This document shows, piece by piece, positions 1 through 64,000 of a stretch of 64,000 nt of DNA. Numbering within the stretch: the first letter of the stretch is position 1; each line of letters opens with the position of its first letter. Under the pieces are notes generated by a model. The model was given only the letters and a program-made list of their open reading frames with translations. It made no database searches and was not told the origin of the DNA. Made by a program: the position numbers and the translations under genes. Location: positions 5,146,001 to 5,210,000 of the forward strand of contig NZ_CP129613.1 in assembly GCF_030486405.1 (NCBI RefSeq), in the 5' to 3' direction. The stretch is from Mycolicibacterium sp. HK-90. Its GTDB lineage: Bacteria; Actinomycetota; Actinomycetes; Mycobacteriales; Mycobacteriaceae.

Positions 1-420
1 GCAGCCCTTGGGTTTCGCCACGCCAGCCTGGCGCTTACCCTGGCCAAGGCCGGCGCGGGCAGCGCCCAGGTGGCCGACTGGTCCGCACTCGGCTCGTGGC
101 GCACCCTGGCGTTGCTGGGCCAGGCATATCGGCCGGACCGGCTCGGTGAGCTGGTCCACCCCGGCATCGTCAGCCTGATCGAGCAGGGCCGTGACGACCT
201 CCTCCGCACGCTGGAGATCTACCTGGCCAACGGCGGCGACGTGCGGCGCACCGCCGAGGACATGTTTCTTCACCGGTCCACGCTGTACTACCGGCTCGAG
301 AAGCTCACCGAGGCCGTCGACGGCGATCTCAGCGACGGCGAAACCCGTTTCGACCTGATGCTGAGTCTGCGGTTGGCGCGTCTGGCCGGGCTGTATCGCC
401 CGGGTTCGACATCTGTCTGA
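1..420 (+). CDS. PucR-type transcriptional regulator, C-terminal part (partial)
   Basis: The frame is open from the first base of the window to TGA at 418-420, so only the last 139 residues are present. The visible part ends in a helix-turn-helix typical of PucR/CdaR regulators: a segment like LEIYLANGGDVRRTAEDMF, followed by LHRSTLYYRLEKL and RFDLMLSLRLARL. This C-terminal domain binds DNA, while the missing N-terminal part would sense a ligand. An amino-acid permease gene follows about 125 bp downstream on the same strand, so control of that transporter is a reasonable inference. The family call is strong and the target is a guess. Confidence 0.85.
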   Translation, partial: AALGFRHASLALTLAKAGAGSAQVADWSALGSWRTLALLGQAYRPDRLGELVHPGIVSLIEQGRDDLLRTLEIYLANGGDVRRTAEDMFLHRSTLYYRLEKLTEAVDGDLSDGETRFDLMLSLRLARLAGLYRPGSTSV

Positions 421-545
421 ACGGGCCGACGGAGTTTCCTACAGTTTCGGCCCAATTTCTGCTCCGCCGACCGTTCGCCAGGCATAGCGTTCTCTTCTGG
501 CCGCTTGTGACCGGAGTCACACATCACGGAGGAGTCAGGACGCAC

Positions 546-2378
546 ATGGGTGAAACACCCGGATTGAAAAAGGCGCTCAGCCAGCGACAGCTGCGGATGA
601 TCGCGATCGGCGGCGTGATCGGCGCCGGCCTGTTCGTCGGCTCCGGCGTGGTGATCGGCAAGACCGGCCCCGGCGTCTTCATCACGTATGCGCTCGCGGG
701 CGTGCTGATCATCATGGTGATGCGGATGCTGGCCGAGATGGCCGTGGCCAACCCGTCGACCGGGTCGTTCGCCGACTACGCGCGCAATGCCATGGGCAAC
801 TGGGCCGGCTTCTCCGTGGGCTGGCTGTATTGGTACTTCTGGGTGATCGTGGTCGGCTTCGAGGCCATCGCCGGCGCCAAGATCATCCAGTACTGGATGG
901 ACGTACCCATCTGGCTCACGGCACTGATCCTGTTGATCGCGATGACGGCGACCAACCTGTTCTCGGTGTCGTCGTTCGGCGAGTTCGAATACTGGTTCGC
1001 CGGGATCAAGGTGGCGGCGATCCTGGCGTTCATCGGGCTGGGCTCGGCGTATGTCATCGGGGCGTGGCCGAACAAGGACATGGACTTCTCGAACCTGTGG
1101 GCCAACGGCGGGTTCTTCCCGCTGGGCGCGATGGCGGTCACGGTCGGTGTGGTGACGGTGATCTTCTCGATGGTCGGCGCTGAGATCGCCACCATCGCGG
1201 CCGCCGAGTCCGCCGACCCGGAGCGCGCGGTGGCCAAGGCCGCCAACTCGGTGATCCTGCGCATCGCGGTGTTCTTCGTCGGCTCGGCGTTCCTGTTGGT
1301 GACGATCCTGCCGTGGAACAGCGAGCAGGTGGCCGCATCGCCGTTCGTGTCGGCGTTCACCGAGATCGGTATCCCCTACGCCGATCACATCATGAACGCC
1401 GTGGTGCTCACGGCCGTGCTGAGCTGCCTGAACTCGGGCATGTACACCGCATCGCGGATGCTGTTCGTGCTGGCCGCCCGCCGCGAGGCGCCGCCGCAGC
1501 TGGTGTCGGTGACGCGGCGCGGCGTGCCGGCCGCCGCGATCCTGGCGTCGTCGGTGATCGGCTTCCTCGGGGTGATCGCCTCGGCCTTCTCCCCCGACTT
1601 CATCTTCAAGTTCCTGCTGGATTCCAGCGGCGCGGTGATCCTCTTCGTCTACCTGCTCATCGCGATCTCCCAGATCGTGCTGCGTTACCGGACCTCGGCC
1701 GAGACGCTCAAGGTGAAGATGTGGCTGTTCCCGGTGCTGTCGATCCTCACCGCGGGCTGCATCTTCGCAATCCTCGTGCAGATGTTCGTGCAGGGCGGCG
1801 ACAACCGGAAAGCACTGACCATGAGCCTGCTGTCGTGGGCCGTGGTGATCGTGTTGTTCCTGGCCAACCGCTGGTACATCGGGCACCGTCCCGAGGTGGC
1901 CGGGGTGGCCCCGGCCGCCGGGGCTGAGCATCCCCACCGGGTGCTGGTGCTGGCGAATCAGACCGTCGAATCCAGCGAGCTGCTCGACGAGCTCCGCCGC
2001 ATCGGCGCGGACCGCGACGCGGTCTATCAGGTTGTGGTGCCGGCCAGTCCGATCGACACCGGGGTGGCCGAGACGCACGGGCCGCTCGACATCTCGGAGG
2101 CCACGACGCGGGCCGCCCAGCAACGCCTCGATCAGACGTTGAGCACACTGCGCTCCGAGCAGTTGCAGGCCGACGGCGCGCTCGGTGACTACCGTCCGCT
2201 GCGGGCCCTGGCGCACGCCGTCGAGACGTTCCGGCCCGACCAGATCGTGATCTCGACGCTGCCGCCCGAGGAATCGGTGTGGCACCGGTTCGATGTCGTC
2301 GACCGGGCGCGCTCCGAGTATCAGATCCCGGTCACGCATGTGGTGTCGCGGGTGCGCACCCAGGAGCACGCGTCGTGA
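546..2378 (+). CDS. APC-family amino-acid permease with cytosolic USP-like C-terminal domain
   Basis: The predicted protein has 610 residues. The first 450 or so form about twelve hydrophobic helices of the APC/GABA-permease type: the N-terminal MIAIGGVIGAGLFVGSG motif, a second helix ending in AEMAVANPSTGSFADYA, and the GAEIATIAAAES loop. It should import an amino acid or GABA-like substrate by proton symport, but the substrate cannot be read. After the last helix, about 150 soluble residues begin HRVLVLANQTVESSELLDEL and look like a universal-stress-type fold. ATG 546 is chosen because GGAGG lies about 10 bp upstream. A start at 507 has no such site. The stop overlaps the next start (GTGA). 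Confidence 0.9.
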   Translation: MGETPGLKKALSQRQLRMIAIGGVIGAGLFVGSGVVIGKTGPGVFITYALAGVLIIMVMRMLAEMAVANPSTGSFADYARNAMGNWAGFSVGWLYWYFWVIVVGFEAIAGAKIIQYWMDVPIWLTALILLIAMTATNLFSVSSFGEFEYWFAGIKVAAILAFIGLGSAYVIGAWPNKDMDFSNLWANGGFFPLGAMAVTVGVVTVIFSMVGAEIATIAAAESADPERAVAKAANSVILRIAVFFVGSAFLLVTILPWNSEQVAASPFVSAFTEIGIPYADHIMNAVVLTAVLSCLNSGMYTASRMLFVLAARREAPPQLVSVTRRGVPAAAILASSVIGFLGVIASAFSPDFIFKFLLDSSGAVILFVYLLIAISQIVLRYRTSAETLKVKMWLFPVLSILTAGCIFAILVQMFVQGGDNRKALTMSLLSWAVVIVLFLANRWYIGHRPEVAGVAPAAGAEHPHRVLVLANQTVESSELLDELRRIGADRDAVYQVVVPASPIDTGVAETHGPLDISEATTRAAQQRLDQTLSTLRSEQLQADGALGDYRPLRALAHAVETFRPDQIVISTLPPEESVWHRFDVVDRARSEYQIPVTHVVSRVRTQEHAS

Positions 2379-3262
2379 CGATCCTGGCCGCGTTCAGCGC
2401 GAGTCGGCACAGCAGTGCACCGCTGAACCTGGCCGTCCAGCTCGCCCGAACCACCGGCGAGCAGGTGATCGCCGCGGCGGTGGTGGAACGGTCCTGGCCG
2501 AGACGTGACGACCTGGTCGAGGGCGAGTACCTCGCGTACGTCCGGGCGCAGGCCACCGAGGCGTTGCAGCGGGCCGTCGCGGTGCTGCCGGCCGACGTGG
2601 AGGTCACGCCGGTCGTTCACGAATCCACCTCGATACCAACGGGTTTGATCGAGCTCGCGGACGCGCATCGAGCATCGCTGGTGTCGGTCGGCTCATCGTC
2701 TTCGGGCATGATCGGCCGGGTCACACTCGGCAGCGTCACCGAGCGCCTCGTGCACACCGCCCGGGTACCGGTGGCGTTCGCGCCCCGCGCGTACGCCCAG
2801 ACCGACGGGCGGATCCGCCGACTCACCGCGGCCTACGGGGGCGAGGCCGACGTCAACGGGCTCATTCCGGCCACCGCGGAAATGGCGGCATCATGGAAGG
2901 CCCGGCTGCGCATCGTGTCGTTCACCGTGCGCAACACCATGGCCTTCGCCGGCACCATCGAATCCTCGGCCGAGGAGTTGGTGGTGCAGCAGTGGTCGCG
3001 CCGGACGATTGCCGAGATCACCAGACAGCTGACCGCTATTCGTGACCGGATGGCGGTTCCGGACGTCGACGTGGTGGTCGGCGCCGGACACGATTGGAAT
3101 ACCGCGGTGGAGAGCATCGGGTGGGATACCGGGGACATGCTGGTGCTCGGCTCGGGGGCTGCCGCCCCGAGCGCGCAGGTGTTCCTCGGCTCGGCGGCCG
3201 GCAAGATCCTGCGCCGGTCACCGGTGCCGGTGATGATCGCGCCGAGCTACCAGGCGGGCTAG
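2375..3262 (+). CDS. Tandem-domain universal stress protein
   Basis: This GTG-started gene overlaps the permease stop by 4 bp, so the two are probably translationally coupled. The 295-residue product contains two USP domains. Each ends in a nucleotide-binding loop of the G-2X-G-9X-G(S/T) type: GMIGRVTLGSVTERL near residue 115 and GAAAPSAQVFLGSAAGKIL near residue 270. The first loop keeps the canonical spacing, while the second is less regular. USPs of this type bind ATP or cAMP and modulate partner proteins. The overlap with a transporter that itself ends in a USP-like domain suggests a role in tuning transport, which is an inference. Confidence 0.88.
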   Translation: MTILAAFSASRHSSAPLNLAVQLARTTGEQVIAAAVVERSWPRRDDLVEGEYLAYVRAQATEALQRAVAVLPADVEVTPVVHESTSIPTGLIELADAHRASLVSVGSSSSGMIGRVTLGSVTERLVHTARVPVAFAPRAYAQTDGRIRRLTAAYGGEADVNGLIPATAEMAASWKARLRIVSFTVRNTMAFAGTIESSAEELVVQQWSRRTIAEITRQLTAIRDRMAVPDVDVVVGAGHDWNTAVESIGWDTGDMLVLGSGAAAPSAQVFLGSAAGKILRRSPVPVMIAPSYQAG

Positions 3263-3364
3263 CCATTATTTGAATCTTGAAACGCTTTTCGCCGTTTCCG
3301 CAGGCAGCGAGAGTGGCAGCACACCAGCCTGTTTGATTTGAATGCATATCATCAGGGCCGCTTT

Positions 3365-3370
3365 TACTAT
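3365..3370 (+). promoter_or_regulatory. Candidate -10 element (TACTAT) for a leaderless MarR transcript
   Basis: TACTAT fits the mycobacterial TANNNT consensus and lies 6 bp before ATG 3377. The transcript would begin at or next to the start codon. There is no Shine-Dalgarno sequence before any candidate start of this gene. No good -35 was found. Confidence 0.5.
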
Positions 3371-3376
3371 CTCGCC

Positions 3377-4408
3377 ATGCCGCACCGTCATCGCCGCACC
3401 ATGAGCGACCTGCCCGGTCTCGACCTCGCCGAACAGCGGTCCTGGCAGAACTATCTGGAGGCGGCGCTACGGTTCGAGTCCGCCCTGAACCGGCGACTCA
3501 CCGGCGAACACCAGTTGTCCGTCCTCGACCTGCGCGTGCTCGACGTGTTGCGCGAATCCGACAGCGCCTTCGTGCGCATGGGCGACCTGGCGGCGGCGGT
3601 CGACTCTCTACCCGGTCACCTGACCAAACGGGTCCAACGCCTGGAAAGCCGCAGACTGATTAGCCGCGAGCGCTGTAGGGAAGACCGGCGGGCGGTGCTG
3701 GCCACCATCACCGTTGAGGGGCGGTCGATCGCCGAGTGCGCCACCGTGACCTACGCCGAAGGGGTGAAGCAGGATCTGGTCGGCGCACTGTCGCGGACGC
3801 AGCTGGTGGCCATTGCAGAGAATTGTCGACGGATCACCGACGGGTTGAATCGCCACCCCGCCAGGAGTGCGACCAGGTTGCCCACGTGCCATCTGCCGGG
3901 GCTCGATGAGGACGAAACACGATGCTGGCGCGCGTTCTTCGACTCCAGCACCGGCCTGTTGACGCGGCTGCACCGCACTCTGCTGCGTGCAGTCGACCTC
4001 TCGCTGGTCGACGTGTTCCTGCTGGACACGCTGTCCAAGTCCGAGACCGGCGCTGTGCGCATGACGGATCTGGCCCAAGCGTTCGACCTCGCTCCCAGCC
4101 GGGTGACCCAGCAAATCGATCGCCTCGAAGCTCAAGGCCTGGCCAGGCGCATCCCGAGCCCCACCGACCGGCGGGTGGTGCTTGCCGCCGTCAGCGACTC
4201 CACGTCGGCACGGCTGGAGCGCGCGATTGCCTGCTATGCCAAAGAGATTCGTGATTGCTACCTAGGCCCACTATCACGCGAGCAGATGATCTCGCTGGGT
4301 GATAGCTGTCGACGGATCACTACACCAGCGAGTGTCATTGATGTCCAACCGAATTGGGAGTCGGGCGCGTTTGGTCAGCCGGTACGCCGATCGAAGATCG
4401 CCCACTGA
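3377..4408 (+). CDS. Fused tandem MarR-family transcriptional regulator
   Basis: The 343-residue protein holds two MarR winged-helix units in one chain. Unit one covers about residues 15-150 (LPGLDLAEQRSWQNYLEAAL, then a LTKRVQRLESRRLISRER recognition/wing segment). Unit two covers about 175-310 (LPGLDEDETRCWRAFFDSS, then VTQQIDRLEAQGLARR and DRRVVLAAV). Both start with LPGLD and end with a SREQ/SRTQ-CRRIT helix, so this is an internal duplication. Ordinary MarR proteins are about 150 residues and dimerise; this chain could act as a pseudo-dimer with two non-identical halves. ATG 3377 is chosen from the leaderless -10. TTG 3338 and ATG 3401 are alternatives. The target is unknown. Confidence 0.85.
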   Translation: MPHRHRRTMSDLPGLDLAEQRSWQNYLEAALRFESALNRRLTGEHQLSVLDLRVLDVLRESDSAFVRMGDLAAAVDSLPGHLTKRVQRLESRRLISRERCREDRRAVLATITVEGRSIAECATVTYAEGVKQDLVGALSRTQLVAIAENCRRITDGLNRHPARSATRLPTCHLPGLDEDETRCWRAFFDSSTGLLTRLHRTLLRAVDLSLVDVFLLDTLSKSETGAVRMTDLAQAFDLAPSRVTQQIDRLEAQGLARRIPSPTDRRVVLAAVSDSTSARLERAIACYAKEIRDCYLGPLSREQMISLGDSCRRITTPASVIDVQPNWESGAFGQPVRRSKIAH

Positions 4409-4726
4409 CACGTCGCGATCCCGGTTCGCTCACGGCTACGGCGCGACAGATCGCAGGGCCCCGCCACATCCGGGACTCCATCCCTCATGAACGTGTTTCA
4501 TTTTCCAGTTGAAGTTTTTCCGATTGAATAGTTCAACCGATTTGCAACATTTGCCATTTTCGACCACAACCACGTTTTCCAGCGTAGTTGCAGATTGCAC
4601 AAATTACCCGTTGCGTGTGCGCGTCATCTTTCTCAGTCGAGGATCGCGAATAGCTCTCCTCATTCAGGTTTTTCTCAGTTAGTTTCGTCGCTCGTCAATG
4701 TGGCCATCTCATAGCAAAGGAAATCT
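4409..4726. other. AT-rich spacer upstream of the GjpA-like gene
   Basis: This gap has no convincing gene. Its second half is clearly richer in A and T than the surroundings and probably holds the promoter of the exported protein at 4727. Two TTTCTCAG half-sites lie at 4629-4636 and 4671-4678. They resemble MprA-box halves but are 42 bp apart instead of 11, so I do not call a site. Confidence 0.4.
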
Positions 4727-6163
4727 ATGCAGCTCTCGCTCCGCCCCTGCGTGACCGCTGGCGTCGCCCTAGCCGGCGCCAGCGTCGTCGCCGTCACGCC
4801 GATCGCGCCCACACCCGCTGCTCTCGCCGCTGAAGCGCACGCAGTGCAACTGTCGGCCGCGACGAGCGCGCTACCCGGGTGCAGTGTCCCGTCGAGATGC
4901 GACGACGAAGTGCTCGTCAACCCAATCCAAAGGTGGGCAGAGGTTTTCGATCGGGCGCAACAAACACTCCCGCTGCTCGCTGACGCGATCGCAACCGCCC
5001 AGGGCGCACTTCTCCAGCAGGTCATTTCCAACTGGACCGGATATGCAGACACCTACCGCACGTCGCTGGAGTCAACAGCCACTGCAGTTTTGAACTGGGT
5101 CATAGGGGAGAACGCATCGACGACAACGACACTGCCTGAAACGCTCACAGCAATTCAGCAAGCCCTTGCGCAGGGCGATGTCAACGCAGCGGTGAAAGCG
5201 ATCCAAGGTGGCGTCGCCTACCTACAACTTTCACTACTCGGCATGGGCTCCATCCTCGGAATCCCAGGCGAGATCGCCCAGAACATCGCCGATGTTGTCA
5301 AGCTCGCAGGGTTCACATCGATGTTTCAAGCGGGCTTCATCGCCACGACGGTGCAACACCTCACCACATTCACTACCGACAACCTATTGCTCGCCGCTGG
5401 TCAATCGACGCAGGCGCTGGTCGACGCCGGTAAAGCAGGAGACCCAGTGGCGGCGCTCAGCGCGATCGTCAACTTCCCCGCGGATATGGCTTACGCATTC
5501 CTCAACGGTACGTATTCCCCTCCGCGCCCCAACCCCGTTCCGATCCCCGGGCTGCCCCCGATACCAGAGGGCTGGGGACCCGGCATTCTGACTCAGGGCG
5601 TCAGCAATCCGTTGCACTACTTGCTGGTGACAGTTCCGAAGGCGATCACAAATGCCATCACCCCACCCGCCGCACCCAGCGTTGCCGTCGCAGCCGAACT
5701 CGACGCCACATCGGAGCTAAGCGATATCGCGTTGCCAGCCGATGATGCGCCGGCACTCGAGAAAGAAACATCCGCGGGCAGTTTTGCAGAACTCACGAGC
5801 ACTCTCACCGACGCAGCCAGCAGCATCAACGAGAAGGCAACGTCAGCAATCACCACCGCGAGATCCGTGACTTTGAAGATCACTCCGCGGGCCGACGTGC
5901 GCCAAACCCCCACCGCGGCAGACCCTTCAGCCGCGGCGCAGACCACTGATACCTCGACCGAGACAATCGACGAACCCGGAGCGTCGGAAGTCGACGCCGA
6001 CAAGGAATCCGCGAAGCAGACGCGCAAGGAAGCTCGCGCCGCCAAACGCGAAGCCCGCCAGCAAGCCAAGGCGGAACGCCAGCAGGCAAAACAAGAAGCC
6101 AAGGCTGCGAGCACCGGCGGCAAGCATCGGGCCGACAAGAAGAACAGCGTCAGCAACGACTGA
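4727..6163 (+). CDS. GjpA-like exported protein (putative outer-membrane porin family)
   Basis: The 478-residue protein starts with a Sec-type signal (LRPCVTAGVALAGASVVAVT, then Ala-rich cleavage region near residue 35). It continues with NPIQRWAEVF and a helical body, the arrangement of proteins labelled outer-membrane porin GjpA in mycobacteria. A Pro-rich linker (PNPVPIPGLPPIPEGWGPG) lies near residue 270. The last 50 residues are almost all Lys, Arg, Ala, Glu and Gln, a highly basic tail. ATG 4727 follows AAAGGAA by a normal distance. Pore formation is not shown by sequence, and the label rests on resemblance to the Gordonia GjpA family. Long basic tails recur in the other exported proteins of this window. 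Confidence 0.7.
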   Translation: MQLSLRPCVTAGVALAGASVVAVTPIAPTPAALAAEAHAVQLSAATSALPGCSVPSRCDDEVLVNPIQRWAEVFDRAQQTLPLLADAIATAQGALLQQVISNWTGYADTYRTSLESTATAVLNWVIGENASTTTTLPETLTAIQQALAQGDVNAAVKAIQGGVAYLQLSLLGMGSILGIPGEIAQNIADVVKLAGFTSMFQAGFIATTVQHLTTFTTDNLLLAAGQSTQALVDAGKAGDPVAALSAIVNFPADMAYAFLNGTYSPPRPNPVPIPGLPPIPEGWGPGILTQGVSNPLHYLLVTVPKAITNAITPPAAPSVAVAAELDATSELSDIALPADDAPALEKETSAGSFAELTSTLTDAASSINEKATSAITTARSVTLKITPRADVRQTPTAADPSAAAQTTDTSTETIDEPGASEVDADKESAKQTRKEARAAKREARQQAKAERQQAKQEAKAASTGGKHRADKKNSVSND

Positions 6164-6210
6164 CCCTCGGGTCTCCGCCGCCAAGAGTCACCGATGTGGA
6201 GAGCCGGAGC

Positions 6211-6275
6211 CATGGCGGACTTGCGCGGCGGATTGCGGTCACTATCGAGCAGCAATCCGCCGCGCAGACGCCATG
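6211..6275. terminator. Long hairpin between convergent genes
   Basis: GCGCGGCGGATTG at 6223-6235 pairs exactly with 6253-6265, and an outer CATGGCG/CGCCATG pair (6211-6217 with 6269-6275) extends it. It lies between the convergent GjpA-like and HNH genes and probably terminates both. Confidence 0.65.
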
Positions 6276-6276
6276 C

Positions 6277-7041
6277 CTAGCAGTTGTTCAGCACCGCCGC
6301 CATGGCGTGCTTCTCTTTCGCCGAGACCCACAGCTGGTAGGCGGCTTTCACGTCGACCTGGCGCGCCACGAAGTCACAGCGGAACGCCATGTTGGGCGGC
6401 AGCCAGCTCGCGGCGTCGCGAAAGGCCTTGTCGAAGTTCGGCTGTGCGGCGACGGCGATCAGGTTGCGCGGATCGTTCGCGAAGTCTTTGCGGCGCTGCG
6501 GGTCCCAGATGCGCGCCCCCTTGTACCAAGCGTCCGACAGCGACACGACGTGATCGATCTGTACGGCGCCGGAGGTGTCGGGCCCACGGGTGAACGGAAT
6601 CTCGACGCCGGTGTACGGGTCGTGCAGCATGCCGGTGGCGGCGTAGCAGGTGCCGGGGCGGACGGTCAGCTGGGCCAGGTCGCGGCGCAGGATGTCGTCG
6701 CGGGTGTTGCAGCCGTTGTGGCCGAACTCGACGTTGACGTCGTCGGTCCAGGCCTCGCCGAAGTGGTACCTCGCGTAGTCGGTGTGGCGATCCCAGCCTT
6801 TGATCGGAAGCCCTGCCAGCTGCGCGCGGGCGTGGTCGAAGCCCGGGTTCCGCTGTGGGGGCACAACTGTTCCGGACGGTGGGGCCGCGGGCGGGACCGA
6901 GTCCTCGAGGGAGTGGGCTTCCCGCAGCCGGGCCACGACGAGCACGGCCACCACCGCCAGGATTACCGCCACCACGAGCAACACCGCTAACCTTCCGGTG
7001 CGCCGGCGACGGCGGCGGCCCGCGGGAATGAGATAACCCAC
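6277..7041 (-). CDS. HNH-type endonuclease family protein (DUF1524-like), membrane-anchored or secreted
   Basis: The 254-residue product begins with a very basic stretch (GRRRRRRTGR) followed by a single hydrophobic helix at about residues 18-40, so it is anchored or exported. The rest matches the secreted DUF1524/HNH family: GWDRHTDYARYHFGEAW, then the metal site IDHVVSLSDAWYKGA near residue 175, and DPRNLIAVAAQPNFDK near 203. These provide the His-Asn-(His/Lys) nuclease core. The substrate is probably nucleic acid outside the cytoplasm, which is unproven. The start is GTG 7041. The CIRCE element of the divergent ruc gene begins 10 bp upstream and could also affect this promoter. Confidence 0.85.
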   Translation of the reverse strand: MGYLIPAGRRRRRRTGRLAVLLVVAVILAVVAVLVVARLREAHSLEDSVPPAAPPSGTVVPPQRNPGFDHARAQLAGLPIKGWDRHTDYARYHFGEAWTDDVNVEFGHNGCNTRDDILRRDLAQLTVRPGTCYAATGMLHDPYTGVEIPFTRGPDTSGAVQIDHVVSLSDAWYKGARIWDPQRRKDFANDPRNLIAVAAQPNFDKAFRDAASWLPPNMAFRCDFVARQVDVKAAYQLWVSAKEKHAMAAVLNNC

Positions 7042-7050
7042 GTAGCGGTT

Positions 7051-7077
7051 CTAGCACTTGAGCCGGTAGAGTGCTAA
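7051..7077 (+). promoter_or_regulatory. CIRCE element (HrcA operator)
   Basis: The left arm CTAGCACTT (7051-7059) and right arm GAGTGCTAA (7069-7077) are separated by exactly 9 bp. The CIRCE consensus is TTAGCACTC-N9-GAGTGCTAA. The right arm is perfect and the left has two mismatches. It sits 28 bp before the ruc start, where HrcA would block transcription until heat stress. Confidence 0.9.
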
Positions 7078-7104
7078 CAAGTTTGACCAACTCGGAGGGT
7101 TTTC

Positions 7105-7443
7105 GTGCCTACCTATTCCTACGCGTGCACTGAGTGCGGTAATCGGTTCGACGCGGTGCAGGCCTTCACCGACGACGCGTTGACCACCTGCCCCAAGTGC
7201 TCTGGCAAGCTGCGCAAGCTCTTCGGCTCGGTGGGCGTGGTGTTCAAGGGCAGCGGCTTCTACCGGACGGACAACCGCGAGTCGGGCAAGAGCTCTTCCA
7301 ACGGCTCGGCCAAGAGCTCGGACAGCAGCTCGTCGAGCACCTCCTCCGACTCGTCGTCTTCATCGTCGTCGAGCACTTCGTCGTCGAGCAGTTCGTCGTC
7401 GAGCAGCTCCAGCGCCGCCCCCGCGGCCGCTGCTTCCAGCTAG
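7105..7443 (+). CDS. ruc: FmdB-type zinc-ribbon protein, Ruc redox-regulated chaperone orthologue (Rv0991c)
   Basis: The 112-residue protein has a zinc ribbon with Cys8, Cys11, Cys29 and Cys32 (CTECG and CPKC). A short conserved segment ending in FKGSGFYRTD follows. The last 45 residues are a nearly pure serine tail. This is the layout of M. tuberculosis Ruc, a holdase-type chaperone that switches on when its cysteines are oxidised and zinc is lost; its disordered C-terminus is characteristic. GTG 7105 follows GGAGGG by a normal distance. The CIRCE element upstream implies HrcA repression together with heat-shock genes, agreeing with the M. tuberculosis HrcA regulon. Orthology is inferred from motif layout and synteny. 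Confidence 0.88.
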   Translation: MPTYSYACTECGNRFDAVQAFTDDALTTCPKCSGKLRKLFGSVGVVFKGSGFYRTDNRESGKSSSNGSAKSSDSSSSSTSSDSSSSSSSSTSSSSSSSSSSSSAAPAAAASS

Positions 7444-7500
7444 CCCCACAGTTATCCACAGGGCGGCGAAGACGCCGTTCTCACCTGGCCTTCCCACGCA

Positions 7501-7506
7501 TACCGT
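7501..7506 (+). promoter_or_regulatory. Candidate -10 element (TACCGT), leaderless
   Basis: TACCGT lies 6 bp before ATG 7513 of the SAF-domain gene, with no Shine-Dalgarno in between. This is the spacing of leaderless mycobacterial promoters. Confidence 0.5.
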
Positions 7507-7512
7507 GGCGCC

Positions 7513-8172
7513 ATGGCCGAATCACTCAACCCGCCACCTTGGCGTCGGCTGACCGCTGCGCGGCCGGACTGGACCCGCACGGTCGCCGCGCGCCGGGTGG
7601 CCGCTGCCGGGTTGGTGGTGTTGGCCGCTGTCGCCGCGCTGCGCTCCGATCCGCGTGGTGAATTCACCGAGGTTGCGGTCGCGGCGCACGACCTGTCCCC
7701 CGGCACCGCACTGACGGCCGCCGATGTGCACCTGGAGCGTCGCAGCACCACGTCGCTGCCCGACGGCGCACAACGTGAGGTCGACGAGGTCGTCGGTGCG
7801 ACGCTCACCGCGCCCGCCCGTCGCGGCGAGGTGCTCACCGATGTCCGGCTGCTCGGCTCACGGCTGGCCGAGTCCGCGGCGGGCCCCGATGCGCGGATCG
7901 TTCCGCTGCAGCTCAGCGACACCGCCCTACTGGACCTGATCCGCGCCGGTGACGTGGTTGACGTGCTGACGGTGGCCGGAGATCAGGACGACCAGCATCC
8001 GACACGGCCCGTCGTGGTCGCATCCGGTGCCGTGGTGGTCCTGGTGTCGGAGAAGCCCCGCGCCGCCGGTGCAGGTGGTGACCGGGTGGCACTGGTGGCA
8101 CTGCCGGCCCGCTCAGCCAACGAGGTGGCGGCCATCAGCCTCGTGCAAGCGGTCACGGTGACGATCCACTGA
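7513..8172 (+). CDS. SAF-domain membrane-anchored protein (CpaB/RcpC-like)
   Basis: The 219-residue protein has a short cytoplasmic start, one hydrophobic helix near residues 33-48 (GLVVLAAVAALRS), then a SAF domain. The domain opens with TEVAVAAHDLSPGTALTAAD and contains PARRGEVLTDVRLLG. SAF domains occur in CpaB/RcpC pilus-assembly proteins and flagellar FlgA. The second half repeats the pattern loosely (LLDLIRAGDVVDVLTV). No pilus genes are nearby, so I do not assign a pilus function. Its position between ruc and mscL matches the conserved mycobacterial protein next to Rv0991c, probably Rv0990c by memory. Confidence 0.75.
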   Translation: MAESLNPPPWRRLTAARPDWTRTVAARRVAAAGLVVLAAVAALRSDPRGEFTEVAVAAHDLSPGTALTAADVHLERRSTTSLPDGAQREVDEVVGATLTAPARRGEVLTDVRLLGSRLAESAAGPDARIVPLQLSDTALLDLIRAGDVVDVLTVAGDQDDQHPTRPVVVASGAVVVLVSEKPRAAGAGGDRVALVALPARSANEVAAISLVQAVTVTIH

Positions 8173-8304
8173 CCGGGTTGGATTGCCGGACAACGCAATT
8201 CGAGCGTCGCCAAGCTGTTGCACAACAATCGCCCAGCCGTTCGATGAAACGGTTACTGTTTGCTTGTCTCACCTATCAGATCACACTGCAGGAAGGGTCC
8301 CCGC

Positions 8305-8769
8305 ATGCTGAAGGGCTTCAAAGAGTTTCTCTCCCGTGGCAACGTCATCGATCTTGCGGTTGCTGTGGTCATCGGCGCCGCCTTCACCGGCTTGGTCACC
8401 GCGTTCACGGAGAAGGTGGTCCAGCCTCTGATCGACCGGATCGGCGCAGGCCCCGGCAAGGAATACGGCATCCTCAAGATCTCGCTGGGCGGCGATCCAG
8501 AGACGTTCATCGACTTCAACGCCGTCCTGTCCGCCGCCATAAACTTCATCCTGGTGGCCGCGGTGATCTACTTCGTCATCGTCCTGCCATACAAGAAGCT
8601 GCGTGAGCGTGGCGAGGTGGAACAGGCGCAGGACACCGAGTTGAGCCTGCTGACCGAGATCCGCGACCTCTTGTCCGAAAACGGCTCCAGCGGCAAGCAC
8701 GTCACCGGCCCGGGCACCGGCCCGAGCCCCGACACCGCCGAATACACGAGCGCCGACCGCGACAAGTAG
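8305..8769 (+). CDS. mscL: Large-conductance mechanosensitive channel MscL
   Basis: The 154-residue protein begins [20 protein letters not shown], the amphipathic N-terminal helix and first transmembrane segment of MscL. The second membrane helix ([20 protein letters not shown]) ends near residue 95, followed by a charged cytoplasmic helix. It forms the pentameric pore that releases solutes on hypo-osmotic shock. ATG 8305 is chosen because GGAAGG lies 8 bp upstream and the family motif starts there. The C-terminus, rich in Gly, Ser and Thr, is variable in mycobacteria. A strong terminator follows at 8781-8816. Confidence 0.97.
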
Positions 8770-8780
8770 GCCCCTAACAC

Positions 8781-8816
8781 AAAGCAGCCCCTGGAAAAAT
8801 TTCCAGGGGCTGCTTT
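8781..8816. terminator. Bidirectional terminator, mscL / porin
   Basis: A perfect 17-bp inverted repeat (AAAGCAGCCCCTGGAAA) pairs 8781-8797 with 8800-8816. It is flanked by A and T runs and lies between convergent genes. Confidence 0.92.
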
Positions 8817-8847
8817 TGTGAGCGCTCAGAACGTGGCGTTCATGGGC

Positions 8848-9495
8848 TCAGTTCATGTTCCAGGGCTCGCCGTAGGTGGTGACGCTGTCACCGGTCGAGG
8901 CGATCAGGCGGGCGAACGGACGCAGCAGCACACCACCGGCCGCACCGGTCACCGTGCCGTGGGCGTTGGACACCGCCACACCACCGGCCGCACCGGCCAC
9001 ATCCACCGAGAAGGTCGCCACTTCCTGGATACCCGGGCCGTTACCCAGGTCCGCGCTGATCGACACACCCGGGAACAGGTTCGGGGTGATCACCGACTCC
9101 AGACCGAACGGAGGACCGGTGATGTCACCGTCGTCGATCAGGATGTTCGGGGTGGTGTAGGAGAAGTTGATCCCGACACCCAGCGACCAGGGGAAACCGA
9201 TCTGGTAGCCCAGCTCCAAGGTGCCCTCGAACTCCTCGGCACCCGGGCCGGCCACGATGTACTTGGCCCGGCCGGAATGGAACCACTCACGGGTCAGCCG
9301 GTTGCGGTCCAACGGGAACACACCATTGAGGAAGGTATCCCACTGCTGAACGGTCAAGGTCCGATCCTGACCGTCGACCAGGCTCAGTTCGTTATCCAAA
9401 CCCGCATGGGAAGTGCCCGCGCCGACGAACAAGCCCGCAATAACTCCGGCTATTGCGGTCACCATCGCGACCAGCACCCGACTGAATGCCTTCAT
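8848..9495 (-). CDS. mspA: MspA-family outer-membrane porin
   Basis: The 215-residue precursor has a 31-residue signal peptide ending ...GTSHA and a mature part beginning GLDNELSLVDGQ, the same 184-residue length as mature M. smegmatis MspA. The constriction residues appear as DDGD (mature D90, D91, D93). The protein forms the octameric goblet-shaped channel through the mycomembrane that admits small hydrophilic solutes. By eye it differs from MspA at few positions. ATG 9495 follows GGGAGAA. Its place next to mscL and the pepD-mprAB operon corresponds, from memory, to the M. smegmatis mspC locus rather than the mspA locus. It marks the organism as a rapid grower. Confidence 0.96.
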   Translation of the reverse strand: MKAFSRVLVAMVTAIAGVIAGLFVGAGTSHAGLDNELSLVDGQDRTLTVQQWDTFLNGVFPLDRNRLTREWFHSGRAKYIVAGPGAEEFEGTLELGYQIGFPWSLGVGINFSYTTPNILIDDGDITGPPFGLESVITPNLFPGVSISADLGNGPGIQEVATFSVDVAGAAGGVAVSNAHGTVTGAAGGVLLRPFARLIASTGDSVTTYGEPWNMN

Positions 9496-9882
9496 GTTCT
9501 CCCTAGCTATATCGCCGGTGATCCCGGAGGTCCACCGAATTCGTGGTTGGCGTCCGGTCCCCGCAGACCGTACTACTGCGCAAGACCTACATGTGACGGG
9601 GATTAGAAACCTCACACGTCGCTCTTACGTACTGCTCATCGTTGACACGAGGAACATAACGGGAGGGCATCCGGGCGGCAACGCAAGCACATATCTGGAG
9701 GGCTGCATGCGATCACTTGATCGAAATTTGCTGAAAACCAGCTGAGAGCTGACCCACTAGACCGCGACGCAGGGATTTGGACCACCGGGCAATGCTGTGA
9801 TGCCGTTCGCCTTGGTAACAAACTGAGTGCCAGAACACAGCTCGTGACCGCCGGTTTTCCGCCCTTACTAGCGTTCACCTAT
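9496..9882. other. Spacer upstream of the porin gene
   Basis: No complete gene is seen. The segment presumably holds the porin promoter and a long 5' untranslated leader, as known for mspA. On the minus strand 9757-9864 is a 36-codon frame without a start codon that ends ...ALPGGPNPCVAV and looks like the tail of a decayed exported protein. Confidence 0.4.
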
Positions 9883-10041
9883 CTATTGGTGATGAGGCGG
9901 GATGTTGTCGCGCAACCACCGGTCCCGGTCGGCGTCATCGTCCGGCGAAGCGGTGTCGCGTTCGTCGGGAGCGATCTCGGGGAGCGCGTCACCGAAGATC
10001 TTGTTAACTGCGTGACGGGCGTTTTTATTCGCTTCTGACAT
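9883..10041 (-). CDS. Small acidic mycobacterial protein, 52 residues
   Basis: ATG 10041 opens a 52-residue frame starting MSEANKNARHAVNKIFGDAL and ending DRDRWLRDNIPPHHQ. AAGGGG sits 8 bp before the start. The first third is helical and basic, and the rest is acidic (DERDTASPDDDADRDR). I recall similar unnamed 50-residue proteins in other mycobacteria but know no function. It lies between the porin and moaB2, in the same direction as both. The ribosome site and ordered charge pattern make it a real gene rather than noise. Confidence 0.75.
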   Translation of the reverse strand: MSEANKNARHAVNKIFGDALPEIAPDERDTASPDDDADRDRWLRDNIPPHHQ

Positions 10042-10146
10042 TGCCAATCCCCTTTGTGACGAACATCACATCTCATCGTAGGCGGCGGTGCAACGTCCGT
10101 TAACCTGCGCTTAACCAATCAGCCGGCTCGGGTGCGACATTCGCCT

Positions 10147-10189
10147 GGAACCAGAAACGGCGGCCGATGGCCGCCGTTTCCCTGGTTCC
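10147..10189. terminator. Terminator after moaB2
   Basis: An AAACGGCGGCC stem (10155-10165) pairs with 10169-10179 around a 3-base loop. Outer GGAACCAG/CTGGTTCC arms extend it across a 2-base bulge. It directly follows the moaB2 stop codon on the minus strand. Confidence 0.8.
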
Positions 10190-10767
10190 TAGATCTCCAA
10201 GCTTGATAGCTGGCCTATCACCTGGGCGGCCAGCGGACCGAGTGTGGCCATCCCGTCGCGCACCGCTGCGCGCGACCCGGCGATGTTCACCACCAGCGTG
10301 CTGCCCGAAACCCCGGACAGGCCGCGCGACAGCCCGGCGTCGACGATGCCGGCCGAAAGCCCCGACGCGCGCAGCGCTTCGGCAATACCCAGAAGCTCAC
10401 GATCGAGAATGTCGAGGGTGGCCTCCGGCGTCACATCACGCGGCGTCACGCCCGTCCCGCCGACAGACACCACAAGATCGACGCCGCCGATAACCGCGGT
10501 GTTCAACGCGTTACGGATCTCCACCTCATCGGCGGCCACGACCACCACGCCGTCGACGACGAAGCCGGCCTCACCCAACAACTCCGTGACCAACGGACCG
10601 CTGTGGTCCTCCTCGCCGTGTGCGGTGCGATCATCCACGACGACGACGAGCGCCCGGCCCACCAACTCCCCTGGCTGTTCCATGCCTGCAACCGTATATC
10701 CGGCAGCCGACAACGGCGTAGCCAGACGGAGACTGGCCATCCCGTCGTTTCCCATCAGCGTGCTCAC
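10189..10767 (-). CDS. moaB2: Molybdopterin-type protein MoaB2
   Basis: The 192-residue product is a MoaB/MogA fold protein: GRALVVVVDDRTAHGEEDHS, then DLVVSVGGTGVTPRDVTPEA (the GGTG-x-PRDxT pterin-binding signature), and a C-terminal GSTLVVNIAGSRAAVRDG. This family adenylylates molybdopterin before metal insertion. Conservation in mycobacteria begins strongly at MEQPGELVGRA, but a coupled GTG start at 10767 overlapping the pepD stop (GTGA) is used here. A start at the internal ATG preceding EQPGEL would remove about 28 residues. M. tuberculosis moaB2 is co-transcribed with mprA-mprB-pepD, as the layout here implies. Confidence 0.93.
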   Translation of the reverse strand: MSTLMGNDGMASLRLATPLSAAGYTVAGMEQPGELVGRALVVVVDDRTAHGEEDHSGPLVTELLGEAGFVVDGVVVVAADEVEIRNALNTAVIGGVDLVVSVGGTGVTPRDVTPEATLDILDRELLGIAEALRASGLSAGIVDAGLSRGLSGVSGSTLVVNIAGSRAAVRDGMATLGPLAAQVIGQLSSLEI

Positions 10768-12149
10768 TGCTCAGCCCTTCCGAGGGTGACCTCGACGGTC
10801 TGTGGTTTGCCACCTTGGTCGAGGAAGGTCAACGTGACCTTGTCGCCGGGGGCCTTGGAGCGCACCGCGGCCACGAGCGCGTCGGCGCTGCCGATCACCC
10901 GGTCGTCGACCTTGGTCACCACCACGCCGCTGGGCAGTCCCGCTGCCGCCGCCGCGCCCCCATTCGTCACCTCGACGATCTTGGCGCCGTCGCTTGCCTT
11001 GTCGTTCGCCACCTGGACTCCCAGCGAAGCGTGCGAGGCCGTCCCGTTCTGGATCAGCTCGTCGGCGATGCGCTTGGCCTGATCGACCGGGATCGCAAAG
11101 CCCAGGCCGATCGAACCGCTCTGGGCCTGAGGCGAATCCCCGCCCATGGTGGCGATCGCCGAATTGATGCCGACCAGTTCGCCGTTCATGTTCACCAATG
11201 CGCCACCGGAGTTGCCCGGGTTGATCGCGGCGTCGGTCTGGATGGCGTCGAGCACGGTGTTCTGGTTGCGGGTGTCGCCGCCGGCGGCGACCGGCCGGTT
11301 CAGCGCGCTGATGATGCCGGTGGTGACGGTGCCCTCGAGACCCAGCGGCGAGCCGATGGCCACCACGTCCTGCCCCACTCGCAGATTGGCCGACGAACCG
11401 AGCGTGATCGGGGTCAGGCCCGACGCGTCTCCCGCGCGGACCACCGCGATGTCGCTGCTCGGGTCGGTGCCCACCACCGTGAACGGCTTGGTGGTCCCGT
11501 CGGAGAACGTCACCTTGGTCTGGGCGGTGGCCGGTGCGGCGCCCGGGATCGGGCTGGGCCCACCCGGCTTGGCGGCCTGGACGACGTGATTGTTGGTCAG
11601 GATGAGACCGTCGGCGGTCAGGATGATGCCCGAACCCTCTTCGGAGGCGCGGCCCAGATCGGTCTCCAGCTTGACCACGCTCGGCACCACCTTGGCCGCC
11701 ACCTGCTCCACCGAACCGGGCGGCAGGGCCGCGGCGGGAACGGTCGGCGCCGCGCCGAGACCCTGGCTGCCGAGCCGCGGGTGATCGTCGTGGACCAGGG
11801 TGGCCACGCCGCCGCCGACGCCGGCCGACACCACGGCCACGGCGAGCGCACCGGCGACCAGACCGCCCTTGGAGCGCTTCTTCGCCGGGACCGGCTGGGG
11901 GCTCGCCGGGATGCGGTAGGGGTCATACGGCGAGCGGTACGCCTGCTGCTGAGTCTGATGTGTCTGCGTCTGGTGGGTCTGAGTCTGATGCTGCTGCGTC
12001 TGGTGCGGTTGGTGCTGCTGCGGTTGCTGACGCGCGTAGCGCCAGTCGTACTGCGGCTGCTGGTAAGGGTCAGGACGCGCACCGGCGTATCCGGGGGCGC
12101 CGCCGGGATGATGCTCCGGCTGCTGGGGGTACCTCGGGTGGTTCGTCAT
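10764..12149 (-). CDS. pepD: HtrA-like serine protease PepD
   Basis: The 461-residue protein starts with about 110 residues rich in Gln, Pro, His and Tyr. It has one membrane helix (GGLVAGALAVAVVSAGVGGG) and an external trypsin-like protease with PDZ domain. The catalytic triad is visible as LTNNHV (His), SSDIAVV (Asp) and PGNSGGALV (Ser). The PDZ domain covers the last 90 residues (ASHASLGVQV...GLPSGVVVTKVDD). PepD degrades or refolds damaged envelope proteins and feeds back on MprAB and SigE signalling. ATG 12149 matches the conserved MTNHPRY. An upstream GTG 12236 in frame is possible. The N-terminal tail has a tract of alternating HQTQ repeats. Confidence 0.95.
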   Translation of the reverse strand: MTNHPRYPQQPEHHPGGAPGYAGARPDPYQQPQYDWRYARQQPQQHQPHQTQQHQTQTHQTQTHQTQQQAYRSPYDPYRIPASPQPVPAKKRSKGGLVAGALAVAVVSAGVGGGVATLVHDDHPRLGSQGLGAAPTVPAAALPPGSVEQVAAKVVPSVVKLETDLGRASEEGSGIILTADGLILTNNHVVQAAKPGGPSPIPGAAPATAQTKVTFSDGTTKPFTVVGTDPSSDIAVVRAGDASGLTPITLGSSANLRVGQDVVAIGSPLGLEGTVTTGIISALNRPVAAGGDTRNQNTVLDAIQTDAAINPGNSGGALVNMNGELVGINSAIATMGGDSPQAQSGSIGLGFAIPVDQAKRIADELIQNGTASHASLGVQVANDKASDGAKIVEVTNGGAAAAAGLPSGVVVTKVDDRVIGSADALVAAVRSKAPGDKVTLTFLDQGGKPQTVEVTLGRAEQ

Positions 12150-12278
12150 TGCGCTGCGTGCTCTTCTCTTGTAAACGGTCCGCCGGCCCTGTGATACCCG
12201 GCCGGCCCGACCCGTATGTCCAACCCTCGCGTTCACTTCGTCAAACGAAGGTGAGACCCCTCAGGTTGCCCAGATGTG

Positions 12279-12297
12279 CTGAGAATCCACTTAGAGA
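12279..12297 (-). promoter_or_regulatory. MprA-box-like repeat upstream of pepD
   Basis: On the plus strand the site reads CTGAGAAT-CCA-CTTAGAGA, two 8-bp direct repeats separated by 3 bp, 19 bp in total. The layout equals that described for MprA boxes. It is about 130 bp before the pepD start. Confidence 0.6.
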
Positions 12298-12341
12298 TCT
12301 TCAATCCATCCATGACCAGTCCCCCGACTGACCTAACTGTC

Positions 12342-13913
12342 TCACCTTTTGTCCGCGCCGACGGGGTGCCCGCCCCCGGTCGGGTACATGTGTGTCGCAT
12401 CGGCATTGGGGATCGGCTGACCCGGCAGCACCATGTGAATCGAAGCCCCCGGTGGGGTGCCGCCCGGCACGGTCTCGTCAATCCGCAGTGCCCCACCGTG
12501 CTTCAGCACCACCTGCTGGACGATAGCCAACCCGAGGCCGGAACCCGGCATCGCCCTCGCCGCGTCCGACCGGTAGAACCGCTCGAACACCAGCGCACGT
12601 TCCTGCGGCGGAATGCCCGGCCCGTGATCGGAGACCACGAGCTCGGCGTGCGTCGGATCGACCTGATGCAACCGCACCCCGACCCGCCCGTTGGGCGGAC
12701 TCCACTTGGCGGCGTTGTCGAGCAGGTTGAGCACCGCACGACCGAGACCCGGTGCGTCGCCGAACACCTGCCAGCCGATGACGTCGACGTCGAACTCGAT
12801 GTCGTTGCGGCGCCGCCGGACCCGCTCCAGGCTGCGGTCGACGACCTCGGACATGTCGACCGCTTCCGGGGTGATGCCCCCGGCGTCGTCGCGGGTGAGG
12901 TCGACGAGGTCACCGACCAGGGTGGAGAGCTCCTCGATCTGGGCGATCACATCCTGCTGCAGCCCGTCCATCTCGTCCTTGGGCAGCGGCGGCGCCCCGG
13001 GCGCCTGTGCGGCCATGAGCAATTCGACGTTGGTGCGCAGTGAGGTCAGCGGGGTTCTCAGCTCATGCCCGGCGTCGGAGACGAGGCGGGCCTGGCGTTC
13101 CCGGGATTCGGCCAGCGCCCGCAGCATCATGTTGAACGCCTCGGTGAGCCTGGCAAGCTCGTCGCTGCCCACCACCGGGATGGGCCGCAGGTCGTCGGTG
13201 CGGGCCACCCGTTCGGCGGCCTCGGTGAGTCTGCCCACCGGCCGCAGCCCGGCCCGGGCGACGGCACCACCGGCCATCGCGGCCACCACCACCCCGACGC
13301 CGCCGACGATGAGCAGCACGGTGCCCAGCCGCCGGAGCACTTGGCCCGTCGGGGCCAGGCTCTTGGAGATCAGCAGCGAGCTGCCGTTGGCCAGGTGCAC
13401 GGCGAGCACCCGTTGATGGTTGGCGGTACGCAACGACATCAACAGCTGGCCGGAGATGACGTCCTTCTCGGGCTTGCCCAGCGGCAGCATCTGCCCCTGC
13501 TGGTTGGCCGTGTAGATGGAGCGGCCAGGGATCACCAGCATCGCGTTGACGTCGGAGTACGCGGTGCCCTCGATCGCCTTGCCGGGATCGGCGGCCAGCG
13601 AGCCACTCTCGATGAGCAGCCGGGCCCGGCTGTGCAGCTGGTTGTCCAGGTCGTCGTACAGCGCGCGGGACACCACGGCGTAGACGGCGACGGCCATCAG
13701 CACCACGACCATGGCCACCATGGACATCGCGAGCATCATCACGCGCCAGCGCAACGACAGTGAGCTGGTGTTGCGGAGGTTCACGGCGGCGAGCCGCCCG
13801 GAGTCGGCGGCGGACCGCCAGGTGTTCACGGCGGCGGGCCGCCCGGGGTCTGTGGCGGTGGTCCGCCCATTGTCGTGGGGCGCGGGCCGCCCAGGGTCCG
13901 GAGTCAGTGTCAT
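12342..13913 (-). CDS. mprB: Sensor histidine kinase MprB
   Basis: The 523-residue protein has two membrane helices (about residues 55-80 and 195-220) enclosing an extracytoplasmic sensor region (LIESGSLAADPGKAIEGTAY). HAMP, HisKA and HATPase domains follow. The phospho-acceptor His lies in SDAGHELRTPLTSL, the N box in LNLLDNAAKWS and the G boxes in DHGPGIP and GSGLGLAIV. MprB phosphorylates MprA under envelope stress. The stop of mprA and the start are nearly adjacent. ATG 13913 is preferred over TTG 13916. The 50 residues before the first helix contain imperfect repeats (GRPAPH, GRPAAVN, GRLAAVN), longer than the M. tuberculosis protein as I recall it. Confidence 0.95.
   Translation of the reverse strand: MTLTPDPGRPAPHDNGRTTATDPGRPAAVNTWRSAADSGRLAAVNLRNTSSLSLRWRVMMLAMSMVAMVVVLMAVAVYAVVSRALYDDLDNQLHSRARLLIESGSLAADPGKAIEGTAYSDVNAMLVIPGRSIYTANQQGQMLPLGKPEKDVISGQLLMSLRTANHQRVLAVHLANGSSLLISKSLAPTGQVLRRLGTVLLIVGGVGVVVAAMAGGAVARAGLRPVGRLTEAAERVARTDDLRPIPVVGSDELARLTEAFNMMLRALAESRERQARLVSDAGHELRTPLTSLRTNVELLMAAQAPGAPPLPKDEMDGLQQDVIAQIEELSTLVGDLVDLTRDDAGGITPEAVDMSEVVDRSLERVRRRRNDIEFDVDVIGWQVFGDAPGLGRAVLNLLDNAAKWSPPNGRVGVRLHQVDPTHAELVVSDHGPGIPPQERALVFERFYRSDAARAMPGSGLGLAIVQQVVLKHGGALRIDETVPGGTPPGASIHMVLPGQPIPNADATHMYPTGGGHPVGADKR
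13779..13898. repeat. Imperfect 45-48 bp tandem repeats in the 5' end of mprB
   Basis: GTTCACGGCGGCG recurs at 13779 and 13824, and a GGCCGCCC-type core recurs at 13791, 13836 and 13884. The repeats encode the variable cytoplasmic head of MprB. Confidence 0.7.
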
Positions 13914-13917
13914 CAAA

Positions 13918-14610
13918 TCAGGGGGGTGTTTCGCGCAGCACGTAGCCGACGCCGCGCACGGTGTGGATCAGCCGGGGCTCGCCTTCGGCCTCGGTCTTGC
14001 GGCGCAGGTACCCGATGTACACCTCGAGGGCGTTGCCTGAGGTCGGGAAGTCGAAGCCCCACACCTCTTCGAGGATGCGGCTACGGGTGAGCACCCGCCG
14101 CGGGTTGGCGATCAGCATCTCCAGCAGCGAGAACTCGGTGCGGGTGAGGCTGATCTGACGCTGGCCGCGGGTCACCTCGCGGGTCACCGGGTCCAGGGTC
14201 AGGTCGGAGAAGGTCATCTTCTGCGAGTCGGCGCCGTCGTCGTTCACGGTGCGGCGCAGCAACGCGCGCATCCGGGCCAGCAACTCCTCCAGCGCGAACG
14301 GCTTGGGAAGGTAATCGTCGGCTCCGGCGTCCAGCCCGGCCACTCGCTCGGAGACCGAGTCGCGGGCGGTCAGCACCAGGATCGGCAGATCGTCGCCGGT
14401 GCTTCGCAGCTGCCGGCACACTTCCAAGCCGTCGAGCCTGGGCATCATCACGTCCAGGACCACGGCGTCGGGCCGGTCAGCGGCTATCGCGTCGAGAGCC
14501 TCGACACCGTCTTGGGCGAGCTCGACCGAATAACCATTGAAGGAAAGCGACCGGCGCAGGGATTCGCGCACAGCGCGATCGTCGTCAACGACAAGAATGC
14601 GCACAGGCAC
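13918..14610 (-). CDS. mprA: Response regulator MprA
   Basis: The 230-residue OmpR/PhoB-type regulator has a receiver domain with the acidic pocket DDD near residue 9, phospho-Asp in VLDVMMP near 53 and the switch Lys in LPKPF. Its C-terminal winged helix contains [20 protein letters not shown] and ends [13 protein letters not shown]. It is almost identical to M. tuberculosis MprA by memory. Phosphorylated MprA activates its own operon, pepD and sigma factor genes during surfactant or envelope stress and persistence. GTG 14610 gives the conserved [10 protein letters not shown]-terminus. A repeat pair matching the MprA box lies 17 bp upstream, consistent with autoregulation. Confidence 0.97.
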
Positions 14611-14626
14611 AGTCTCAACCCGCTAT

Positions 14627-14645
14627 CTGAGAGAGGGCTGAGAGG
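14627..14645 (-). promoter_or_regulatory. MprA box upstream of mprA
   Basis: The plus strand reads CTGAGAGA-GGG-CTGAGAGG, two almost identical 8-bp direct repeats with a 3-bp gap (19 bp). This is the architecture reported for MprA autoregulation. Confidence 0.75.
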
Positions 14646-14709
14646 CGCGCCGCAAATTTGCCCAGCGTTTTTGCGCGACCGGAAGGCCCTGAGGAGGTTC
14701 GGACACGAC

Positions 14710-14741
14710 AAAAAGCGCTATCCCACCGGATAGCGCTTTTT
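14710..14741. terminator. Terminator after rpmF
   Basis: AAAAAGCGCTATCC (14710-14723) pairs perfectly with 14728-14741 around CACC. A and T tracts on both ends make it work in either direction. Confidence 0.93.
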
Positions 14742-14759
14742 GAAGAAGTCTCTGCGGTT

Positions 14760-14933
14760 CTAGCGCTTGTCGAGATCGACCAGGCCGAGACGAGCGGCCT
14801 TGAGCAGACGGCGCGGCACCTTGTGCTGCTGACCGGCGACATTGACGCCGACGAGACCGGTGGCCTCGGCCTTCCACTGCGCGCGCCGGCTACGGGTGTT
14901 CGCGCGCGACATTCTGCGCTTGGGCACAGCCAT
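14760..14933 (-). CDS. rpmF: 50S ribosomal protein L32
   Basis: The 57-residue protein begins [20 protein letters not shown], the L32 signature, and ends LGLVDLDKR. This copy has no CXXC zinc ribbon, so it is the zinc-independent type. It belongs to the large ribosomal subunit. ATG 14933 is the family start. The gene stands alone, with a terminator on its 3' side and the mprA leader beyond it. Confidence 0.97.
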
Positions 14934-15123
14934 GACGTGCATCTCCTTGCTCTGGGTTGTTGCCGCGCGAAATCAAAATGAGCTCACCGGCGGCGACGAT
15001 TAGGTACAGAGTAACGGTTGACCTGGCCCTGCTCCAAAACGCGGGTGAGCCCTTGACGTGGGACCAGCGGTACCCGCTAACCTACCGGTTGGTTGGTCCC
15101 TTTCAGCGTTGACGGGAGTTCGT

Positions 15124-16821
15124 GTGCCACCAGTAGTACGGATCGGCAACTGTTCGGGGTTCTACGGCGACCGGCTGTCGGCCATGCACGACATGCTCAC
15201 CGGCGGCGAGCTCGACTATCTGACCGGCGACTACCTTGCCGAACTCACGATGCTGATCCTGGCCCGGGACCGCGCCAAGAACCCTGACCGCGGGTACGCC
15301 AAGACCTTCCTTACCCAGTTGGAGCAGTCGCTGGGCCTCGCCCTCGACAACGGCGTGAAGATCGTCGCCAATGCCGGCGGGCTCAACCCGGCCGGGCTGG
15401 CCACCGCGGTTCGTGCCCTGGCCGAACGTCTGGGCCTCGACGTCAACGTCGCGCATGTCGAGGGCGACGACCTGGTGGGGCGGGCCGCCGAGCTCGGGTT
15501 GGGCACGCCCCTGGCCGCCAACGCCTACCTGGGTGCGTGGGGCATCGTCGACTGCCTGAACTCGGGCGCCGACGTCGTCGTCACCGGCCGGGTGACCGAC
15601 GCGTCGGTGATCGTCGGCCCGGCGGCCGCGCACTTCGGCTGGTCGGCCACCGACTACGACGCACTGGCCGGGGCGGTGGCCGCCGGACATGTGATCGAGT
15701 GCGGCACCCAGGCCACCGGCGGCAACTACTCCTTCTTCGCGGAGATTCCGGATCTGGCCCGGCCGGGATTCCCCATCGCCGAGATCTCAGCCGACGGCTC
15801 CTCGGTGATCACCAAACACCCAGGCACCGGCGGCCAGGTCAGCGTCGGGACGGTCACCGCACAACTGCTCTACGAGATCTCCGGCGCGCGCTACGCCAAT
15901 CCGGATGTGACGCTGAGGGTCGATTCGGTGCAGTTGAGCCAGGACGGCCCCGACCGGGTCCGGTTGTCGGGCGTTACGGGTGAGGCCCCGCCGCCGACAC
16001 TGAAGGTGTCCTGCAACAGCATCGGCGGTTTCCGCAACTCCGCGACGTTCGTTCTCACCGGTCTGGACATCGAGGCCAAGGCAGCGCTCATTCGCGCCCA
16101 GCTGGAAGCCGGCATCAAAGTGCGTCCGGCCGAACTGGATTGGAACCTGGCCCGCACCGATCATCCCGACTCCGACACCGAGGAAGCCGCCAGCGCCCTG
16201 CTGCATTGCGTCGTCCGCGACCCCGACCCCAACCTCGTTGGCCGCCAATTCTCCGCGGCCGGTGTGGAACTCGCGTTGGCGAGCTATCCGGGTTTCACCA
16301 CCACGGCCCCACCGGGCGACGGTCAGATTTACGGGGTGTTCGTACCCGGCTATGTCGACGCCGCCGAAGTGCCGCACATCGCCGTGCACGCCGACGGCAC
16401 CCGGGTAGGCATCGCGCCGGCGGCGGAGACCCTGCCGCTGGCACCGGTTGATGATCCCGAACTCCCCGTGGCGCTTCCGGCCGGCCCCACGCGGCGTGCC
16501 GCGCTGGGCACGATCGCCGGGGCCCGCAGCGGCGACAAGGGCGGGTCGGCCAATGTCGGGGTATGGGTGCGCACCGATGATCAGTGGCGGTGGCTGGCCC
16601 ACACCCTGACCGTCGACAAACTCCGCGAATTGCTGCCCGAGACAGCCGATCTGCCGGTCACCCGGCACGTACTGCCGAACCTGCGGGCGGTGAACTTCGT
16701 GATCGAAGACATTCTCGGACAGGGCGTGGCCTACCAGGCCCGGTTCGATCCGCAGGCCAAGGGGCTGGGCGAATGGTTGCGCAGCCGTCATCTCGACATC
16801 CCGGAGGAATTCCTTTCGTGA
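15124..16821 (+). CDS. Acyclic-terpene-utilisation AtuA-family protein (DUF1446)
   Basis: The 565-residue protein has the AtuA/DUF1446 N-terminal domain (VRIGNCSGFYGDRLSA, later CGTQATGGNYSFF and GFRNSATFVLTGLD). A C-terminal 110-residue domain starts RRAALGTIAGARSGDKGGSANVGVW. In Pseudomonas, atuA is required for citronellol/geraniol growth but its reaction is unsettled. GTG 15124 follows GGGAG. The gene opens an operon, and its stop overlaps the fadE13-like start (GTGA). By synteny it corresponds to M. tuberculosis Rv0976c or a close relative. The family call is strong. The biochemical role is inferred from neighbours only. Confidence 0.88.
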   Translation: MPPVVRIGNCSGFYGDRLSAMHDMLTGGELDYLTGDYLAELTMLILARDRAKNPDRGYAKTFLTQLEQSLGLALDNGVKIVANAGGLNPAGLATAVRALAERLGLDVNVAHVEGDDLVGRAAELGLGTPLAANAYLGAWGIVDCLNSGADVVVTGRVTDASVIVGPAAAHFGWSATDYDALAGAVAAGHVIECGTQATGGNYSFFAEIPDLARPGFPIAEISADGSSVITKHPGTGGQVSVGTVTAQLLYEISGARYANPDVTLRVDSVQLSQDGPDRVRLSGVTGEAPPPTLKVSCNSIGGFRNSATFVLTGLDIEAKAALIRAQLEAGIKVRPAELDWNLARTDHPDSDTEEAASALLHCVVRDPDPNLVGRQFSAAGVELALASYPGFTTTAPPGDGQIYGVFVPGYVDAAEVPHIAVHADGTRVGIAPAAETLPLAPVDDPELPVALPAGPTRRAALGTIAGARSGDKGGSANVGVWVRTDDQWRWLAHTLTVDKLRELLPETADLPVTRHVLPNLRAVNFVIEDILGQGVAYQARFDPQAKGLGEWLRSRHLDIPEEFLS

Positions 16822-17966
16822 GTATCTGGACCACCCCCGAACGCGAGGCACTGCGCAAGACCGTGCGAACCTTCGCCGAACGCGAGGTGCTGCCCCACGC
16901 TTCCGAGTGGGAACGCACCGGTGAGCTCCCCCGCGAACTGCACCGCAAGGCCGGCGAGGCCGGTCTGCTGGGGGCCAACTTCCCCGAGTCCGCCGGCGGT
17001 GGCGGTGGCGACGGGGCCGACGCCGTGATCATCTGCGAGGAAATGCATTACGCGGGCTCACCCGGCGGTGTGTTCGCCTCGCTGTTCACCTGTGGCATCG
17101 CGGTGCCGCACATGATCGCCTCCGGCGACGAGCGGCTGATCGAGACGTACGTGAAGCCGACGCTGCGCGGCGAAAAGATCGGCTCGCTGGCCATCACCGA
17201 ACCGGGCGGTGGCTCTGACGTCGGACACCTGACCACGCGCGCAGTTCGAGATGGCGACGACTACATCCTCAACGGCGCCAAGACCTACATCACCTCGGGC
17301 GTGCGCGCGGATTACGTCGTCACCGCGTCACGCACCGGTGGCCCCGGCGCCGCCGGCGTCTCTCTGATCGTGGTGGACAAGGGCACGCCTGGCTTTGAGG
17401 TCAGCCGCAAGCTCGACAAGATGGGTTGGCGCTCAAGCGATACCGCCGAGCTGTCCTACACCGACGTGCGGGTACCCGTCGCGAATTTGATCGGGGCGGA
17501 GAACTCCGGGTTCTTCCAGATCGCCGCGGCATTCGTGTCGGAGCGGGTCGGTTTGGCCGTGCAGGCGTATGCCAGCGCGCAGCGCTGCCTGGACCTGACC
17601 GTGGAGTGGTGCCGCAACCGCGAAACCTTCGGCAAGCCCCTGATCTCCCGGCAGTCGGTGCAGAACACACTGGCCGAGATGGCCCGTCGGATCGACGTAG
17701 CGCGGGTGTACACGCGACACGTGGTCGAACGGCAGCTGGCCGGCGAGGCGAACCTCATCACCGAGGTGTGCTTCGCCAAGAACACCGCGGTCGAGACCGG
17801 CGAATGGGTGGCCAATCAGGCGGTCCAGTTGTTCGGCGGGATGGGCTACATGGCCGAGTCCGAGGTCGAGCGGCAGTACCGCGACATGCGCATCCTGGGT
17901 ATCGGTGGCGGCACCACCGAGATCCTGACCTCGTTGGCTGCCAAGACATTGGGGTTCCAGTCATGA
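16818..17966 (+). CDS. fadE13: Acyl-CoA dehydrogenase FadE13-like
   Basis: The 382-residue flavoprotein has the usual acyl-CoA dehydrogenase order: helical N-domain, beta-domain with SLAITEPGGGSDVGHL (FAD/substrate loop), and C-domain with QLFGGMGYMAE. The motif before the C-terminus reads IGGGTTEI, without the Glu found in the usual YEGT motif. A Glu in FVSERVG fits the catalytic position used by isovaleryl-CoA dehydrogenases. This points to a branched acyl-CoA such as isovaleryl- or citronellyl-CoA, an inference. GTG 16818 overlaps the preceding stop, with GGAGG upstream. The stop overlaps the accD2 start (ATGA). Confidence 0.92.
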   Translation: MSIWTTPEREALRKTVRTFAEREVLPHASEWERTGELPRELHRKAGEAGLLGANFPESAGGGGGDGADAVIICEEMHYAGSPGGVFASLFTCGIAVPHMIASGDERLIETYVKPTLRGEKIGSLAITEPGGGSDVGHLTTRAVRDGDDYILNGAKTYITSGVRADYVVTASRTGGPGAAGVSLIVVDKGTPGFEVSRKLDKMGWRSSDTAELSYTDVRVPVANLIGAENSGFFQIAAAFVSERVGLAVQAYASAQRCLDLTVEWCRNRETFGKPLISRQSVQNTLAEMARRIDVARVYTRHVVERQLAGEANLITEVCFAKNTAVETGEWVANQAVQLFGGMGYMAESEVERQYRDMRILGIGGGTTEILTSLAAKTLGFQS

Positions 17967-19558
17967 CCACACTCAAGTCCACGATCGATCCCGGCTCCCC
18001 CGCCTTCCTCGAGGCCGCCGAGGTGATGACGACCAAGCTCGCCGAACTCGACGCCGAGCACGCCAAGGCCCTGGCCGGCGGTGGCCCCAAGTATGTGGAC
18101 CGCCACCACGGCCGTGGCAAGCTCACCGCACGGGAGCGGGTCGAGCTGCTGCTGGATCCGGATGCACCGTTTCTCGAACTGAGCCCGTTGGCGGCCTGGG
18201 GCAGTGATTTCACCGTGGGCGCCAGCGTCGTCTGCGGCATCGGCGCCGTCGAGGGTGTCGAGTGCCTGATCGTCGCCAACGACCCGACGGTCAAGGGCGG
18301 CACCAGTAACCCGTGGACGCTCAAGAAGATCCTGCGCGCCAACCAGATCGCGATGGAGAACCGGCTGCCGGTGATCTCCCTGGTCGAGTCCGGCGGCGCG
18401 GACCTGCCGACGCAGAAGGAGATCTTCATCCCGGGCGGGCAGATGTTCCGTGACCTGACCCGGTTGTCGGCCGCGGGCATCCCGACGATCTCGCTGGTGT
18501 TCGGTAACTCCACCGCGGGCGGCGCCTACATCCCCGGCATGTCCGACCACGTGGTGATGATCAAGGAACGCTCCAAGGTGTTCCTGGCCGGCCCGCCGCT
18601 GGTGAAGATGGCCACCGGCGAGGAGTCCGACGACGAGTCGCTCGGCGGAGCCGAGATGCACTCCCGCACTTCGGGTCTCGGTGACTACCTGGCGAATGAC
18701 GAGCTCGATGCGATCCGCATCGGCCGGCGCATCGTGGCCCGGCTGAACTGGCGCAAGCGGGGCCCGGTCCCCGCGCCGGTGGTCGAGCCGCTGTTCGATC
18801 CCGAGGAACTGATCGGCATCGTTCCCGCCGATCTGCGGATCCCGTTCGACCCGCGCGATGTGATCGCCCGCATCGTCGACGGCTCCGATTTCGACGAGTT
18901 CAAGCCGCTGTACGGGTCATCTCTGGTGACGGGTTGGGCCACGCTGTACGGCTACCCGGTCGGCATCCTGGCCAATGCCCGCGGAGTGCTGTTCAGTGAG
19001 GAGTCGCAGAAGGCCACCCAGTTCATCCAGCTGGCCAACCGCTCTGACACCCCGCTTCTGTTCCTGCACAACACCACCGGCTACATGGTGGGCAAGCAGT
19101 ACGAAGAGGGCGGCATGATCAAGCACGGGTCGATGATGATCAACGCAGTGTCCAACTCGACGGTGCCGCACATCTCGCTGTTGCTCGGCGCCTCCTACGG
19201 CGCGGGCCACTACGGCATGTGCGGCCGGGCGTACGATCCCCGCTTCCTGTTCGCCTGGCCGTCGTCCAAGTCCGCGGTGATGGGTGGCACCCAGCTGGCC
19301 GGCGTGCTCTCGATCGTCAGCCGCGCCGCCGCCGAGGCCCGCGGTCAACAGGTCGACGAGGCCGCCGACGCGGCGCTGCGGGCAGCCGTCGAGGCCCAGA
19401 TCGAGGCCGAGTCATTGCCGACGTTCCTGTCCGGCCGGTTGTACGACGACGGTGTGATCGATCCCCGCGACACCCGCACGGTGTTGGGAATGTGCTTGTC
19501 CGCCATCGCGAATGCGCCGATCGAGGGGACGTCGAACTTCGGCGTCTTCAGGATGTGA
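17963..19558 (+). CDS. accD2: Acyl-CoA carboxylase beta (carboxyltransferase) subunit AccD2
   Basis: The 531-residue protein shows both crotonase-like halves of a biotin-dependent carboxyltransferase: GRGKLTARERVELLLDPD at the start, SGGADLPTQ and GNSTAGGAYIPGMSD in the N-half, HNTTGYMVG and GASYGAGHYGMCGRAYDP in the C-half. It transfers CO2 from biotin on AccA2 to an acyl-CoA. The sequence is closest in style to methylcrotonyl/geranyl-CoA carboxylases rather than propionyl-CoA carboxylases (SYGAGHYGMCGRAY). ATG 17963 overlaps the fadE13 stop. A 94-bp spacer with a palindromic element separates it from accA2, unlike the other tight junctions of the operon. Confidence 0.95.
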   Translation: MTTLKSTIDPGSPAFLEAAEVMTTKLAELDAEHAKALAGGGPKYVDRHHGRGKLTARERVELLLDPDAPFLELSPLAAWGSDFTVGASVVCGIGAVEGVECLIVANDPTVKGGTSNPWTLKKILRANQIAMENRLPVISLVESGGADLPTQKEIFIPGGQMFRDLTRLSAAGIPTISLVFGNSTAGGAYIPGMSDHVVMIKERSKVFLAGPPLVKMATGEESDDESLGGAEMHSRTSGLGDYLANDELDAIRIGRRIVARLNWRKRGPVPAPVVEPLFDPEELIGIVPADLRIPFDPRDVIARIVDGSDFDEFKPLYGSSLVTGWATLYGYPVGILANARGVLFSEESQKATQFIQLANRSDTPLLFLHNTTGYMVGKQYEEGGMIKHGSMMINAVSNSTVPHISLLLGASYGAGHYGMCGRAYDPRFLFAWPSSKSAVMGGTQLAGVLSIVSRAAAEARGQQVDEAADAALRAAVEAQIEAESLPTFLSGRLYDDGVIDPRDTRTVLGMCLSAIANAPIEGTSNFGVFRM

Positions 19559-19569
19559 GTCGCGTGAGT

Positions 19570-19640
19570 ATTTTTGGCGCCGAAACTACGCATTCTGACG
19601 AAATTCGGCCGAAATCCATCACAAACCGTAGTGCCGGCGA
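19570..19640. repeat. Palindromic element in the accD2-accA2 spacer
   Basis: GCGCCGAAACTACG (from about 19577) and CGTAGTGCCGGCG (from 19627) are imperfect inverse complements. An inner TTCGGCCGAA palindrome lies between them. It is the only long spacer inside this operon. Confidence 0.55.
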
Positions 19641-19652
19641 AAAGAGATCAAA

Positions 19653-21587
19653 ATGAAGACAGTGCTCGTCGCCAACCGCGGCGAGATCGCCCGCCGGGTG
19701 TTCGAGACCTGCCGCCGCCTCGGCATCGGCACGGTCGCTGTGTACACCGACCCCGACGCCGCTTCCCCGCACGTCGCCGAGGCCGACGCGCGGGTGCGCC
19801 TGGAGGGCAACAACGGCTATCTCGATTCCGCGCAGATCATCGCAGCAGCCCGGGCTTCGGGTGCTGACGCCATCCATCCCGGCTACGGATTCCTTTCCGA
19901 GAACCCGGATTTCGCCGCTGCGGTGATCGACGCCGGGCTGACCTGGATCGGTCCGCCGGTGAACGCCGTGCAGGCGATGGGCTCCAAGATCGAAGCCAAG
20001 AAGATGATGGCCGCGGCCGGCGTTCCGGTGCTGACCGAGCTCGACCCGTCGACCGTGACGACCGATCAGCTGCCCGTGCTGGTGAAAGCATCGGCCGGTG
20101 GTGGCGGCCGAGGCATGCGGGTGGTACGCGAACTCGCCGATCTGCCAGGCGAAGTCGCCGCGGCCCAGCGCGAGGCACAGTCGGCCTTCGGTGACCCGAC
20201 GGTGTTCTGCGAGCGCTACCTAGCCGCCGGCCATCACGTCGAGGTGCAGGTACTCGCCGATGAGCACGGCACCGTGTGGGCAGTCGGTGAGCGCGAATGC
20301 TCGATCCAGCGTCGTCACCAAAAGGTCATCGAGGAGGCTCCGTCGCCCCTCGTGGAGCGCACGCCGGGGATGCGGGAGAAGTTGTTCGACGCGGCCCGCC
20401 TGGCCGCCGAGGCGATCGGCTACGCCGGTGCGGGCACCGTCGAGTTCATGGCGGACGAGCAGGGTGACTTCTTCTTCCTGGAGATGAACACCCGCCTGCA
20501 GGTGGAACATCCGGTCACCGAGGCCACCACCGGCCTGGATCTGGTCGAACTGCAGATCCTGGTCGCCGACGGAGGACGGCTCGATCCCGAACCCCCGCCA
20601 TCGCGCGGGTCCTCCATCGAAGCCCGCCTGTACGCCGAGGACCCGGCCAAGGGCTGGCAGCCGCAGGCCGGCGCCGTGCACCGATTCGAGGTGCCCGGGC
20701 AGGTGCGTGTCGACACGGGTATCGAGGACGGCTCGGTGGTGTCGATCTTCTACGACCCGATGCTGGCCAAGGTCATCTCGTACGCGCCCACACGCCGCCA
20801 GGCCGCCACCGTGCTTGCCGACGCCTTGGCCCGCACCCGGATCCACGGATTGCGCACCAACCGGGACCTGCTGGTGAACGTGCTGCGGCATCCCGCGTTC
20901 CTGGACGGGGCCACCGACACCGCGTTCTTCGACACCCACGGGCTCGATGCCCTGGCTGCTCCGCTGGCCGATGCGGGGGCGGTGACGCTGTCGGCGATCG
21001 CGGCCGCGCTGGCCGACGCCGCGAACAACCGCAGCAACGCAAAGGTTTTCGGGGCCGCACCCAGCGGTTGGCGCAATCTTGCCTCCGGATACCAGTCGCG
21101 CACGTACCGCGATGCCGCGGGCGATGACGTCCCGGTGCGCTACCGGTTCACCCGCATCGGGGTCGAGTTGCCCGACGACGACGGGGTTTCCCTGGTGTCG
21201 GCGACGCCGGACCGAGTGGTGTTGTCAGTCAACGGCGTCGAGCGCGCGTTCGATGTGGCCGGATACGGCGAGCAGGTGTTCGTCGACTCCCCTCTGGGAC
21301 CAGTGCAGTTCACCGCCCTGCCCCGCTTCCCCGATCCGGATTCCGCGGTCGCCCACGGTTCGCTGCTGGCGCCGATGCCCGGCTCGGTGGTGCGCGTCGG
21401 CGCGGCCGTCGGCGATACCGTCACGGCCGGACAACCGCTGATCTGGCTGGAAGCCATGAAGATGGAACACACCATCGCCGCCCCCGAAGACGGAGTGCTG
21501 GCCGAACTCAATGTCGCCGCGGGCCAGCAGGTCGAGGTCGGCGCCGTCCTTGCCCGTGTAGAGACCCCTGAAGGAGAACAGTCATGA
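19653..21587 (+). CDS. accA2: Acyl-CoA carboxylase alpha subunit AccA2 (biotin carboxylase plus biotin carrier)
   Basis: The 644-residue protein starts MKTVLVANRGEIARRVFETC. It contains the biotin carboxylase ATP-grasp site (KASAGGGGRGMRVV), ERECSIQRRHQKVIEEAPSP and EMNTRLQVEHPVTE. It ends with a biotin carrier domain whose lysine is Lys603 in EAMKMEHTI. It charges biotin with bicarbonate using ATP and hands the carboxyl group to AccD2. The linker between them (residues about 460-560) should be the subunit-interaction domain. ATG 19653 is the family start. The stop overlaps the fadE12 start (ATGA). Confidence 0.95.
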   Translation: MKTVLVANRGEIARRVFETCRRLGIGTVAVYTDPDAASPHVAEADARVRLEGNNGYLDSAQIIAAARASGADAIHPGYGFLSENPDFAAAVIDAGLTWIGPPVNAVQAMGSKIEAKKMMAAAGVPVLTELDPSTVTTDQLPVLVKASAGGGGRGMRVVRELADLPGEVAAAQREAQSAFGDPTVFCERYLAAGHHVEVQVLADEHGTVWAVGERECSIQRRHQKVIEEAPSPLVERTPGMREKLFDAARLAAEAIGYAGAGTVEFMADEQGDFFFLEMNTRLQVEHPVTEATTGLDLVELQILVADGGRLDPEPPPSRGSSIEARLYAEDPAKGWQPQAGAVHRFEVPGQVRVDTGIEDGSVVSIFYDPMLAKVISYAPTRRQAATVLADALARTRIHGLRTNRDLLVNVLRHPAFLDGATDTAFFDTHGLDALAAPLADAGAVTLSAIAAALADAANNRSNAKVFGAAPSGWRNLASGYQSRTYRDAAGDDVPVRYRFTRIGVELPDDDGVSLVSATPDRVVLSVNGVERAFDVAGYGEQVFVDSPLGPVQFTALPRFPDPDSAVAHGSLLAPMPGSVVRVGAAVGDTVTAGQPLIWLEAMKMEHTIAAPEDGVLAELNVAAGQQVEVGAVLARVETPEGEQS

Positions 21588-22750
21588 GCTTCATCGAGAC
21601 CGACGAACAGAAGGCCCTGCGCCAGGCGGTGGCCGCGATGGCCGCCAACTACGGCCAGGACTACTACCTGGAGAAGGCGCGCTCCGGCCAGCACACCACC
21701 GAATTGTGGAATGAGGCAGGCAAGCTCGGATTCATCGGAGTGAACCTGCCCGAGGAATACGGCGGCGGCGGCGCCGGCATGTACGAGCTGTCCATGGTGA
21801 TGGAAGAGATGTCGGCGGCCGGGTCGGCACTGCTGATGATGGTGGTCTCCCCCGCGATCAACGGCACGATCATCTCCAAGTTCGGCACGGAGGAACAGAA
21901 GAAGCGGTGGATTCCCGGTATCGCCGACGGGTCCATCACCATGGCCTTCGCGATCACCGAGCCTGATGCGGGTTCCAACAGCCACCGCATCACCACCACC
22001 GCGCGCCGCGACGGCAGCGACTGGATCCTCAAGGGCCAGAAGACGTTCATCTCCGGCATCGACCAGGCCCAGGCCGTGCTCGTCGTCGGCCGCGCCTACA
22101 AAGAGGGAGCCCACAAGTCGGAATCTCTCCGTCCCGCACTGTTCGTCGTCCCGACCGACACCCCGGGCCTGAACTGGACCAAGATCGAGATGGAGATCAT
22201 CAGCCCGGAAAGCCAGTTCCAGGTGTTCCTCGACGACGTCCGCCTGCCCGCCGATGCACTTGTCGGTTCGGAGGATGCCGCGATCGCGCAGTTGTTCGCG
22301 GGTCTGAACCCCGAACGCATCATGGGTGCGGCCAGCGCGGTGGGTGTGGGTCGGTTCGCCATCAACAAGGCAGTCGACTATGTGAAGACCCGCCAGGTAT
22401 GGAAAGTCCCAGTAGGTGCACATCAAGGTATCTCGCATCCCTTGGCGCAGAACCACATCGAAGTCGAGCTGGCCAAGCTGATGATGCAGAAGGCCGCCAC
22501 GCTGTATGACGCCGGCGACGACTTCGGCGCGGCCGAGGCGGCCAACATGGCCAAGTACGCGGCGGGTGAGGCGTCGGTGCGGGCGGTCGATCAGGCCGTG
22601 CAGTCCCTGGGCGGCAACGGCCTGACCAAGGAGTACGGCATCGCCGCTGCGGTCACCGCGTCAAAGCTGGCGCGGATCGCGCCGGTGAGCCGGGAGATGA
22701 TCCTGAACTTCGTCGCGCAGACCTCGCTCGGACTGCCTCGGTCGTACTGA
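21584..22750 (+). CDS. fadE12: Acyl-CoA dehydrogenase FadE12-like
   Basis: The 388-residue protein is a second acyl-CoA dehydrogenase of the operon. FAD/substrate motifs are visible in AFAITEPDAGSNSHRI and QKTFISGIDQA. The C-terminal segment reads ARIAPVSREMILNF instead of a YEGT motif, so the usual catalytic Glu is missing. LNPERIMGAA carries a Glu at the alternative, isovaleryl-type position. The N-terminal MSFIETDEQKALRQAVAAM fits the family. It is coupled to accA2 by ATGA and to echA7 by a one-base TGATG overlap. In the atu/liu pathways a dehydrogenase acts just before the carboxylase; which of the two FadEs does so here cannot be told. Confidence 0.92.
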   Translation: MSFIETDEQKALRQAVAAMAANYGQDYYLEKARSGQHTTELWNEAGKLGFIGVNLPEEYGGGGAGMYELSMVMEEMSAAGSALLMMVVSPAINGTIISKFGTEEQKKRWIPGIADGSITMAFAITEPDAGSNSHRITTTARRDGSDWILKGQKTFISGIDQAQAVLVVGRAYKEGAHKSESLRPALFVVPTDTPGLNWTKIEMEIISPESQFQVFLDDVRLPADALVGSEDAAIAQLFAGLNPERIMGAASAVGVGRFAINKAVDYVKTRQVWKVPVGAHQGISHPLAQNHIEVELAKLMMQKAATLYDAGDDFGAAEAANMAKYAAGEASVRAVDQAVQSLGGNGLTKEYGIAAAVTASKLARIAPVSREMILNFVAQTSLGLPRSY

Positions 22751-23517
22751 TGAACGCACTCGTCCACTACGAGGTTGACGGTGCCGTTGCCCGGCTGACG
22801 CTGGATTCCCCGCACAACCGCAATGCGCTGTCCACGGCCCTGGTCACCCAGCTGCACCAGGGCCTGGACGCGGCGGCCGCCGATCCGCGGGTGCGGGTGG
22901 TGGTGCTCGGCCACAGCGGTGGAACGTTCTGCGCCGGAGCTGATCTGAGTGAGGCGGCCGGTCAGGATCCCGGCGATGTCGCGGTCGACCGGGCCCGGGA
23001 GATGACCAAGACGCTGCGGGCCATTCTGGAACTGCCGATTCCGGTCATCGGCGCGATCGACGGACACGTGCGGGCCGGCGGGATGGGCCTGATAGGGGCA
23101 TGCGATCTCGTCGTCGCCGGTCCAGCGAGTACGTTCGCGTTGACCGAGGCTCGTATCGGCGTTGCGCCGTCGATCATTTCGCTGACGCTGCTGCCGAAGA
23201 TGACCGCACGCGCCGCGGGACGCTACTTCGTCACCGGGGAGAAGTTCGGCGCCGCCGAGGCGGCCGAGATCGGGCTGATCACTGTGGCCGCCGACGATGT
23301 CGAGGGCACCGTGGCAGAGCTGACGGCCGAGATCGCGAAGGGTTCACCGCAGGGGCTGGCGACGTCGAAGGCGTTGACCACGGCGTCGATCCTGCGTGGG
23401 TTCGACGCGCTGGCCGAGGATCTGACCCGGCAGTCCGCGCAGTTGTTCGTCTCGGACGAGGCCCGCGAAGGCATGATGGCGTTCCTGCAGAAGCGCCCAC
23501 CGAGCTGGACTGTGTGA
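22750..23517 (+). CDS. echA7: Enoyl-CoA hydratase family protein EchA7
   Basis: The 255-residue crotonase-fold protein has the oxyanion-hole segments SPHNRNALS and GTFCAGADLSEA. The segment VRAGGMGLIGACDL lacks the first catalytic Glu of classical crotonase, while FALTEARIGVAPSIIS keeps the second. This pattern resembles methylglutaconyl/isohexenylglutaconyl-CoA hydratases (LiuC/AtuE type), matching an operon with a carboxylase upstream. The substrate is an inference. It is the last gene of the operon, and a GC-rich hairpin follows at 23520-23554. Confidence 0.9.
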   Translation: MNALVHYEVDGAVARLTLDSPHNRNALSTALVTQLHQGLDAAAADPRVRVVVLGHSGGTFCAGADLSEAAGQDPGDVAVDRAREMTKTLRAILELPIPVIGAIDGHVRAGGMGLIGACDLVVAGPASTFALTEARIGVAPSIISLTLLPKMTARAAGRYFVTGEKFGAAEAAEIGLITVAADDVEGTVAELTAEIAKGSPQGLATSKALTTASILRGFDALAEDLTRQSAQLFVSDEAREGMMAFLQKRPPSWTV

Positions 23518-23519
23518 GT

Positions 23520-23554
23520 TGTGGCGCACGGTTCGACCGGGACCGTGCGCCACA
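23520..23554 (+). terminator. Hairpin ending the atuA-echA7 operon
   Basis: TGTGGCGCACGGT (23520-23532) pairs perfectly with 23542-23554 around a 9-base loop, starting 3 bp after the echA7 stop. No U-tract follows. Confidence 0.75.
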
Positions 23555-23574
23555 TCCGTCACACCGGTACCGCC

Positions 23575-23634
23575 TGACCTCGCGGGGTGTGCTCGGAAAA
23601 CGTGATACCACCGGCGATATCGCGTTTCGAGGTC
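23575..23634. repeat. Palindromic repeat, GATATCGCGTTTCGAGGTC type, copy 1
   Basis: The right arm GATATCGCGTTTCGAGGTC (23616-23634) is well kept. The left arm TGACCTCG...AAAACGTGATA is interrupted by about 14 bp. A better preserved relative is at 49799-49844. It lies between convergent genes. Confidence 0.6.
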
Positions 23635-23684
23635 GGCTACGCCTTCGAGACACGGCGCCACCCTCGGCGGCCTGGTGACTTTCC

Positions 23685-24224
23685 CTACGCTGCGGTGGAA
23701 TCCGAGCCCACATACACGGGATTCCACGGGGTGACCCGCGGAATCCACCGCGGAACGTTCCGGCGGAATTCGTCGTACTGGGCACCGAAACGCCGGCGAA
23801 GATGCGGTTCCTCGAAGACCGGGATCGCGATCGCGACGAGGGTGCAGAACAGGGCGAACCAGCCGTACAACCAAGGCGACCCCGTAGCGACCGCGGTACC
23901 GAGCTGAATCGCGAACACGGCGGTCATCATCGGATTGCGGACGTGCCGGTATGGGCCCTCCACGACGAGGTTGACCGGCGATCCGATGGCCAGCGCACCC
24001 TTGCCGATGCGGTCGAACAGGATCACCGTCCACACCAGGAACCACAGCCCGAACGCGATCAGCGCGGCGCCCGCGATCCCGAGCAGCAGCCCCGGAGTGG
24101 TGCTCAGGTCGGGTGCCTCGACGCCGGTCAACGCGATGATCGCGGCCGGGATGAACACCGTCATGGTCGCCGGGGCGATCAGAACCGAAATCGTGTGCCG
24201 CCACCACAGCCGTCGTTCCGTCAT
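23685..24224 (-). CDS. Isoprenylcysteine carboxyl methyltransferase-family membrane protein
   Basis: The 179-residue protein has about four to five hydrophobic helices and the ICMT/PEMT C-terminal signature GPYRHVRNPMMTAV and FEEPHLRRRFGAQYDEFRRNVPRW. These membrane methyltransferases use S-adenosylmethionine to methylate small or lipid substrates; bacterial substrates are mostly unknown. ATG 24224 has an ideal AGGAGG upstream. The gene is divergent from a TetR regulator, and two copies of an inverted repeat lie between them, so it is very probably that regulator's target. Confidence 0.85.
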   Translation of the reverse strand: MTERRLWWRHTISVLIAPATMTVFIPAAIIALTGVEAPDLSTTPGLLLGIAGAALIAFGLWFLVWTVILFDRIGKGALAIGSPVNLVVEGPYRHVRNPMMTAVFAIQLGTAVATGSPWLYGWFALFCTLVAIAIPVFEEPHLRRRFGAQYDEFRRNVPRWIPRVTPWNPVYVGSDSTAA

Positions 24225-24240
24225 GTCGATTCCTCCTTCT

Positions 24241-24254
24241 TCAACGGATGTTGA
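24241..24254. promoter_or_regulatory. TetR operator candidate 1 (TCAACGGATGTTGA)
   Basis: A 14-bp inverted repeat with core TCAAC...GTTGA lies next to the methyltransferase ribosome site. A second copy is at 24287-24300. Confidence 0.72.
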
Positions 24255-24286
24255 ACTTTGACGGTACGCCGCGCCGCGGCAATAGG

Positions 24287-24300
24287 TCAACGCTTGTTGA
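24287..24300. promoter_or_regulatory. TetR operator candidate 2 (TCAACGCTTGTTGA)
   Basis: It is the same 14-bp inverted repeat as at 24241 except for two central bases. It lies just upstream of the -10 element of the TetR gene, so binding would repress the regulator itself. Confidence 0.72.
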
Positions 24301-24302
24301 AC

Positions 24303-24308
24303 TAAACT
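24303..24308 (+). promoter_or_regulatory. Candidate -10 element (TAAACT), leaderless TetR
   Basis: TAAACT ends 7 bp before ATG 24316. No Shine-Dalgarno lies between them. Confidence 0.5.
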
Positions 24309-24315
24309 TTCTGCC

Positions 24316-24915
24316 ATGTCGGAGACGCGTCGGAGCGGGCGCTGGCGGACGGGCCAACAGAACAAGCAGCGCATCATCGAGGCGGCGCGCGAACACTTCA
24401 TGCGCGACGGCTACGAGCAGGCCACGGTGCGTCGGATCGCGTCCGACGCCGGCGTGGACGTGGCGATGGTCTACTACTTCTTCGGCAACAAGGAAGGCCT
24501 GTTCACGGCGTCCGTCATCGACATTCCCGAGCACCCGCTACACCAGTTGTCGGGGCTGCTGGATGAGGGACGCGACGAGATCGGGGCCCGGCTCATCCGG
24601 CATTTCGTCGAACGGTGGGATGAGGGCGCCATGTTCGACCCCTTGCTGACGGTATGGCGCTCGGCGAGCATGCAACCGCTGGCCCGCAAGCTGCTCCACG
24701 ACACCCTGGCCGGACCGGTCGCCGAGCGAGTGGCCGCCGAGTTCGGTGTGGACAAGGCCGAGCTGCGCGTCGAGTTGGTCACCGTCCATCTGCTGGGTCT
24801 CGCGTTCGCGCGCTACCAGCTCAAGATCGAACCGATCGCGTCGGTCGGCGTAGACGAACTGATCGAGTGGATGGGGCCGACCGTGCAGCGATACCTCACT
24901 GACCCGAATCCGTGA
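24316..24915 (+). CDS. TetR-family repressor
   Basis: The 199-residue protein has the TetR N-terminal helix-turn-helix (IIEAAREHFMRDGYEQATVRR then VDVAMVYYFFGNKEGLF). A helical ligand/dimer domain follows with the TetR_C pattern ELRVELVTVHLLGLAFARYQ. It probably represses itself and the divergent methyltransferase gene through the two TCAACGNNTGTTGA repeats between them. The inducer is unknown. Confidence 0.92.
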   Translation: MSETRRSGRWRTGQQNKQRIIEAAREHFMRDGYEQATVRRIASDAGVDVAMVYYFFGNKEGLFTASVIDIPEHPLHQLSGLLDEGRDEIGARLIRHFVERWDEGAMFDPLLTVWRSASMQPLARKLLHDTLAGPVAERVAAEFGVDKAELRVELVTVHLLGLAFARYQLKIEPIASVGVDELIEWMGPTVQRYLTDPNP

Positions 24916-25106
24916 CGCCAGCAAATCTGAGCGGTCTGGCGGCGACCACGATGCGAATGCCACAGGTCAGCCGGTGACGTCCCGACCTCCGATAGTTTCC
25001 ACCGGCAGCACACCCGTCGGCACGTCTGTCGGATGACGCGCGGCGGGCATACCGTTTTTGCTGCGGACATCCTCTGCCGTGCGGTTTCCCCTGAAAGGCC
25101 GGAATC

Positions 25107-25553
25107 ATGGCCGATGACCAGAACAAGGCGATTTCCCGACGCGTATGGGAGGTATTTGCCTCCGGCGACCTGAACGAGCTCGACGACCTCGTCGCCCCCG
25201 GCGCCGCCTTCCACGACACCCAGGATCCGTTCGGCGATCAACGCGGCCCCGAACACATGAGGAACCTGATGGGGATGTACCGGAAGTCCTTCTCGAACAT
25301 GAGATTCGACATCAAGAACCAGATCGCCGAGGGTGACTACGTCTGCACCATGATCGAGGCGCAGGGCGACAACACCGGTGAGATCATGGGCCAGCCGGCC
25401 ACCGGCAAGCACAGCCGGATCAACCTGACCGATGTCGACCGGATCGAGGACGGGAAAATCGCCGAGAGCTGGGTCACCTGGGACACCTTGGGCATGCTGC
25501 AGCAACTCGGTCTGATCCCCGCGGGAGCACAGCAGACGACGACACCGGCGTAG
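25107..25553 (+). CDS. SnoaL-like / ester cyclase-family protein
   Basis: The 148-residue protein fits the SnoaL-like NTF2 fold: AISRRVWEVFASGDLNELDDLVAP, then a region with GPEHMRNLMGMYRKSFSNMRF and DGKIAESWVTWDTLGMLQQLG. The last motif is typical of proteins annotated as ester cyclase. Members either catalyse aldol cyclisation or simply bind small molecules, and the sequence does not tell which. ATG 25107 has GAAAGG upstream. It is monocistronic, followed by hairpins at 25590 and 25662. Confidence 0.82.
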   Translation: MADDQNKAISRRVWEVFASGDLNELDDLVAPGAAFHDTQDPFGDQRGPEHMRNLMGMYRKSFSNMRFDIKNQIAEGDYVCTMIEAQGDNTGEIMGQPATGKHSRINLTDVDRIEDGKIAESWVTWDTLGMLQQLGLIPAGAQQTTTPA

Positions 25554-25589
25554 CGCCGACGACGAAATACATTCGGTGCGGCGGTCTTT

Positions 25590-25617
25590 GCCGCTTCGGG
25601 AGTGATGCCGAAGCGGC
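25590..25617 (+). terminator. Hairpin after the SnoaL-like gene
   Basis: GCCGCTTCGG (25590-25599) pairs with 25608-25617 around 8 bases. It has no U-tract. Confidence 0.6.
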
Positions 25618-25948
25618 ATGCCGCCCGGCCGGTGCCGCCGGGCTGCACCCCAGGGTTTGCGCCCCAGGATTGAATGCAACCTGGGGTCGGGTTCTCGGGC
25701 CCTCCGCTGAGTGCACAGACGTCTGGTGCGAGCCTGGCCGCTGACCGCCGTCCGCACAGGCGATTTCACCGCCGAGCCGGCCGACGTGTGCGCTCAAACC
25801 GCACCGACACGTCGATTCGAGATCGTGCCACAGACCGCGACGCCGCGACGCGATTTGTCCACCTGGGCAAATTTGCGCCGGGGCAAAGGGACGTTGCTAC
25901 AGTGTGCAAGCATTTGTCGGTTGCGTCACATTCCCTAAGGCGGAGCGC
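25618..25948. other. Spacer with a small hairpin and the promoter of the PE-PPE-like gene
   Basis: CCCCAGG (25662-25668) pairs with CCTGGGG (25680-25686). A direct repeat of CCCCAGGGTTTG-type sequence precedes it. A promoter candidate TTGCGC (25873-25878) - 19 bp - TACAGT (25898-25903) lies about 45 bp before the start at 25949. No gene is convincing here. Confidence 0.5.
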
Positions 25949-27964
25949 TTGATCTCACAGCCCACCCCTCCCCGTCTGAACAAAGCCAAGGCAGCCGCCA
26001 CCGCGGCAGCGGTCGTCGCCACCACGGCAGCGTTGACCGCAGGTCTCGGATTCTCCGCCCCAGAAGCGCTCGCAGCCCACAACCGCAGCGTGCAAGCGGA
26101 AGTCGAGCTGACCGCCGACGCCGGCCAGATCCCCGACATCGTCGGGCTCTACGGGGTCGGCCCGATCTTCTGGACCGCACAGATCCTCGGGATAACCCCC
26201 GAGAACGTGATCAAGGCCGCGGGCGGCTTGACCGGAAACACGGCGTTGGCCGACACCGTCATCGGGCTGCTGAACCTGATCGACGCCGTCTCACCGATCG
26301 AGGCCGGCGTGAAGGGCCCGATGCCGAGCGATGTGTACGACGCAGTGAATGGGCTGACGTACACCACCGACGCCCTGGCACAGCTGCTCGGTGTCCGCGA
26401 CGGGTCGGTGATGGACAAGATCATCGACTGGCTTGTCGGCAACGCACCGATCCTGAATCAGCGTCGCGCCATCATCCTGTCCGAGAGCCTGGGCGGGCTG
26501 ACCACATCGCTGGCCTACCGCGACATGATCAATGCGGTGCAGTCCGACGACCCGAACTGGGGCGTCGGCGTGACGGGCCAATGGCTGATCTTCGTCAACA
26601 ACGTCAGCCGCCCCGGCGGTGGATTGTTCGCCTTGGCAACACCTTTCACAAACCTGTTCGGGCTGAACCTCACCACACCCGATGCGGGCAGCTACACCAA
26701 CCCCGACAAGACCAAGGTCCTGAACACCTCGATCCTCGACATCACCTGGGCCTACAACCCGCTGTCGGATGCGCCGACCACGCTGAACCCGCTGGCCTGG
26801 GCCAACGCAGCCGCGGCCGGGGTCTTCCTCACGTATCTCCTGCCTGACGAGGACAACAACATCGGCAACCACGTGCTGCCGAAGTTGATCGCCGGCATCG
26901 CCGATGGCGTGAAGGTGATGGTCGACCCCACCGGCGGACAGGGCACCTCGCTGATCCCAGGCCTCGGCAAGCTGTTGGACAGTCTTGGGATCAAAATCCT
27001 CGATTTCCCGGGCACTGCCACCTACATCACCTACGACTCTGGCAACCTGCCGTTGCTCGAGCCGTTCCGGGTGGCCCCGCACCTGTTGAATCTGATTCCG
27101 GGCGTTGACATCCCGACTCCACTGACCGACAGCATCGAGCCCGCGCTGCGGAAGCTGGTGAACATGGGCTACCAGGACGTCAATCCGGCGAACCTGGAGC
27201 GCACGTTCGGAGAGGCCGGCGAACAGGCCTACCTGTGGCACTCGCCGCTCACCCCGACACAGCAGCTGGCCGCCGGTGAGATCGTGTTCGACGCGCTGAT
27301 CGACGGCATTCAGGCCAACGCGCTGAATCCGGAGGCCTGGACCCCGAAACTTCCTGGGGCGGATTTCAAACCGATCGTGCAGAACGCCGTGACGGTGGCG
27401 GCGATGAAAGCGATGTCCGACGCATTGGAAGCGGTGCAGGACGGGGCCGACCCGGTCTTCGATGCCGTCGAGAAGGGCCTGTCCCCGGTTACCACCGCCC
27501 TGGACGGGGTCAATGCTCAGATCGAGGCCGCGATCGACGGCATCATGAAGGTCAACGGCACCGCGGCCGACAAGCGGTCCGGCAAGCAGGCCATCACGTC
27601 CGTCCCGGAGAGCGGCAGCCTGCTGAAGACGCTGAGCCTCGAGGCCCCCGAAGCGGTGGCTGAAGGCACCCAGACCGAGGACTCCGACGCCAAACCCACG
27701 CCGGTCAAGGATGCCCTCAAAGGCCTTGGTTCGGAAAAGGATTCGTTCAAGGGCAAGAAGGCCAAGACCAAGGCCCGTCACGCTGCCGATTCGAAGGATC
27801 CGATCAAGAAGACGGTCAAGGAGACCGTTGCCAAGGTGCGTGACGCCGTCGATGATGCCGCCAAGGACATCAAGAACGCCACCGAGGACGTGCAGAAGTC
27901 GAAGAAGAAGGCCAAGGCCCAGACCAAGGAGAAGAACGAGAAGTCGGCCGACGCTGCCGCGTAA
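25949..27964 (+). CDS. Exported PE-PPE-domain-like protein with Lys-rich tail
   Basis: The 671-residue product starts (TTG 25949, AAGGCGGAG upstream) with a Lys-containing head and a long Ala/Val signal segment ending PEALA. The central region resembles the PE-PPE alpha/beta-hydrolase domain: ILSESLGGLTT supplies a candidate nucleophile Ser, followed by GQWLIFVNNVSRPGGGLFAL and DITWAYNPLSDAPT. The last 130 residues are repeats of Lys, Asp, Glu and Ala (KKTVKETVAKVRDAVDDAAK, then KSKKKAKAQTKEKNEK), a helical, charged tail. An upstream GTG 25904 in frame would add 15 residues but overlaps the expected transcript start. Hydrolase activity is unproven, and no PE or PPE N-terminal domain is present. 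Confidence 0.75.
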   Translation: MISQPTPPRLNKAKAAATAAAVVATTAALTAGLGFSAPEALAAHNRSVQAEVELTADAGQIPDIVGLYGVGPIFWTAQILGITPENVIKAAGGLTGNTALADTVIGLLNLIDAVSPIEAGVKGPMPSDVYDAVNGLTYTTDALAQLLGVRDGSVMDKIIDWLVGNAPILNQRRAIILSESLGGLTTSLAYRDMINAVQSDDPNWGVGVTGQWLIFVNNVSRPGGGLFALATPFTNLFGLNLTTPDAGSYTNPDKTKVLNTSILDITWAYNPLSDAPTTLNPLAWANAAAAGVFLTYLLPDEDNNIGNHVLPKLIAGIADGVKVMVDPTGGQGTSLIPGLGKLLDSLGIKILDFPGTATYITYDSGNLPLLEPFRVAPHLLNLIPGVDIPTPLTDSIEPALRKLVNMGYQDVNPANLERTFGEAGEQAYLWHSPLTPTQQLAAGEIVFDALIDGIQANALNPEAWTPKLPGADFKPIVQNAVTVAAMKAMSDALEAVQDGADPVFDAVEKGLSPVTTALDGVNAQIEAAIDGIMKVNGTAADKRSGKQAITSVPESGSLLKTLSLEAPEAVAEGTQTEDSDAKPTPVKDALKGLGSEKDSFKGKKAKTKARHAADSKDPIKKTVKETVAKVRDAVDDAAKDIKNATEDVQKSKKKAKAQTKEKNEKSADAAA

Positions 27965-27991
27965 TCGCTGACAGCCCCGGGGACGCGTCGG

Positions 27992-27997
27992 TAGCGT
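27992..27997 (+). promoter_or_regulatory. Candidate -10 element (TAGCGT), leaderless
   Basis: TAGCGT ends 7 bp before ATG 28005. The sequence between has no Shine-Dalgarno. Confidence 0.45.
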
Positions 27998-28004
27998 GAC
28001 AGGC

Positions 28005-28766
28005 ATGCCACGCACTGTGCTCGTCACCGGGGCGACCGGCACTCTCGGCCACCATGTGGTGCCCGAGGCGACCGACGCCGGTCATCATGTCCGAGCGCTG
28101 AGCCGTCAGGATCGGGTCGGCTACACCGGCGTGCATTGGCACCAGGCCGACCTGCTCTCGTCCGACGGCTTGGACGCCGCCCTCGACGGCGTCGACGTCA
28201 TCGTCCACTGCGCCACCCAGGCCACCGGCGGTAAGGACGTCAAAGCGGCCCGGAATCTGATCGAGGCCGCGCGGCGCACGGGCGTCGAGCACCTCATCTA
28301 CATCTCCATCGTCGGGATCGAGGACATCCCGCTTCCTTATTACAAGACCAAGCTGCGGGTCGAGCAGACGCTCGAGACCTCCGGTGTCGGGCACACGATC
28401 CTGCGCGCCACCCAGTTCCACGAGCTAATCGAAAAGACGTTCTCGGCGCAGCGCTTCTCACCGCTTTTGTGGACGCTGCGGGACGTCCGATTCCAGCCCA
28501 TCGACACGCGTGATGTGGCTACCCGACTGGTCGCGTTGATCGATTCAGAGCCGGCCGGGCGGGTCACCGACATCGGCGGCCCTGCGGTTCACAGTCACCC
28601 AGAATTGGGACAGATGTATCTATCAGCACACAACAGCGTGCGTCGGGTGGCCAGATTCACCCTCCCCGGCCGGATCGTCGCGGGTTACAGGTCGGGGGCC
28701 AATCTGACCCCGGAAAATGCGATCGACGGCACATCATTCCAGGACTATCTGGGTAACGGCGGATAG
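28005..28766 (+). CDS. NAD(P)-binding atypical SDR / NmrA-like protein
   Basis: The 253-residue protein opens with a Rossmann motif (TVLVTGATGTLGHHVV) and continues as an atypical short-chain dehydrogenase: VDVIVHCATQATGG, then HLIYISIVGIEDIPLPYYKTK with the YxxxK pair and VEQTLETSGVGHTILRATQFHE. Such proteins are redox sensors or nucleoside-sugar/quinone reductases, and the substrate is unknown. The start is ATG 28005, with a leaderless -10. GTG 27996 is a poorer alternative. It is separate from the neighbouring genes. Confidence 0.85.
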   Translation: MPRTVLVTGATGTLGHHVVPEATDAGHHVRALSRQDRVGYTGVHWHQADLLSSDGLDAALDGVDVIVHCATQATGGKDVKAARNLIEAARRTGVEHLIYISIVGIEDIPLPYYKTKLRVEQTLETSGVGHTILRATQFHELIEKTFSAQRFSPLLWTLRDVRFQPIDTRDVATRLVALIDSEPAGRVTDIGGPAVHSHPELGQMYLSAHNSVRRVARFTLPGRIVAGYRSGANLTPENAIDGTSFQDYLGNGG

Positions 28767-28827
28767 ATCACCGACAGTTGGCTGGGTTCACTGTCGCAAC
28801 CCCGGCGACACAGTTTGGCTACCGGTG

Positions 28828-28855
28828 TTGCAAGTGACAGCGATCGTCGTAGGCT
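28828..28855 (+). promoter_or_regulatory. Promoter TTGCAA-16-TAGGCT, leaderless DUF1707 gene
   Basis: The -35-like TTGCAA at 28828-28833 and -10 TAGGCT at 28850-28855 are spaced 16 bp apart. The -10 ends 8 bp before ATG 28864. Confidence 0.5.
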
Positions 28856-28863
28856 CGACACCG

Positions 28864-29445
28864 ATGAGCACTTCAGCGCCGCAGGGCAGGTCGATGCGGG
28901 CTGCCGACACCGACCGCATTCAGGTGGCGCAGCTCCTCACTGATGCTGCCGCCGCGGGCCGGCTCCCGATGACCGAGTATGAGGAGCGGCTGGCAAAGGC
29001 CTACGCCGCCCAAACCTATGACGATCTGGCCCGGCTGAGTCGCGACCTTCCCGGCGCGGTGAACTGTTCGGCCGGCACGTGTCGCCCGGCACCGTCGACG
29101 CTGCTGCTGGCGATCATGAGCGGGTTCGAGCGTCGCGGCCGGTGGAACGTGCCGAAGAAGCTGACGACGTTCGCGCTCTTCGGTGGTGGTGTCGTCGACC
29201 TCCGATACGCGGATTTCACCGCCCCCGACGTCGACGTCCGCACCTATTCCATCTTCGGCGGGCAGACCATCCTGGTGCCGCCGGAGGTCAATGTGGATCT
29301 GCACGGCGTGGGCGTGATGGGGAACTTCGATCAGAGCGTCAACGGCGAGGGTTCGGCGGGGGCACCACGTGTCCACATCCGCGGTTTCTCCCTCTGGGGC
29401 AGCGTCAGCGTCAAGCGCAAGAAGCGCCGCAACCAGAACGATTGA
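28864..29445 (+). CDS. DUF1707 protein with LiaF-like C-terminal region
   Basis: The 193-residue protein has a DUF1707 domain at its start (MRAADTDRIQVAQLLTDAAA...MTEYEERLAKAYAAQTYDDL). In the second half lies a repeating beta pattern (LTTFALFGGGVVDLRYADF, then YSIFGGQTILVPPEVNVDL and GVGVMGNFDQ) like the cell-wall-active antibiotic response C-domain of LiaF. There is no clear membrane helix, unlike many relatives. The tail KRKKRRNQND is basic. It may respond to envelope stress, an inference from LiaF relatives. A bidirectional terminator follows. Confidence 0.82.
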   Translation: MSTSAPQGRSMRAADTDRIQVAQLLTDAAAAGRLPMTEYEERLAKAYAAQTYDDLARLSRDLPGAVNCSAGTCRPAPSTLLLAIMSGFERRGRWNVPKKLTTFALFGGGVVDLRYADFTAPDVDVRTYSIFGGQTILVPPEVNVDLHGVGVMGNFDQSVNGEGSAGAPRVHIRGFSLWGSVSVKRKKRRNQND

Positions 29446-29451
29446 AAGAAA

Positions 29452-29479
29452 AACGGGCGGGCCAGAAGGCCCGCCCGTT
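29452..29479. terminator. Bidirectional terminator
   Basis: AACGGGCGGGCC (29452-29463) pairs with 29468-29479 around AGAA, between convergent genes. Confidence 0.9.
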
Positions 29480-29496
29480 GCTGTATCTGGAGACCG

Positions 29497-30057
29497 TCAG
29501 CAGCTGGCTGCCTGCGCGCTCACCGAGGTCTTGGCGGTCGAGGTGGTGCAGTTCGACGACACCTTCGCGCTGGAGCCCGACTTGGTGGCCGTCGAGGTGT
29601 TGCCGCTGAGCGCCCGGGGCAGCACGCCCGGGAGGTCCTTCTCGTCGGGCAGCGGGACGCCCGCGGTCTGGGCCTGGTCGTAGTAGTACTTGCCGGCGTT
29701 GACGTTCAGCTCACCCTTGACGACGCCGTTCGTGCCGGGGGTGACTCCGTCGACGCTCGTGGTGCCGTAGTTCAGGTGGTAGACGCGGCCCAGCTCGCTG
29801 TCGTCCAGCGCCTTGTTGACCGGGGTCCGCTGGTTGAAGACCTGATCGCCGACCGCCTGGACGGCCCGCACGCCAGGCGCCGGGTTGCCCAGATCGGGGC
29901 GTCCCACCGCGTCAGCCGACGGGTTGCCGGTGTTGGTCGGGACGGCCAGCGCGACGCCTGCCGGGCCGGCCATCGCCAGCGCACCGCCCGCGAGGATCCC
30001 ACCTACCAACGTCCGGCTTCGTACCGACCGCTCGGAGATCTTCCGATGTTTTGCCAT
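29497..30057 (-). CDS. Exported protein of unknown function, Ser/Thr-rich with C-terminal Cys pair
   Basis: The 186-residue product has a basic head (MAKHRKISERSVRSR) and a signal segment (GGILAGGALAMAGPAGVALA). A mature part follows with GNPSADAVGRPDLGNPAPG and LGRVYHLNYGTTSVDG. It ends in a Ser/Thr/Ala stretch carrying two Cys (SSNCTT and AASC), probably a disulfide. I do not recognise the family. ATG 30057 has AGAGGT upstream. It converges on the DUF1707 gene. Confidence 0.7.
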   Translation of the reverse strand: MAKHRKISERSVRSRTLVGGILAGGALAMAGPAGVALAVPTNTGNPSADAVGRPDLGNPAPGVRAVQAVGDQVFNQRTPVNKALDDSELGRVYHLNYGTTSVDGVTPGTNGVVKGELNVNAGKYYYDQAQTAGVPLPDEKDLPGVLPRALSGNTSTATKSGSSAKVSSNCTTSTAKTSVSAQAASC

Positions 30058-30253
30058 GCCGTTACCTCTCGTGAGTGGCGTTGCGCCGCAGCTAGATTGG
30101 GGCCAGGCGGCAGACATTGCCGCTGGCCCGCAGCGAACCTAAGACACGCCGCACGCCGGCGATAGATGTTGGCGAGGTTGTTCATTAGCTGTTCGGCACC
30201 CGACGGCGAGCGTTCACAGCACGTACACAGATACTGTCCGTTACGTGAAAACG

Positions 30254-30286
30254 CAACGGCCCCCTCCGATTTGGAGGGGGCCGTTG
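30254..30286. terminator. Terminator after the exported protein gene at 30301
   Basis: CAACGGCCCCCTCC (30254-30267) pairs perfectly with 30273-30286 around 5 bases, directly after the stop on the minus strand. Confidence 0.9.
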
Positions 30287-30300
30287 AGTAAAGCCAGATG

Positions 30301-31830
30301 CTACTTGTCGCTACCGCTGTCGCTGTCGCTGCCATTGTCGGCGGAGCCGGCGTCGGCCTTGGCGGTGTCCTTGTCTTTGGCCTGCGCGTCCTTACCGGCC
30401 TTGGTCTTGGGCTTGAACGCGTTCTCGAGGTTCTTGGTGGCGTTCTCGACGAACTTCTCGCCGGCCGACTTCTTGCGCTCGGTGGCGCGCTTCGTGGGTT
30501 CGACCTTGTTGCCCGCGGTGGTGTCCGTCGTGGCCGTCTCGGTCTTCACCGTCTCAGTCTTGACAACCTCAGTCTTCACAACCTCGGTCTCGACGACCTC
30601 GGTCTCGACTTCCTCAGTCTTGAGCTCCGGCAGCTTGACGGTCGGGAGCTTCAGCTCAGGAAGCTTGGGCGCCTTGACTTCTGGAGCCTCGGGCAGCGAC
30701 ACCTCGACGGCCGGGGTCGTCGTCTCGGTACCGCTCTCCTCGGCTTCCTCGACCGTGCTCTCGTCGACGGCCTCGACATCCTTGACGAGGGTGGACTCGG
30801 CCGGGAGCCCGAGCTTCTCGGCCAGCTTCGCCAGCGGCGACTCGACCTTGGGCGTCGGCAGGCTCAGGAGCTTGCTGACACTCGGCAGGGCCGTGGAGCT
30901 CACGGAATCGGTCTCGGCCACCAATTCGGTTCCGGCCGTTTCCTCTTCGAGAGTCGCCAGGAGCGGGTTGACCGGCGTCGGGTTCGGGTTGACCGTGCCC
31001 TGCGCGATGGCATCGACGATGTAGGTGACGGCAGCCGTGATGCCGGTGTTCTCGCCGTACCCGAAGAAGAACGAGTTGCTCAGGTTCTGTGCGAAGCCAC
31101 CGTCGGGCAGGTTGTCGTTCAGGATGCTGCCGACGACGGTCGCCACCCCGCCCGAGAAGAACTCGTCGACACGCTTCGGCAGATCGAGGCGACCGGTCGG
31201 GTCCGGAACCAGCGAGGCGGCGACATACGATGCGATGTAAGCGAATTCGGTGAAGCCGGCCTCGAAGAAGATGTCGTCGACCGGGCCCAGGAAGGGCAGG
31301 AAATTCTGGCTGGCGTAGTAGGCGAGCCCCGTGAATCCGTCCTTGCAGACCGCGCCGGTGGCGGAGCAGTCGCCCGGAGCGTAGGCGTACTCGGCGGATT
31401 CGTTGCCGGCCGCGTCGTAGAACTGGACGCCGTCGCCCATGTCGCCGACCGTGGCGGGGACGAGAGTGCCGTTCACGTCCTTATAGAGGGCATTGCCTTC
31501 GGAGTCGACCAGCGGCGTGGTCGCGGGGGTGTTCTCCCCCGGCACGACGACCTTGTCATCGACCTTGACGTAGCCGGCGGTCGGGACGGTGACGACACCC
31601 TGGTAGTAGTACCCGCCGTAGCCCTGGGTGAAGGCCTGCCACGCACCCTGCAGCGAGAACGCCAGCAGGTTGATCTGGTCCTCGGTCAGCGTCTTCTTCG
31701 TGGGAGCTTCCGCGGTCGATGCGGCAACCGTGATCTCGTCGTGGGGAACGAACAGCGCAGGAGTCCCGGCGACGAGCGCGCCGGCGCTGAGGAGTGCGAC
31801 ACCGGTGGTGACGAGCGGACGGACTGCCAT
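30301..31830 (-). CDS. Exported paralogous protein A, Thr/Val/Glu-repeat tail
   Basis: The 509-residue protein begins MAVRPLVTTGVALLSAGALV, a signal peptide shared with the gene at 32547. The body (about residues 45-270) contains FSLQGAWQAFTQGYGG, GFTGLAYYASQNFLPFLGP, DPTGRLDLPKRVDEFFSGG and NSFFFGYGENTGITAAVTYI, with a Cys pair in GDCSATGAVCKDG. The remainder is low-complexity: Val-Glu-Thr repeats (ETEVVKTE type) and an acidic/basic Asp-Ser-Lys end. The shared signal and layout resemble GjpA-like porins, but I see no diagnostic motif. ATG 31830 follows AAGGGG. A 13-bp hairpin and an MprA-box-like repeat lie upstream. Confidence 0.75.
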   Translation of the reverse strand: MAVRPLVTTGVALLSAGALVAGTPALFVPHDEITVAASTAEAPTKKTLTEDQINLLAFSLQGAWQAFTQGYGGYYYQGVVTVPTAGYVKVDDKVVVPGENTPATTPLVDSEGNALYKDVNGTLVPATVGDMGDGVQFYDAAGNESAEYAYAPGDCSATGAVCKDGFTGLAYYASQNFLPFLGPVDDIFFEAGFTEFAYIASYVAASLVPDPTGRLDLPKRVDEFFSGGVATVVGSILNDNLPDGGFAQNLSNSFFFGYGENTGITAAVTYIVDAIAQGTVNPNPTPVNPLLATLEEETAGTELVAETDSVSSTALPSVSKLLSLPTPKVESPLAKLAEKLGLPAESTLVKDVEAVDESTVEEAEESGTETTTPAVEVSLPEAPEVKAPKLPELKLPTVKLPELKTEEVETEVVETEVVKTEVVKTETVKTETATTDTTAGNKVEPTKRATERKKSAGEKFVENATKNLENAFKPKTKAGKDAQAKDKDTAKADAGSADNGSDSDSGSDK

Positions 31831-31855
31831 ATGGGTGGGACCCCTTATCTCAAGC

Positions 31856-31885
31856 GTGAGCCGGATTCCTGAGAATCCGGCTCAC
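31856..31885 (-). promoter_or_regulatory. Hairpin in the 5' leader of paralogue A
   Basis: GTGAGCCGGATTC (31856-31868) pairs perfectly with 31873-31885, with a 4-base loop. It sits immediately upstream of the ribosome site of the gene starting at 31830. It could stabilise or control the mRNA leader, or end read-through from upstream. Confidence 0.6.
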
Positions 31886-31900
31886 GTACCTGCGTACTAC

Positions 31901-31919
31901 CTTAAAAGTCTTTGAGAAG
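31901..31919 (-). promoter_or_regulatory. MprA-box-like repeat upstream of paralogue A
   Basis: The plus strand reads CTTAAAAG-TCT-TTGAGAAG, an 8-3-8 repeat weaker than the one before mprA. It lies about 75 bp before the start at 31830. Confidence 0.35.
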
Positions 31920-32546
31920 GGTAAGTCCCGTCACACCCTCCCGCAACCTGTATCCACCCGCGTCGGGCGTCGCTGAGGCACCACCGCGCCACCACATTTT
32001 CAGGGCGGGGTCGGCATAAATTTCCGGCCGAATACGGGACCTTACGGGCCCGTGTCAGTCCAGCTAATTTCGAATACCGTTGCCGACAAGCTCCATTCAC
32101 ACAAAGGCCCGGGTTACCGGCCGCGGAATCCGTCGCATCACTACCGGAAGCGTGGATCCGGCACACTTGCGCCCGCGGTCGGGCCGGCTCGGTGCGGCCC
32201 GCTCAAAACCCTAGGTCAGGCCGCGTGATTCCGCGGGGACCCGGCACCGAGTTCACGGACGGTCGGCCATCCTCCACCCGTCGAAGTGACCCGCCCTCGG
32301 GGCCCTCGCAGGAGCGCATCCGATGCGTGCCCGCGACTGGCATCGAAAGTGGACCTCACCCGCCGGGAAAAATGACCGCGGCTGCCATTTTCAGGCCCGG
32401 ACAGCCCAAAAAGACCACGCCGAGAAAGTCAGGCGCGGCTCCGCCTTACGCGGCGGTCAATAACCGCAGGTCACAGGCGTGAGCGAACATCGCAGACGTC
32501 GTCAGACCCTGAGGAAAACCTGAGAGCGCACTCAGGTGCGCAACTG
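31920..32546. other. Long spacer between the two exported paralogues
   Basis: No convincing gene is seen in about 630 bp. A 96-codon frame at 32192-32482 has no ribosome site and biased composition. CTGAGGAA-AAC-CTGAGAGC at 32509-32527 has MprA-box geometry but lies downstream of the second paralogue. A small hairpin at 32526-32541 may terminate that gene. Confidence 0.4.
32526..32541 (-). terminator. Small hairpin after paralogue B
   Basis: GCGCAC-TCAG-GTGCGC lies 6 bp past the stop on the minus strand and is followed by a short T-rich run (GGTTTTCC) in that direction. Confidence 0.5.
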
Positions 32547-33824
32547 CTACTTGTCGCCGCTGTCCCCGGAGTCGCTGTCGGCTCCACTGTCATCGCCGGC
32601 GCCGGTGGCATCGCGGAAAGCCTTGTCCAGCTTCTTCAGGAACTTGCTGCCATTGGTCTCGCCCTTCGGCCCGCCGTCGCCGAACAGGACGGGCGGCGTG
32701 ACCTTGTTGCCGGTCTTGGTGTCGACGCCCGTTTCTGCGTCTTCCGCACCCTCTTCGGCCTTCGTGGTCTTGGTCGGGACCTTGGGAAGGATGTCGACCT
32801 TCAGCTCCGGCGCCTTGAACTCCGGGAGCTTGAACTCGGGCGCCTCGGGGATCTCGAACTTCGGAGCCTCCGGCGTCGGCAACTCGATGCCCACCGGGAG
32901 GGCGCCGGCGCCGCCCTCGACCAGGTTCTCGGTGCCGTCGACCTCTTCGACGACCGTGGGCTCCTCGACAGTGGGGGCCTTGAACGGCAACTTCAGGTCT
33001 TTCAGCGGCGATTCGAACGTCGGTGTCGGCAATTTCAGCAGCGAGCCCGGCTCGGGCAGGCTGGTGGAGGCCACGCCGGTCTCCTTCTTGGCCAGTAGCG
33101 CGGTGTCGCTGTCGCCCTCTTCCTCCGTCGAGAACAAGCCAGGTCCGGAATCGAGCGGGTTGATGAGGTTCGGTTCAGGCGTGGGAGTGCCCTGTGCGAT
33201 GGCATCGACGATGTAGGTGATCGCGGCGGTGATGCCGGTGTTGGCGCCGTATCCGAAGAAGAACGAGTTGGTCAGGCCGTACGCGTAACCGTCCTGCGGC
33301 AGGTTGTCGAGGAGCAGATTGCCGACGAGTTGCGTTGCCCCACCCTCGAAGAAGTCGTCGACGCGCCGCGTGAGATCCAGCCGACCGGTCGGGTCGACCG
33401 CATCGATGGCCACCGCCACGGTGCGCACGGCCTGATGCGCAAGCTCGGTGAAGCCACCCTCGAAGAAGATGTTGTCCAGATCGCCCAGGGGCAGGATGTT
33501 GTCACTCAGGTAGTACGCCAAGCCGGGGAAGCCATCCAGGCACACCGCTCCGTCCAGGGTGCAGTCCCCGGCGACCGGGTCACCGGTATCCGGATCTTCG
33601 CCCGGGAACCAGATGCCGCCGTACCCCTGGGTGAACGACTGCCAGGCCCCCTGCAGAGACAGGGCCAGCAGATCGATCTGCTCCTGGGTCAGCTTGGTCG
33701 GGCCCGGCGCGGTGGCGGCGACCGTGATCTCGCTGCGGGGGACGAACAGCGCCGGAGTCGCGGCGATGAGCGCCCCGGCGCTCAGGAGTGCGGCACCCGT
33801 GATGACAAGCGGACGTACAGCCAT
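32547..33824 (-). CDS. Exported paralogous protein B
   Basis: The 425-residue protein is a tandem paralogue of the product at 30301. It shares the signal start MAVRPLVITGAALLSAGALI, LSLQGAWQSFTQGYGG, the Cys pair in GDCTLDGAVCLDG, DPTGRLDLTRRVDDFFEGG and NSFFFGYGANTGITAAITYI. It lacks the 60-residue insertion that paralogue A has after QGYGG. The last 170 residues are Pro/Glu/Lys-rich and end in Asp/Ser repeats (DSGADSDSGDSGDK). Its start is ATG 33824. Function is unknown; an envelope location is likely from the signal. A 22-bp palindrome and an MprA-box-like site lie upstream. Confidence 0.75.
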   Translation of the reverse strand: MAVRPLVITGAALLSAGALIAATPALFVPRSEITVAATAPGPTKLTQEQIDLLALSLQGAWQSFTQGYGGIWFPGEDPDTGDPVAGDCTLDGAVCLDGFPGLAYYLSDNILPLGDLDNIFFEGGFTELAHQAVRTVAVAIDAVDPTGRLDLTRRVDDFFEGGATQLVGNLLLDNLPQDGYAYGLTNSFFFGYGANTGITAAITYIVDAIAQGTPTPEPNLINPLDSGPGLFSTEEEGDSDTALLAKKETGVASTSLPEPGSLLKLPTPTFESPLKDLKLPFKAPTVEEPTVVEEVDGTENLVEGGAGALPVGIELPTPEAPKFEIPEAPEFKLPEFKAPELKVDILPKVPTKTTKAEEGAEDAETGVDTKTGNKVTPPVLFGDGGPKGETNGSKFLKKLDKAFRDATGAGDDSGADSDSGDSGDK

Positions 33825-33868
33825 GCGGTGAGCCCCGATCTAGAGGACGAAAAGGCCGATTCCGAAAA

Positions 33869-33890
33869 TTGTCGCCGGCGCCGGCGACAA
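33869..33890. promoter_or_regulatory. Perfect 22-bp palindrome upstream of paralogue B
   Basis: TTGTCGCCGGC followed immediately by its inverse complement forms a loop-free 22-bp palindrome 45 bp before the start at 33824. It abuts the MprA-box-like repeat at 33891-33909. It is more likely an operator than a terminator. Confidence 0.55.
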
Positions 33891-33909
33891 CTTAGAAACT
33901 GCTGAGAAT
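33891..33909 (-). promoter_or_regulatory. MprA-box-like repeat upstream of paralogue B
   Basis: The plus strand reads CTTAGAAA-CTG-CTGAGAAT. The half-sites match those before pepD (CTGAGAAT, CTTAGAGA) in swapped order, with the same 3-bp gap. Confidence 0.5.
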
Positions 33910-34421
33910 GCTAAGGGGCGGTTTGCCCTCCTGCAACCTTTCAATACCGACAATCGCCGACCAATCCGAAAGCCTCACGCTCGTCGAATGTGTTGACACA
34001 TAACTGCCTTCACGAGATCAGCGAATTGCGCTCGATTCGCGCGATATTGGCGTCGCCGACCCGACCACCATCGCCTGGGCCCGGAACGTCGACGGCGCCT
34101 GTTCGCCGCAGGTCAGCAAGGCAACCGAGACGCCGCCGCGTGCCCTGCCCGGTGCGGCCCAGGCGCAATTGCCACTCACGCCTCACGAGCGGCCGGACCC
34201 ATCGATTTACCGGGCCCCTCGGTCTCCGGTGATTGCAAATGCAATGAATTGAAATCGCCGCCTCGCAAACACGGGATTATCTCAGGGTTACGCAGCGGTG
34301 AATAAATGGCCGGCCCCCTCGATGCAATTGCCAATGCATTGAAGGCAGGCGACTGGTTCGGCGCCTTCGAAATATGGATTTGCTTCGGGCTGAGGTGACG
34401 CCCGTGGAGGTCCGGATGGGC
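33910..34421. other. Spacer without a clear gene
   Basis: An 82-codon open stretch at 34004-34252 lacks a standard start and a ribosome site. The part from 34215 to 34390 is unusually AT-rich with repeated TGCAAT/ATTGCA words. I see nothing I can name. Confidence 0.4.
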
Positions 34422-35096
34422 TCAGCGCGGCATGGCGATGCGCAGCCCGGCCAACATCACCTGCGCGTCGGCCATATAGGTCTCGTTGTTCGGTGAGGTG
34501 CTCTGCGTCATCGCGACCAGGTTCCACACCTTCGGCCCGAGGGGCACCATCACCGTCACCGCGGTCACGTAGATGGTCTTGCCGCCGTCGTCGGGAGGAA
34601 TCGTGTAGTTGGCCATCAGCGCCGGGAACCCGCAGATCTCGGCCGGCACCTGCGTGATGCCCTGTCCGCCACCGGCTTCGAACCCCTTGATGCTGTCATT
34701 GAGCAGATCTTCGGGTGACCGATTCCCGTCGGTGGCATCCGCGGTCGCCGCCGACAACGCCGGATTCGTCACGCCATCACTGAGCGAGACATTGCGGAGC
34801 ACCAGCCTGACTGCCCCCGTGGCCAATTCGGGAACCGGTTCCCAGCCCGGAGGCTGCGCGATGCGGACCCGGGGCTCGTCGGGTGCGAGACCGGACAGCT
34901 CGATCCACCGATCGGAATGCATCTGTTCGCACGGCTGGGCCTTATAGGTGGGCGCCGCGCCGGACGAGCTTTCCGAACCAGTCGATGGCGAGGACGGCTC
35001 AAACCCTGCCGTCGCGGTGCCCTCCGTGACCTGCGTGCATCCGCTGAGAACCACTGCGGCCCCCACAGCGACCACGCCCAGCCTCATGAACCTCAT
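34422..35096 (-). CDS. LpqN/LpqT-family lipoprotein
   Basis: The 224-residue protein has a lipoprotein signal with lipobox VLSGC (Cys20) and a Ser/Thr-rich linker. The Lpp-LpqN fold follows: PRVRIAQPPGWEPVPE, then PEDLLNDSIKGFEAGG, VPAEICGFPALMANYTI and TAVTVMVPLGPKVWNLV. It would be attached to the outer face of the plasma membrane. M. tuberculosis LpqN binds envelope and host proteins; the role of this copy is unknown. Its fold is shared with the extracellular part of the kinase at 39645. Confidence 0.88.
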   Translation of the reverse strand: MRFMRLGVVAVGAAVVLSGCTQVTEGTATAGFEPSSPSTGSESSSGAAPTYKAQPCEQMHSDRWIELSGLAPDEPRVRIAQPPGWEPVPELATGAVRLVLRNVSLSDGVTNPALSAATADATDGNRSPEDLLNDSIKGFEAGGGQGITQVPAEICGFPALMANYTIPPDDGGKTIYVTAVTVMVPLGPKVWNLVAMTQSTSPNNETYMADAQVMLAGLRIAMPR

Positions 35097-35130
35097 CGCC
35101 GACAGACACTACGCGAGCCCGCCCTGCACC

Positions 35131-35185
35131 GAGAGTGACGCAAACGTCGCTCCGCGGCGTGATCAGCGACGTCCGCGTCACTTTC
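35131..35185. repeat. Palindromic repeat GAGAGTGACGCAAACGTCG, copy 1
   Basis: The arms 35131-35150 and 35166-35185 are inverse complements with three mismatches and a 15-base loop. The right arm overlaps the 3' end of the AbiEi/DUF559-type gene. A second copy lies upstream of that gene. Confidence 0.75.
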
Positions 35186-36029
35186 GAGGCGGCTGCCAAC
35201 CTCGGGCGAGCAAAGCGGCCCGGGCCTGCGTCACGATCACTTCAGGGCGGTCTTCCTTGATGACATGGACAACGTGCCAGCCGAGTCGCTGCAATGCCCG
35301 GCTCACCACGACATCCAGCACGTACTGCCTTCGGTCCTTGAGATGCTGCTCACCGTCGTACTCGGCGCCGACCTTGAACTCTTCCCAGCACATGTCGATC
35401 CGGCGGACATACGAGCCGACCTCGTCGTGAACCACGTACTGCGTCGCGGGGCGGGGAAGGCCGGCGTCGATGAAAAGCAGCCGTAGCCACGTCTCCCGCG
35501 GCGACTCAGCACCGCCGTCGACGAGCGGGAGCGCCACCCGAAGACGTCGAAGCCCACGCGCGCCTGGATGACCCTTCGCGATCAGCATGACGTCTTCGAC
35601 AGCGAAAGGGCGTGCATTGGCAAGGGCATCCAACCGCTCGACCGCCTTGCCGCGTGGGAGGTGACGAGCGAGGTCGAACGCCGTGCGTTCCGGGGTGGCC
35701 ACGCGGATGCCGTCCATGGTCCACCACTCATCCACCTGCAGGGTTTCGCGTCGCACGATAAGGCCGGGTTGCCGCCTTGTCGCCGTGATGAGCTCGATGG
35801 GCGCGTTGTCACCGACCCATTGCGCGCCGTACATCGCCGACGCGGCCACCCCCGTGACCACAGCGCTGGGTGCGGCCAGGTGTGCGCCGAGAATGCGGTC
35901 CCGAAGCGACGGCTCATGCTGCCGCGGCACGTACACGCCGCGGTAGATCTGCCGATACCGGGCACGCAATTGGCCATTCGTCACGTGGCCCGCCGCGACA
36001 GCCTTCGCGCCGATGAAGGGAATCTGCAT
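35178..36029 (-). CDS. AbiEi-antitoxin-like / DUF559 nuclease-fold protein
   Basis: The 283-residue protein starts MQIPFIGAKAVAAGHVTNGQ and continues RARYRQIYRGVYVPRQHEPS, the N-terminal winged-helix type of AbiEi-like proteins. The C-terminal 100 residues look like DUF559, a Vsr-related PD-(D/E)XK fold: SYVRRIDMCWEEFKVGAEYD, GEQHLKDRRQYVLD, LGWHVVHVIKED. Candidate metal ligands are the Asp of RRID, the Glu of GAEYDG and the Gln-His after it. Mycobacteria carry many paralogues of unknown role, and no toxin gene adjoins it. Palindromes with the same arm sequence bracket the gene at 35131 and 36075. DNA cleavage is suggested by fold only. Confidence 0.78.
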   Translation of the reverse strand: MQIPFIGAKAVAAGHVTNGQLRARYRQIYRGVYVPRQHEPSLRDRILGAHLAAPSAVVTGVAASAMYGAQWVGDNAPIELITATRRQPGLIVRRETLQVDEWWTMDGIRVATPERTAFDLARHLPRGKAVERLDALANARPFAVEDVMLIAKGHPGARGLRRLRVALPLVDGGAESPRETWLRLLFIDAGLPRPATQYVVHDEVGSYVRRIDMCWEEFKVGAEYDGEQHLKDRRQYVLDVVVSRALQRLGWHVVHVIKEDRPEVIVTQARAALLARGWQPPRK

Positions 36030-36074
36030 GTGTACTTGGACGCAGCGGCGTCCTCTATGGCTCCCTACGACACC

Positions 36075-36129
36075 GAGAGTGACGCAAACGTCGTCCGCAG
36101 CGCCGCGGGACGACGTCTGCGTCGCAGTC
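36075..36129. repeat. Palindromic repeat GAGAGTGACGCAAACGTCG, copy 2
   Basis: Arms 36075-36096 and 36108-36129 are imperfect inverse complements with an 11-base loop. The first 19 bases of the left arm are identical to copy 1. It lies 46 bp upstream of the AbiEi/DUF559-type start. Confidence 0.75.
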
Positions 36130-36161
36130 GGCGCAAATCAGCGCAGTCGGCGCAAATCAGC
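36124..36161. repeat. 19-bp tandem duplication at the 3' end of the VWA gene
   Basis: GCAGTCGGCGCAAATCAGC occurs twice head to tail (36124-36142 and 36143-36161). The second copy covers the stop codon of the VWA gene. Confidence 0.9.
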
Positions 36162-38145
36162 GCCGACGCGAATGCAGATAGTCGCCGACCACGGCCGCGC
36201 CCAGGCCGTCGAGATCGGGGACCACCACGCGCCCCTGCACGCGCCGGGCCACCTGATCGATGAAACGGGCCAGCCCCGGATCGGAACCCAGCCGGAAGAT
36301 CGTCACCTGCGCGCCGAGGCGGGCCACCTCGTCGAACCCACGCACCGTGTGGGCGATGGTGCGCGGGTGTGGCGGGTAGTCGAAGAACACCTCAGACCCG
36401 TGACCGTCACCGAAGTCCTCAAGGTGCGCGGTGGGCTCACCATCGGTCACCACGAGCACGACTGGCTGGGCGTTGGGATGACGACGCAGATGCCGGGTGG
36501 CCAGTGCCAGCGCATGGTGCAGATTGGTGCCCTGCTCGTACACACCTTCCAACCCGGTCAGCTCGCCCGCGGTCACGGTGCGGGCATAACGGCCAAAAGC
36601 GATGATCTGCAACTCATCTGAGCGGAATCGAGTGCTCACCAGATGGTTGAGGGCCAGCGCGGTGCGCTTCATCGGCAGCCAGCGGTTCTCCATCACCATG
36701 GAGAACGAGGTGTCCACCAGCAGCGCCACACACGCCTGGGTGCGGGTCTCCGTCTCGGAGATCTCCACGTCCTCGACCGCAAACCGAATCGGCCGCTCGG
36801 CAACGCCCGTACCGGCTTGGCGCAGCACGGCATTGGTCACCGTGCGGGTGACGTTCCACGGCTCGGTGTCACCGAACTGCCACGGCCGCGTCGCCCCGGT
36901 CAGCTCCCCGGCCGCACCGGCCCGGCGGGTGTCCCGCTCGCCGTGCCGACCCGAAAGTTGTTGCGCCACATCACGCAACGCGGTCTGTCCGAGCTGGCGC
37001 ATGGCCTTCGGCGACAGCCGCCACTGCCCATCGGAGCCGCGGTCGATGAAGCCCTGGTTCACCAGGGCCTTCTCAAGCTCGGACAGGGTGCGGGCATCGA
37101 CCGCGGCGTCCGCCCCGAGCTGGCGGGCCAGCGATTCGAGGTCGACGTCGTCCATCGATGCTCCGGCGTAGCTCTGCGACAGCGCATCGGCCAGCTGCTC
37201 GAGCTCGGCGATGTCGGACATCGCCTGTGCACCCTCCCCCATGCCCAACGGGTCACCGCCCGAGAACCGCTCCGAACCGGTCCAGTCCTCTCCGGGCCGC
37301 GCAGATTGTAGGTGCGCATCGAGCCGGTTGAGCGCATTCATCAACGACGGCGAGCCAAAGGCCTGCTGTGCCAGCGAATCCAGCTCGGCACGCTGCTCGG
37401 CTGAGAGGCTGTTCCGGAACCGTTGTGCGGCGGCGGCCCGTTGCGCCAGCGAGTCCAGCAACTCCTCGATGTTGCGCGGCTTCTCCGGGAAGAACTCGCC
37501 GTGCTTGTCCATGAACTGCTGGAAGTCCTGCGGGGTGTCCTCCCCGCGAGCATGCTTGTCCAGCAGATCGTTGAGGTCGTCGAGCATGTCGTTGACCCGC
37601 TGCCGGTCTTCGTCGGTGGCGTTCTCCAACGCCTCCTTCATGCCGGCGAAACGCTGATCCAGCATCTCCCGGCCCAGCAGATCCTTGATCTCGTCGTACT
37701 TCTGCCGCGCCTCGGGGCTACGCCAGTCGTAGTCGGCGAGCTCCTGCACCGCCTTGGCCGGTGACGGCGAGAGCGCGTCGAGCTGCAGTTCGCCGAACCG
37801 CGCGTCGTCGTCGAGCGCGCGGGCCAGTTCCTTGCGCTCGGCCAGCACGGCCTCGTCGAGCAGCTTCTTGATCTCCTGCAACGTGCCGTCGAGGTTGTGC
37901 CGCTGCAACAACTCTCGACGTTTCCGGTTGGCCTCGGCGGCCAGCCGGTCAGTGCCACGCATTCCCTCGGTGCCGCGCCGCATCAACTCCGAGAGGGCAC
38001 GCCGCGGTGAGCTGCCCTCCATGACGCTCTGACCGATCTGCTCAAGCGCATCGCGCAGATCGATCGGCGGCGCCAGCGGGTCGGGGCCACCGGTGTACCG
38101 CGAGTACCGCGAGGTGTGCCCGTGAGCCCGACCGGGATCAGCCAT
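36157..38145 (-). CDS. VWA-domain protein paired with MoxR ATPase (Rv0959-like)
   Basis: The 662-residue protein has a long helical, charged N-terminal half (residues about 30-300, rich in Glu, Arg and Leu, for example EEAVLAERKELARALDDDAR-like stretches). A C-terminal von Willebrand A domain follows, with the MIDAS motif DTSFSM near residue 470 and later TDGEPTAHL. Such proteins work with MoxR AAA+ ATPases to remodel or metallate partners. The start overlaps the end of the ATPase gene by 8 bp, so the pair is coupled. In M. tuberculosis the matching pair is Rv0959/Rv0958. The client is unknown. Confidence 0.88.
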   Translation of the reverse strand: MADPGRAHGHTSRYSRYTGGPDPLAPPIDLRDALEQIGQSVMEGSSPRRALSELMRRGTEGMRGTDRLAAEANRKRRELLQRHNLDGTLQEIKKLLDEAVLAERKELARALDDDARFGELQLDALSPSPAKAVQELADYDWRSPEARQKYDEIKDLLGREMLDQRFAGMKEALENATDEDRQRVNDMLDDLNDLLDKHARGEDTPQDFQQFMDKHGEFFPEKPRNIEELLDSLAQRAAAAQRFRNSLSAEQRAELDSLAQQAFGSPSLMNALNRLDAHLQSARPGEDWTGSERFSGGDPLGMGEGAQAMSDIAELEQLADALSQSYAGASMDDVDLESLARQLGADAAVDARTLSELEKALVNQGFIDRGSDGQWRLSPKAMRQLGQTALRDVAQQLSGRHGERDTRRAGAAGELTGATRPWQFGDTEPWNVTRTVTNAVLRQAGTGVAERPIRFAVEDVEISETETRTQACVALLVDTSFSMVMENRWLPMKRTALALNHLVSTRFRSDELQIIAFGRYARTVTAGELTGLEGVYEQGTNLHHALALATRHLRRHPNAQPVVLVVTDGEPTAHLEDFGDGHGSEVFFDYPPHPRTIAHTVRGFDEVARLGAQVTIFRLGSDPGLARFIDQVARRVQGRVVVPDLDGLGAAVVGDYLHSRRR

Positions 38146-39523
38146 AGACCGTCTCGCCCTCCCCCGTCACCTTGTCCACCCGCTTGGCCAGATACAGCGC
38201 CTCCAAGGCCAATTCGACCGCGGCGGCCCGCTGACCGATCGACACCGCCCCCAACCGGGAGGCGAGGGTGTCGATGACGGGGAGGTCGGGAAGCGCGGCC
38301 AGCACGTCCTTGGCCGACACCCGCTCACCGGTGGTCACCGGGGAGCCTTCCTCGACGGCGGCCACCAGCGGCGCGACGTCGATACCGCCCAGCAGCCGCT
38401 GCGCGGTGTCGGCGGTGGCGCGTCGCAGCAGGTGCTCCAGCACCGCCTGCTCCCGCCCTTCCTCGCCGGTCTCGAACTCCAATTTGCCCCGCAGCACGTC
38501 GATCACGGTGGCCAGGTCGACCACCCGGGCCACCGGATCGTCCTCACCCAGAATCGCCGAGCGGTGCCGCGCCGAGGCCGCCACCGTCTCGGCCGCGGCG
38601 ATCGCAAACCGCGCGGACACACCGGAACGCTGATCGATCGAACTCGATTCGCGCAGATTGCGGGCGAACCGGGCCAGCACCCCGAGCAGGTAATCCGGGA
38701 CCTCGGCGGCCAACTGGGCCTCCTGCCGGATCACGCCCACCTCGTCGTCGATCTCCAACGGGTAGTGGGTGCGGATCTCGGCGCCGAACCGGTCCTTGAG
38801 CGGAGTGATGATCCGACCGCGGTTCGTATAGTCCTCCGGGTTGGCGCTCGCGACGACGAGCACGTCCAGCGGCAGCCGCAGGGTGTAACCGCGGACCTGA
38901 ATGTCGCGCTCCTCCATCACGTTGAGCATCGACACCTGAATCCGCTCGGCCAGGTCGGGCAGCTCGTTGACCGCCACGATGCCCCGGTGCGCCCGCGGGA
39001 TCAGCCCGTAGGCGATCGTCTCGGGGTCGCCCAGGCTGCGGCCCTCGGCCACCTTGATCGGGTCGATGTCGCCGACGAGATCGGCCACGCTGGTGTCCGG
39101 CGTGGCCAGCTTCTCGGTGTAGCGCTCGCTGCGGTGGCGCCACTCGATCGGCAGATCGTCTCCGGAATCGGCGGCCCGGCGGATCGACTCCGGTGTGATC
39201 GGGCTGTATGGGTGCTCGCCCAACTCGGACCCGGCGATCACCGGCGTCCACTCGTCGAGCAGCCCGGTCAACGCGCGCAACAGCCGCGTCTTGCCCTGGC
39301 CGCGCTCACCGAGCAGCACCACGTCGTGCCCGGCGATCAAGGCCCGCTCCAGCTGCGGGATCACCGTGTCGTCAAATCCCAGGATGCCCGGCCACACGTC
39401 ACGACGGTCCGCGAGCGCGGCCAGCAGGTTCTCCCGAATTTCGGCTTTCACGCCCCGCTCACGATGGCCGGAGGCGCGCAGCTCACCGACGGTGCGAGGC
39501 AGATCCTTGGGTTGGCTCACCAC
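38138..39523 (-). CDS. MoxR / magnesium-chelatase-type AAA+ ATPase (Rv0958-like)
   Basis: The 461-residue ATPase has Walker A GERGQGKTRLL near residue 75, Walker B-like GIVAVNELPDL, sensor-1 VVASANPEDY and an arginine-finger region around LKDRFGAEI. It resembles ChlI/MoxR ATPases that unfold or activate a client together with a VWA partner, here the overlapping downstream gene. The long insertion between Walker A and B (SELGEHPYSPITPESI) is typical of this subgroup. No chlorophyll or cobalamin genes are near, so the chelatase label reflects family only. Two adjacent GTG codons (39523, 39520) could start it. Confidence 0.9.
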   Translation of the reverse strand: MVSQPKDLPRTVGELRASGHRERGVKAEIRENLLAALADRRDVWPGILGFDDTVIPQLERALIAGHDVVLLGERGQGKTRLLRALTGLLDEWTPVIAGSELGEHPYSPITPESIRRAADSGDDLPIEWRHRSERYTEKLATPDTSVADLVGDIDPIKVAEGRSLGDPETIAYGLIPRAHRGIVAVNELPDLAERIQVSMLNVMEERDIQVRGYTLRLPLDVLVVASANPEDYTNRGRIITPLKDRFGAEIRTHYPLEIDDEVGVIRQEAQLAAEVPDYLLGVLARFARNLRESSSIDQRSGVSARFAIAAAETVAASARHRSAILGEDDPVARVVDLATVIDVLRGKLEFETGEEGREQAVLEHLLRRATADTAQRLLGGIDVAPLVAAVEEGSPVTTGERVSAKDVLAALPDLPVIDTLASRLGAVSIGQRAAAVELALEALYLAKRVDKVTGEGETVYG

Positions 39524-39632
39524 TCCACGCTACGACTGAACCCGGCCGGGCACACCGCTACCCGCCAGAACCGGCACCCGGCGCGTGCGAGCGAACCCCC
39601 CGGCATAGTCGTTGTCCGAGCGTCGCGACCGG

Positions 39633-39638
39633 TAGTCT
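39633..39638 (+). promoter_or_regulatory. Candidate -10 element (TAGTCT), leaderless kinase
   Basis: TAGTCT ends 6 bp before ATG 39645. There is no Shine-Dalgarno before the start. Confidence 0.5.
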
Positions 39639-39644
39639 GCGCGC

Positions 39645-41522
39645 ATGCCGTTGGCTAGCGGTCAGGAATTCGCAGGGTTCACCATCGTCCGGTTGGTGGG
39701 CACTGGTGGCATGGGCGAGGTCTATCTGGCGTCCCACCCGCGGTTGCCCCGCGAGGACGCCCTCAAGGTGCTGCCCATCAGTGTCAGCTCGGACGACGAG
39801 TTCCGGCAGCGCTTCATCCGCGAGGCCGACATGGCCGCCACCCTGTGGCACCCGCACATCGTCGGCGTGCACGACCGGGGCGAGTTCGAGGGCCGCCTGT
39901 GGATCTCGATGGACTACGTCGACGGACATGACGCCGCGCGACTGCTGCACGACCAGTACCCGTCGGGCATGCCGGCCGAGGATGTTGTCGAGGTGGTCAC
40001 CGCCGTCGGCGACGCGCTGGACTACGCGCATCAGCGCAAGCTGCTGCACCGCGACGTCAAACCAGCCAACATCCTGCTCACCAGCAAACAGGGCGCCAAG
40101 CGTCGCATCATGCTCACCGACTTCGGGATCGCGCGTCGCGCCGACGAAGTCAACGGGCTCACGTCGACCAACATCACCGTGGGTTCCATGTCCTACACCG
40201 CGCCCGAACAATTGATGGGCCAGCCACTCGACGGCCGAGCCGACCAGTACTCGCTGGCCGCCACCGCCTACCGCTTGTTCACCGGGGCGCCGCCGTTCGC
40301 GCACAGCAACCCGGCGGTGGTGATCAGCCACCACCTGAACTCACCGCCGCCGAAGCTTGCCGATACGAAACCCGAACTGGCCGTATTCGATTCAGTGATG
40401 GCCAAGGCGCTCGCAAAGGACGCCAAGGACCGCTTCGACACCTGCCACGACTTCGCGGTCGCACTCTCCGAGGCAGCCACCAAGACGGTTCCGGTGGTGC
40501 GCACCCCCACGCCCACCCACGAGCCGGCGCCGCCCACCACCCCGCTGGTCATCCCGAAGCCGGTGCCCCCGCCCCCGACTCCGCTGTCGCCGTCGAACCC
40601 GCGGCCCATGCCGCCGTCCGAGCCACCGGTGTTCACCTCGTCGTGGGCCGGCAACGAAACCTCTTCCAGCAAACCAATCGCGGGGCCGGGGCCGGTCGGC
40701 ATGCAGGGCCTGAGCGGACCCACCGGACCGGCGGGGCCGCCGGGGCCGGTCGGGCCGCCGCAGACGAACTTCGGACCGCCTCCGCTGCCGCACACGCCGA
40801 TCCCCCAGAAGTCGAACAAACGCCGCAACCTCGTCATGGTTGCCGCCGCCCTGGGCGCGGTGATCCTGCTCGTCGGTGGCGTCACGATGGCCGTGACGTC
40901 CGGCGGCGAGGACGGCGGCAGCGGTGGCGAGACCACCTCGGCGGTGGCCACCGACACCAGCGCCGCCTCGACGTCGACCTCGCCCAAGCCGGCCGGCACG
41001 CACGCCTTCACGATCGCCGACTACATCAAGCAGAACGGCATCGTCGAAACCCCGGTCCACCGTGGCGATCCGGGCTCTCCGACGTTCAACATGCCGACCC
41101 CGCCGGGCTGGATCGACGCCGGCACCCGGACCCCGGAGTGGGCCTACTCGGCGATCGTCAACGATCCGGCCAACCCGACCGATCCACCGTCGGTGATCTC
41201 GCTGATCTCCAAGCTGGCCGGCAACGTCGACCCCAACAAGCTGCTCGAGTTCGCGACCGGCGAGCTGCAGAACCTGGCGGAGTACAAACCGGTCGGCGAG
41301 GTGACCCGCGGGAACATCAGCGGGTTCCCCACCGTGCACCTGGGTGGCACCTACGCCAAGGGCGACCAGCGTCGCGCGATCACCCAGACCACCGTGGTGG
41401 TCCAGGCACCGGGCAACGTCTACGTGCTGCAGATCAACGCCGACGCACTCGAACGCGACCGGGGCGCGCTGACGGACATCAACAAGGCCATCGAAGCTCA
41501 GGCCACCATCACGCTGCCCTGA
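39645..41522 (+). CDS. Transmembrane Ser/Thr protein kinase with collagen-like linker and LpqN-like sensor
   Basis: The 625-residue protein has a cytosolic Hanks-type kinase (about 10-275): Gly loop [12 protein letters not shown], Lys41 in ALKVLP, catalytic [16 protein letters not shown] in [11 protein letters not shown], and APE in YTAPEQL. A Pro-rich juxtamembrane linker includes eight Gly-X-Y triplets (residues 349-372). One membrane helix ([20 protein letters not shown]) lies near 392-412. The outer 200 residues resemble the LpqN fold ([36 protein letters not shown]). This layout suggests a sensor of envelope ligands. I cannot match it to a named Pkn. Its start is leaderless. Confidence 0.93.
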
Positions 41523-41546
41523 GCGGGGCCTACTTCGGGTACCCAG

Positions 41547-41552
41547 TACCCT
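41547..41552 (+). promoter_or_regulatory. Candidate -10 element (TACCCT), leaderless esterase
   Basis: TACCCT ends 7 bp before GTG 41560 and lies in an imperfect palindrome around GGTACC words. Confidence 0.45.
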
Positions 41553-41559
41553 TGGTACC

Positions 41560-42573
41560 GTGAATTCGCTCGATTGGCGTAGCCGGCCGGCCACCGTGCA
41601 CTTCGGCCCCGCATCCCTGCAGTCCAGAGCACTCGGCTGGACCACCGCGATCTTCGTCCGCCCATTGCTGGGTCTGCTGACCCTGATCGGGATGGGCATC
41701 AACCGTGTCGCCCCCGCGCTGCTACAGCGGGCCCACCTCGACGTCATCGACAAGCCGCTGCGGTACATCAAGCCGCTGCCCGGCACCGAGGTGACGCCGG
41801 TGGCACTGCCCAACTGCCCGGCCGAATGGGTGATCGCCCCCGAGGCCCGCGACTCCGACCAGGTGATCGTGTACCTGCACGGCTCGGCGCTGGTCACCCT
41901 CGGCCTGAACTCACACCGACGATTCGTGTCGAAGCTGTCGGCGGCCACCGGGGCACGCGTGCTCAACATCGGGTACCGACTGGCCCCGCAGGCCGACATC
42001 GACGACGCCGTGGCCGACGGCCTTGACGGCTACCGCCTGGCACTGTCGCTGGGATTCGCGCCGAATCGGATTGTCCTGGCCGGGGATTCGGCCGGTGGTC
42101 TGATGGCCGCCGATACCGCGCTGGCGGCCCGCGACGCCGGACTGCCGGTGCCCGCCGGCCAGGTCCTGCTCTCGCCCCTGACATCGTCCGACATGGACCT
42201 GAAATACCGTGCACTGCAGGAACGTCGCGATGTGATGTTCCCGTTCATGACGGTGAAGTTCATCTATGACGTGTTCGCCACCGTCAACGGCACCCGGCCC
42301 ACCCCGGTGATGCCGCCCGAGGCCGACCTACACGGGCTCGGCCCGTTCCTGCTGCAGGTCGGCACCCACGAGATGCTGTTGAACGACACCTTCGCCCTGG
42401 CGGACAAGCTGCACGCCGCCGGTGTGCCGGCCTGGGTTCAGGTGTGGGACAGGGCAATGCACATGTTCCAGCTGAGTTTCGACGTCAACCCCGATGCGCG
42501 GCGCGCGGTCGAGGAAATCACGTCGTTCATCGCATATGCGACCACCGAAGCCGAGGATGAGGTGAGCGCGTAG
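41560..42573 (+). CDS. Alpha/beta hydrolase, HSL-type esterase
   Basis: The 337-residue protein is a hormone-sensitive-lipase-type esterase: oxyanion motif VYLHGSAL (HGSA in place of the common HGGG), nucleophile elbow GDSAGG near residue 175, and catalytic His in DRAMHMFQ near 303. An Asp before it, around GTHEMLLND, completes the triad. A hydrophobic segment at about 25-50 (TTAIFVRPLLGLLTLIGMGI) may tether it to the membrane. It should hydrolyse short or medium acyl esters. It is monocistronic, and two palindromes follow. Confidence 0.87.
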   Translation: MNSLDWRSRPATVHFGPASLQSRALGWTTAIFVRPLLGLLTLIGMGINRVAPALLQRAHLDVIDKPLRYIKPLPGTEVTPVALPNCPAEWVIAPEARDSDQVIVYLHGSALVTLGLNSHRRFVSKLSAATGARVLNIGYRLAPQADIDDAVADGLDGYRLALSLGFAPNRIVLAGDSAGGLMAADTALAARDAGLPVPAGQVLLSPLTSSDMDLKYRALQERRDVMFPFMTVKFIYDVFATVNGTRPTPVMPPEADLHGLGPFLLQVGTHEMLLNDTFALADKLHAAGVPAWVQVWDRAMHMFQLSFDVNPDARRAVEEITSFIAYATTEAEDEVSA

Positions 42574-42600
42574 GGCGCGTGTGGTTTGGCGGCTCGAATG

Positions 42601-42653
42601 CGACGCCATGGTCGTTGGCGGCGACGTCACGCGACCATGGCGTTGATCTCGCA
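42601..42653. repeat. Palindromic repeat, GCCATGGCGTTGATCTCG family, copy 1
   Basis: CGACGCCATGGTCG (42601-42614) pairs with 42632-42645 with one mismatch. The right side continues GATCTCGC exactly as in the copy at 49595-49651. It lies between convergent genes. Confidence 0.8.
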
Positions 42654-42690
42654 GTACCGTGGCCCGCACTGAAGCAGCCACAAACGCAAA

Positions 42691-42723
42691 GTCGGCGTCG
42701 TCAAAACTCTTGACGACGCCGAC
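42691..42723. terminator. Terminator between esterase and purH
   Basis: GTCGGCGTCGTCAA (42691-42704) pairs perfectly with 42710-42723 around 5 bases. It probably serves purH on the minus strand. Confidence 0.85.
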
Positions 42724-42752
42724 TCGCAACATTCACCCGAAGAGACCCCAAA

Positions 42753-44315
42753 CTAGTGCGCGAAATGCCTTGCCCCGGTGAGGTACAGGGAAATACCCGC
42801 GGCCTCGGCGGCGGCGGTCACCTCGGCGTCACGCACCGACCCTCCCGGGTGCACGATGGCCTTGACGCCGGCGTTCGTCAGCGTCTCCAGGCCGTCGGGG
42901 AACGGGAAGAACGCGTCGGAGGCAGCGACGGCACCGACCACGCGGTCCCCGGCGCGCTGCACCGCAAGTCCGGCCGCGTCGACGCGATTCACCTGTCCCA
43001 TACCGACACCCACGGTCGCGCCGTCCTTGACCACCACGATCGCGTTGGACTTCACCGCGCGGCAGGAGCGCCAGGCGAAGACCAGATCAGTCAGCGTCTG
43101 CGGGTCGGCCGGGGTACCGGTCGCGAGGGTCCAGTTGGCCGGGTCGTCGCCCTCGGCGTCGAGCGCGTCGCGCTGCTGCAGCAGTACACCACCGCTGATC
43201 TGGCGCATCTCGATGCCGCCGACCAACGGCTCCGAGGCCACCAGGATGCGGATGTTCTTCTTACGAGCCAGCACTTCCACCGCACCGGGCTCATAGGCCG
43301 GAGCAATGATCACCTCGGTGAAGATGTCGGCCACGGTTTCGGCCATCTCGACACTGACCTCGGTGTTGGCGGCGATCACTCCGCCGAACGCGCTCAGCGG
43401 ATCGCACTCGTGGGCCTTGCGGTGCGCATCGGCCACCGATTCCGAGGAGATCGCGATGCCACACGGGTTGGCGTGCTTGATGATCGCCACGCAGATATCT
43501 TCGTGGTCGAACGCGGCCCGCCACGCGGCATCGGCGTCGGTGTAGTTGTTGTAGGACATCTCCTTGCCGTGCAGCTGCTCGGCCTGAGCCAGGCCTGGCC
43601 ACGCCGAGTCGTCGCGGTACACGGCGGCCTGCTGATGCGGGTTCTCGCCGTAGCGCAGCACCGCGCTGCGATGCCAGGTGCCGCCATACCACTGCGGCAG
43701 CTTCTGGGCGGGCTCTTCCGGCGCCAGCGTCGACCCCATCCAGCTCGCCACCGCCACGTCGTACTCGGCGGTGTGCCGGAAGGCCAACGAGGCCAGGATC
43801 TTCCGCTCGGCCAGGGTGAAGCCGCCGGCCCGCACCGCGGCCAGCACGCCGTCATAGCCCAGCGGGTCGACCACCACGGCCACACTCGGATGGTTCTTGG
43901 CGGCGGCCCGCACCATCGACGGCCCGCCGATGTCGATCTGCTCGACGCACTCGTCCACCGAGGCCCCGGACTCCACGGTCTCGGAGAACGGGTAGAGGTT
44001 CACCACCACCAGCTCGAACGCCTCGACCTCGAGCTCGGCCAGGGCCGCGACGTGTTCGGGTTTACGGGTATCGGCCAGCAGACCGGCGTGCACCCGCGGG
44101 TGGAGGGTCTTGACGCGGCCGTCGAGCACCTCGGGGAAACCCGTCACATCCTCCACCGGAGTGACCGGAACACCGGTGGCGGCAATGGTTTTGGCGGTCG
44201 ACCCGGTGGAGACGATGGCCACGCCGGCCTCATGCAGGCCGCGGGCCAGATCGGCCAGGCCGGTCTTGTCATAGACACTGATCAGCGCTCGCCGGATCGG
44301 TTTCTTCTCGCTCAC
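42753..44315 (-). CDS. purH: Bifunctional AICAR transformylase / IMP cyclohydrolase PurH
   Basis: The 520-residue enzyme performs the last two steps of IMP synthesis. The N-terminal MGS-like cyclohydrolase domain starts [20 protein letters not shown] and includes STGSTAKTI. The C-terminal transformylase contains [21 protein letters not shown] and the closing [20 protein letters not shown]. Length and motifs are normal. The start overlaps the purN stop by 4 bp (GTGA), giving a coupled purN-purH operon, as in other mycobacteria. A strong terminator lies just beyond the stop. Confidence 0.97.
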
Positions 44316-44941
44316 CCTATGGTCGCCTTTCGTCCAGTCCAGGTCACGCCGCGGGTTGCCAGCGCGGCCAACACATCCACGAGCAGTCGTCGTTCGACCA
44401 CTTTGATGCGCTCGTGCAAAGTCTCTTCGGTGTCATCATCGAGCACCTCGATGGGCTGCTGGGCCAGAATCGGCCCGGTATCCATACCCGAGTCCACGAG
44501 ATGCACCGTGCAGCCCGTCACCCGTACGCCGTAGGCCAACGCCTCCGGTACCGCATGCGCCCCCGGGAACGCGGGCAGCAGCGCGGGGTGGGTGTTCACC
44601 ACCCGGCCTGGGAAACGGGACAGGAATTGGCCGCCGAGAATCTTCATGAACCCGGCCGACACCACCAGGTCCGGCTCGTGTTCGGCGGTGGCCGCGGTGA
44701 GCGCGGCATCCCAGGCGTCGCGCTCCGCATAGTCGCCCAACCGGACGGTGTAGGACGGCACGCCGGCCGCCGACGCGATGTCCAGGGCGGCGCATTTGCG
44801 GTCGGTTCCGACCGCGACGACGCGCGCCGGATAGTCGTCGACGGCGGCAGCCAGTAGCGAGGCGAGCAACGACCCGGTCCCCGAAGCCAGCACTACCAGC
44901 CGTGCCGGAGCACTCGGAGGTACTCGTAGCGGTTGCTGCAC
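44312..44941 (-). CDS. purN: Phosphoribosylglycinamide formyltransferase PurN
   Basis: The protein of about 209 residues transfers formyl from 10-formyltetrahydrofolate to GAR. Motifs are [28 protein letters not shown], the [12 protein letters not shown] active-site segment and [11 protein letters not shown]. The catalytic Asn-His-Asp set is visible in NTHP and DTGP. GTG 44941 gives [13 protein letters not shown], matching the M. tuberculosis N-terminus as I recall it. GTG 44965 would add 8 residues and overlap the preceding gene. Neither has a clear ribosome site. Confidence 0.95.
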
Positions 44942-44951
44942 GCGCAGCAGC

Positions 44952-46415
44952 CTAGTCGCCCGCACGACGCGGCTGGTCGCCGGTCACTGGGTCGTCGGGC
45001 ATGTCGTCAACGATGAAGTGGTCCTCGGGATCGTCATCGAGGTCCTCGTAGGTACGGGGGCGGGGCTGGTAGGCGGTCTCCGGCTCGTCTTCGTCCTCGT
45101 ACTCCGGCTCGTCGGCAGGCACCTCGTCGGCCGACCACGACACCAGGGGTTCGTCGGGTTGGAGGTCTGGCTCGGGGTCTGCCTCGATGTAGTCGTCCTC
45201 GTCATCGGGCTCGGGCGCGTTGTCCGGCTCCGGCACCGGCTCCGGTTCCGGTTCCGGCACGGGCTTCGGCGGCGCCACGACGCGTGGTTTGCGGGTCAGG
45301 CCACCGGACATCGCCACCGTCAACCCGCCGATCCCGGTGAACCACAGGAACACCGCCGGCGCGAACGTCGCCTGGTCCACCCCGACGTCACCGAAGTTGC
45401 CCAACCGGCCGCTGCCCGCATAGCCGGCCAACGCCATCGTCGCCGCCGCCAGCGCGGCCGCGACCACCAACTTGGCGACCGCCGCCCCGATCGGCAGCGG
45501 GCGGCGGGCACATTGCTGGCCCAGCGCGACGGCCGAAGCGGCCCCGACGATCAGCAGCGCCACCCAGATCGGGCCCAGCGGCGGGCTGGGAACCGCGGCC
45601 AGCACCGGTACCGCCGGAATGTCGCCACCGAACACCGTGAAAGAACTGAAGGTGGCCAACCCGACGTGGGCGCTGGACCCCACCGCGATGGCCGAGGTCC
45701 CGACGATCACGTTGGGGATGTAGAGGATCGACAACGCAGTCAGGCTGAGCTGGCCGAAGAGGCTGTCCGTGATGGCGAACAGGTCGTGCATCGTGCCCCA
45801 ATGCACCACCAGCGACACCGCGGTCACCACACCGGAAAGCCCGAACAGGGCGAGCACCCCGGCCACCGCGGCGCGAAGCGCGTCGGGCAACCAGGCGGGC
45901 AGTGGTGAGGCGGCCAGCGTGCGCCGGCCCACCTTCGAACCGACGCCGATGACCGCGCCGATCGCGTGCACCACCAATACGGCGCAGAACGCGTGTAGCG
46001 CACTCGGGGTCTGTAGCTCACCGATCACCGAGGCGGCGTCATGAATGACGGCCAACAGGATGGCCGCGATGAGGATCGGCCCGCCGAGGGCGGATGCCAC
46101 CACCCAACGGGTGACGAACCACGAGGTGTTGGGCGCGGTGGCGGCGGCCGTGGTGCGGGCGGTACCCCAGATCATGGCCAGGACCGGTAGCAGCGGCATC
46201 ACGCCGAGCTCGCTGCCACCGATCGACACCGGAACCTGGTGCACGCCCAGCCACATGCTGGCGATCGCGCCGAACGCGCCCGTCATGTCGCTGTTGGCGA
46301 TCAGCAGTTGCAGCAGGACAACCGCGGCGATGACCACCAGCGCTACGACCGACGGCCCGAACGCGACCCGGAGCAACTCGCGTGCCTGGCGGGTGCCGAC
46401 TGGCCGGTTACTCAC
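44952..46415 (-). CDS. DUF6350-family polytopic membrane protein (Rv0955-like)
   Basis: The protein of about 487 residues contains ten or more hydrophobic helices over the first 370 residues (for example [18 protein letters not shown] and [17 protein letters not shown]). A very acidic cytosolic tail of over 100 residues follows, rich in Pro, Glu and Asp ([20 protein letters not shown]). It matches the mycobacterial protein upstream of purN. The function is unknown to me. GTG 46415 follows GAGGAG by 11 bp. An in-frame start at 46436 lies within that site. The gene is in line with purN and purH. Confidence 0.85.
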
Positions 46416-46474
46416 TAGCTGGGCTGCTCCTCGCAATGATCGCGCGTGCGCGGGTAGCGCACGCGCCGATCAGC

Positions 46475-47332
46475 TTACGACGGCGCAGGGCCAGATTGCT
46501 GTGAAGACGACTGCTGTGCCTGCTGCTCTGCCGGGAAGGCAGTGGTGGGCGCAGACGATCCCGACTGCTGTTGCGGCTGGCCGTAGGTCGGGTAGCCGGT
46601 GGGCGGGGTCGGCGGGCCGCTCGCCTGACCCTGCTGCCCCTGCGGGGCCTGGATCGGGAAACCGCCGGTGTTCTGGCCGGGGTAGCCGCCGTACTGCGAC
46701 GGGTAACCGGGACGCTGCGGCTGAGCCTGCTGGTAGGGCTGCCCGCCGAGCTGCGGTTGGTGCTGCTGACCGTAGTACTGCGACGGGCCACCGTACTGGC
46801 CGTACTGCGCCTGCTGGTCGAACTGCGGCTTGGGAGCCGGCGGTGTGATGACCCCGGAGTCGAACAGCAGCGCCGTGATCGCGGCACCGGCCTGGATCAG
46901 GGTGAGGGCGAGAATCGCCCACAGTGCCCCGCCGACCTCGCCGTCGATGGAGAACACGACGTAGACCGACACCAGCAGCGCGGCGACGGCGAGCACCGCC
47001 GACACCGCGGTGTAGTTGTTCTGCTTGGGCAGCAGCCCGACGCCGGCCAGGAGACCACCGAACAGGGCGATCAGGAGCAGCGCCGGCACGAGCGTGGTGA
47101 GGTACACCGCCTTGGCGTCGATGCCGAAGCCCACCAGGAAGGCGATGATGCCCGCGCCGGCCGCGACACCGAGCAGGATCGCGGAGAGGTTGTTCTCACG
47201 GGGCGCCGCTGCGGGAGCCTGCGCCGCAGGCACGGATGCAGGGGCGGCCTTGGCGAACTGCTGAGTCGCGTCGAATTGGGAACCCGACTGTGGCGCTGGC
47301 GGATATCCGGGGTTACTGGGCGGGTAGGTCAT
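46475..47332 (-). CDS. DUF5336 / 34-kDa antigen-family membrane protein (Rv0954-like)
   Basis: The 285-residue protein has a Pro/Ala-rich head, four membrane helices between about residues 48 and 165 (LSAILLGVAAGAGIIAFLVG, TLVPALLLIALFGGLLAG, SAVLAVAALLVSVYVV, ALWAILALTLIQAGAAITAL) and a long tail of Gln, Tyr, Pro and Gly repeats (QYGGPSQYYGQQHQPQ). This is the 34-kDa antigenic-protein family. The M. tuberculosis relative Rv0954 has, as I recall, been linked to the cell-division machinery. The disordered tail is typical of such scaffolds. It precedes the DUF6350 gene on the same strand. Confidence 0.88.
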   Translation of the reverse strand: MTYPPSNPGYPPAPQSGSQFDATQQFAKAAPASVPAAQAPAAAPRENNLSAILLGVAAGAGIIAFLVGFGIDAKAVYLTTLVPALLLIALFGGLLAGVGLLPKQNNYTAVSAVLAVAALLVSVYVVFSIDGEVGGALWAILALTLIQAGAAITALLFDSGVITPPAPKPQFDQQAQYGQYGGPSQYYGQQHQPQLGGQPYQQAQPQRPGYPSQYGGYPGQNTGGFPIQAPQGQQGQASGPPTPPTGYPTYGQPQQQSGSSAPTTAFPAEQQAQQSSSQQSGPAPS

Positions 47333-47464
47333 GACCTCTCCTGTGCTATCGAACTTCGCGACGTGTTCACGCAGGCATGAATACCGACCACGTGAGCGAT
47401 TCGAGCTTCCACGCTAGCGCACCCGACTGAGTGCCGGTCGGGCCTGCTGGGTGTCAGAGAGGTC

Positions 47465-48595
47465 TCAAGCCGATACCAGAACGGGGGCGTCGGCGGAATC
47501 CGTTTCAGCGGCCTCTATTTCGCGAACGATCGGCAACACCTTGGCGCCGAAGTACTCGATTTCCTCTTGGAAGTGCAGGAACCCACCGAGGATCAGGTCG
47601 ACGCCACGTTTGCGGTACGCGGCAATTCTTTCGGCGATCTGCTCCGGTGTTCCGATCAATTGCGTACGGAAGCCGTCGTTGTACTGCACCAGATCCTCGA
47701 AACTGGAATCGGCCCACATACCTTTCTTGTCGCCCGTGGAGTTGCCGGCCTGCTGCACAGCACTGCGGAAACCTTCGACGGCGGGCTTGTTGGCCTTGGC
47801 GACGATCTCTTTGAGGGTTTCCTTTGCCTCTTTCTCTGTGTCGCGCGCGATGATGAACCCGTTCAGGCCGAACTTCACTTCCCGGTCGGCATTGCGAGCA
47901 TGATCACGCACCTCGACGACCTGCTCGGTGAGGCCCTCGAAGTCTTTGCCGTTGGAGAAGTACCAGTCGGCGTAGTACCCACCGTTGCGGCGCGCTGCAG
48001 TGGAGTTGCCGCCCTGGAACAACTCCGGGTTGGGGCGTTCCGGGGTGTTGAGCGGCTTCGGCTTGAGGGTGAAGTCGTGGATGCGGTAGAAGTCGCCGCG
48101 GAAATCCACGTCGTCCTCGGTCCAGATCTTTCGCAGCACCTGGAGGAACTCCGCGCTGCGCCGGTACCGCTCGTCATGTTCGAGCCAGGGCTCGCCCAGG
48201 TGGGTGAACTCGTCCTTGAACCAGCCGGAGACGACGTTGACGGCGAACCGGCCGTTGCTGAGGTGGTCGGCGGTGGCGCCCAGCTTGGCCAGCACCGCGG
48301 GTTGCCACAACCCGGGGTGGACAGCGGCGATGACCTTGAGCTTCTGGGTGGCCAGCAGTAGCGCCAGGCTGAAGCTCGTGGACTCGTGCTGGTACTCGGC
48401 ACCGTAGCTGGCCTCGTAGCGAACCTGGCTCAACGCGTACTCGAAGCCGTTGTTCTCCGCGGTCTGGGCCAGCTTCTTGTTGTACTCGTAGTTCCAGTCG
48501 GTGCGCTGCTCGATGTCGCTGGTGACCAGGCCGCCGCTGACGTTGGGCACCCAGTAGGCGAACTTGACGTGGTCGGCGATGCGTTCGGTCGTCAT
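47465..48595 (-). CDS. sfnG: FMNH2-dependent dimethylsulfone monooxygenase SfnG
   Basis: The 376-residue bacterial-luciferase-fold protein shows SfnG-like motifs: KFAYWVPNVSGGLV, EQRTDWNYEYNKKLA, SGWFKDEFTHLGEPWLEHDE, FQGGNSTAARR and GFLHFQEEIEYFG. SfnG converts dimethylsulfone to methanesulfinate using reduced flavin supplied by a reductase, a step in sulfur scavenging. No flavin reductase adjoins it. Its start is ATG 48595. It is divergent from an LLM oxidoreductase, and a KstR-type motif lies between them. A sulfonate/nitrate-type ABC importer lies 13 kb away. Confidence 0.88.
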   Translation of the reverse strand: MTTERIADHVKFAYWVPNVSGGLVTSDIEQRTDWNYEYNKKLAQTAENNGFEYALSQVRYEASYGAEYQHESTSFSLALLLATQKLKVIAAVHPGLWQPAVLAKLGATADHLSNGRFAVNVVSGWFKDEFTHLGEPWLEHDERYRRSAEFLQVLRKIWTEDDVDFRGDFYRIHDFTLKPKPLNTPERPNPELFQGGNSTAARRNGGYYADWYFSNGKDFEGLTEQVVEVRDHARNADREVKFGLNGFIIARDTEKEAKETLKEIVAKANKPAVEGFRSAVQQAGNSTGDKKGMWADSSFEDLVQYNDGFRTQLIGTPEQIAERIAAYRKRGVDLILGGFLHFQEEIEYFGAKVLPIVREIEAAETDSADAPVLVSA

Positions 48596-48702
48596 GCCGG
48601 TGATCCCAGCAAACGCTTCGGCGCACGTCGCGGGTATCGCTCGCGGTGAAGTTTTCTCTGGCTGCCCGAGACTAACGAGACGGACCGTCTTGCTACTGGG
48701 AC

Positions 48703-48716
48703 TGAAACACGTTCTA
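48703..48716. promoter_or_regulatory. KstR-type operator (TGAAACACGTTCTA)
   Basis: The 14-mer matches the KstR consensus TNNAACNNGTTNNA at every fixed position. It is 9 bp before ATG 48726 and about 108 bp before the divergent sfnG start. Confidence 0.6.
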
Positions 48717-48725
48717 ATTCTGGAT

Positions 48726-49574
48726 ATGGACTATGGGCTCGTTCTCTTCACCAGTGACCGCGGCATCGCCCCGGCCAAGGCCGCCAAACTCGCCGACGAT
48801 CACGGCTTCACGACGTTCTACGTGCCCGAGCACACCCACATCCCGATCAAGCGCGAGGCCGCCCACCCCACCACGGGTGACGAGTCCCTGCCCGACGACC
48901 GCTACATGCGCACCCTGGATCCCTGGGTGTCGCTGGGCACCGCGTGTGCGGTGACCTCGCGGGTGCGGTTGTCGACGGCGGTCGCGCTGCCCGTCGAGCA
49001 CGATCCGATCACCCTGGCCAAATCCATCGCCACGCTGGACCACCTGTCCGGCGGCCGGGTGTCGCTGGGTGTCGGATTCGGCTGGAACACCGACGAACTC
49101 GCCGACCATAACGTGCCCCCGGGCCGGCGCCGCACCATGCTGCGCGAGTACCTGGAAGCCATGCGGGCGCTGTGGACCGAAGAAGAGGCCTCCTACGAAG
49201 GCGAATTCGTGAACTTCGGGCCGTCGTGGGCGTGGCCGAAGCCCGTTCAGTCGCACATCCCGGTGTTGGTCGGCGCGGCCGGTACCGAGAAGAACTTCAA
49301 ATGGATCGCGAAATCGGCCGACGGCTGGATCACCACGCCGCGCGATTTCAACATCGACGAGCCCGTCAAGCTGCTGCAGGACACCTGGGCCGCTGCCGGG
49401 CGCTCCGGCGCACCCCAGATCGTGGCGCTGGACTTCAAGCCGGACCCCGAAAAGCTCGCTCACTGGCGTGAGCTGGGCGTCACCGAGGTGCTGTTCGGCC
49501 TGCCCGACAAGTCCGAGGCCGAGGTGTCGGCGTACGTCGAGCGGCTCGCGGGCAAGCTGGCCTCGTTGGTCTAG
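48726..49574 (+). CDS. LLM-class F420-dependent oxidoreductase (Rv0953c-like)
   Basis: The 282-residue protein has the luciferase-like fold of mycobacterial F420-dependent enzymes: YGLVLFTSDRGIAPAKAAKL, TFYVPEHTHIP, VALPVEHDPITLAKSIATLD, SLGVGFGWNTDEL and HIPVLVGAAG. Such enzymes use F420 or FMN to oxidise or reduce ketones, alcohols or unsaturated ketones. Synteny with purN-purH and sucCD points to Rv0953c. ATG 48726 starts the conserved part. A KstR-type motif immediately upstream hints at steroid/cholesterol regulation, an inference. Confidence 0.88.
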   Translation: MDYGLVLFTSDRGIAPAKAAKLADDHGFTTFYVPEHTHIPIKREAAHPTTGDESLPDDRYMRTLDPWVSLGTACAVTSRVRLSTAVALPVEHDPITLAKSIATLDHLSGGRVSLGVGFGWNTDELADHNVPPGRRRTMLREYLEAMRALWTEEEASYEGEFVNFGPSWAWPKPVQSHIPVLVGAAGTEKNFKWIAKSADGWITTPRDFNIDEPVKLLQDTWAAAGRSGAPQIVALDFKPDPEKLAHWRELGVTEVLFGLPDKSEAEVSAYVERLAGKLASLV

Positions 49575-49594
49575 TTCTGTTCGGCTTCCGTCGC

Positions 49595-49651
49595 CGAGAT
49601 CAACGCCATGGTCGTAATAGTTCGAGGGGAACGACCATGGCGTTGATCTCG
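49595..49651. repeat. Palindromic repeat, GCCATGGCGTTGATCTCG family, copy 2
   Basis: Two perfect 21-bp inverted arms (49595-49615 and 49631-49651) enclose 15 bases. The core GCCATGGCGTTGATCTCG is shared with the copy at 42601. It begins 20 bp after the LLM gene. Confidence 0.9.
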
Positions 49652-49658
49652 CGTTAGT

Positions 49659-49772
49659 CTGACGCGCTATCCGAAGGACGAACTGGTCTGCGGCGTCGAC
49701 GAGGGCATGACCGCCTGCCGCGTCGGCGATCACGGGTTTGTGCTGACGCCGGACCGGGCAACGCTGTTCTGA
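49659..49772 (+). pseudogene. C-terminal remnant of a small Cys-containing exported protein
   Basis: A 37-codon frame without start ends in LVCGVDEGMTACRV, GDHGFVLTPDRATLF and stop. The spacing Cys-x9-Cys followed by HGFVL-x-P and a final Phe recurs at 51838-51928. It appears to be a degraded gene end. Confidence 0.45.
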
Positions 49773-49798
49773 GCGTGTCGGAATCTCCCGGCGACATG

Positions 49799-49844
49799 TG
49801 ACCTCGAAACCCGATATCGCAGGTGATATCAGGTTTCTAGGTCA
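49799..49844. repeat. Palindromic repeat, GATATCGCGTTTCGAGGTC type, copy 2
   Basis: TGACCTCGAAACCCGATATC (49799-49818) and 49825-49844 are inverse complements at 18 of 20 positions, with a 6-base loop. It is related to 23575-23634 and lies just before the end of the thiolase-like gene. Confidence 0.8.
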
Positions 49845-49865
49845 TATATCGCCGCGGAGGCCCTG

Positions 49866-51392
49866 CTACGCCAGCGTCGCGGTGTTCCGCTTCTCGCCGG
49901 ACGTCACGACGATCGACGTGCCCAGCGGCTCACCCTCGGAAAGCAATTCCACCAGCGCCTCGTCCGTCGTCGTCGCGAGGAATCGGCTGCCGTCGGAATC
50001 CAGGCGCCCGATGATGATGCCGGTACGCGGCGTCCAGTCGTAGCGGACTGTGTACGTCTCGATTGTGGCTGGACCATCGGCCTTTTCGGCGATGACCACC
50101 CGCTCTTGCGCGTTGAACTCGTCCTGGAAGGCGGCGCTGCCGTCAGCTGTCCAATCGGCCGGCTCGGTCGAGTAGATACCGACCGAGTACTTGCTCGCGA
50201 TCCCGCCGTTGCCGCCGACGAGCGCGAAGTGGCCTGGCTTGTCCCGCATTTCATTGACGGCTTCGGCGATGCCGTGCATCGAGTAGTTGTTCCCCGGTCC
50301 GCCGAAGAAGGGCAGTCCGCCGGTGAGGGTCAGGCCGCGTTCGTCGTCGGGGGCGAGGCCGGTGCCGTCGCAGATGTTGAACACCGGGAACGGGAAGCAG
50401 CTGTAGAGGTCGAAGGCCGCAACCTCGTCAAGAGTGATGCCGGCGACGCGCAGCGCCTCGTTCACCGCAATGATCGCGGCCTCGCTGTAGCCGAGTTCGG
50501 CGCGCTCGAGCAGCTTGATTTCCTTCATGTCGGCATGCCCACGCAGGTACACCCACTTCTCCTCGGGCACACCGAGTTTCCGTGCACAACCGACCGACAT
50601 CAGCAGCACCGCCGCGCCCTGGTTGACCTGATCGCGGGCCACCATCATGCGCGGGTACGGATCGCAGATCATCCGGTTGCTCTCGGTGACGGTGGCCAGC
50701 TCTTCGGCCGAACGTTCCACCGGGGCAGACGAATACGGATTCTTGGCGGCCACTTGAGAGAACGGCGCGAACAGCTCGGCCATCGCCTGCCGATAGTCGG
50801 CGACCGAGAGACCCAGCCGCGCCCGGCGGGCATTCTCCAGCAGGCCGTACTGCACCGGGGCGCCGATCAGCCCGTGCTTGATCGTGTACTCGTCGAAGAT
50901 GCCGTCGTAGCCGTAACCGCGGTCCTCGAGCTGACCGTCGATGGTCTCGGAGTGATCCGGCTTGTCGTCGCGCTTGGAGAAGTGGCGCAGCGTCGAGGTG
51001 TTCTCCGAGCCGAACAGCAGCACCGCCTCAGCCTCGCCGGCGGCGATGGCTGCGGAGAATTCGGTGACGAGATGCTGCGGGCTCTGGCCGCCGATCACTT
51101 CGAGGATGGCGCGGGCCGGCTCGGCGCCGACGTTGCGCGCCACCGAACGCGGGTAGTTGTTGGATACGCCGAGGGTGGCCGACTGCGGGCCTGAGATCTC
51201 GAACTGCCGCGTGCCTGCCACGGTGTCGATGACTTGCGCCACCGCGGCGGTATCAGCGCCGGTGTCGCGCAGGGCCGCCTTGGCCGCCTCGGTGGCCAAC
51301 TCGACCGAGGACATCCCGCGATAGCCGTCGAGATCGATGCGTTCGGTGAACTGTCCGACGCCGACGATGACGGGGGTGCGCGGATCGACCAT
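49866..51392 (-). CDS. Thiolase-like protein (TLP1 type), nucleophile Cys absent
   Basis: The 508-residue protein has a thiolase fold (RTPVIVGVGQFTERI at the start) plus an extra C-terminal domain of about 100 residues. Where thiolases have the CxS nucleophile segment, this reads GGQSPQHLV with no Cys. The NEAF region reads DLYSCFPFPVF and the GHP region GGPGNNYSMHGIAEA. These replacements match thiolase-like proteins of type 1 in mycobacteria, which do not do normal thiolysis. Calling it an acetyl-CoA acetyltransferase would be misleading. The product could bind acyl-CoA or act on another thioester. The gene stands alone on the minus strand. Confidence 0.85.
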   Translation of the reverse strand: MVDPRTPVIVGVGQFTERIDLDGYRGMSSVELATEAAKAALRDTGADTAAVAQVIDTVAGTRQFEISGPQSATLGVSNNYPRSVARNVGAEPARAILEVIGGQSPQHLVTEFSAAIAAGEAEAVLLFGSENTSTLRHFSKRDDKPDHSETIDGQLEDRGYGYDGIFDEYTIKHGLIGAPVQYGLLENARRARLGLSVADYRQAMAELFAPFSQVAAKNPYSSAPVERSAEELATVTESNRMICDPYPRMMVARDQVNQGAAVLLMSVGCARKLGVPEEKWVYLRGHADMKEIKLLERAELGYSEAAIIAVNEALRVAGITLDEVAAFDLYSCFPFPVFNICDGTGLAPDDERGLTLTGGLPFFGGPGNNYSMHGIAEAVNEMRDKPGHFALVGGNGGIASKYSVGIYSTEPADWTADGSAAFQDEFNAQERVVIAEKADGPATIETYTVRYDWTPRTGIIIGRLDSDGSRFLATTTDEALVELLSEGEPLGTSIVVTSGEKRNTATLA

Positions 51393-51409
51393 GACAATCT
51401 CCTTGACGG

Positions 51410-51928
51410 GTGTTAATTCGTGAGGCTAACCGATTGGGGTTTGGAGTGAAAATCGGTGCGTATCTGCGCTCATCAGCAGCATTAGGGCGGACGGGCGACA
51501 CAGCCGTCGAGGGTCGATTCCGCGGCGCTGAAAGGAGCTGCGCAAGAGCTAGCCGCGGTCAGCGACGAACTCGGAGATTCACTGGAACGGCGTTCGTCAG
51601 TCCCGAACAGATCAGTTGCCTGCTCGACTACGGGCCTCATAGATCCGTTGTGTGCGGTGGCAACATTGACGGCATCGCCGATTCGATAACAGGTACCGGC
51701 TGTCCTGAGGTGCGCAAGCCAGAGGACGGACCGAGCGACGCACCTTACGTCATCTCACGGCCGGATGGGGATTGCGCCTCGGCGCGGTTTAAGCCGATCA
51801 CCGTCGGCAAAAAACTCAGGGGCGACAACAGCACCTGCGTCGTCGGCAAGAACAACCTGGTGGCCTGCATCGACGCCGACCACAAGCACGGTTTCGTCCT
51901 ACAACCCTCTGGCAGCTGGACCTTCTGA
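51410..51928 (+). pseudogene. Degraded exported-protein gene, conserved C-terminal part intact
   Basis: Only the part from about 51590 looks coding: SPEQISCLLDYGPHRSVVCG, then TGCPEVRKPEDG, DGDCASARFKPITVGKK, STCVVGKNNLVACIDADHKH and GFVLQPSGSWTF before the stop. Its six or more Cys suggest a disulfide-rich secreted protein. Upstream in this frame the sequence is Arg-rich, without signal peptide or ribosome site. An overlapping frame (51486-51690) reads RVDSAALKGAAQELAAVSDE. The 3' end overlaps the convergent DUF2236 gene by 30 bp. I read it as a truncated or frameshifted gene. A short functional protein is the alternative. Confidence 0.5.
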
Positions 51929-52867
51929 CAGGTTGTAGGCGAACGACTTCTGCTGGCGCTGCTTCATCTTCTCAAGGCACTCATGGTGTTTGCGTGCGTG
52001 ATAGGCCAGCGGGAAGTAGGTGAGCCGGTCGGGCAGTATGCGGTAGGCAGCGCGGATCACGGCATAGATGCGCTGAAGTTGACGCTCCTCGTCGTCGCTC
52101 CAGGTGACACCGAGCTTGGCCCGCAGCCGGGGTTCGAGCAGTCCGACCACCGAGAGGTAGTTGAACCGCAGCGCAGGCCGTAGTGCGCGACGGACCAACG
52201 GGCGCAACACCTTCGGCACGGACGGCGGTAGCTCGACGTTGCCGGTCTGCATCTCCTCGATCAACTGCAAGGCTTGCGGCGTGCCTTCCAGCTTGTCGAT
52301 CATCTCCTCGTAGTAGTCGGCCATCTCGGCGCGGGTCGTCGGATAGCCGTTCATCGGCACGTGCAGCAGGCGCGCGAGCCGGCGGTTGTCCCGCAGCAAC
52401 TCGTCCTTCTCAGCGTCGGTGAAGTCGCGTCCGATCAGCAGCTTGCCCCCGCCTTCGGCGTTGACGATGTAGCCCGTGGCGATCACCCATTGATATGCCT
52501 CGGGATTGAGCGCACTGATCTGCTTGCCCGTCTCGGCGCTCTTCATCGTGATCGGCTGATGCAGCGCACGCACGCGATTCCCTTCGGCGACAGCCTCGGT
52601 GCCGCCGTAGGTCCATCGCAGCACCGAGTCGACGCTGCGGATGGCTCGTCCACCCGGATCTCCGTGGAACGCAGCCGAATAGCGGCCGGTGATCTCCGCG
52701 ATGACGGGGTGCATCGCCTGCATCATGAACGCCGCCCCGTCGACGATCAGGAAGGTCCACCGACCGGTGTGCTCACCTGTCAGTGAGTCGAGTGGAACGA
52801 GTTCGATGTCGGCGGATTCGTCTGGTTCTTCGGCGGTCGGAACTGAGACGTCCGATGTGGCGGTCAT
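51899..52867 (-). CDS. DUF2236 / MpaB-like oxygenase-family protein
   Basis: The 322-residue protein fits DUF2236 (latex-clearing/MpaB-like family): MMQAMHPVIAEITGRYSAAF, DPGGRAIRSVDSVLRWTYGG, a central DFTDAEKDELLRDNRRLARL and a C-terminal FPLAYHARKHHECLEKM. Relatives are b-type haem oxygenases, and His residues in MHPV and the distal helices would be ligands. Many mycobacterial copies have unknown substrates. The gene is divergent from a TetR regulator, with a short inverted repeat between them. The two probably form a regulator-target pair. Confidence 0.85.
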   Translation of the reverse strand: MTATSDVSVPTAEEPDESADIELVPLDSLTGEHTGRWTFLIVDGAAFMMQAMHPVIAEITGRYSAAFHGDPGGRAIRSVDSVLRWTYGGTEAVAEGNRVRALHQPITMKSAETGKQISALNPEAYQWVIATGYIVNAEGGGKLLIGRDFTDAEKDELLRDNRRLARLLHVPMNGYPTTRAEMADYYEEMIDKLEGTPQALQLIEEMQTGNVELPPSVPKVLRPLVRRALRPALRFNYLSVVGLLEPRLRAKLGVTWSDDEERQLQRIYAVIRAAYRILPDRLTYFPLAYHARKHHECLEKMKQRQQKSFAYNLSEGPAARGL

Positions 52868-52904
52868 TCAGCGCACCTCCTTGAGCGTGAGGCGACGGTA
52901 ATCT

Positions 52905-52916
52905 GACCGAAAGGTC
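52905..52916. promoter_or_regulatory. Operator candidate GACC-GAAA-GGTC
   Basis: A short inverted repeat lies between the divergent DUF2236 and TetR genes. It is followed by a TCGCATT direct repeat (about 52915 and 52927). Confidence 0.45.
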
Positions 52917-52949
52917 GCATTCAAGTCGCATTTGAGCTCGAGGACAACG

Positions 52950-53573
52950 ATGGAAACTCGCACGTCAGCGCAGCGCAAGGTCCCTCAGCAGGAGCGTTCT
53001 CGTGAGATGGTCGCAAAAATCATCGCGACTGCGGTGAAGATGCTGAAGAAGACCGACCCCGAGCAGATCACCACCAACGCCATTGCGGCGCGGGCCGGCG
53101 TCAGCAAGGGATCCATCTACCAGTACTTCGCCAACAAGGAAGAACTCATCCATGCCGCGATCGAGCAGCTCGCCGCCGAGCAGGCGCCGGTGATCGAGGA
53201 CATGCTCCGCTCCGTCACCCTGGAGCAGCCGCAGGCGGCCATGCAGGCGTCGATCGACATCCTGATCGACTTCACGATCGCCAACCGGAAGTTGATCCGC
53301 TACGTCGCCGACCGGCCCGACTATGCCCGCACACTGGAGAACGCCTCAGGCCTGAACGCGACACTGCTGGCGATGACCACCCTGCACATGGCGCACTACC
53401 GAGACCAGTACCGCCACGAGCTGAGCCCCCGCGCGTTGGCGTGGCTCTTCTTCAACATGGCCGTGGCCACCACGACGCGCTACATCGAGAGCGACGATCC
53501 GATCCAGCTCGACGAACTGCGCAGCGGGCTGAAGTTCGCCTCGGCGGGCCTACTGGCGGCCGGACGGCAATAG
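52950..53573 (+). CDS. TetR-family regulator
   Basis: The 207-residue protein carries the TetR DNA-binding domain (QQERSREMVAKIIATAVKML, then VSKGSIYQYFANKEELIHAA). A TetR_C helical domain follows (LARTLENASGL region and ALAWLFFNMAVATTTRY). ATG 52950 follows GAGGAC; TTG 52932 would add six residues. It is divergent from the DUF2236 gene, which is its likely target. Confidence 0.92.
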   Translation: METRTSAQRKVPQQERSREMVAKIIATAVKMLKKTDPEQITTNAIAARAGVSKGSIYQYFANKEELIHAAIEQLAAEQAPVIEDMLRSVTLEQPQAAMQASIDILIDFTIANRKLIRYVADRPDYARTLENASGLNATLLAMTTLHMAHYRDQYRHELSPRALAWLFFNMAVATTTRYIESDDPIQLDELRSGLKFASAGLLAAGRQ

Positions 53574-53683
53574 AGCCCGCACGCGAGCGGCCCGACGCCG
53601 CTTCGGTCTAGACGACCGGAACGCAACCCTGACGCAGAAAACGGCCAGACAAAAGCCGTCTGACCAGGCATCCTTGACGGCGC

Positions 53684-53698
53684 TGTCACTTAGTGACA
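53684..53698. promoter_or_regulatory. TetR operator candidate TGTCACTTAGTGACA
   Basis: A 15-bp near-perfect palindrome. A twin differing only in the centre (TGTCACTAAGTGACA) lies 24 bp downstream. Confidence 0.8.
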
Positions 53699-53707
53699 CA
53701 TTGGTCC

Positions 53708-53722
53708 TGTCACTAAGTGACA
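53708..53722. promoter_or_regulatory. TetR operator candidate TGTCACTAAGTGACA
   Basis: This is the second copy of the palindrome. It ends 18 bp before ATG 53741 and lies directly before the ribosome site GGGAGG. The pair fits autoregulation by the TetR protein. Confidence 0.8.
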
Positions 53723-53740
53723 AGTTCTGGGAGGTGAGCG

Positions 53741-54355
53741 ATGGGCGAAAAGCAGGACCAGGCACGTCTCGCGGTGTCCCGGCACGCGTGCTCGTTGTTC
53801 TGGGAACGCGGCGTCGCCGGCACCAGCGGTGACGACATCGCCGCGGCCGCAGGACTTTCCACCCGCACGATCTGGCGCTACTTCCGCGCCAAGGAAAGCT
53901 GCGTCGAACCGGTGCTGGCCAAATCCGCGGACCGATTCATCGACATTCTGAACCGCTGGCCGCACGAGCTGTCACTGGCCGAACACCTTGCCGCCGATGG
54001 CATTTCGCATCCGATGACGCCACAAGATGTCGAGGACGAGATCAGTGCGATGCGCATCGCCACCATGACCGGTTCAGAGCCCGCTCTGCGCACGGCCTAC
54101 CTGATGGTGCATGACCGGATGGAGCAGGGCTTCATCCCGGTGATCGCCGAGCGATTGGGCCTGCCCGAAACAGACCTCACCGTTCGCCTCTCGGCGGCCG
54201 CGGTCACCGGCGCGTTCCGCGTCGTCGACGAGGACGTCAGCGTGGCGGTGATCGTCGAAGGCAAAAAGGTCACCCAAGAGCAGGCGCTCGCCCTGATCGA
54301 CCGCGCGATCCGCGAAGCCACCAACGGACGCCTCGGCGGACCCGTCACTTCCTGA
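53741..54355 (+). CDS. TetR-family regulator of the S9 peptidase operon
   Basis: The 204-residue protein has a TetR helix-turn-helix (SRHACSLFWERGVAGTSGDD, then LSTRTIWRYFRAKESCVEPV) and a diverse helical C-domain. GGGAGG precedes ATG 53741. The two TGTCACTWAGTGACA palindromes upstream are its likely operators. The S9 peptidase gene starts 40 bp after the stop on the same strand, so both genes probably share the controlled promoter. Confidence 0.92.
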   Translation: MGEKQDQARLAVSRHACSLFWERGVAGTSGDDIAAAAGLSTRTIWRYFRAKESCVEPVLAKSADRFIDILNRWPHELSLAEHLAADGISHPMTPQDVEDEISAMRIATMTGSEPALRTAYLMVHDRMEQGFIPVIAERLGLPETDLTVRLSAAAVTGAFRVVDEDVSVAVIVEGKKVTQEQALALIDRAIREATNGRLGGPVTS

Positions 54356-54395
54356 ACGAACGAAAGACCTTGTCCGCAAACCCGAAAGGACCATC

Positions 54396-56264
54396 GTGGC
54401 GTTACCCGAACTCATCTCGGTTGAGGAATTCTTCAGCCCGCCCGAACGCACTGCCGCCAAGATCTCACCGGACGGAACCAAGATCGCCTATCTGGCGCCG
54501 TGGAAGAACCGCCTGAACGTATGGATTCAGGACCTCGACGACGATGGGTCGCCACGTTGCGTCACCGCGGACGAAACCCGCAGCGTCTACATCTATCAAT
54601 GGACTGATGATCCACGGTGGCTGCTCTACATGCAGGACACCGGCGGTGACGAGAACTTTCACGTCTACCGCATCGACCTGGACAACCCCGACACCGCGGC
54701 AGTGGATCTCACACCGTTTCCGGGCGCCAGGGCGAGTTTCGATCTCGCCAAGGGCCGGCCCGGGAAAGCCATCGTGCAGATCAACAACCGCAATCCCGAG
54801 CTCATCGACGCGTACGAACTCGACATCGCCACTGGAGAACTCACCCTCCTGGCGGAGAATCCGGGGAACGTCATCACCTGGCTGTGTGCCCCCAACGGGG
54901 AACTGTTCACCAATACGCTGACGGCCGACGGTGACGTCGAGATATCGCAATGGGATCCGGCCACAGCATCATTGCGTTCCATCAAGATGTACGACGGCAC
55001 CGACTACCCGCTGGGAATCTTCCCAGTCGCCGTCTCCCCGGACGGCACCGGCATCTGGCTCGGATCGAATGAGGGCAGTGACCGGACCCGGCTCGTCCGC
55101 CTCGATGTGGCCACGGGCGAGGAGACCGAGGTGGGCAGCCACCCGACATTCGACCTCGGAAATCAGATAGTGCTGCCGTCGCCCCTCCTCCTCAGCGAGC
55201 GCACGGGTGAGCTGGTCGGCGCTCGTTATTACGGGGACCGCCAGGTGATTCACGCCCTCGACCCGAATTTCGCTGCGGTACTGGAGAACCTGACCAAACT
55301 GTCCGACGGCGACCTCGGCGGCATCTCTTCCGACGACAGCGGGCAGCGGTGGGTCGTCAACTTCACGCACGACCGTGATCCATGGGCCACCTACTTCTAC
55401 GACCACTCGACCGGTGAGAGCCGTCTGCTCTTCCGGCCATATCCGAATCTGAATTCAGATTCATTGGCATCGATGACCCCGGTGACCATCACCGCGCGCG
55501 ATGGGTTAGAGCTGCACTCGTACCTGACCCTGCCGGTCGGCGTCGAGCCGGTCGACCTGCCGCTGGTCCTGCTGGTGCACGGGGGCCCGTGGTCGCGGGA
55601 CTGCTGGGGCTTCCAACCCGACGTGCAGATGCTGGCCAACCGCGGATATGCGGTGTTACAGGTCAACTTTCGTGGCTCGACCGGCTATGGCAAGGCCTTC
55701 ACCAAAGCCGCGATCGGCGAGTTCGCCGGCAAGATGCACGATGACCTGATCGATGCGGTGGACTGGGCCGTCAAGCAGGGGTACGCCGACCGGGACAAGG
55801 TGGCGATCTTCGGCGGCTCCTACGGCGGTTATGCCGCACTCGTCGGCGTCACGTTCACACCGGACGTCTTCGCCGCGGCCATCGACTACGTCGGCATCTC
55901 CAGCCTGGCCAACTTCATGCGGACGCTGCCGAATGTGGGCCGGCGGTTCCTGGCCACCAACTGGCACCTGTATGTTGGCGACCACAACGATCCGGCGCAG
56001 GAAGCCGACATGCTGGCCCGCTCCCCCATCACGAAGGTCGACCAGATCCGCACGCCGCTGCTGGTAGTCCAGGGCGCCAACGACTCTCGTGTGGTCCAGG
56101 CCGAATCCGACAACCTCGTCGAGGCGCTGCGCAAGCGTGGTGTCGAGGTCGAATACATGGTCAAGGAAGATGAAGGCCACGGATTCCTCAACCCTGACAA
56201 CCAGATCGACATGTACCACGCCGTCGAGAAGTTCCTCGCCGAGCACCTGGGCGGTCGCGTCTAA
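54396..56264 (+). CDS. S9-family prolyl oligopeptidase-type peptidase
   Basis: The 622-residue protein starts with PELISVEEFFSPPERTAAKI and a beta-propeller of about 370 residues with repeated ISPDGTKIAYL-type blades (VSPDGTGIWLGSNEG). The catalytic alpha/beta-hydrolase domain shows LVLLVHGGPWSRD, nucleophile FGGSYGGYAA, Asp in QGANDSRV and His in DEGHGF. Such enzymes cleave short peptides, or acyl-amino-acids, after Pro or other residues. There is no signal peptide, so it acts in the cytosol. GTG 54396 follows AAAGGA. It is co-directional with the TetR gene, and a strong terminator follows. Confidence 0.93.
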   Translation: MALPELISVEEFFSPPERTAAKISPDGTKIAYLAPWKNRLNVWIQDLDDDGSPRCVTADETRSVYIYQWTDDPRWLLYMQDTGGDENFHVYRIDLDNPDTAAVDLTPFPGARASFDLAKGRPGKAIVQINNRNPELIDAYELDIATGELTLLAENPGNVITWLCAPNGELFTNTLTADGDVEISQWDPATASLRSIKMYDGTDYPLGIFPVAVSPDGTGIWLGSNEGSDRTRLVRLDVATGEETEVGSHPTFDLGNQIVLPSPLLLSERTGELVGARYYGDRQVIHALDPNFAAVLENLTKLSDGDLGGISSDDSGQRWVVNFTHDRDPWATYFYDHSTGESRLLFRPYPNLNSDSLASMTPVTITARDGLELHSYLTLPVGVEPVDLPLVLLVHGGPWSRDCWGFQPDVQMLANRGYAVLQVNFRGSTGYGKAFTKAAIGEFAGKMHDDLIDAVDWAVKQGYADRDKVAIFGGSYGGYAALVGVTFTPDVFAAAIDYVGISSLANFMRTLPNVGRRFLATNWHLYVGDHNDPAQEADMLARSPITKVDQIRTPLLVVQGANDSRVVQAESDNLVEALRKRGVEVEYMVKEDEGHGFLNPDNQIDMYHAVEKFLAEHLGGRV

Positions 56265-56305
56265 CTGCCGAGCAGTTCCCCGCACGCGGGATGCGCCCCC
56301 AGCAA

Positions 56306-56339
56306 AAGGCCCCCGAAATCAGGTGATTTCGGGGGCCTT
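56306..56339. terminator. Bidirectional terminator, S9 peptidase / sucD
   Basis: AAGGCCCCCGAAATC (56306-56320) pairs perfectly with 56325-56339 around AGGT, between convergent genes. Confidence 0.92.
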
Positions 56340-56370
56340 CGCGTCTGCTCTCGCAGAAAGGGCTACAGAA

Positions 56371-57273
56371 TCACAGGCTTTCGAGAAGCTCGCGAGCCAG
56401 CTTGGCGGTCTCGGACGGCGTCTTGCCGACCTTCACACCGGCAGCCTCCAGGGCTTCCTTCTTGGCCGCGGCGGTGCCCGACGAGCCCGACACGATGGCG
56501 CCGGCGTGGCCCATGGTCTTGCCCTCCGGAGCGGTGAAGCCCGCGACGTAGCCGACGACCGGCTTGGTGACGTTGGCCTTGATGTAGTCGGCGGCACGCT
56601 CTTCGGCGTCGCCACCGATCTCACCGATCATCACGATGACCTTGGTCTCGGGGTCCTTCTCGAACGCCTCGATGGCGTCGATGTGGGTGGTGCCGATGAC
56701 CGGGTCGCCGCCGATGCCGATGGCGGTCGAGAAGCCGAAATCGCGCAGCTCGTACATCATCTGGTAGGTCAGCGTGCCGGACTTCGACACCAGGCCGATC
56801 GGGCCCTTGCCGGTGATGTTGTTCGGCGTGATGCCGACCAGCGACTCACCGGGGGTGATGATGCCCGGGCAGTTGGGGCCGATGATCCGGGTCTTCTTGC
56901 CCTTCTCGACGTTGTAGGCCCACGCATAGGCGCTGTCCTGCACCGGGATCCCCTCGGTGATGACCACCAGCAGCGGGATCTCGGCGTCGATGGCCTCGAT
57001 GATCGCGTCCTTGGAGAAGGCCGGCGGCACGAAGGCGATCGACACGTCGGCGCCGGTCTCCTTCATGGCCTCGGCCACCGATGCGAACACCGGCAGCTCG
57101 ATGTCGTTGCCGTCCTTGTCTTTGTGCGAGACCTTGGTGCCGGCCTTGCGCGCGTTGACGCCGCCGACGACCTGGGTGCCGGCCTTGAGCATCAGGGCGG
57201 TGTGCTTGGTGCCCTCACCGCCGGTGATGCCCTGGACGATGACCTTGGAATCCTTGTTCAGGAAGATAGACAT
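56371..57273 (-). CDS. sucD: Succinyl-CoA synthetase alpha subunit SucD
   Basis: The 300-residue protein binds CoA ([19 protein letters not shown] at the N-terminus), has the conserved [13 protein letters not shown] segment, and carries the phosphohistidine in [12 protein letters not shown] near residue 250. With SucC it makes ATP or GTP while turning succinyl-CoA into succinate in the TCA cycle. It follows sucC with a 14-bp gap. Confidence 0.98.
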
Positions 57274-57287
57274 TCTGGTTGGCTCCC

Positions 57288-58451
57288 TTACTTATTCGCC
57301 AGCTCGGCGGCCTTGTCGGCGCCGGCGTCCATGGTGTCGGCCTGGATCACCAGCGGGTGGTTGGCCTCGGCCAGGATGCGACGGCCCTCTTCGACGTTGT
57401 TGCCGTCCAGGCGGACGACAAGGGGCTTGTTGGCCTCGTCGCCGAGGATCTGCAGCGCCTGCACGATGCCGTTGGCAACGGCGTCACACGCGGTGATGCC
57501 GCCGAAGACGTTGACGAACACGCTCTTGACCTGGCTGTCGTTCAGGATGACGTCCAGACCCGCGGCCATCACGGATGCCGAAGCGCCGCCGCCGATGTCG
57601 AGGAAGTTGGCGGGCTTGACGCCGCCGTGCTTCTCACCCGCGTAGGCGACGACATCCAGCGTCGACATGACCAGACCCGCACCGTTGCCGATGATGCCGA
57701 CCGCGCCGTCGAGCTTGACGTAGTTGAGGTCGTTCTCCTTGGCCTTGAGCTCCAGAGGATCGGTCGCGTCCTTGTCCTCGAACTCGACGTGGCCGGGCTG
57801 ACGGAAGTCCGCGTTGGCGTCGAGGGTGACCTTGCCGTCCAGGGCCAGGATCTGATCGTCGGGCGTGCGCACCAGCGGGTTGACCTCAACCAGGGTGGCG
57901 TCCTCCTTGACGAACACCTCCCACAGCTTCTGGATGGTCACCGCGGCGGCGTCGAGCACCTCGGCGGGCAGGTGGCCCTGCTCGGCGATCGACCGCGCGA
58001 AGGCCAGGTCGACACCCTTGACCGCGTCGACGGGCACCTTGGCCAGCCGCTCGGGCTTGGTGGCGGCGACTTCCTCGATCTCCATGCCGCCCTCAACCGA
58101 GCACATGGCGAGGTAGGTGCGGTTGGCACGATCGAGCAGGAAGGAAATGTAGTACTCCTCGGCGATGTCGCTCGCCTCAGCCACCAGCAACTTTTTGACG
58201 ACGTGACCCTTGATGTCGAGACCGAGGATGTTCTGGGCGTGGGTCAGGGCGTCCTCAGGGGTGGCCGCGTACTTCACGCCGCCGGCCTTACCGCGGCCGC
58301 CGACCTTCACCTGCGCCTTGATCATCACGGGCTTGCCGATTTCGGTGGCGATCGCCTTGGCGTCCTCCGCCGAGTCGGTCACGCGGCCCGGAGTCGTGGG
58401 GACGTTGTGCTTGGCGAACAGCTCTTTCGCCTGATATTCGAAGAGATCCAT
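57288..58451 (-). CDS. sucC: Succinyl-CoA synthetase beta subunit SucC
   Basis: The 387-residue protein has the ATP-grasp layout of Suc[57 protein letters not shown] and [16 protein letters not shown]. It ends with [19 protein letters not shown]. It binds the nucleotide and forms the complex with SucD. ATG 58451 is the family start. The divergent gene is an M23 peptidase. The 272-bp region between holds both promoters. Confidence 0.98.
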
Positions 58452-58586
58452 GTGCTTCCTAGATAGGCGTTGTCTGTCTGCGTTGACTTAAAACTGCCCG
58501 GTCCATACCTCGTGTGACGGGCCCGCTGGCACTTTATCCACCAGCCAGTGATGGATTAGCATCGCCTCCGGCTCATGTGGTAGATC

Positions 58587-58606
58587 TCACCGCCCATGGG
58601 AGGTGA
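58587..58606. promoter_or_regulatory. 20-bp palindrome between sucC and the M23 peptidase
   Basis: TCACCGCCCATGGGAGGTGA is self-complementary except for one pair. It lies midway in the divergent promoter region and may be an operator for an unknown regulator. Confidence 0.4.
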
Positions 58607-58723
58607 TACGGATCACATTCCGGCGCGGAATAGACCCATAAGTTGCCACCATCATTGGGATTTGGTTAACGTGCCTCTGGTCCAGATAACGTTCAGGTCA
58701 CGACGAAGAAGGATTCTCGAGTC

Positions 58724-59776
58724 TTGCCGCAGCATCGTTCGTCCGCAGCTCCGCGAGGAGTGCCGACGGACGCACGGCGCCGCAGACCCCTCTCCCCGGA
58801 CGAACTGGACGCCGCGGAAATCACCGACATCATCCCGTTCAGCGCTTTTGACGACCTCGCAGAAGACCGCTCTGACCGGGAAACCAGTGTTATCTATGCC
58901 CCCGAGCTCGACGATCTAAACGACACCGACGATCTGGTGCCGGTCCGGCTCGCAGTGCCCTCACGCTTCCGCCCCGATGCCGGCACCGAGCGCAGCTCCC
59001 GTTACGCCTACCGCGACAGCCACACCGATGTGAGCGACGGCGTCGCCGCCACCGACGTGATCAACCTGTCCGGCCGCCGCGGCGCACACCGCAAGGAGCC
59101 CGCCGGCGCCGTCAAGAGCCGCCTGATGATCGCCGCCATGGCCGCGGGCGCCACCGCCGCGGGCGCCTACTCGTTGGGCAGCGGCCCCGAGACCCAGGCC
59201 GACGACACCATCCTGGCGTCGGAGGGCACCCGGATCGAAGGTGCCTCCGTCACCGGCTCGGTGGACGGGATGCAGATCGTCTCGGTCTCCTCGACCGCCG
59301 ACTCCGCGGTGCATGCCGAGGAGATCACCAAGGCCGCCGCGTTCGCGCAGGAGCGCGCCGAGCGCGAGGCCCGGCTCTCGCGTCCGCTGTTCGTGATGCC
59401 GACCAAGGGTGTGTGGACGTCGAGCTACGGCTACCGCTGGGGCGTGCTGCACGCGGGCATCGACATCGCCAACTCGATCGGCACCCCGATCCTGGCTGCC
59501 TCCGACGGCGTCGTCATCGACGTCGGCCCGACCGCCGGATACGGCGCCTGGGTCAAGATCCGCCACTCGGACGGCACCGTCACGCTGTATGGCCATATCA
59601 ACACCTGGCTGGTCAGCGTCGGCGAGCGGGTGATGGCCGGCGATCAGATCGCCACCATGGGCAACCGGGGCAATTCCACCGGTCCCCACCTGCATTTCGA
59701 GGTGCTGGTGAACGGCTCCAGCCGCATCGATCCGTCCGGCTGGCTGGCCAAGCGGGGTCTCAGCCCCGGCGGCTAG
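58724..59776 (+). CDS. M23 / LytM-type peptidase (Rv0950c-like)
   Basis: The 350-residue protein has a long acidic cytosolic head (EITDIIPFSAFDDLAEDRSD), one membrane helix near residue 130-150 (MIAAMAAGATAAGAYSLGSG) and an outer LytM domain. Metal ligands are visible: His and Asp in VLHAGIDIAN, and HxH in GPHLHFEVLVNG. M23 enzymes cut peptidoglycan cross-bridges; sets of them control division and wall turnover. The zinc ligands look intact. The start is taken as TTG 58724, with GAAGGA about 11 bp upstream. Position next to sucC matches M. tuberculosis Rv0950c. Confidence 0.9.
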   Translation: MPQHRSSAAPRGVPTDARRRRPLSPDELDAAEITDIIPFSAFDDLAEDRSDRETSVIYAPELDDLNDTDDLVPVRLAVPSRFRPDAGTERSSRYAYRDSHTDVSDGVAATDVINLSGRRGAHRKEPAGAVKSRLMIAAMAAGATAAGAYSLGSGPETQADDTILASEGTRIEGASVTGSVDGMQIVSVSSTADSAVHAEEITKAAAFAQERAEREARLSRPLFVMPTKGVWTSSYGYRWGVLHAGIDIANSIGTPILAASDGVVIDVGPTAGYGAWVKIRHSDGTVTLYGHINTWLVSVGERVMAGDQIATMGNRGNSTGPHLHFEVLVNGSSRIDPSGWLAKRGLSPGG

Positions 59777-59779
59777 TGT
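59774..59779 (+). promoter_or_regulatory. Candidate -10 element (TAGTGT), leaderless
   Basis: TAGTGT overlaps the stop codon of the peptidase gene and ends 7 bp before GTG 59787. Confidence 0.45.
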
Positions 59780-59786
59780 TGGCTGA

Positions 59787-60473
59787 GTGAGCGACGACGG
59801 TCAGTTGGCAGCCGGTCATCCCGACGACGAAGACGACGACCACACCCGCATCATCCGGCGCCAACCGCAGGACCCGGTTTCCCGTCCGGTACCGGCCGCT
59901 GACGATCCCAAGACCAGCATCATCCGGCGCCACCCCACGGGCGCCATTCCCACCGCAGGCAGCGCGGAACCACAGACCAGCCTGATCTCAGGACTGACCG
60001 TCAGCGAGGCGCAGACCGGACTGATCGGCCAGGTCGGCGACGGGACCGCCACCGGCTATGTCCCCCGCGCCCGGCCCGTCGTCATCCCGCGTTCGGCGGC
60101 GAGCACCGATCCCCGTACCGCGATCGTGGCCGCCACGCTGGCCATCCTCAGCGGCTGGGCCACCGGCGTCATCGCCACCGACCTGATCGCCGGCTGGTGG
60201 CGCACCGACCGATTGTTCTGCGTGGCCATCGGATTCCTGGCCGCGATCTCGGCCGCAGCAACCATCGGCGGGCTCATCGCAATGTTGCTGCGCAGACGGA
60301 TGGGCCGGCTGCTGGTCGTCGTCGGCGCGGTCATCGGCGTGCTGATCTTCGGCAGCCTGTTCATCGCCGGGGCCCGACTGCACCCGGTCGTCTACGCGAT
60401 GCCGGCACTACCGCTGGCCGCGATCCTGTTCACCGCGCTGCCGTCGACCGGCCGCTGGACCGCGCGGCAATAG
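59787..60473 (+). CDS. Membrane protein with repeated Thr-Ile-Ile-Arg-Arg motifs
   Basis: The 228-residue protein has an acidic, disordered cytosolic head holding repeated motifs: HTRIIRRQP, KTSIIRRHP, QTSLISG and QTGLIGQ. Four membrane helices follow (AIVAATLAILSGWATGVIAT, FCVAIGFLAAISAAATIGGL, LLVVVGAVIGVLIFGSLFIA, VVYAMPALPLAAILFTALP). I do not recognise the family. The Thr in each repeat would suit Ser/Thr kinase phosphorylation or FHA binding, which is speculation. Its start is GTG, with a leaderless -10 inside the upstream gene end. It converges on the P450 with only 4 bp between them. Confidence 0.75.
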   Translation: MSDDGQLAAGHPDDEDDDHTRIIRRQPQDPVSRPVPAADDPKTSIIRRHPTGAIPTAGSAEPQTSLISGLTVSEAQTGLIGQVGDGTATGYVPRARPVVIPRSAASTDPRTAIVAATLAILSGWATGVIATDLIAGWWRTDRLFCVAIGFLAAISAAATIGGLIAMLLRRRMGRLLVVVGAVIGVLIFGSLFIAGARLHPVVYAMPALPLAAILFTALPSTGRWTARQ

Positions 60474-60477
60474 CGTC

Positions 60478-61680
60478 CTAGAACTTGACCGGCAGTCGCG
60501 CCCACCCGCGCACGCTGGAGGTGTGCGCACGGAATGCGTTGCCGTAGTCGACTTCCCAGTCCGTCCACCGCTTGAGCACCTCCTCGAACGCGACCCTGGC
60601 CTCCAACCGGGCCAGTGCCGAGCCCAGGCAGAAGTGCAGCCCCTGCCCGAAACTGAGGTGTCCGCCCTTGCGGTGGATGTCGAACCGATCCGGATCGGGG
60701 AACTTCGCCTCGTCGCGATTGGCAGATCCGTTGAGCAACAACATGTACGAACCCTCGGGCACGGCCTGCCCGTAGTGTTCGACGTCCTGGGCGACATAGC
60801 GGGCCTGCACCGGTGACGGGGGTTCGAACCGCAGCGTCTCCTCGACCGCGCCCGGGATGAGGCCCGGATCGGCGACGAGCTCGCGGCGTTGGTCGGGATG
60901 CTCGCCGAGCAGTTGCCCCATGAAACCGATGAGGCGAGCGGTGGTTTCGTTACCCGCGCCGGCGATCATCGCGGTGTAGGCGAGCACCTCGGTGCGCGTC
61001 AGCGGCCGGGATGTCCCGTCGGCTTCCTCGACGTGCGCGGTGAGCAGATCGGTCATCAGGTCGTCGGAGGGGTGCGATGCCCGCCATTCGATGTACTCGG
61101 CGAACATCGTGATGGCGTCGGAGAAGATCGTCGGGCTGACCCCGTCGGCGCCGGCGTCCACCGACGCGACGGTGATGGCCTTGTCGTTGCGGTCTCGGAT
61201 GCTCTGCTGCTCCTCCTCCGGAATACCCAGCAGATAGCCGATGGTCCGCATGGGCATGAACGCCCCGAGGTCGGCGACGAAGTCCAGACCGTCCTGCCCG
61301 CGGAGGGGATCCAGCGCCTTCGCGCAGAAGTCGCGCACCAGGTCCTCGACCGCCAGCATGCGGCGTGGTGTGAAGACCCGCGACAGCAGCCGGCGGTGCA
61401 GATCGTGCAGCGGCGGATCCTCGAACAGCAGGATGCCCGGCGGAACCTCGATGCCGCTGAACAGGATGTCGGCCGTGGTCCCCCGGCCCGAGCGATAGGC
61501 CTGCCAGTTCGGCAGTTCCCGGGCCACATCGTCCCAACGGCTCAGCGCGTAGAAGTTGTATTTCTCGTTGTAGTACAGCGGCGCCTCGCGGCGCATCCGC
61601 TGCCAGATCGGATACGGGTCGTCGTCGATGTCGTTGTCGAACGGGTCGTAGTACAGCTCCACCGCCTGTTGCGTCGTCAC
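60478..61680 (-). CDS. Cytochrome P450
   Basis: The protein of about 400 residues has the complete P450 set: I-helix AGAGNETTARLIG, the ExxR pair in VEETLRF, and the haem loop FGQGLHFCLGSALARLE, whose Cys ligates iron. The N-terminal DPFDNDIDDDPYPIWQRMRR is typical of mycobacterial soluble P450s. The substrate is unknown. GTG 61680 (VTTQQAVELYYD) is chosen because the promoter TTGACC-18-TACGGT (61750-61721) would start transcription near 61713, downstream of the longer start GTG 61743. No ferredoxin gene adjoins it. Confidence 0.9.
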   Translation of the reverse strand: MTTQQAVELYYDPFDNDIDDDPYPIWQRMRREAPLYYNEKYNFYALSRWDDVARELPNWQAYRSGRGTTADILFSGIEVPPGILLFEDPPLHDLHRRLLSRVFTPRRMLAVEDLVRDFCAKALDPLRGQDGLDFVADLGAFMPMRTIGYLLGIPEEEQQSIRDRNDKAITVASVDAGADGVSPTIFSDAITMFAEYIEWRASHPSDDLMTDLLTAHVEEADGTSRPLTRTEVLAYTAMIAGAGNETTARLIGFMGQLLGEHPDQRRELVADPGLIPGAVEETLRFEPPSPVQARYVAQDVEHYGQAVPEGSYMLLLNGSANRDEAKFPDPDRFDIHRKGGHLSFGQGLHFCLGSALARLEARVAFEEVLKRWTDWEVDYGNAFRAHTSSVRGWARLPVKF

Positions 61681-61720
61681 CGATCCGCTTCCCCACTCCG
61701 CAGTACCAAATAATTGTTCC

Positions 61721-61750
61721 ACCGTACTGTGCGGCTCGTTCACCGGTCAA
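61721..61750 (-). promoter_or_regulatory. Promoter of the P450 gene (TTGACC-18-TACGGT)
   Basis: On the minus strand TTGACC (61750-61745) and TACGGT (61726-61721) are separated by 18 bp. Together they form a good mycobacterial SigA-type promoter. Confidence 0.55.
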
Positions 61751-61871
61751 TCACCAGAACCAGCGGCTTGCAGTCATCCTGATCCAAACCGTCGCCCGGC
61801 GTCGGGGCCGGGAGTCTACTGGGGCGGATTCGCGTGTGTTCACGCCCTGACCCCGCCCGGAGGCCGTTCCC

Positions 61872-62831
61872 ATGTTCAACCGCCTGTTGCGTACCGCGTT
61901 CGCACTCACCCTGATCACGACGGCAATCTCCTGCAGCAGCAACGAAACTGACACCGACGGCTACACCCTGCGTATCGGCGCGACGTCGGTAACCGGAACC
62001 CCCGCCGGATCACTCGGCTGGGGCGACCGCCAGGGCATTCTCACCGAGCAACTGAAGGCGGGCGGTGTCGGCAAGATCGAGTACTCGTTCTTCCAGTCCG
62101 GCAGCGATGTTGCCTCGGCGCTGTTCGCCGGCGCCATCGACGTCGCGGCCATCGGCGACAACCCCGCGCTACGGGCGCGCAGCCGCGACCCGAAAGTGGT
62201 TCTGCTATCCCTTGATTCAGTGAACGGCGATGCCTGGCTGGTCGGCGCCAAGGGCGGGCCCACCGAGATCAAGGGTTTGGTCGGCAAGGACATCACCGCC
62301 CCACAGGGCACCATCCGTGACCGCGCGGCCCGGCAACTCATCGACGCCGCCGGACTCAACGGGCAGATCCACGTACGCGACGTGCCGACCCCCGAATCGA
62401 TTGCCGGACTGAGCTCCGGGAAGATCGACGCGGCCATCGTGACCGGTGCCAGTGCGGCCGAACTGGAGGCCAAGGGCTTCCCGATCATCGACAGCCTGTC
62501 GCGTCACGGATTCGGCAGCACCGGCACCAACATCGCACTCACCTCGTTCACCGACGCACACCCTGAGTTCACCTCCGCCTGGCAGCAGGCGGTCACCGCC
62601 GTCAACCGCGACATCACCGAGAACTTCGGCGACTACCTGTCCTGGGTGGCCCAGACCGACGACACCGAGCTGCAGTTCGTCGAAAAGTCGACCCGGAAAG
62701 ACGAATTCAACACCGAGCCGTTCCCCCAGGTCGGCGTGGATCAGCTTGAGGCGGCCTACAAGTTCCTCAACGCCGACGGATCGTTCGACCACGAGTACTC
62801 GGTGCGGGAGTGGGCCGGAGCCAAGTCATGA
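61872..62831 (+). CDS. ABC transporter substrate-binding lipoprotein (sulfonate/nitrate type)
   Basis: The 319-residue protein has a lipoprotein signal with lipobox AISC (about Cys21). It belongs to the SsuA/NitT-TauT binding-protein type: LRIGATSVTGTPAGSLGWGD, FFQSGSDVASALFAGAIDVA and PQGTIRDRAARQLIDAAGL. It should capture an aliphatic sulfonate, nitrate or similar anion outside the membrane for the permease that follows. Its stop overlaps the permease start (ATGA). The substrate class is uncertain; TauA/SsuA and NitT relatives are hard to separate by eye. Confidence 0.88.
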   Translation: MFNRLLRTAFALTLITTAISCSSNETDTDGYTLRIGATSVTGTPAGSLGWGDRQGILTEQLKAGGVGKIEYSFFQSGSDVASALFAGAIDVAAIGDNPALRARSRDPKVVLLSLDSVNGDAWLVGAKGGPTEIKGLVGKDITAPQGTIRDRAARQLIDAAGLNGQIHVRDVPTPESIAGLSSGKIDAAIVTGASAAELEAKGFPIIDSLSRHGFGSTGTNIALTSFTDAHPEFTSAWQQAVTAVNRDITENFGDYLSWVAQTDDTELQFVEKSTRKDEFNTEPFPQVGVDQLEAAYKFLNADGSFDHEYSVREWAGAKS

Positions 62832-63694
62832 CCGCGGTAACCGTCGTCCGGCCCCCGGCCGCGCGTCCTGAGCTCATCGAAGTCGTCGGCGCGCACCGCC
62901 GGCGAAAGGGACTGTGGGCGCGCGTTCCCCGGCCCGTGCGGCGGCTGATCAGCCCCGCGCTGATCCTGGCGGCCTGGACGATCGGCTCGTCCACCGGGTT
63001 GCTCAACACCGACCTGTTCCCGCCACCGACCGAGGTCGCGGCCACGGCGTGGCGGCTGCTGGGCGACGGCCAGCTCGCCACACACGTCGGCGCCTCCGCC
63101 GTCCGGGTGCTGACCGGCACGGTGCTCGGCATTCTGATCGGCGTCCTGCTCGCGGTCGTGGCCGGCCTCACCCGCACGGGCGAGGACCTCCTCGACTGGA
63201 CGATGCAGATCCTCAAGGCGGTGCCGAATTTCGCCCTCACCCCGCTGCTGATCATCTGGATGGGCATCGGCGAAGGCCCCAAGATCGTGTTGATCACCAC
63301 CGGCGTGGCGATCGCGATCTACATCAACACCTACTCGGGCATCCGCGGGGTGGACCGCCAACTCGTCGAGATGGCACAGACTTTGGAGGCTGGTAGGTCA
63401 ACACTGATCGCGCAGGTGATCCTGCCCGGAGCGATGCCGAACTTTCTCGTCGGCCTGCGGCTCGGGCTGTCCAGCGCCTGGCTGAGCCTGATCTTCGCCG
63501 AGATGATCAACACCACCGAGGGCATCGGCTACCTGATGTCACGTGCCCAGACCAACCTGCAGTTCGAGGTCTCGCTGCTGGTCATCGTCATCTACGCGGT
63601 CGCCGGCCTGCTGTCCTACACGTTGGTGCGGGTGCTGGAGAGCATGCTGCTGTCGTGGCGCAACGGCTTCGACGGTCTCGGAGCTCCGGCATGA
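62828..63694 (+). CDS. ABC transporter permease (SsuC/TauC type)
   Basis: The 288-residue protein has about six membrane helices and the BPD_transp_1 coupling segment MAQTLEAGRSTLIAQVILPG (EAA-type loop). PPPTEVAATAWRLLGDGQ near the start is typical of SsuC/TauC/NitT permeases. It forms the channel half of the importer. It overlaps the binding-protein gene upstream and the ATPase gene downstream (both ATGA), so the three are one operon. Confidence 0.92.
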   Translation: MTAVTVVRPPAARPELIEVVGAHRRRKGLWARVPRPVRRLISPALILAAWTIGSSTGLLNTDLFPPPTEVAATAWRLLGDGQLATHVGASAVRVLTGTVLGILIGVLLAVVAGLTRTGEDLLDWTMQILKAVPNFALTPLLIIWMGIGEGPKIVLITTGVAIAIYINTYSGIRGVDRQLVEMAQTLEAGRSTLIAQVILPGAMPNFLVGLRLGLSSAWLSLIFAEMINTTEGIGYLMSRAQTNLQFEVSLLVIVIYAVAGLLSYTLVRVLESMLLSWRNGFDGLGAPA

Positions 63695-64000
63695 GTGCCA
63701 GTGTCGTCGAGGTGCGCGGCCTGCGTCGCGCCTTCGGCGAGCAGCAGGTGCTCGACGATCTCGAATTGCAGATCGATGACGGCGAATTCGTCGCGATGCT
63801 GGGCCGGTCCGGCTCCGGGAAGAGCACCCTGCTGCGGATACTGGCCGGCCTCGACGATCAGGTCGCCGGATCGGTGGTCGTCCCCCGCTCACGGGCGGTG
63901 GTGTTCCAGAACCCACGACTGCTGCCGTGGCGCCGCGCCCTGGCCAACGTGATCTTCGCCCTGCCCGATGCCGGACCCGACGCTCCCAGCCGGGCCGCGC
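63691..64000 (+). CDS. ABC transporter ATP-binding protein (SsuB type), partial
   Basis: The frame runs off the window, leaving 103 residues. Visible are VVEVRGLRRAFGEQQVLDDL, Walker A in LGRSGSGKSTLLRILAGLDD, and the Q-loop VVFQNPRLLPWRR. The LLPW after the Q-loop is typical of nitrate/sulfonate/taurine ATPases. It energises the importer with the two preceding genes. Confidence 0.93.
   Translation, partial: MSASVVEVRGLRRAFGEQQVLDDLELQIDDGEFVAMLGRSGSGKSTLLRILAGLDDQVAGSVVVPRSRAVVFQNPRLLPWRRALANVIFALPDAGPDAPSRAA

Follow-up and report, generated by a model that had tools for sequence, protein, structure and literature searches.

In this work, a gene in a 64,000-nucleotide stretch of Mycolicibacterium sp. 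HK-90 (the window) was found to be enclosed by two palindromes that share an identical stretch, and the same arrangement was observed in most of the sampled members of its protein family. The bracketing of the family genes is confirmed as real, general and class-wide. We hypothesize that the gene and its palindromes form a cassette whose protein reads its own palindrome, cuts or nicks it and in this way spreads the palindrome or the cassette, an explanation that we regard as moderately probable.

The window locus and its predicted protein

The presence of two palindromes around one gene, reported in a preliminary description of this DNA, was confirmed, and each is here delimited as a 57-bp unit (Table 1). 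They stand in direct orientation relative to each other and share a stretch of 23 identical bases, CACCGAGAGTGACGCAAACGTCG; the sharing had been recognized, with a count of 19 bases that proved to be an underestimate. As described, one palindrome lies over the 3' end of the gene, with the TGA stop codon (35178-35180) inside it, and the other begins 44 bp, not 46 bp, upstream of the ATG. Of the 28 dyad positions, 20 pair in each unit, and folding as single-stranded DNA gave z values of -3.8 to -4.2 against shuffles. The 19-mer of the preliminary description, when up to three mismatches are allowed, has three matches in the window versus 0.02 expected. A terminator with a T-run was looked for at the palindromes, with none detected. 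The VWA-domain gene has counterparts in 58 of the 60 genomes of the genus and served as the anchor for finding empty sites. A 19-bp tandem repeat (2.2 copies, 36123-36163) runs into the outer arm of the 5' palindrome. Phage cargo was rejected, with no match in the viral_contigs collection (an exact-pattern scan, which reaches close relatives only) or in the phages collection. Plasmid cargo (four matches in the plasmid collection, all below 60% identity) and a known RNA (two matches, far under the gathering scores) were rejected as well. PHROGs gave no match.

Table 1. Positions of the gene, its palindromes and the neighbouring genes in the window
Feature	Position	Strand	Basis
Gene, predicted AbiEi-like module and Vsr/homing-endonuclease-like domain, 283 aa	35178..36029	-	ORF list, AlphaFold2, dN/dS
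Residues 1-171, AbiEi antitoxin-like fold, N-terminal DNA-binding part	35517..36029	-	predicted
Residues 176-278, Vsr/homing-endonuclease-like domain	35196..35504	-	predicted
Downstream (3') 57-bp palindrome, over the stop codon	35130..35186	.	repeat, dyad and folding tests
Upstream (5') 57-bp palindrome, same orientation as the 3' one	36074..36130	.	repeat, dyad and folding tests
23-bp identical direct repeat, copy 1 (left arm), family D3	35127..35149	+	
23-bp identical direct repeat, copy 2 (left arm), family D3	36071..36093	+	
Lipoprotein-like gene past the 3' palindrome, weak DUF3558 / LpqN matches	34422..35096	-	Pfam
VWA-domain gene past the 5' palindrome	36157..38145	-	Pfam

The AlphaFold2 model of the 283-aa protein (pLDDT 96.8, pTM 0.91) predicts with high confidence that an AbiEi-like DNA-binding module is joined to a Vsr/homing-endonuclease-like domain, and the two folds occupy nearly the whole chain. 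The earlier assignment to the AbiEi/DUF559 type is borne out by Pfam matches (under the curated cut-offs), by PADLOC AbiEi models that match at 1e-7 and by the predicted structure, in which the Vsr-like fold, also named earlier, is formed by the C-terminal residues. Among 61 proteins, E179 and D212 of the Vsr-like domain are invariant, and E223, D225 and H229 are at least 90% conserved. These are the predicted nuclease residues of a catalytic domain that we take to belong to the Vsr-like / EDxHD-type homing endonucleases. A HuH/tyrosine transposase family was absent from the Pfam matches up to E 10 and from the NCBIfam matches up to E 1. The dN/dS of the window gene is 0.17-0.21 against three relatives, with dS >1; eight pairs of relatives give a dN/dS of 0.11-0.21 at dS values from 0.77 to 1.77.

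Matching palindromes across the gene family

The genome of this strain (G000; 6.49 Mb, one contig) contains 10 family genes including the window gene, nine of which have matching sequences on both sides. In the flank printouts, most paralogues have a palindrome on either side, and the arms differ from one paralogue to another. The nine bracketed genes represent nine different types (36 pairs compared, top score 11, none reaching 14), so it is not one 19-mer that lies next to all paralogues. The enrichment of palindromes near paralogues that had been envisaged holds as matching flanks at nine of the ten genes and fails as one 19-mer beside all; a single palindrome common to all paralogues was ruled out. 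The paralogue L007 (G000 4739065-4739847) seems to be frameshifted near its C-terminus, and related imperfect palindromes, missed by the flank score, are still present in its flanks by eye. Beside one paralogue (L010, 1169-1493), four tandem 82-bp units with a palindrome in each resemble a REP array.

Left and right flanks match locally at a score of at least 14 in 88 of 120 mycobacterial loci, which are best matches and no random draw: 10 own loci, 30 from 20 same-genus genomes (the best 30 of 194) and 80 from a mycobacterial set (the best 80 of at least 523). By group, 9/10 own, 22/30 same-genus and 57/80 mycobacterial loci are bracketed; the remaining 32 of the 120, L007 among them, score below 14. 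The score is at least 18 in 72 of the 120 loci, both thresholds being our own choice. Among the controls, 14 or more was reached by 2.7% of swapped pairs (19 of 712) and by 3.9% of shifted positions (15 of 389). Among 137 other genes of G000 (open frames in 400 kb, 200-450 aa long and high in third-position GC), five have matching flanks at 14 or more and none reaches 18; this stretch contains a family gene, which is not among the ten top-scoring control frames. The arrangement in the window is typical: in the 72 loci, median positions are -99 to -43 from the start for the 5' element and -7.5 to +47 from the stop for the 3' element, and the stop is covered in 38 of them. The matches of the 88 bracketed loci are direct in 53 and inverted in 35. 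Moreover, the family is present in 87 of the 118 genomes sampled across the class. Outside the genus, 20 of 25 loci (25 genomes of 23 genera, five own-genus loci of the 30 retrieved being left out) have matching flanks at 14 or more versus 13 of 600 swapped pairs, and some of these matches (L320, L322, L323) are repeat arrays rather than one clean palindrome.

To follow the relation between protein and palindrome type, left elements were set against the right elements of other loci with unlike outer flanks, among the 88 flank-matched loci (the other 32 of the 120 were left out). Only left-versus-right comparisons were used because coding bases in the flank windows could inflate the similarity of related genes. 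Elements at different sites match in 14/24 pairs at 70-80% protein identity, 7/34 at 65-70%, 14/105 at 60-65%, 5/259 at 55-60% and 11/3308 below 55%, pairs that are not independent because the 88 loci fall into 41 site clusters. In these comparisons, protein similarity was shown to predict palindrome type even at unrelated sites. Within the protein, palindrome type among the same 88 of 120 loci is tracked best by eight residues at 24-29 and 73-85, in the AbiEi-like part; residues 1-40 reach an AUC of 0.80 and the nuclease domain one of 0.65.

Four close relatives (G000, G049, G020, G021) have a family gene at the sdhB site. The proteins of G000 and G049 are 80% identical and have one palindrome type, those of G020 and G021 are 83% identical and have another, and identity between the two groups is 73-76%. 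Since the split of types follows the protein groups, the palindromes changed with the protein at an unchanged site. Compared with G000, the gene of the three relatives is 73-79% identical and the flanking DNA 92-94%. Between loci L046 and L048, both palindromes are switched together and the flanks are the same. Where related cassettes at different sites align most clearly (L064/L132, L132/L145, L058/L071, L048/L051), homology stops at the outer edges of the palindromes, which mark the unit boundaries; the alignments of L053/L055, L118/L120 and L105/L134 are fuzzy. The edge alignments cover 16 of 18 pairs, selected because their elements are alike and their outer flanks are not.

Empty sites and solo copies

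Empty sites, foreseen in the preliminary description, were found at the window locus and at the rpsL site. At the window locus of G020 and G021, the gene is absent and the lipoprotein-like gene directly follows the VWA gene. No palindrome is present there, save a 16-base stretch in G021 that is like one palindrome arm at 14 of 16 bases and may be a scar or chance. A remnant, consisting of a short in-frame 3' piece of the gene and a palindrome, occupies the locus in G049. The rpsL site contains palindrome, gene and palindrome in G000 and one palindrome without the gene in G021, with the same outer flanks. In G049, this site (L157) has an L014-type solo copy and a different left neighbour, the palindrome of G000 and G021 being of one other type. 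According to the flank printouts, judged by eye, L047 is without the 5' element that L048 has. A solo of G000 at 3917237 is absent from the same gap in three relatives, the gap itself having diverged. Another solo is common to G000, G020, G021 and G049, and the corresponding gap of G011 is ~50 bp shorter and without the element, an absence that is less clean owing to poor alignment. None of the presence/absence cases is polarised with certainty, and neither a target-site duplication nor a cut site was recognised at the sites compared. The empty sites and the unit edges support the earlier proposal that gene and palindromes may move or be copied as a unit, or that the protein may recognise the palindrome.

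Solo copies were counted by hand from match rows, with strands merged. In G000, the L014 type occupies 14 places, of which two are at its gene and 12 are solos, and it was also observed in G049 (10 places, two of them at its gene), G020 (5) and G021 (2). Zero copies were found in four more distant genomes, and kinship also differs between the genomes with and without copies. Aligned solo copies have sharp edges and unrelated flanks. In the arms of 25 L014-type copies, 19 cells are changed on both sides versus 7.3 in shuffles that ignore the relatedness of copies (0/500), and 2-9 cells when the pairing is slid. Palindromes can become perfected by template switching, for which selection is not needed. 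L014-type solos are kept in G020 and G021, whose sdhB-site gene has a different type; copies can thus be older than the matching gene or remain after it. The L326 type of the distant genome G131 was found at no fewer than 40 places, two at its gene and at least 38 as solos, a lower bound because 40 of 94 candidates were scored. Three further genomes of that genus have 24, 13 and 4 places, and none was found in three other genera. In two of these three genus-mates (G099 C154, G168 C133), a copy adjoins a family gene. No family gene was found within 1.5-2 kb at the 27 solo loci checked.

For the window's own type, REP-like dispersal in G000 is only weakly true, with two degraded solos. Five solos of this type are present in G049, and seven of the other 58 genomes have one weak match each. 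Elsewhere in the window, a 57-bp palindrome at 49595-49651, CGAGATCAACGCCATGGTCG...CGACCATGGCGTTGATCTCG, has the same build as the window pair. A palindrome with arms similar by eye lies at G000 383985, and a second strong imperfect palindrome lies ~140 bp away at 49790-49853. Solos with GAGCAGACGC-like arms recur at G000 133595, 192914 and 362236 (L216-L235), at L164, L204 and L210, and in other genus genomes. As far as comparison of sequences goes, we could show the bracketing, the dependence of type on lineage, the unit edges of the clearest alignments, the dispersed solos and the element-sized presence or absence.

Proposed mechanism, rival explanations and known systems

We hypothesize that the window gene and its two 57-bp palindromes are one cassette. 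The protein, with its AbiEi-type fold and Vsr/homing-type nuclease, would probably recognise its own palindrome. The N-terminal domain would read the palindrome, as a duplex dyad or an extruded hairpin, and the nuclease domain would cut or nick it. Repair of the cut from another copy would then probably bring the palindrome, and occasionally the cassette as a whole, to further intergenic sites. Recognition by the N-terminal domain, cutting and repair-driven spread are what we infer; the bracketing by own matching sequences, seen in most of the sampled actinobacterial relatives, makes it likely that these are self-spreading units.

The main rival is a homing-type cycle of a selfish gene, unlikely in our estimate, in which the solos are target sites. 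The nuclease would cut an unoccupied palindrome, repair would insert the gene with a second palindrome, and recombination between the direct palindromes would produce a solo again. The rpsL pair is not polarisable, and no occupied counterpart was seen for solos other than rpsL. Moreover, related cassettes occur at sites without flank similarity, and the flank matches are inverted, not direct, in 35 of the 88 bracketed loci. We give somewhat less credence still to autoregulation without protein-driven mobility, in which the AbiEi-like domain would bind the palindrome as an operator, the downstream copy would be a terminator, and the dispersed copies would be terminators or further operators. 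For AbiEi and Rv2827c, binding to inverted repeats within the protein's own promoter is described (PMC7319586), and the median position of the 5' element, -99 to -43 from the start, agrees with this. In addition, 12 of 19 solos of G000 and G049 lie between converging frames (mechanical reading frames), with a stop codon no more than 16 bp away. Many solos lie directly after stop codons, a position in which a terminator role alone would preserve them. However, autoregulation leaves unexplained the matching copy over the 3' end, the sharp elements with unrelated flanks, the element-sized absences and the 38 or more dispersed copies. The search for a T-run terminator at the palindromes gave none, and converging frames surround only 2 of ten L326-type solos from four genomes.

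Spread of the cassette by horizontal transfer and homologous recombination alone, with palindromes drifting by linkage, appears very improbable. It would agree with the history common to protein and palindrome and with the sdhB-site orthologues, which differ in both. Nevertheless, L046 and L048 differ by a joint switch of both palindromes within the same flanks, solos far from any gene share a type, and the type-tracking residues cluster in the DNA-binding part.

A protein that would read and spread its own palindrome invites comparison with the RAYT loci, for which two flanking REPs, coevolution, fast gene evolution, preserved palindromes and a correlation between gene and copies are described (PMC2817692, PMC8266576, PMC3733652). 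The association of the REP/RAYT kind suggested earlier stands for the bracketing (nine of ten own genes and 88 of 120 loci versus 5 of 137 others) and does not extend to the HuH domain. As in REPtrons, which consist of a RAYT/TnpAREP gene and its REP palindromes, the gene is bordered by its own palindromes and solos are dispersed (PMC2817692, PMC8266576), clearly for the L014 and L326 types and weakly for the window's own type (2). According to the same descriptions, further likenesses are that protein and palindrome types change together, that the palindromes are kept by paired changes, and that the gene evolves faster than its neighbours, here at one site in three relatives. On the other hand, RAYTs are described as HuH tyrosine enzymes and the window protein is a predicted AbiEi and Vsr-like one. 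The palindromes here are ~57 bp (~73-87 in G131) versus 20-50 given for REPs, and one genome has nine bracketed genes with nine types. A consistent GTAG tag was not found, GTAG/CTAC lying within 10 bases in 1 of 25 L014-type copies and at one of the two window elements. Because neither a HuH domain nor a consistent GTAG tag was found, the AbiEi-Vsr system is not filed as a REPtron. It would be a functional counterpart of the REPtron on an unrelated enzyme, and the proposed copying of palindromes resembles, by analogy, the mechanism proposed for RAYTs. Of the HuH superfamily considered in one study, subclass 1.1 alone is reported for the Actinobacteridae sampled there (PMC6006769).

The predicted fold of residues 1-171 is like that of the AbiEi antitoxin of the AbiE type IV toxin-antitoxin system, and AbiEi proteins, e.g. 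Rv2827c, are reported to bind inverted repeats (PMC7319586). The window protein differs by its fused nuclease-like domain and by palindromes that are on both sides and dispersed. No DUF1814 toxin gene adjoins the window gene, whose neighbours match lipoprotein-like and VWA families (Pfam, NCBIfam). I-Bth0305I and Vsr-like nucleases (PDB 3r3p, 1cw0) are similar in the predicted fold and conserved acidic residues of the C-terminal domain, but the window gene is without visible intron or intein context and its DNA-binding module differs. In IS200/IS605 elements, palindromes are likewise described to border the coding sequence (PMC8266576), although the transposase there is of the HuH type, which the Pfam scan does not find in the window protein. 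In titles and abstract starts, from few subscription journals and not from bioRxiv, we found neither DUF559/AbiEi-type genes bracketed by cognate palindromes nor REP-like systems of mycobacteria.

Significance for actinomycetes

The known example of a gene whose bordering palindromes also occur as short dispersed copies is that of the REPs and their RAYT genes. We give about an even chance to the wider proposal that actinomycetes own a class of palindrome-spreading machines unrelated to HuH, namely AbiEi-Vsr fusion nucleases, each of which would read a private palindrome of ~57-87 bp through its AbiEi domain and copy it through the genome, with or without the cassette. Such an independent counterpart, if true, would mean that palindrome-type genome colonisation arose more than once, and it could explain many short intergenic palindromes of actinomycetes. 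The DUF559/AbiEi-type genes gain a testable role, and numerous proteins naturally paired with a long palindrome are material for learning how specificity changes. If the proposal is true, the nine pairs in one genome would have nine different specificities and form a naturally occurring set of nucleases, each matched to a long target site.
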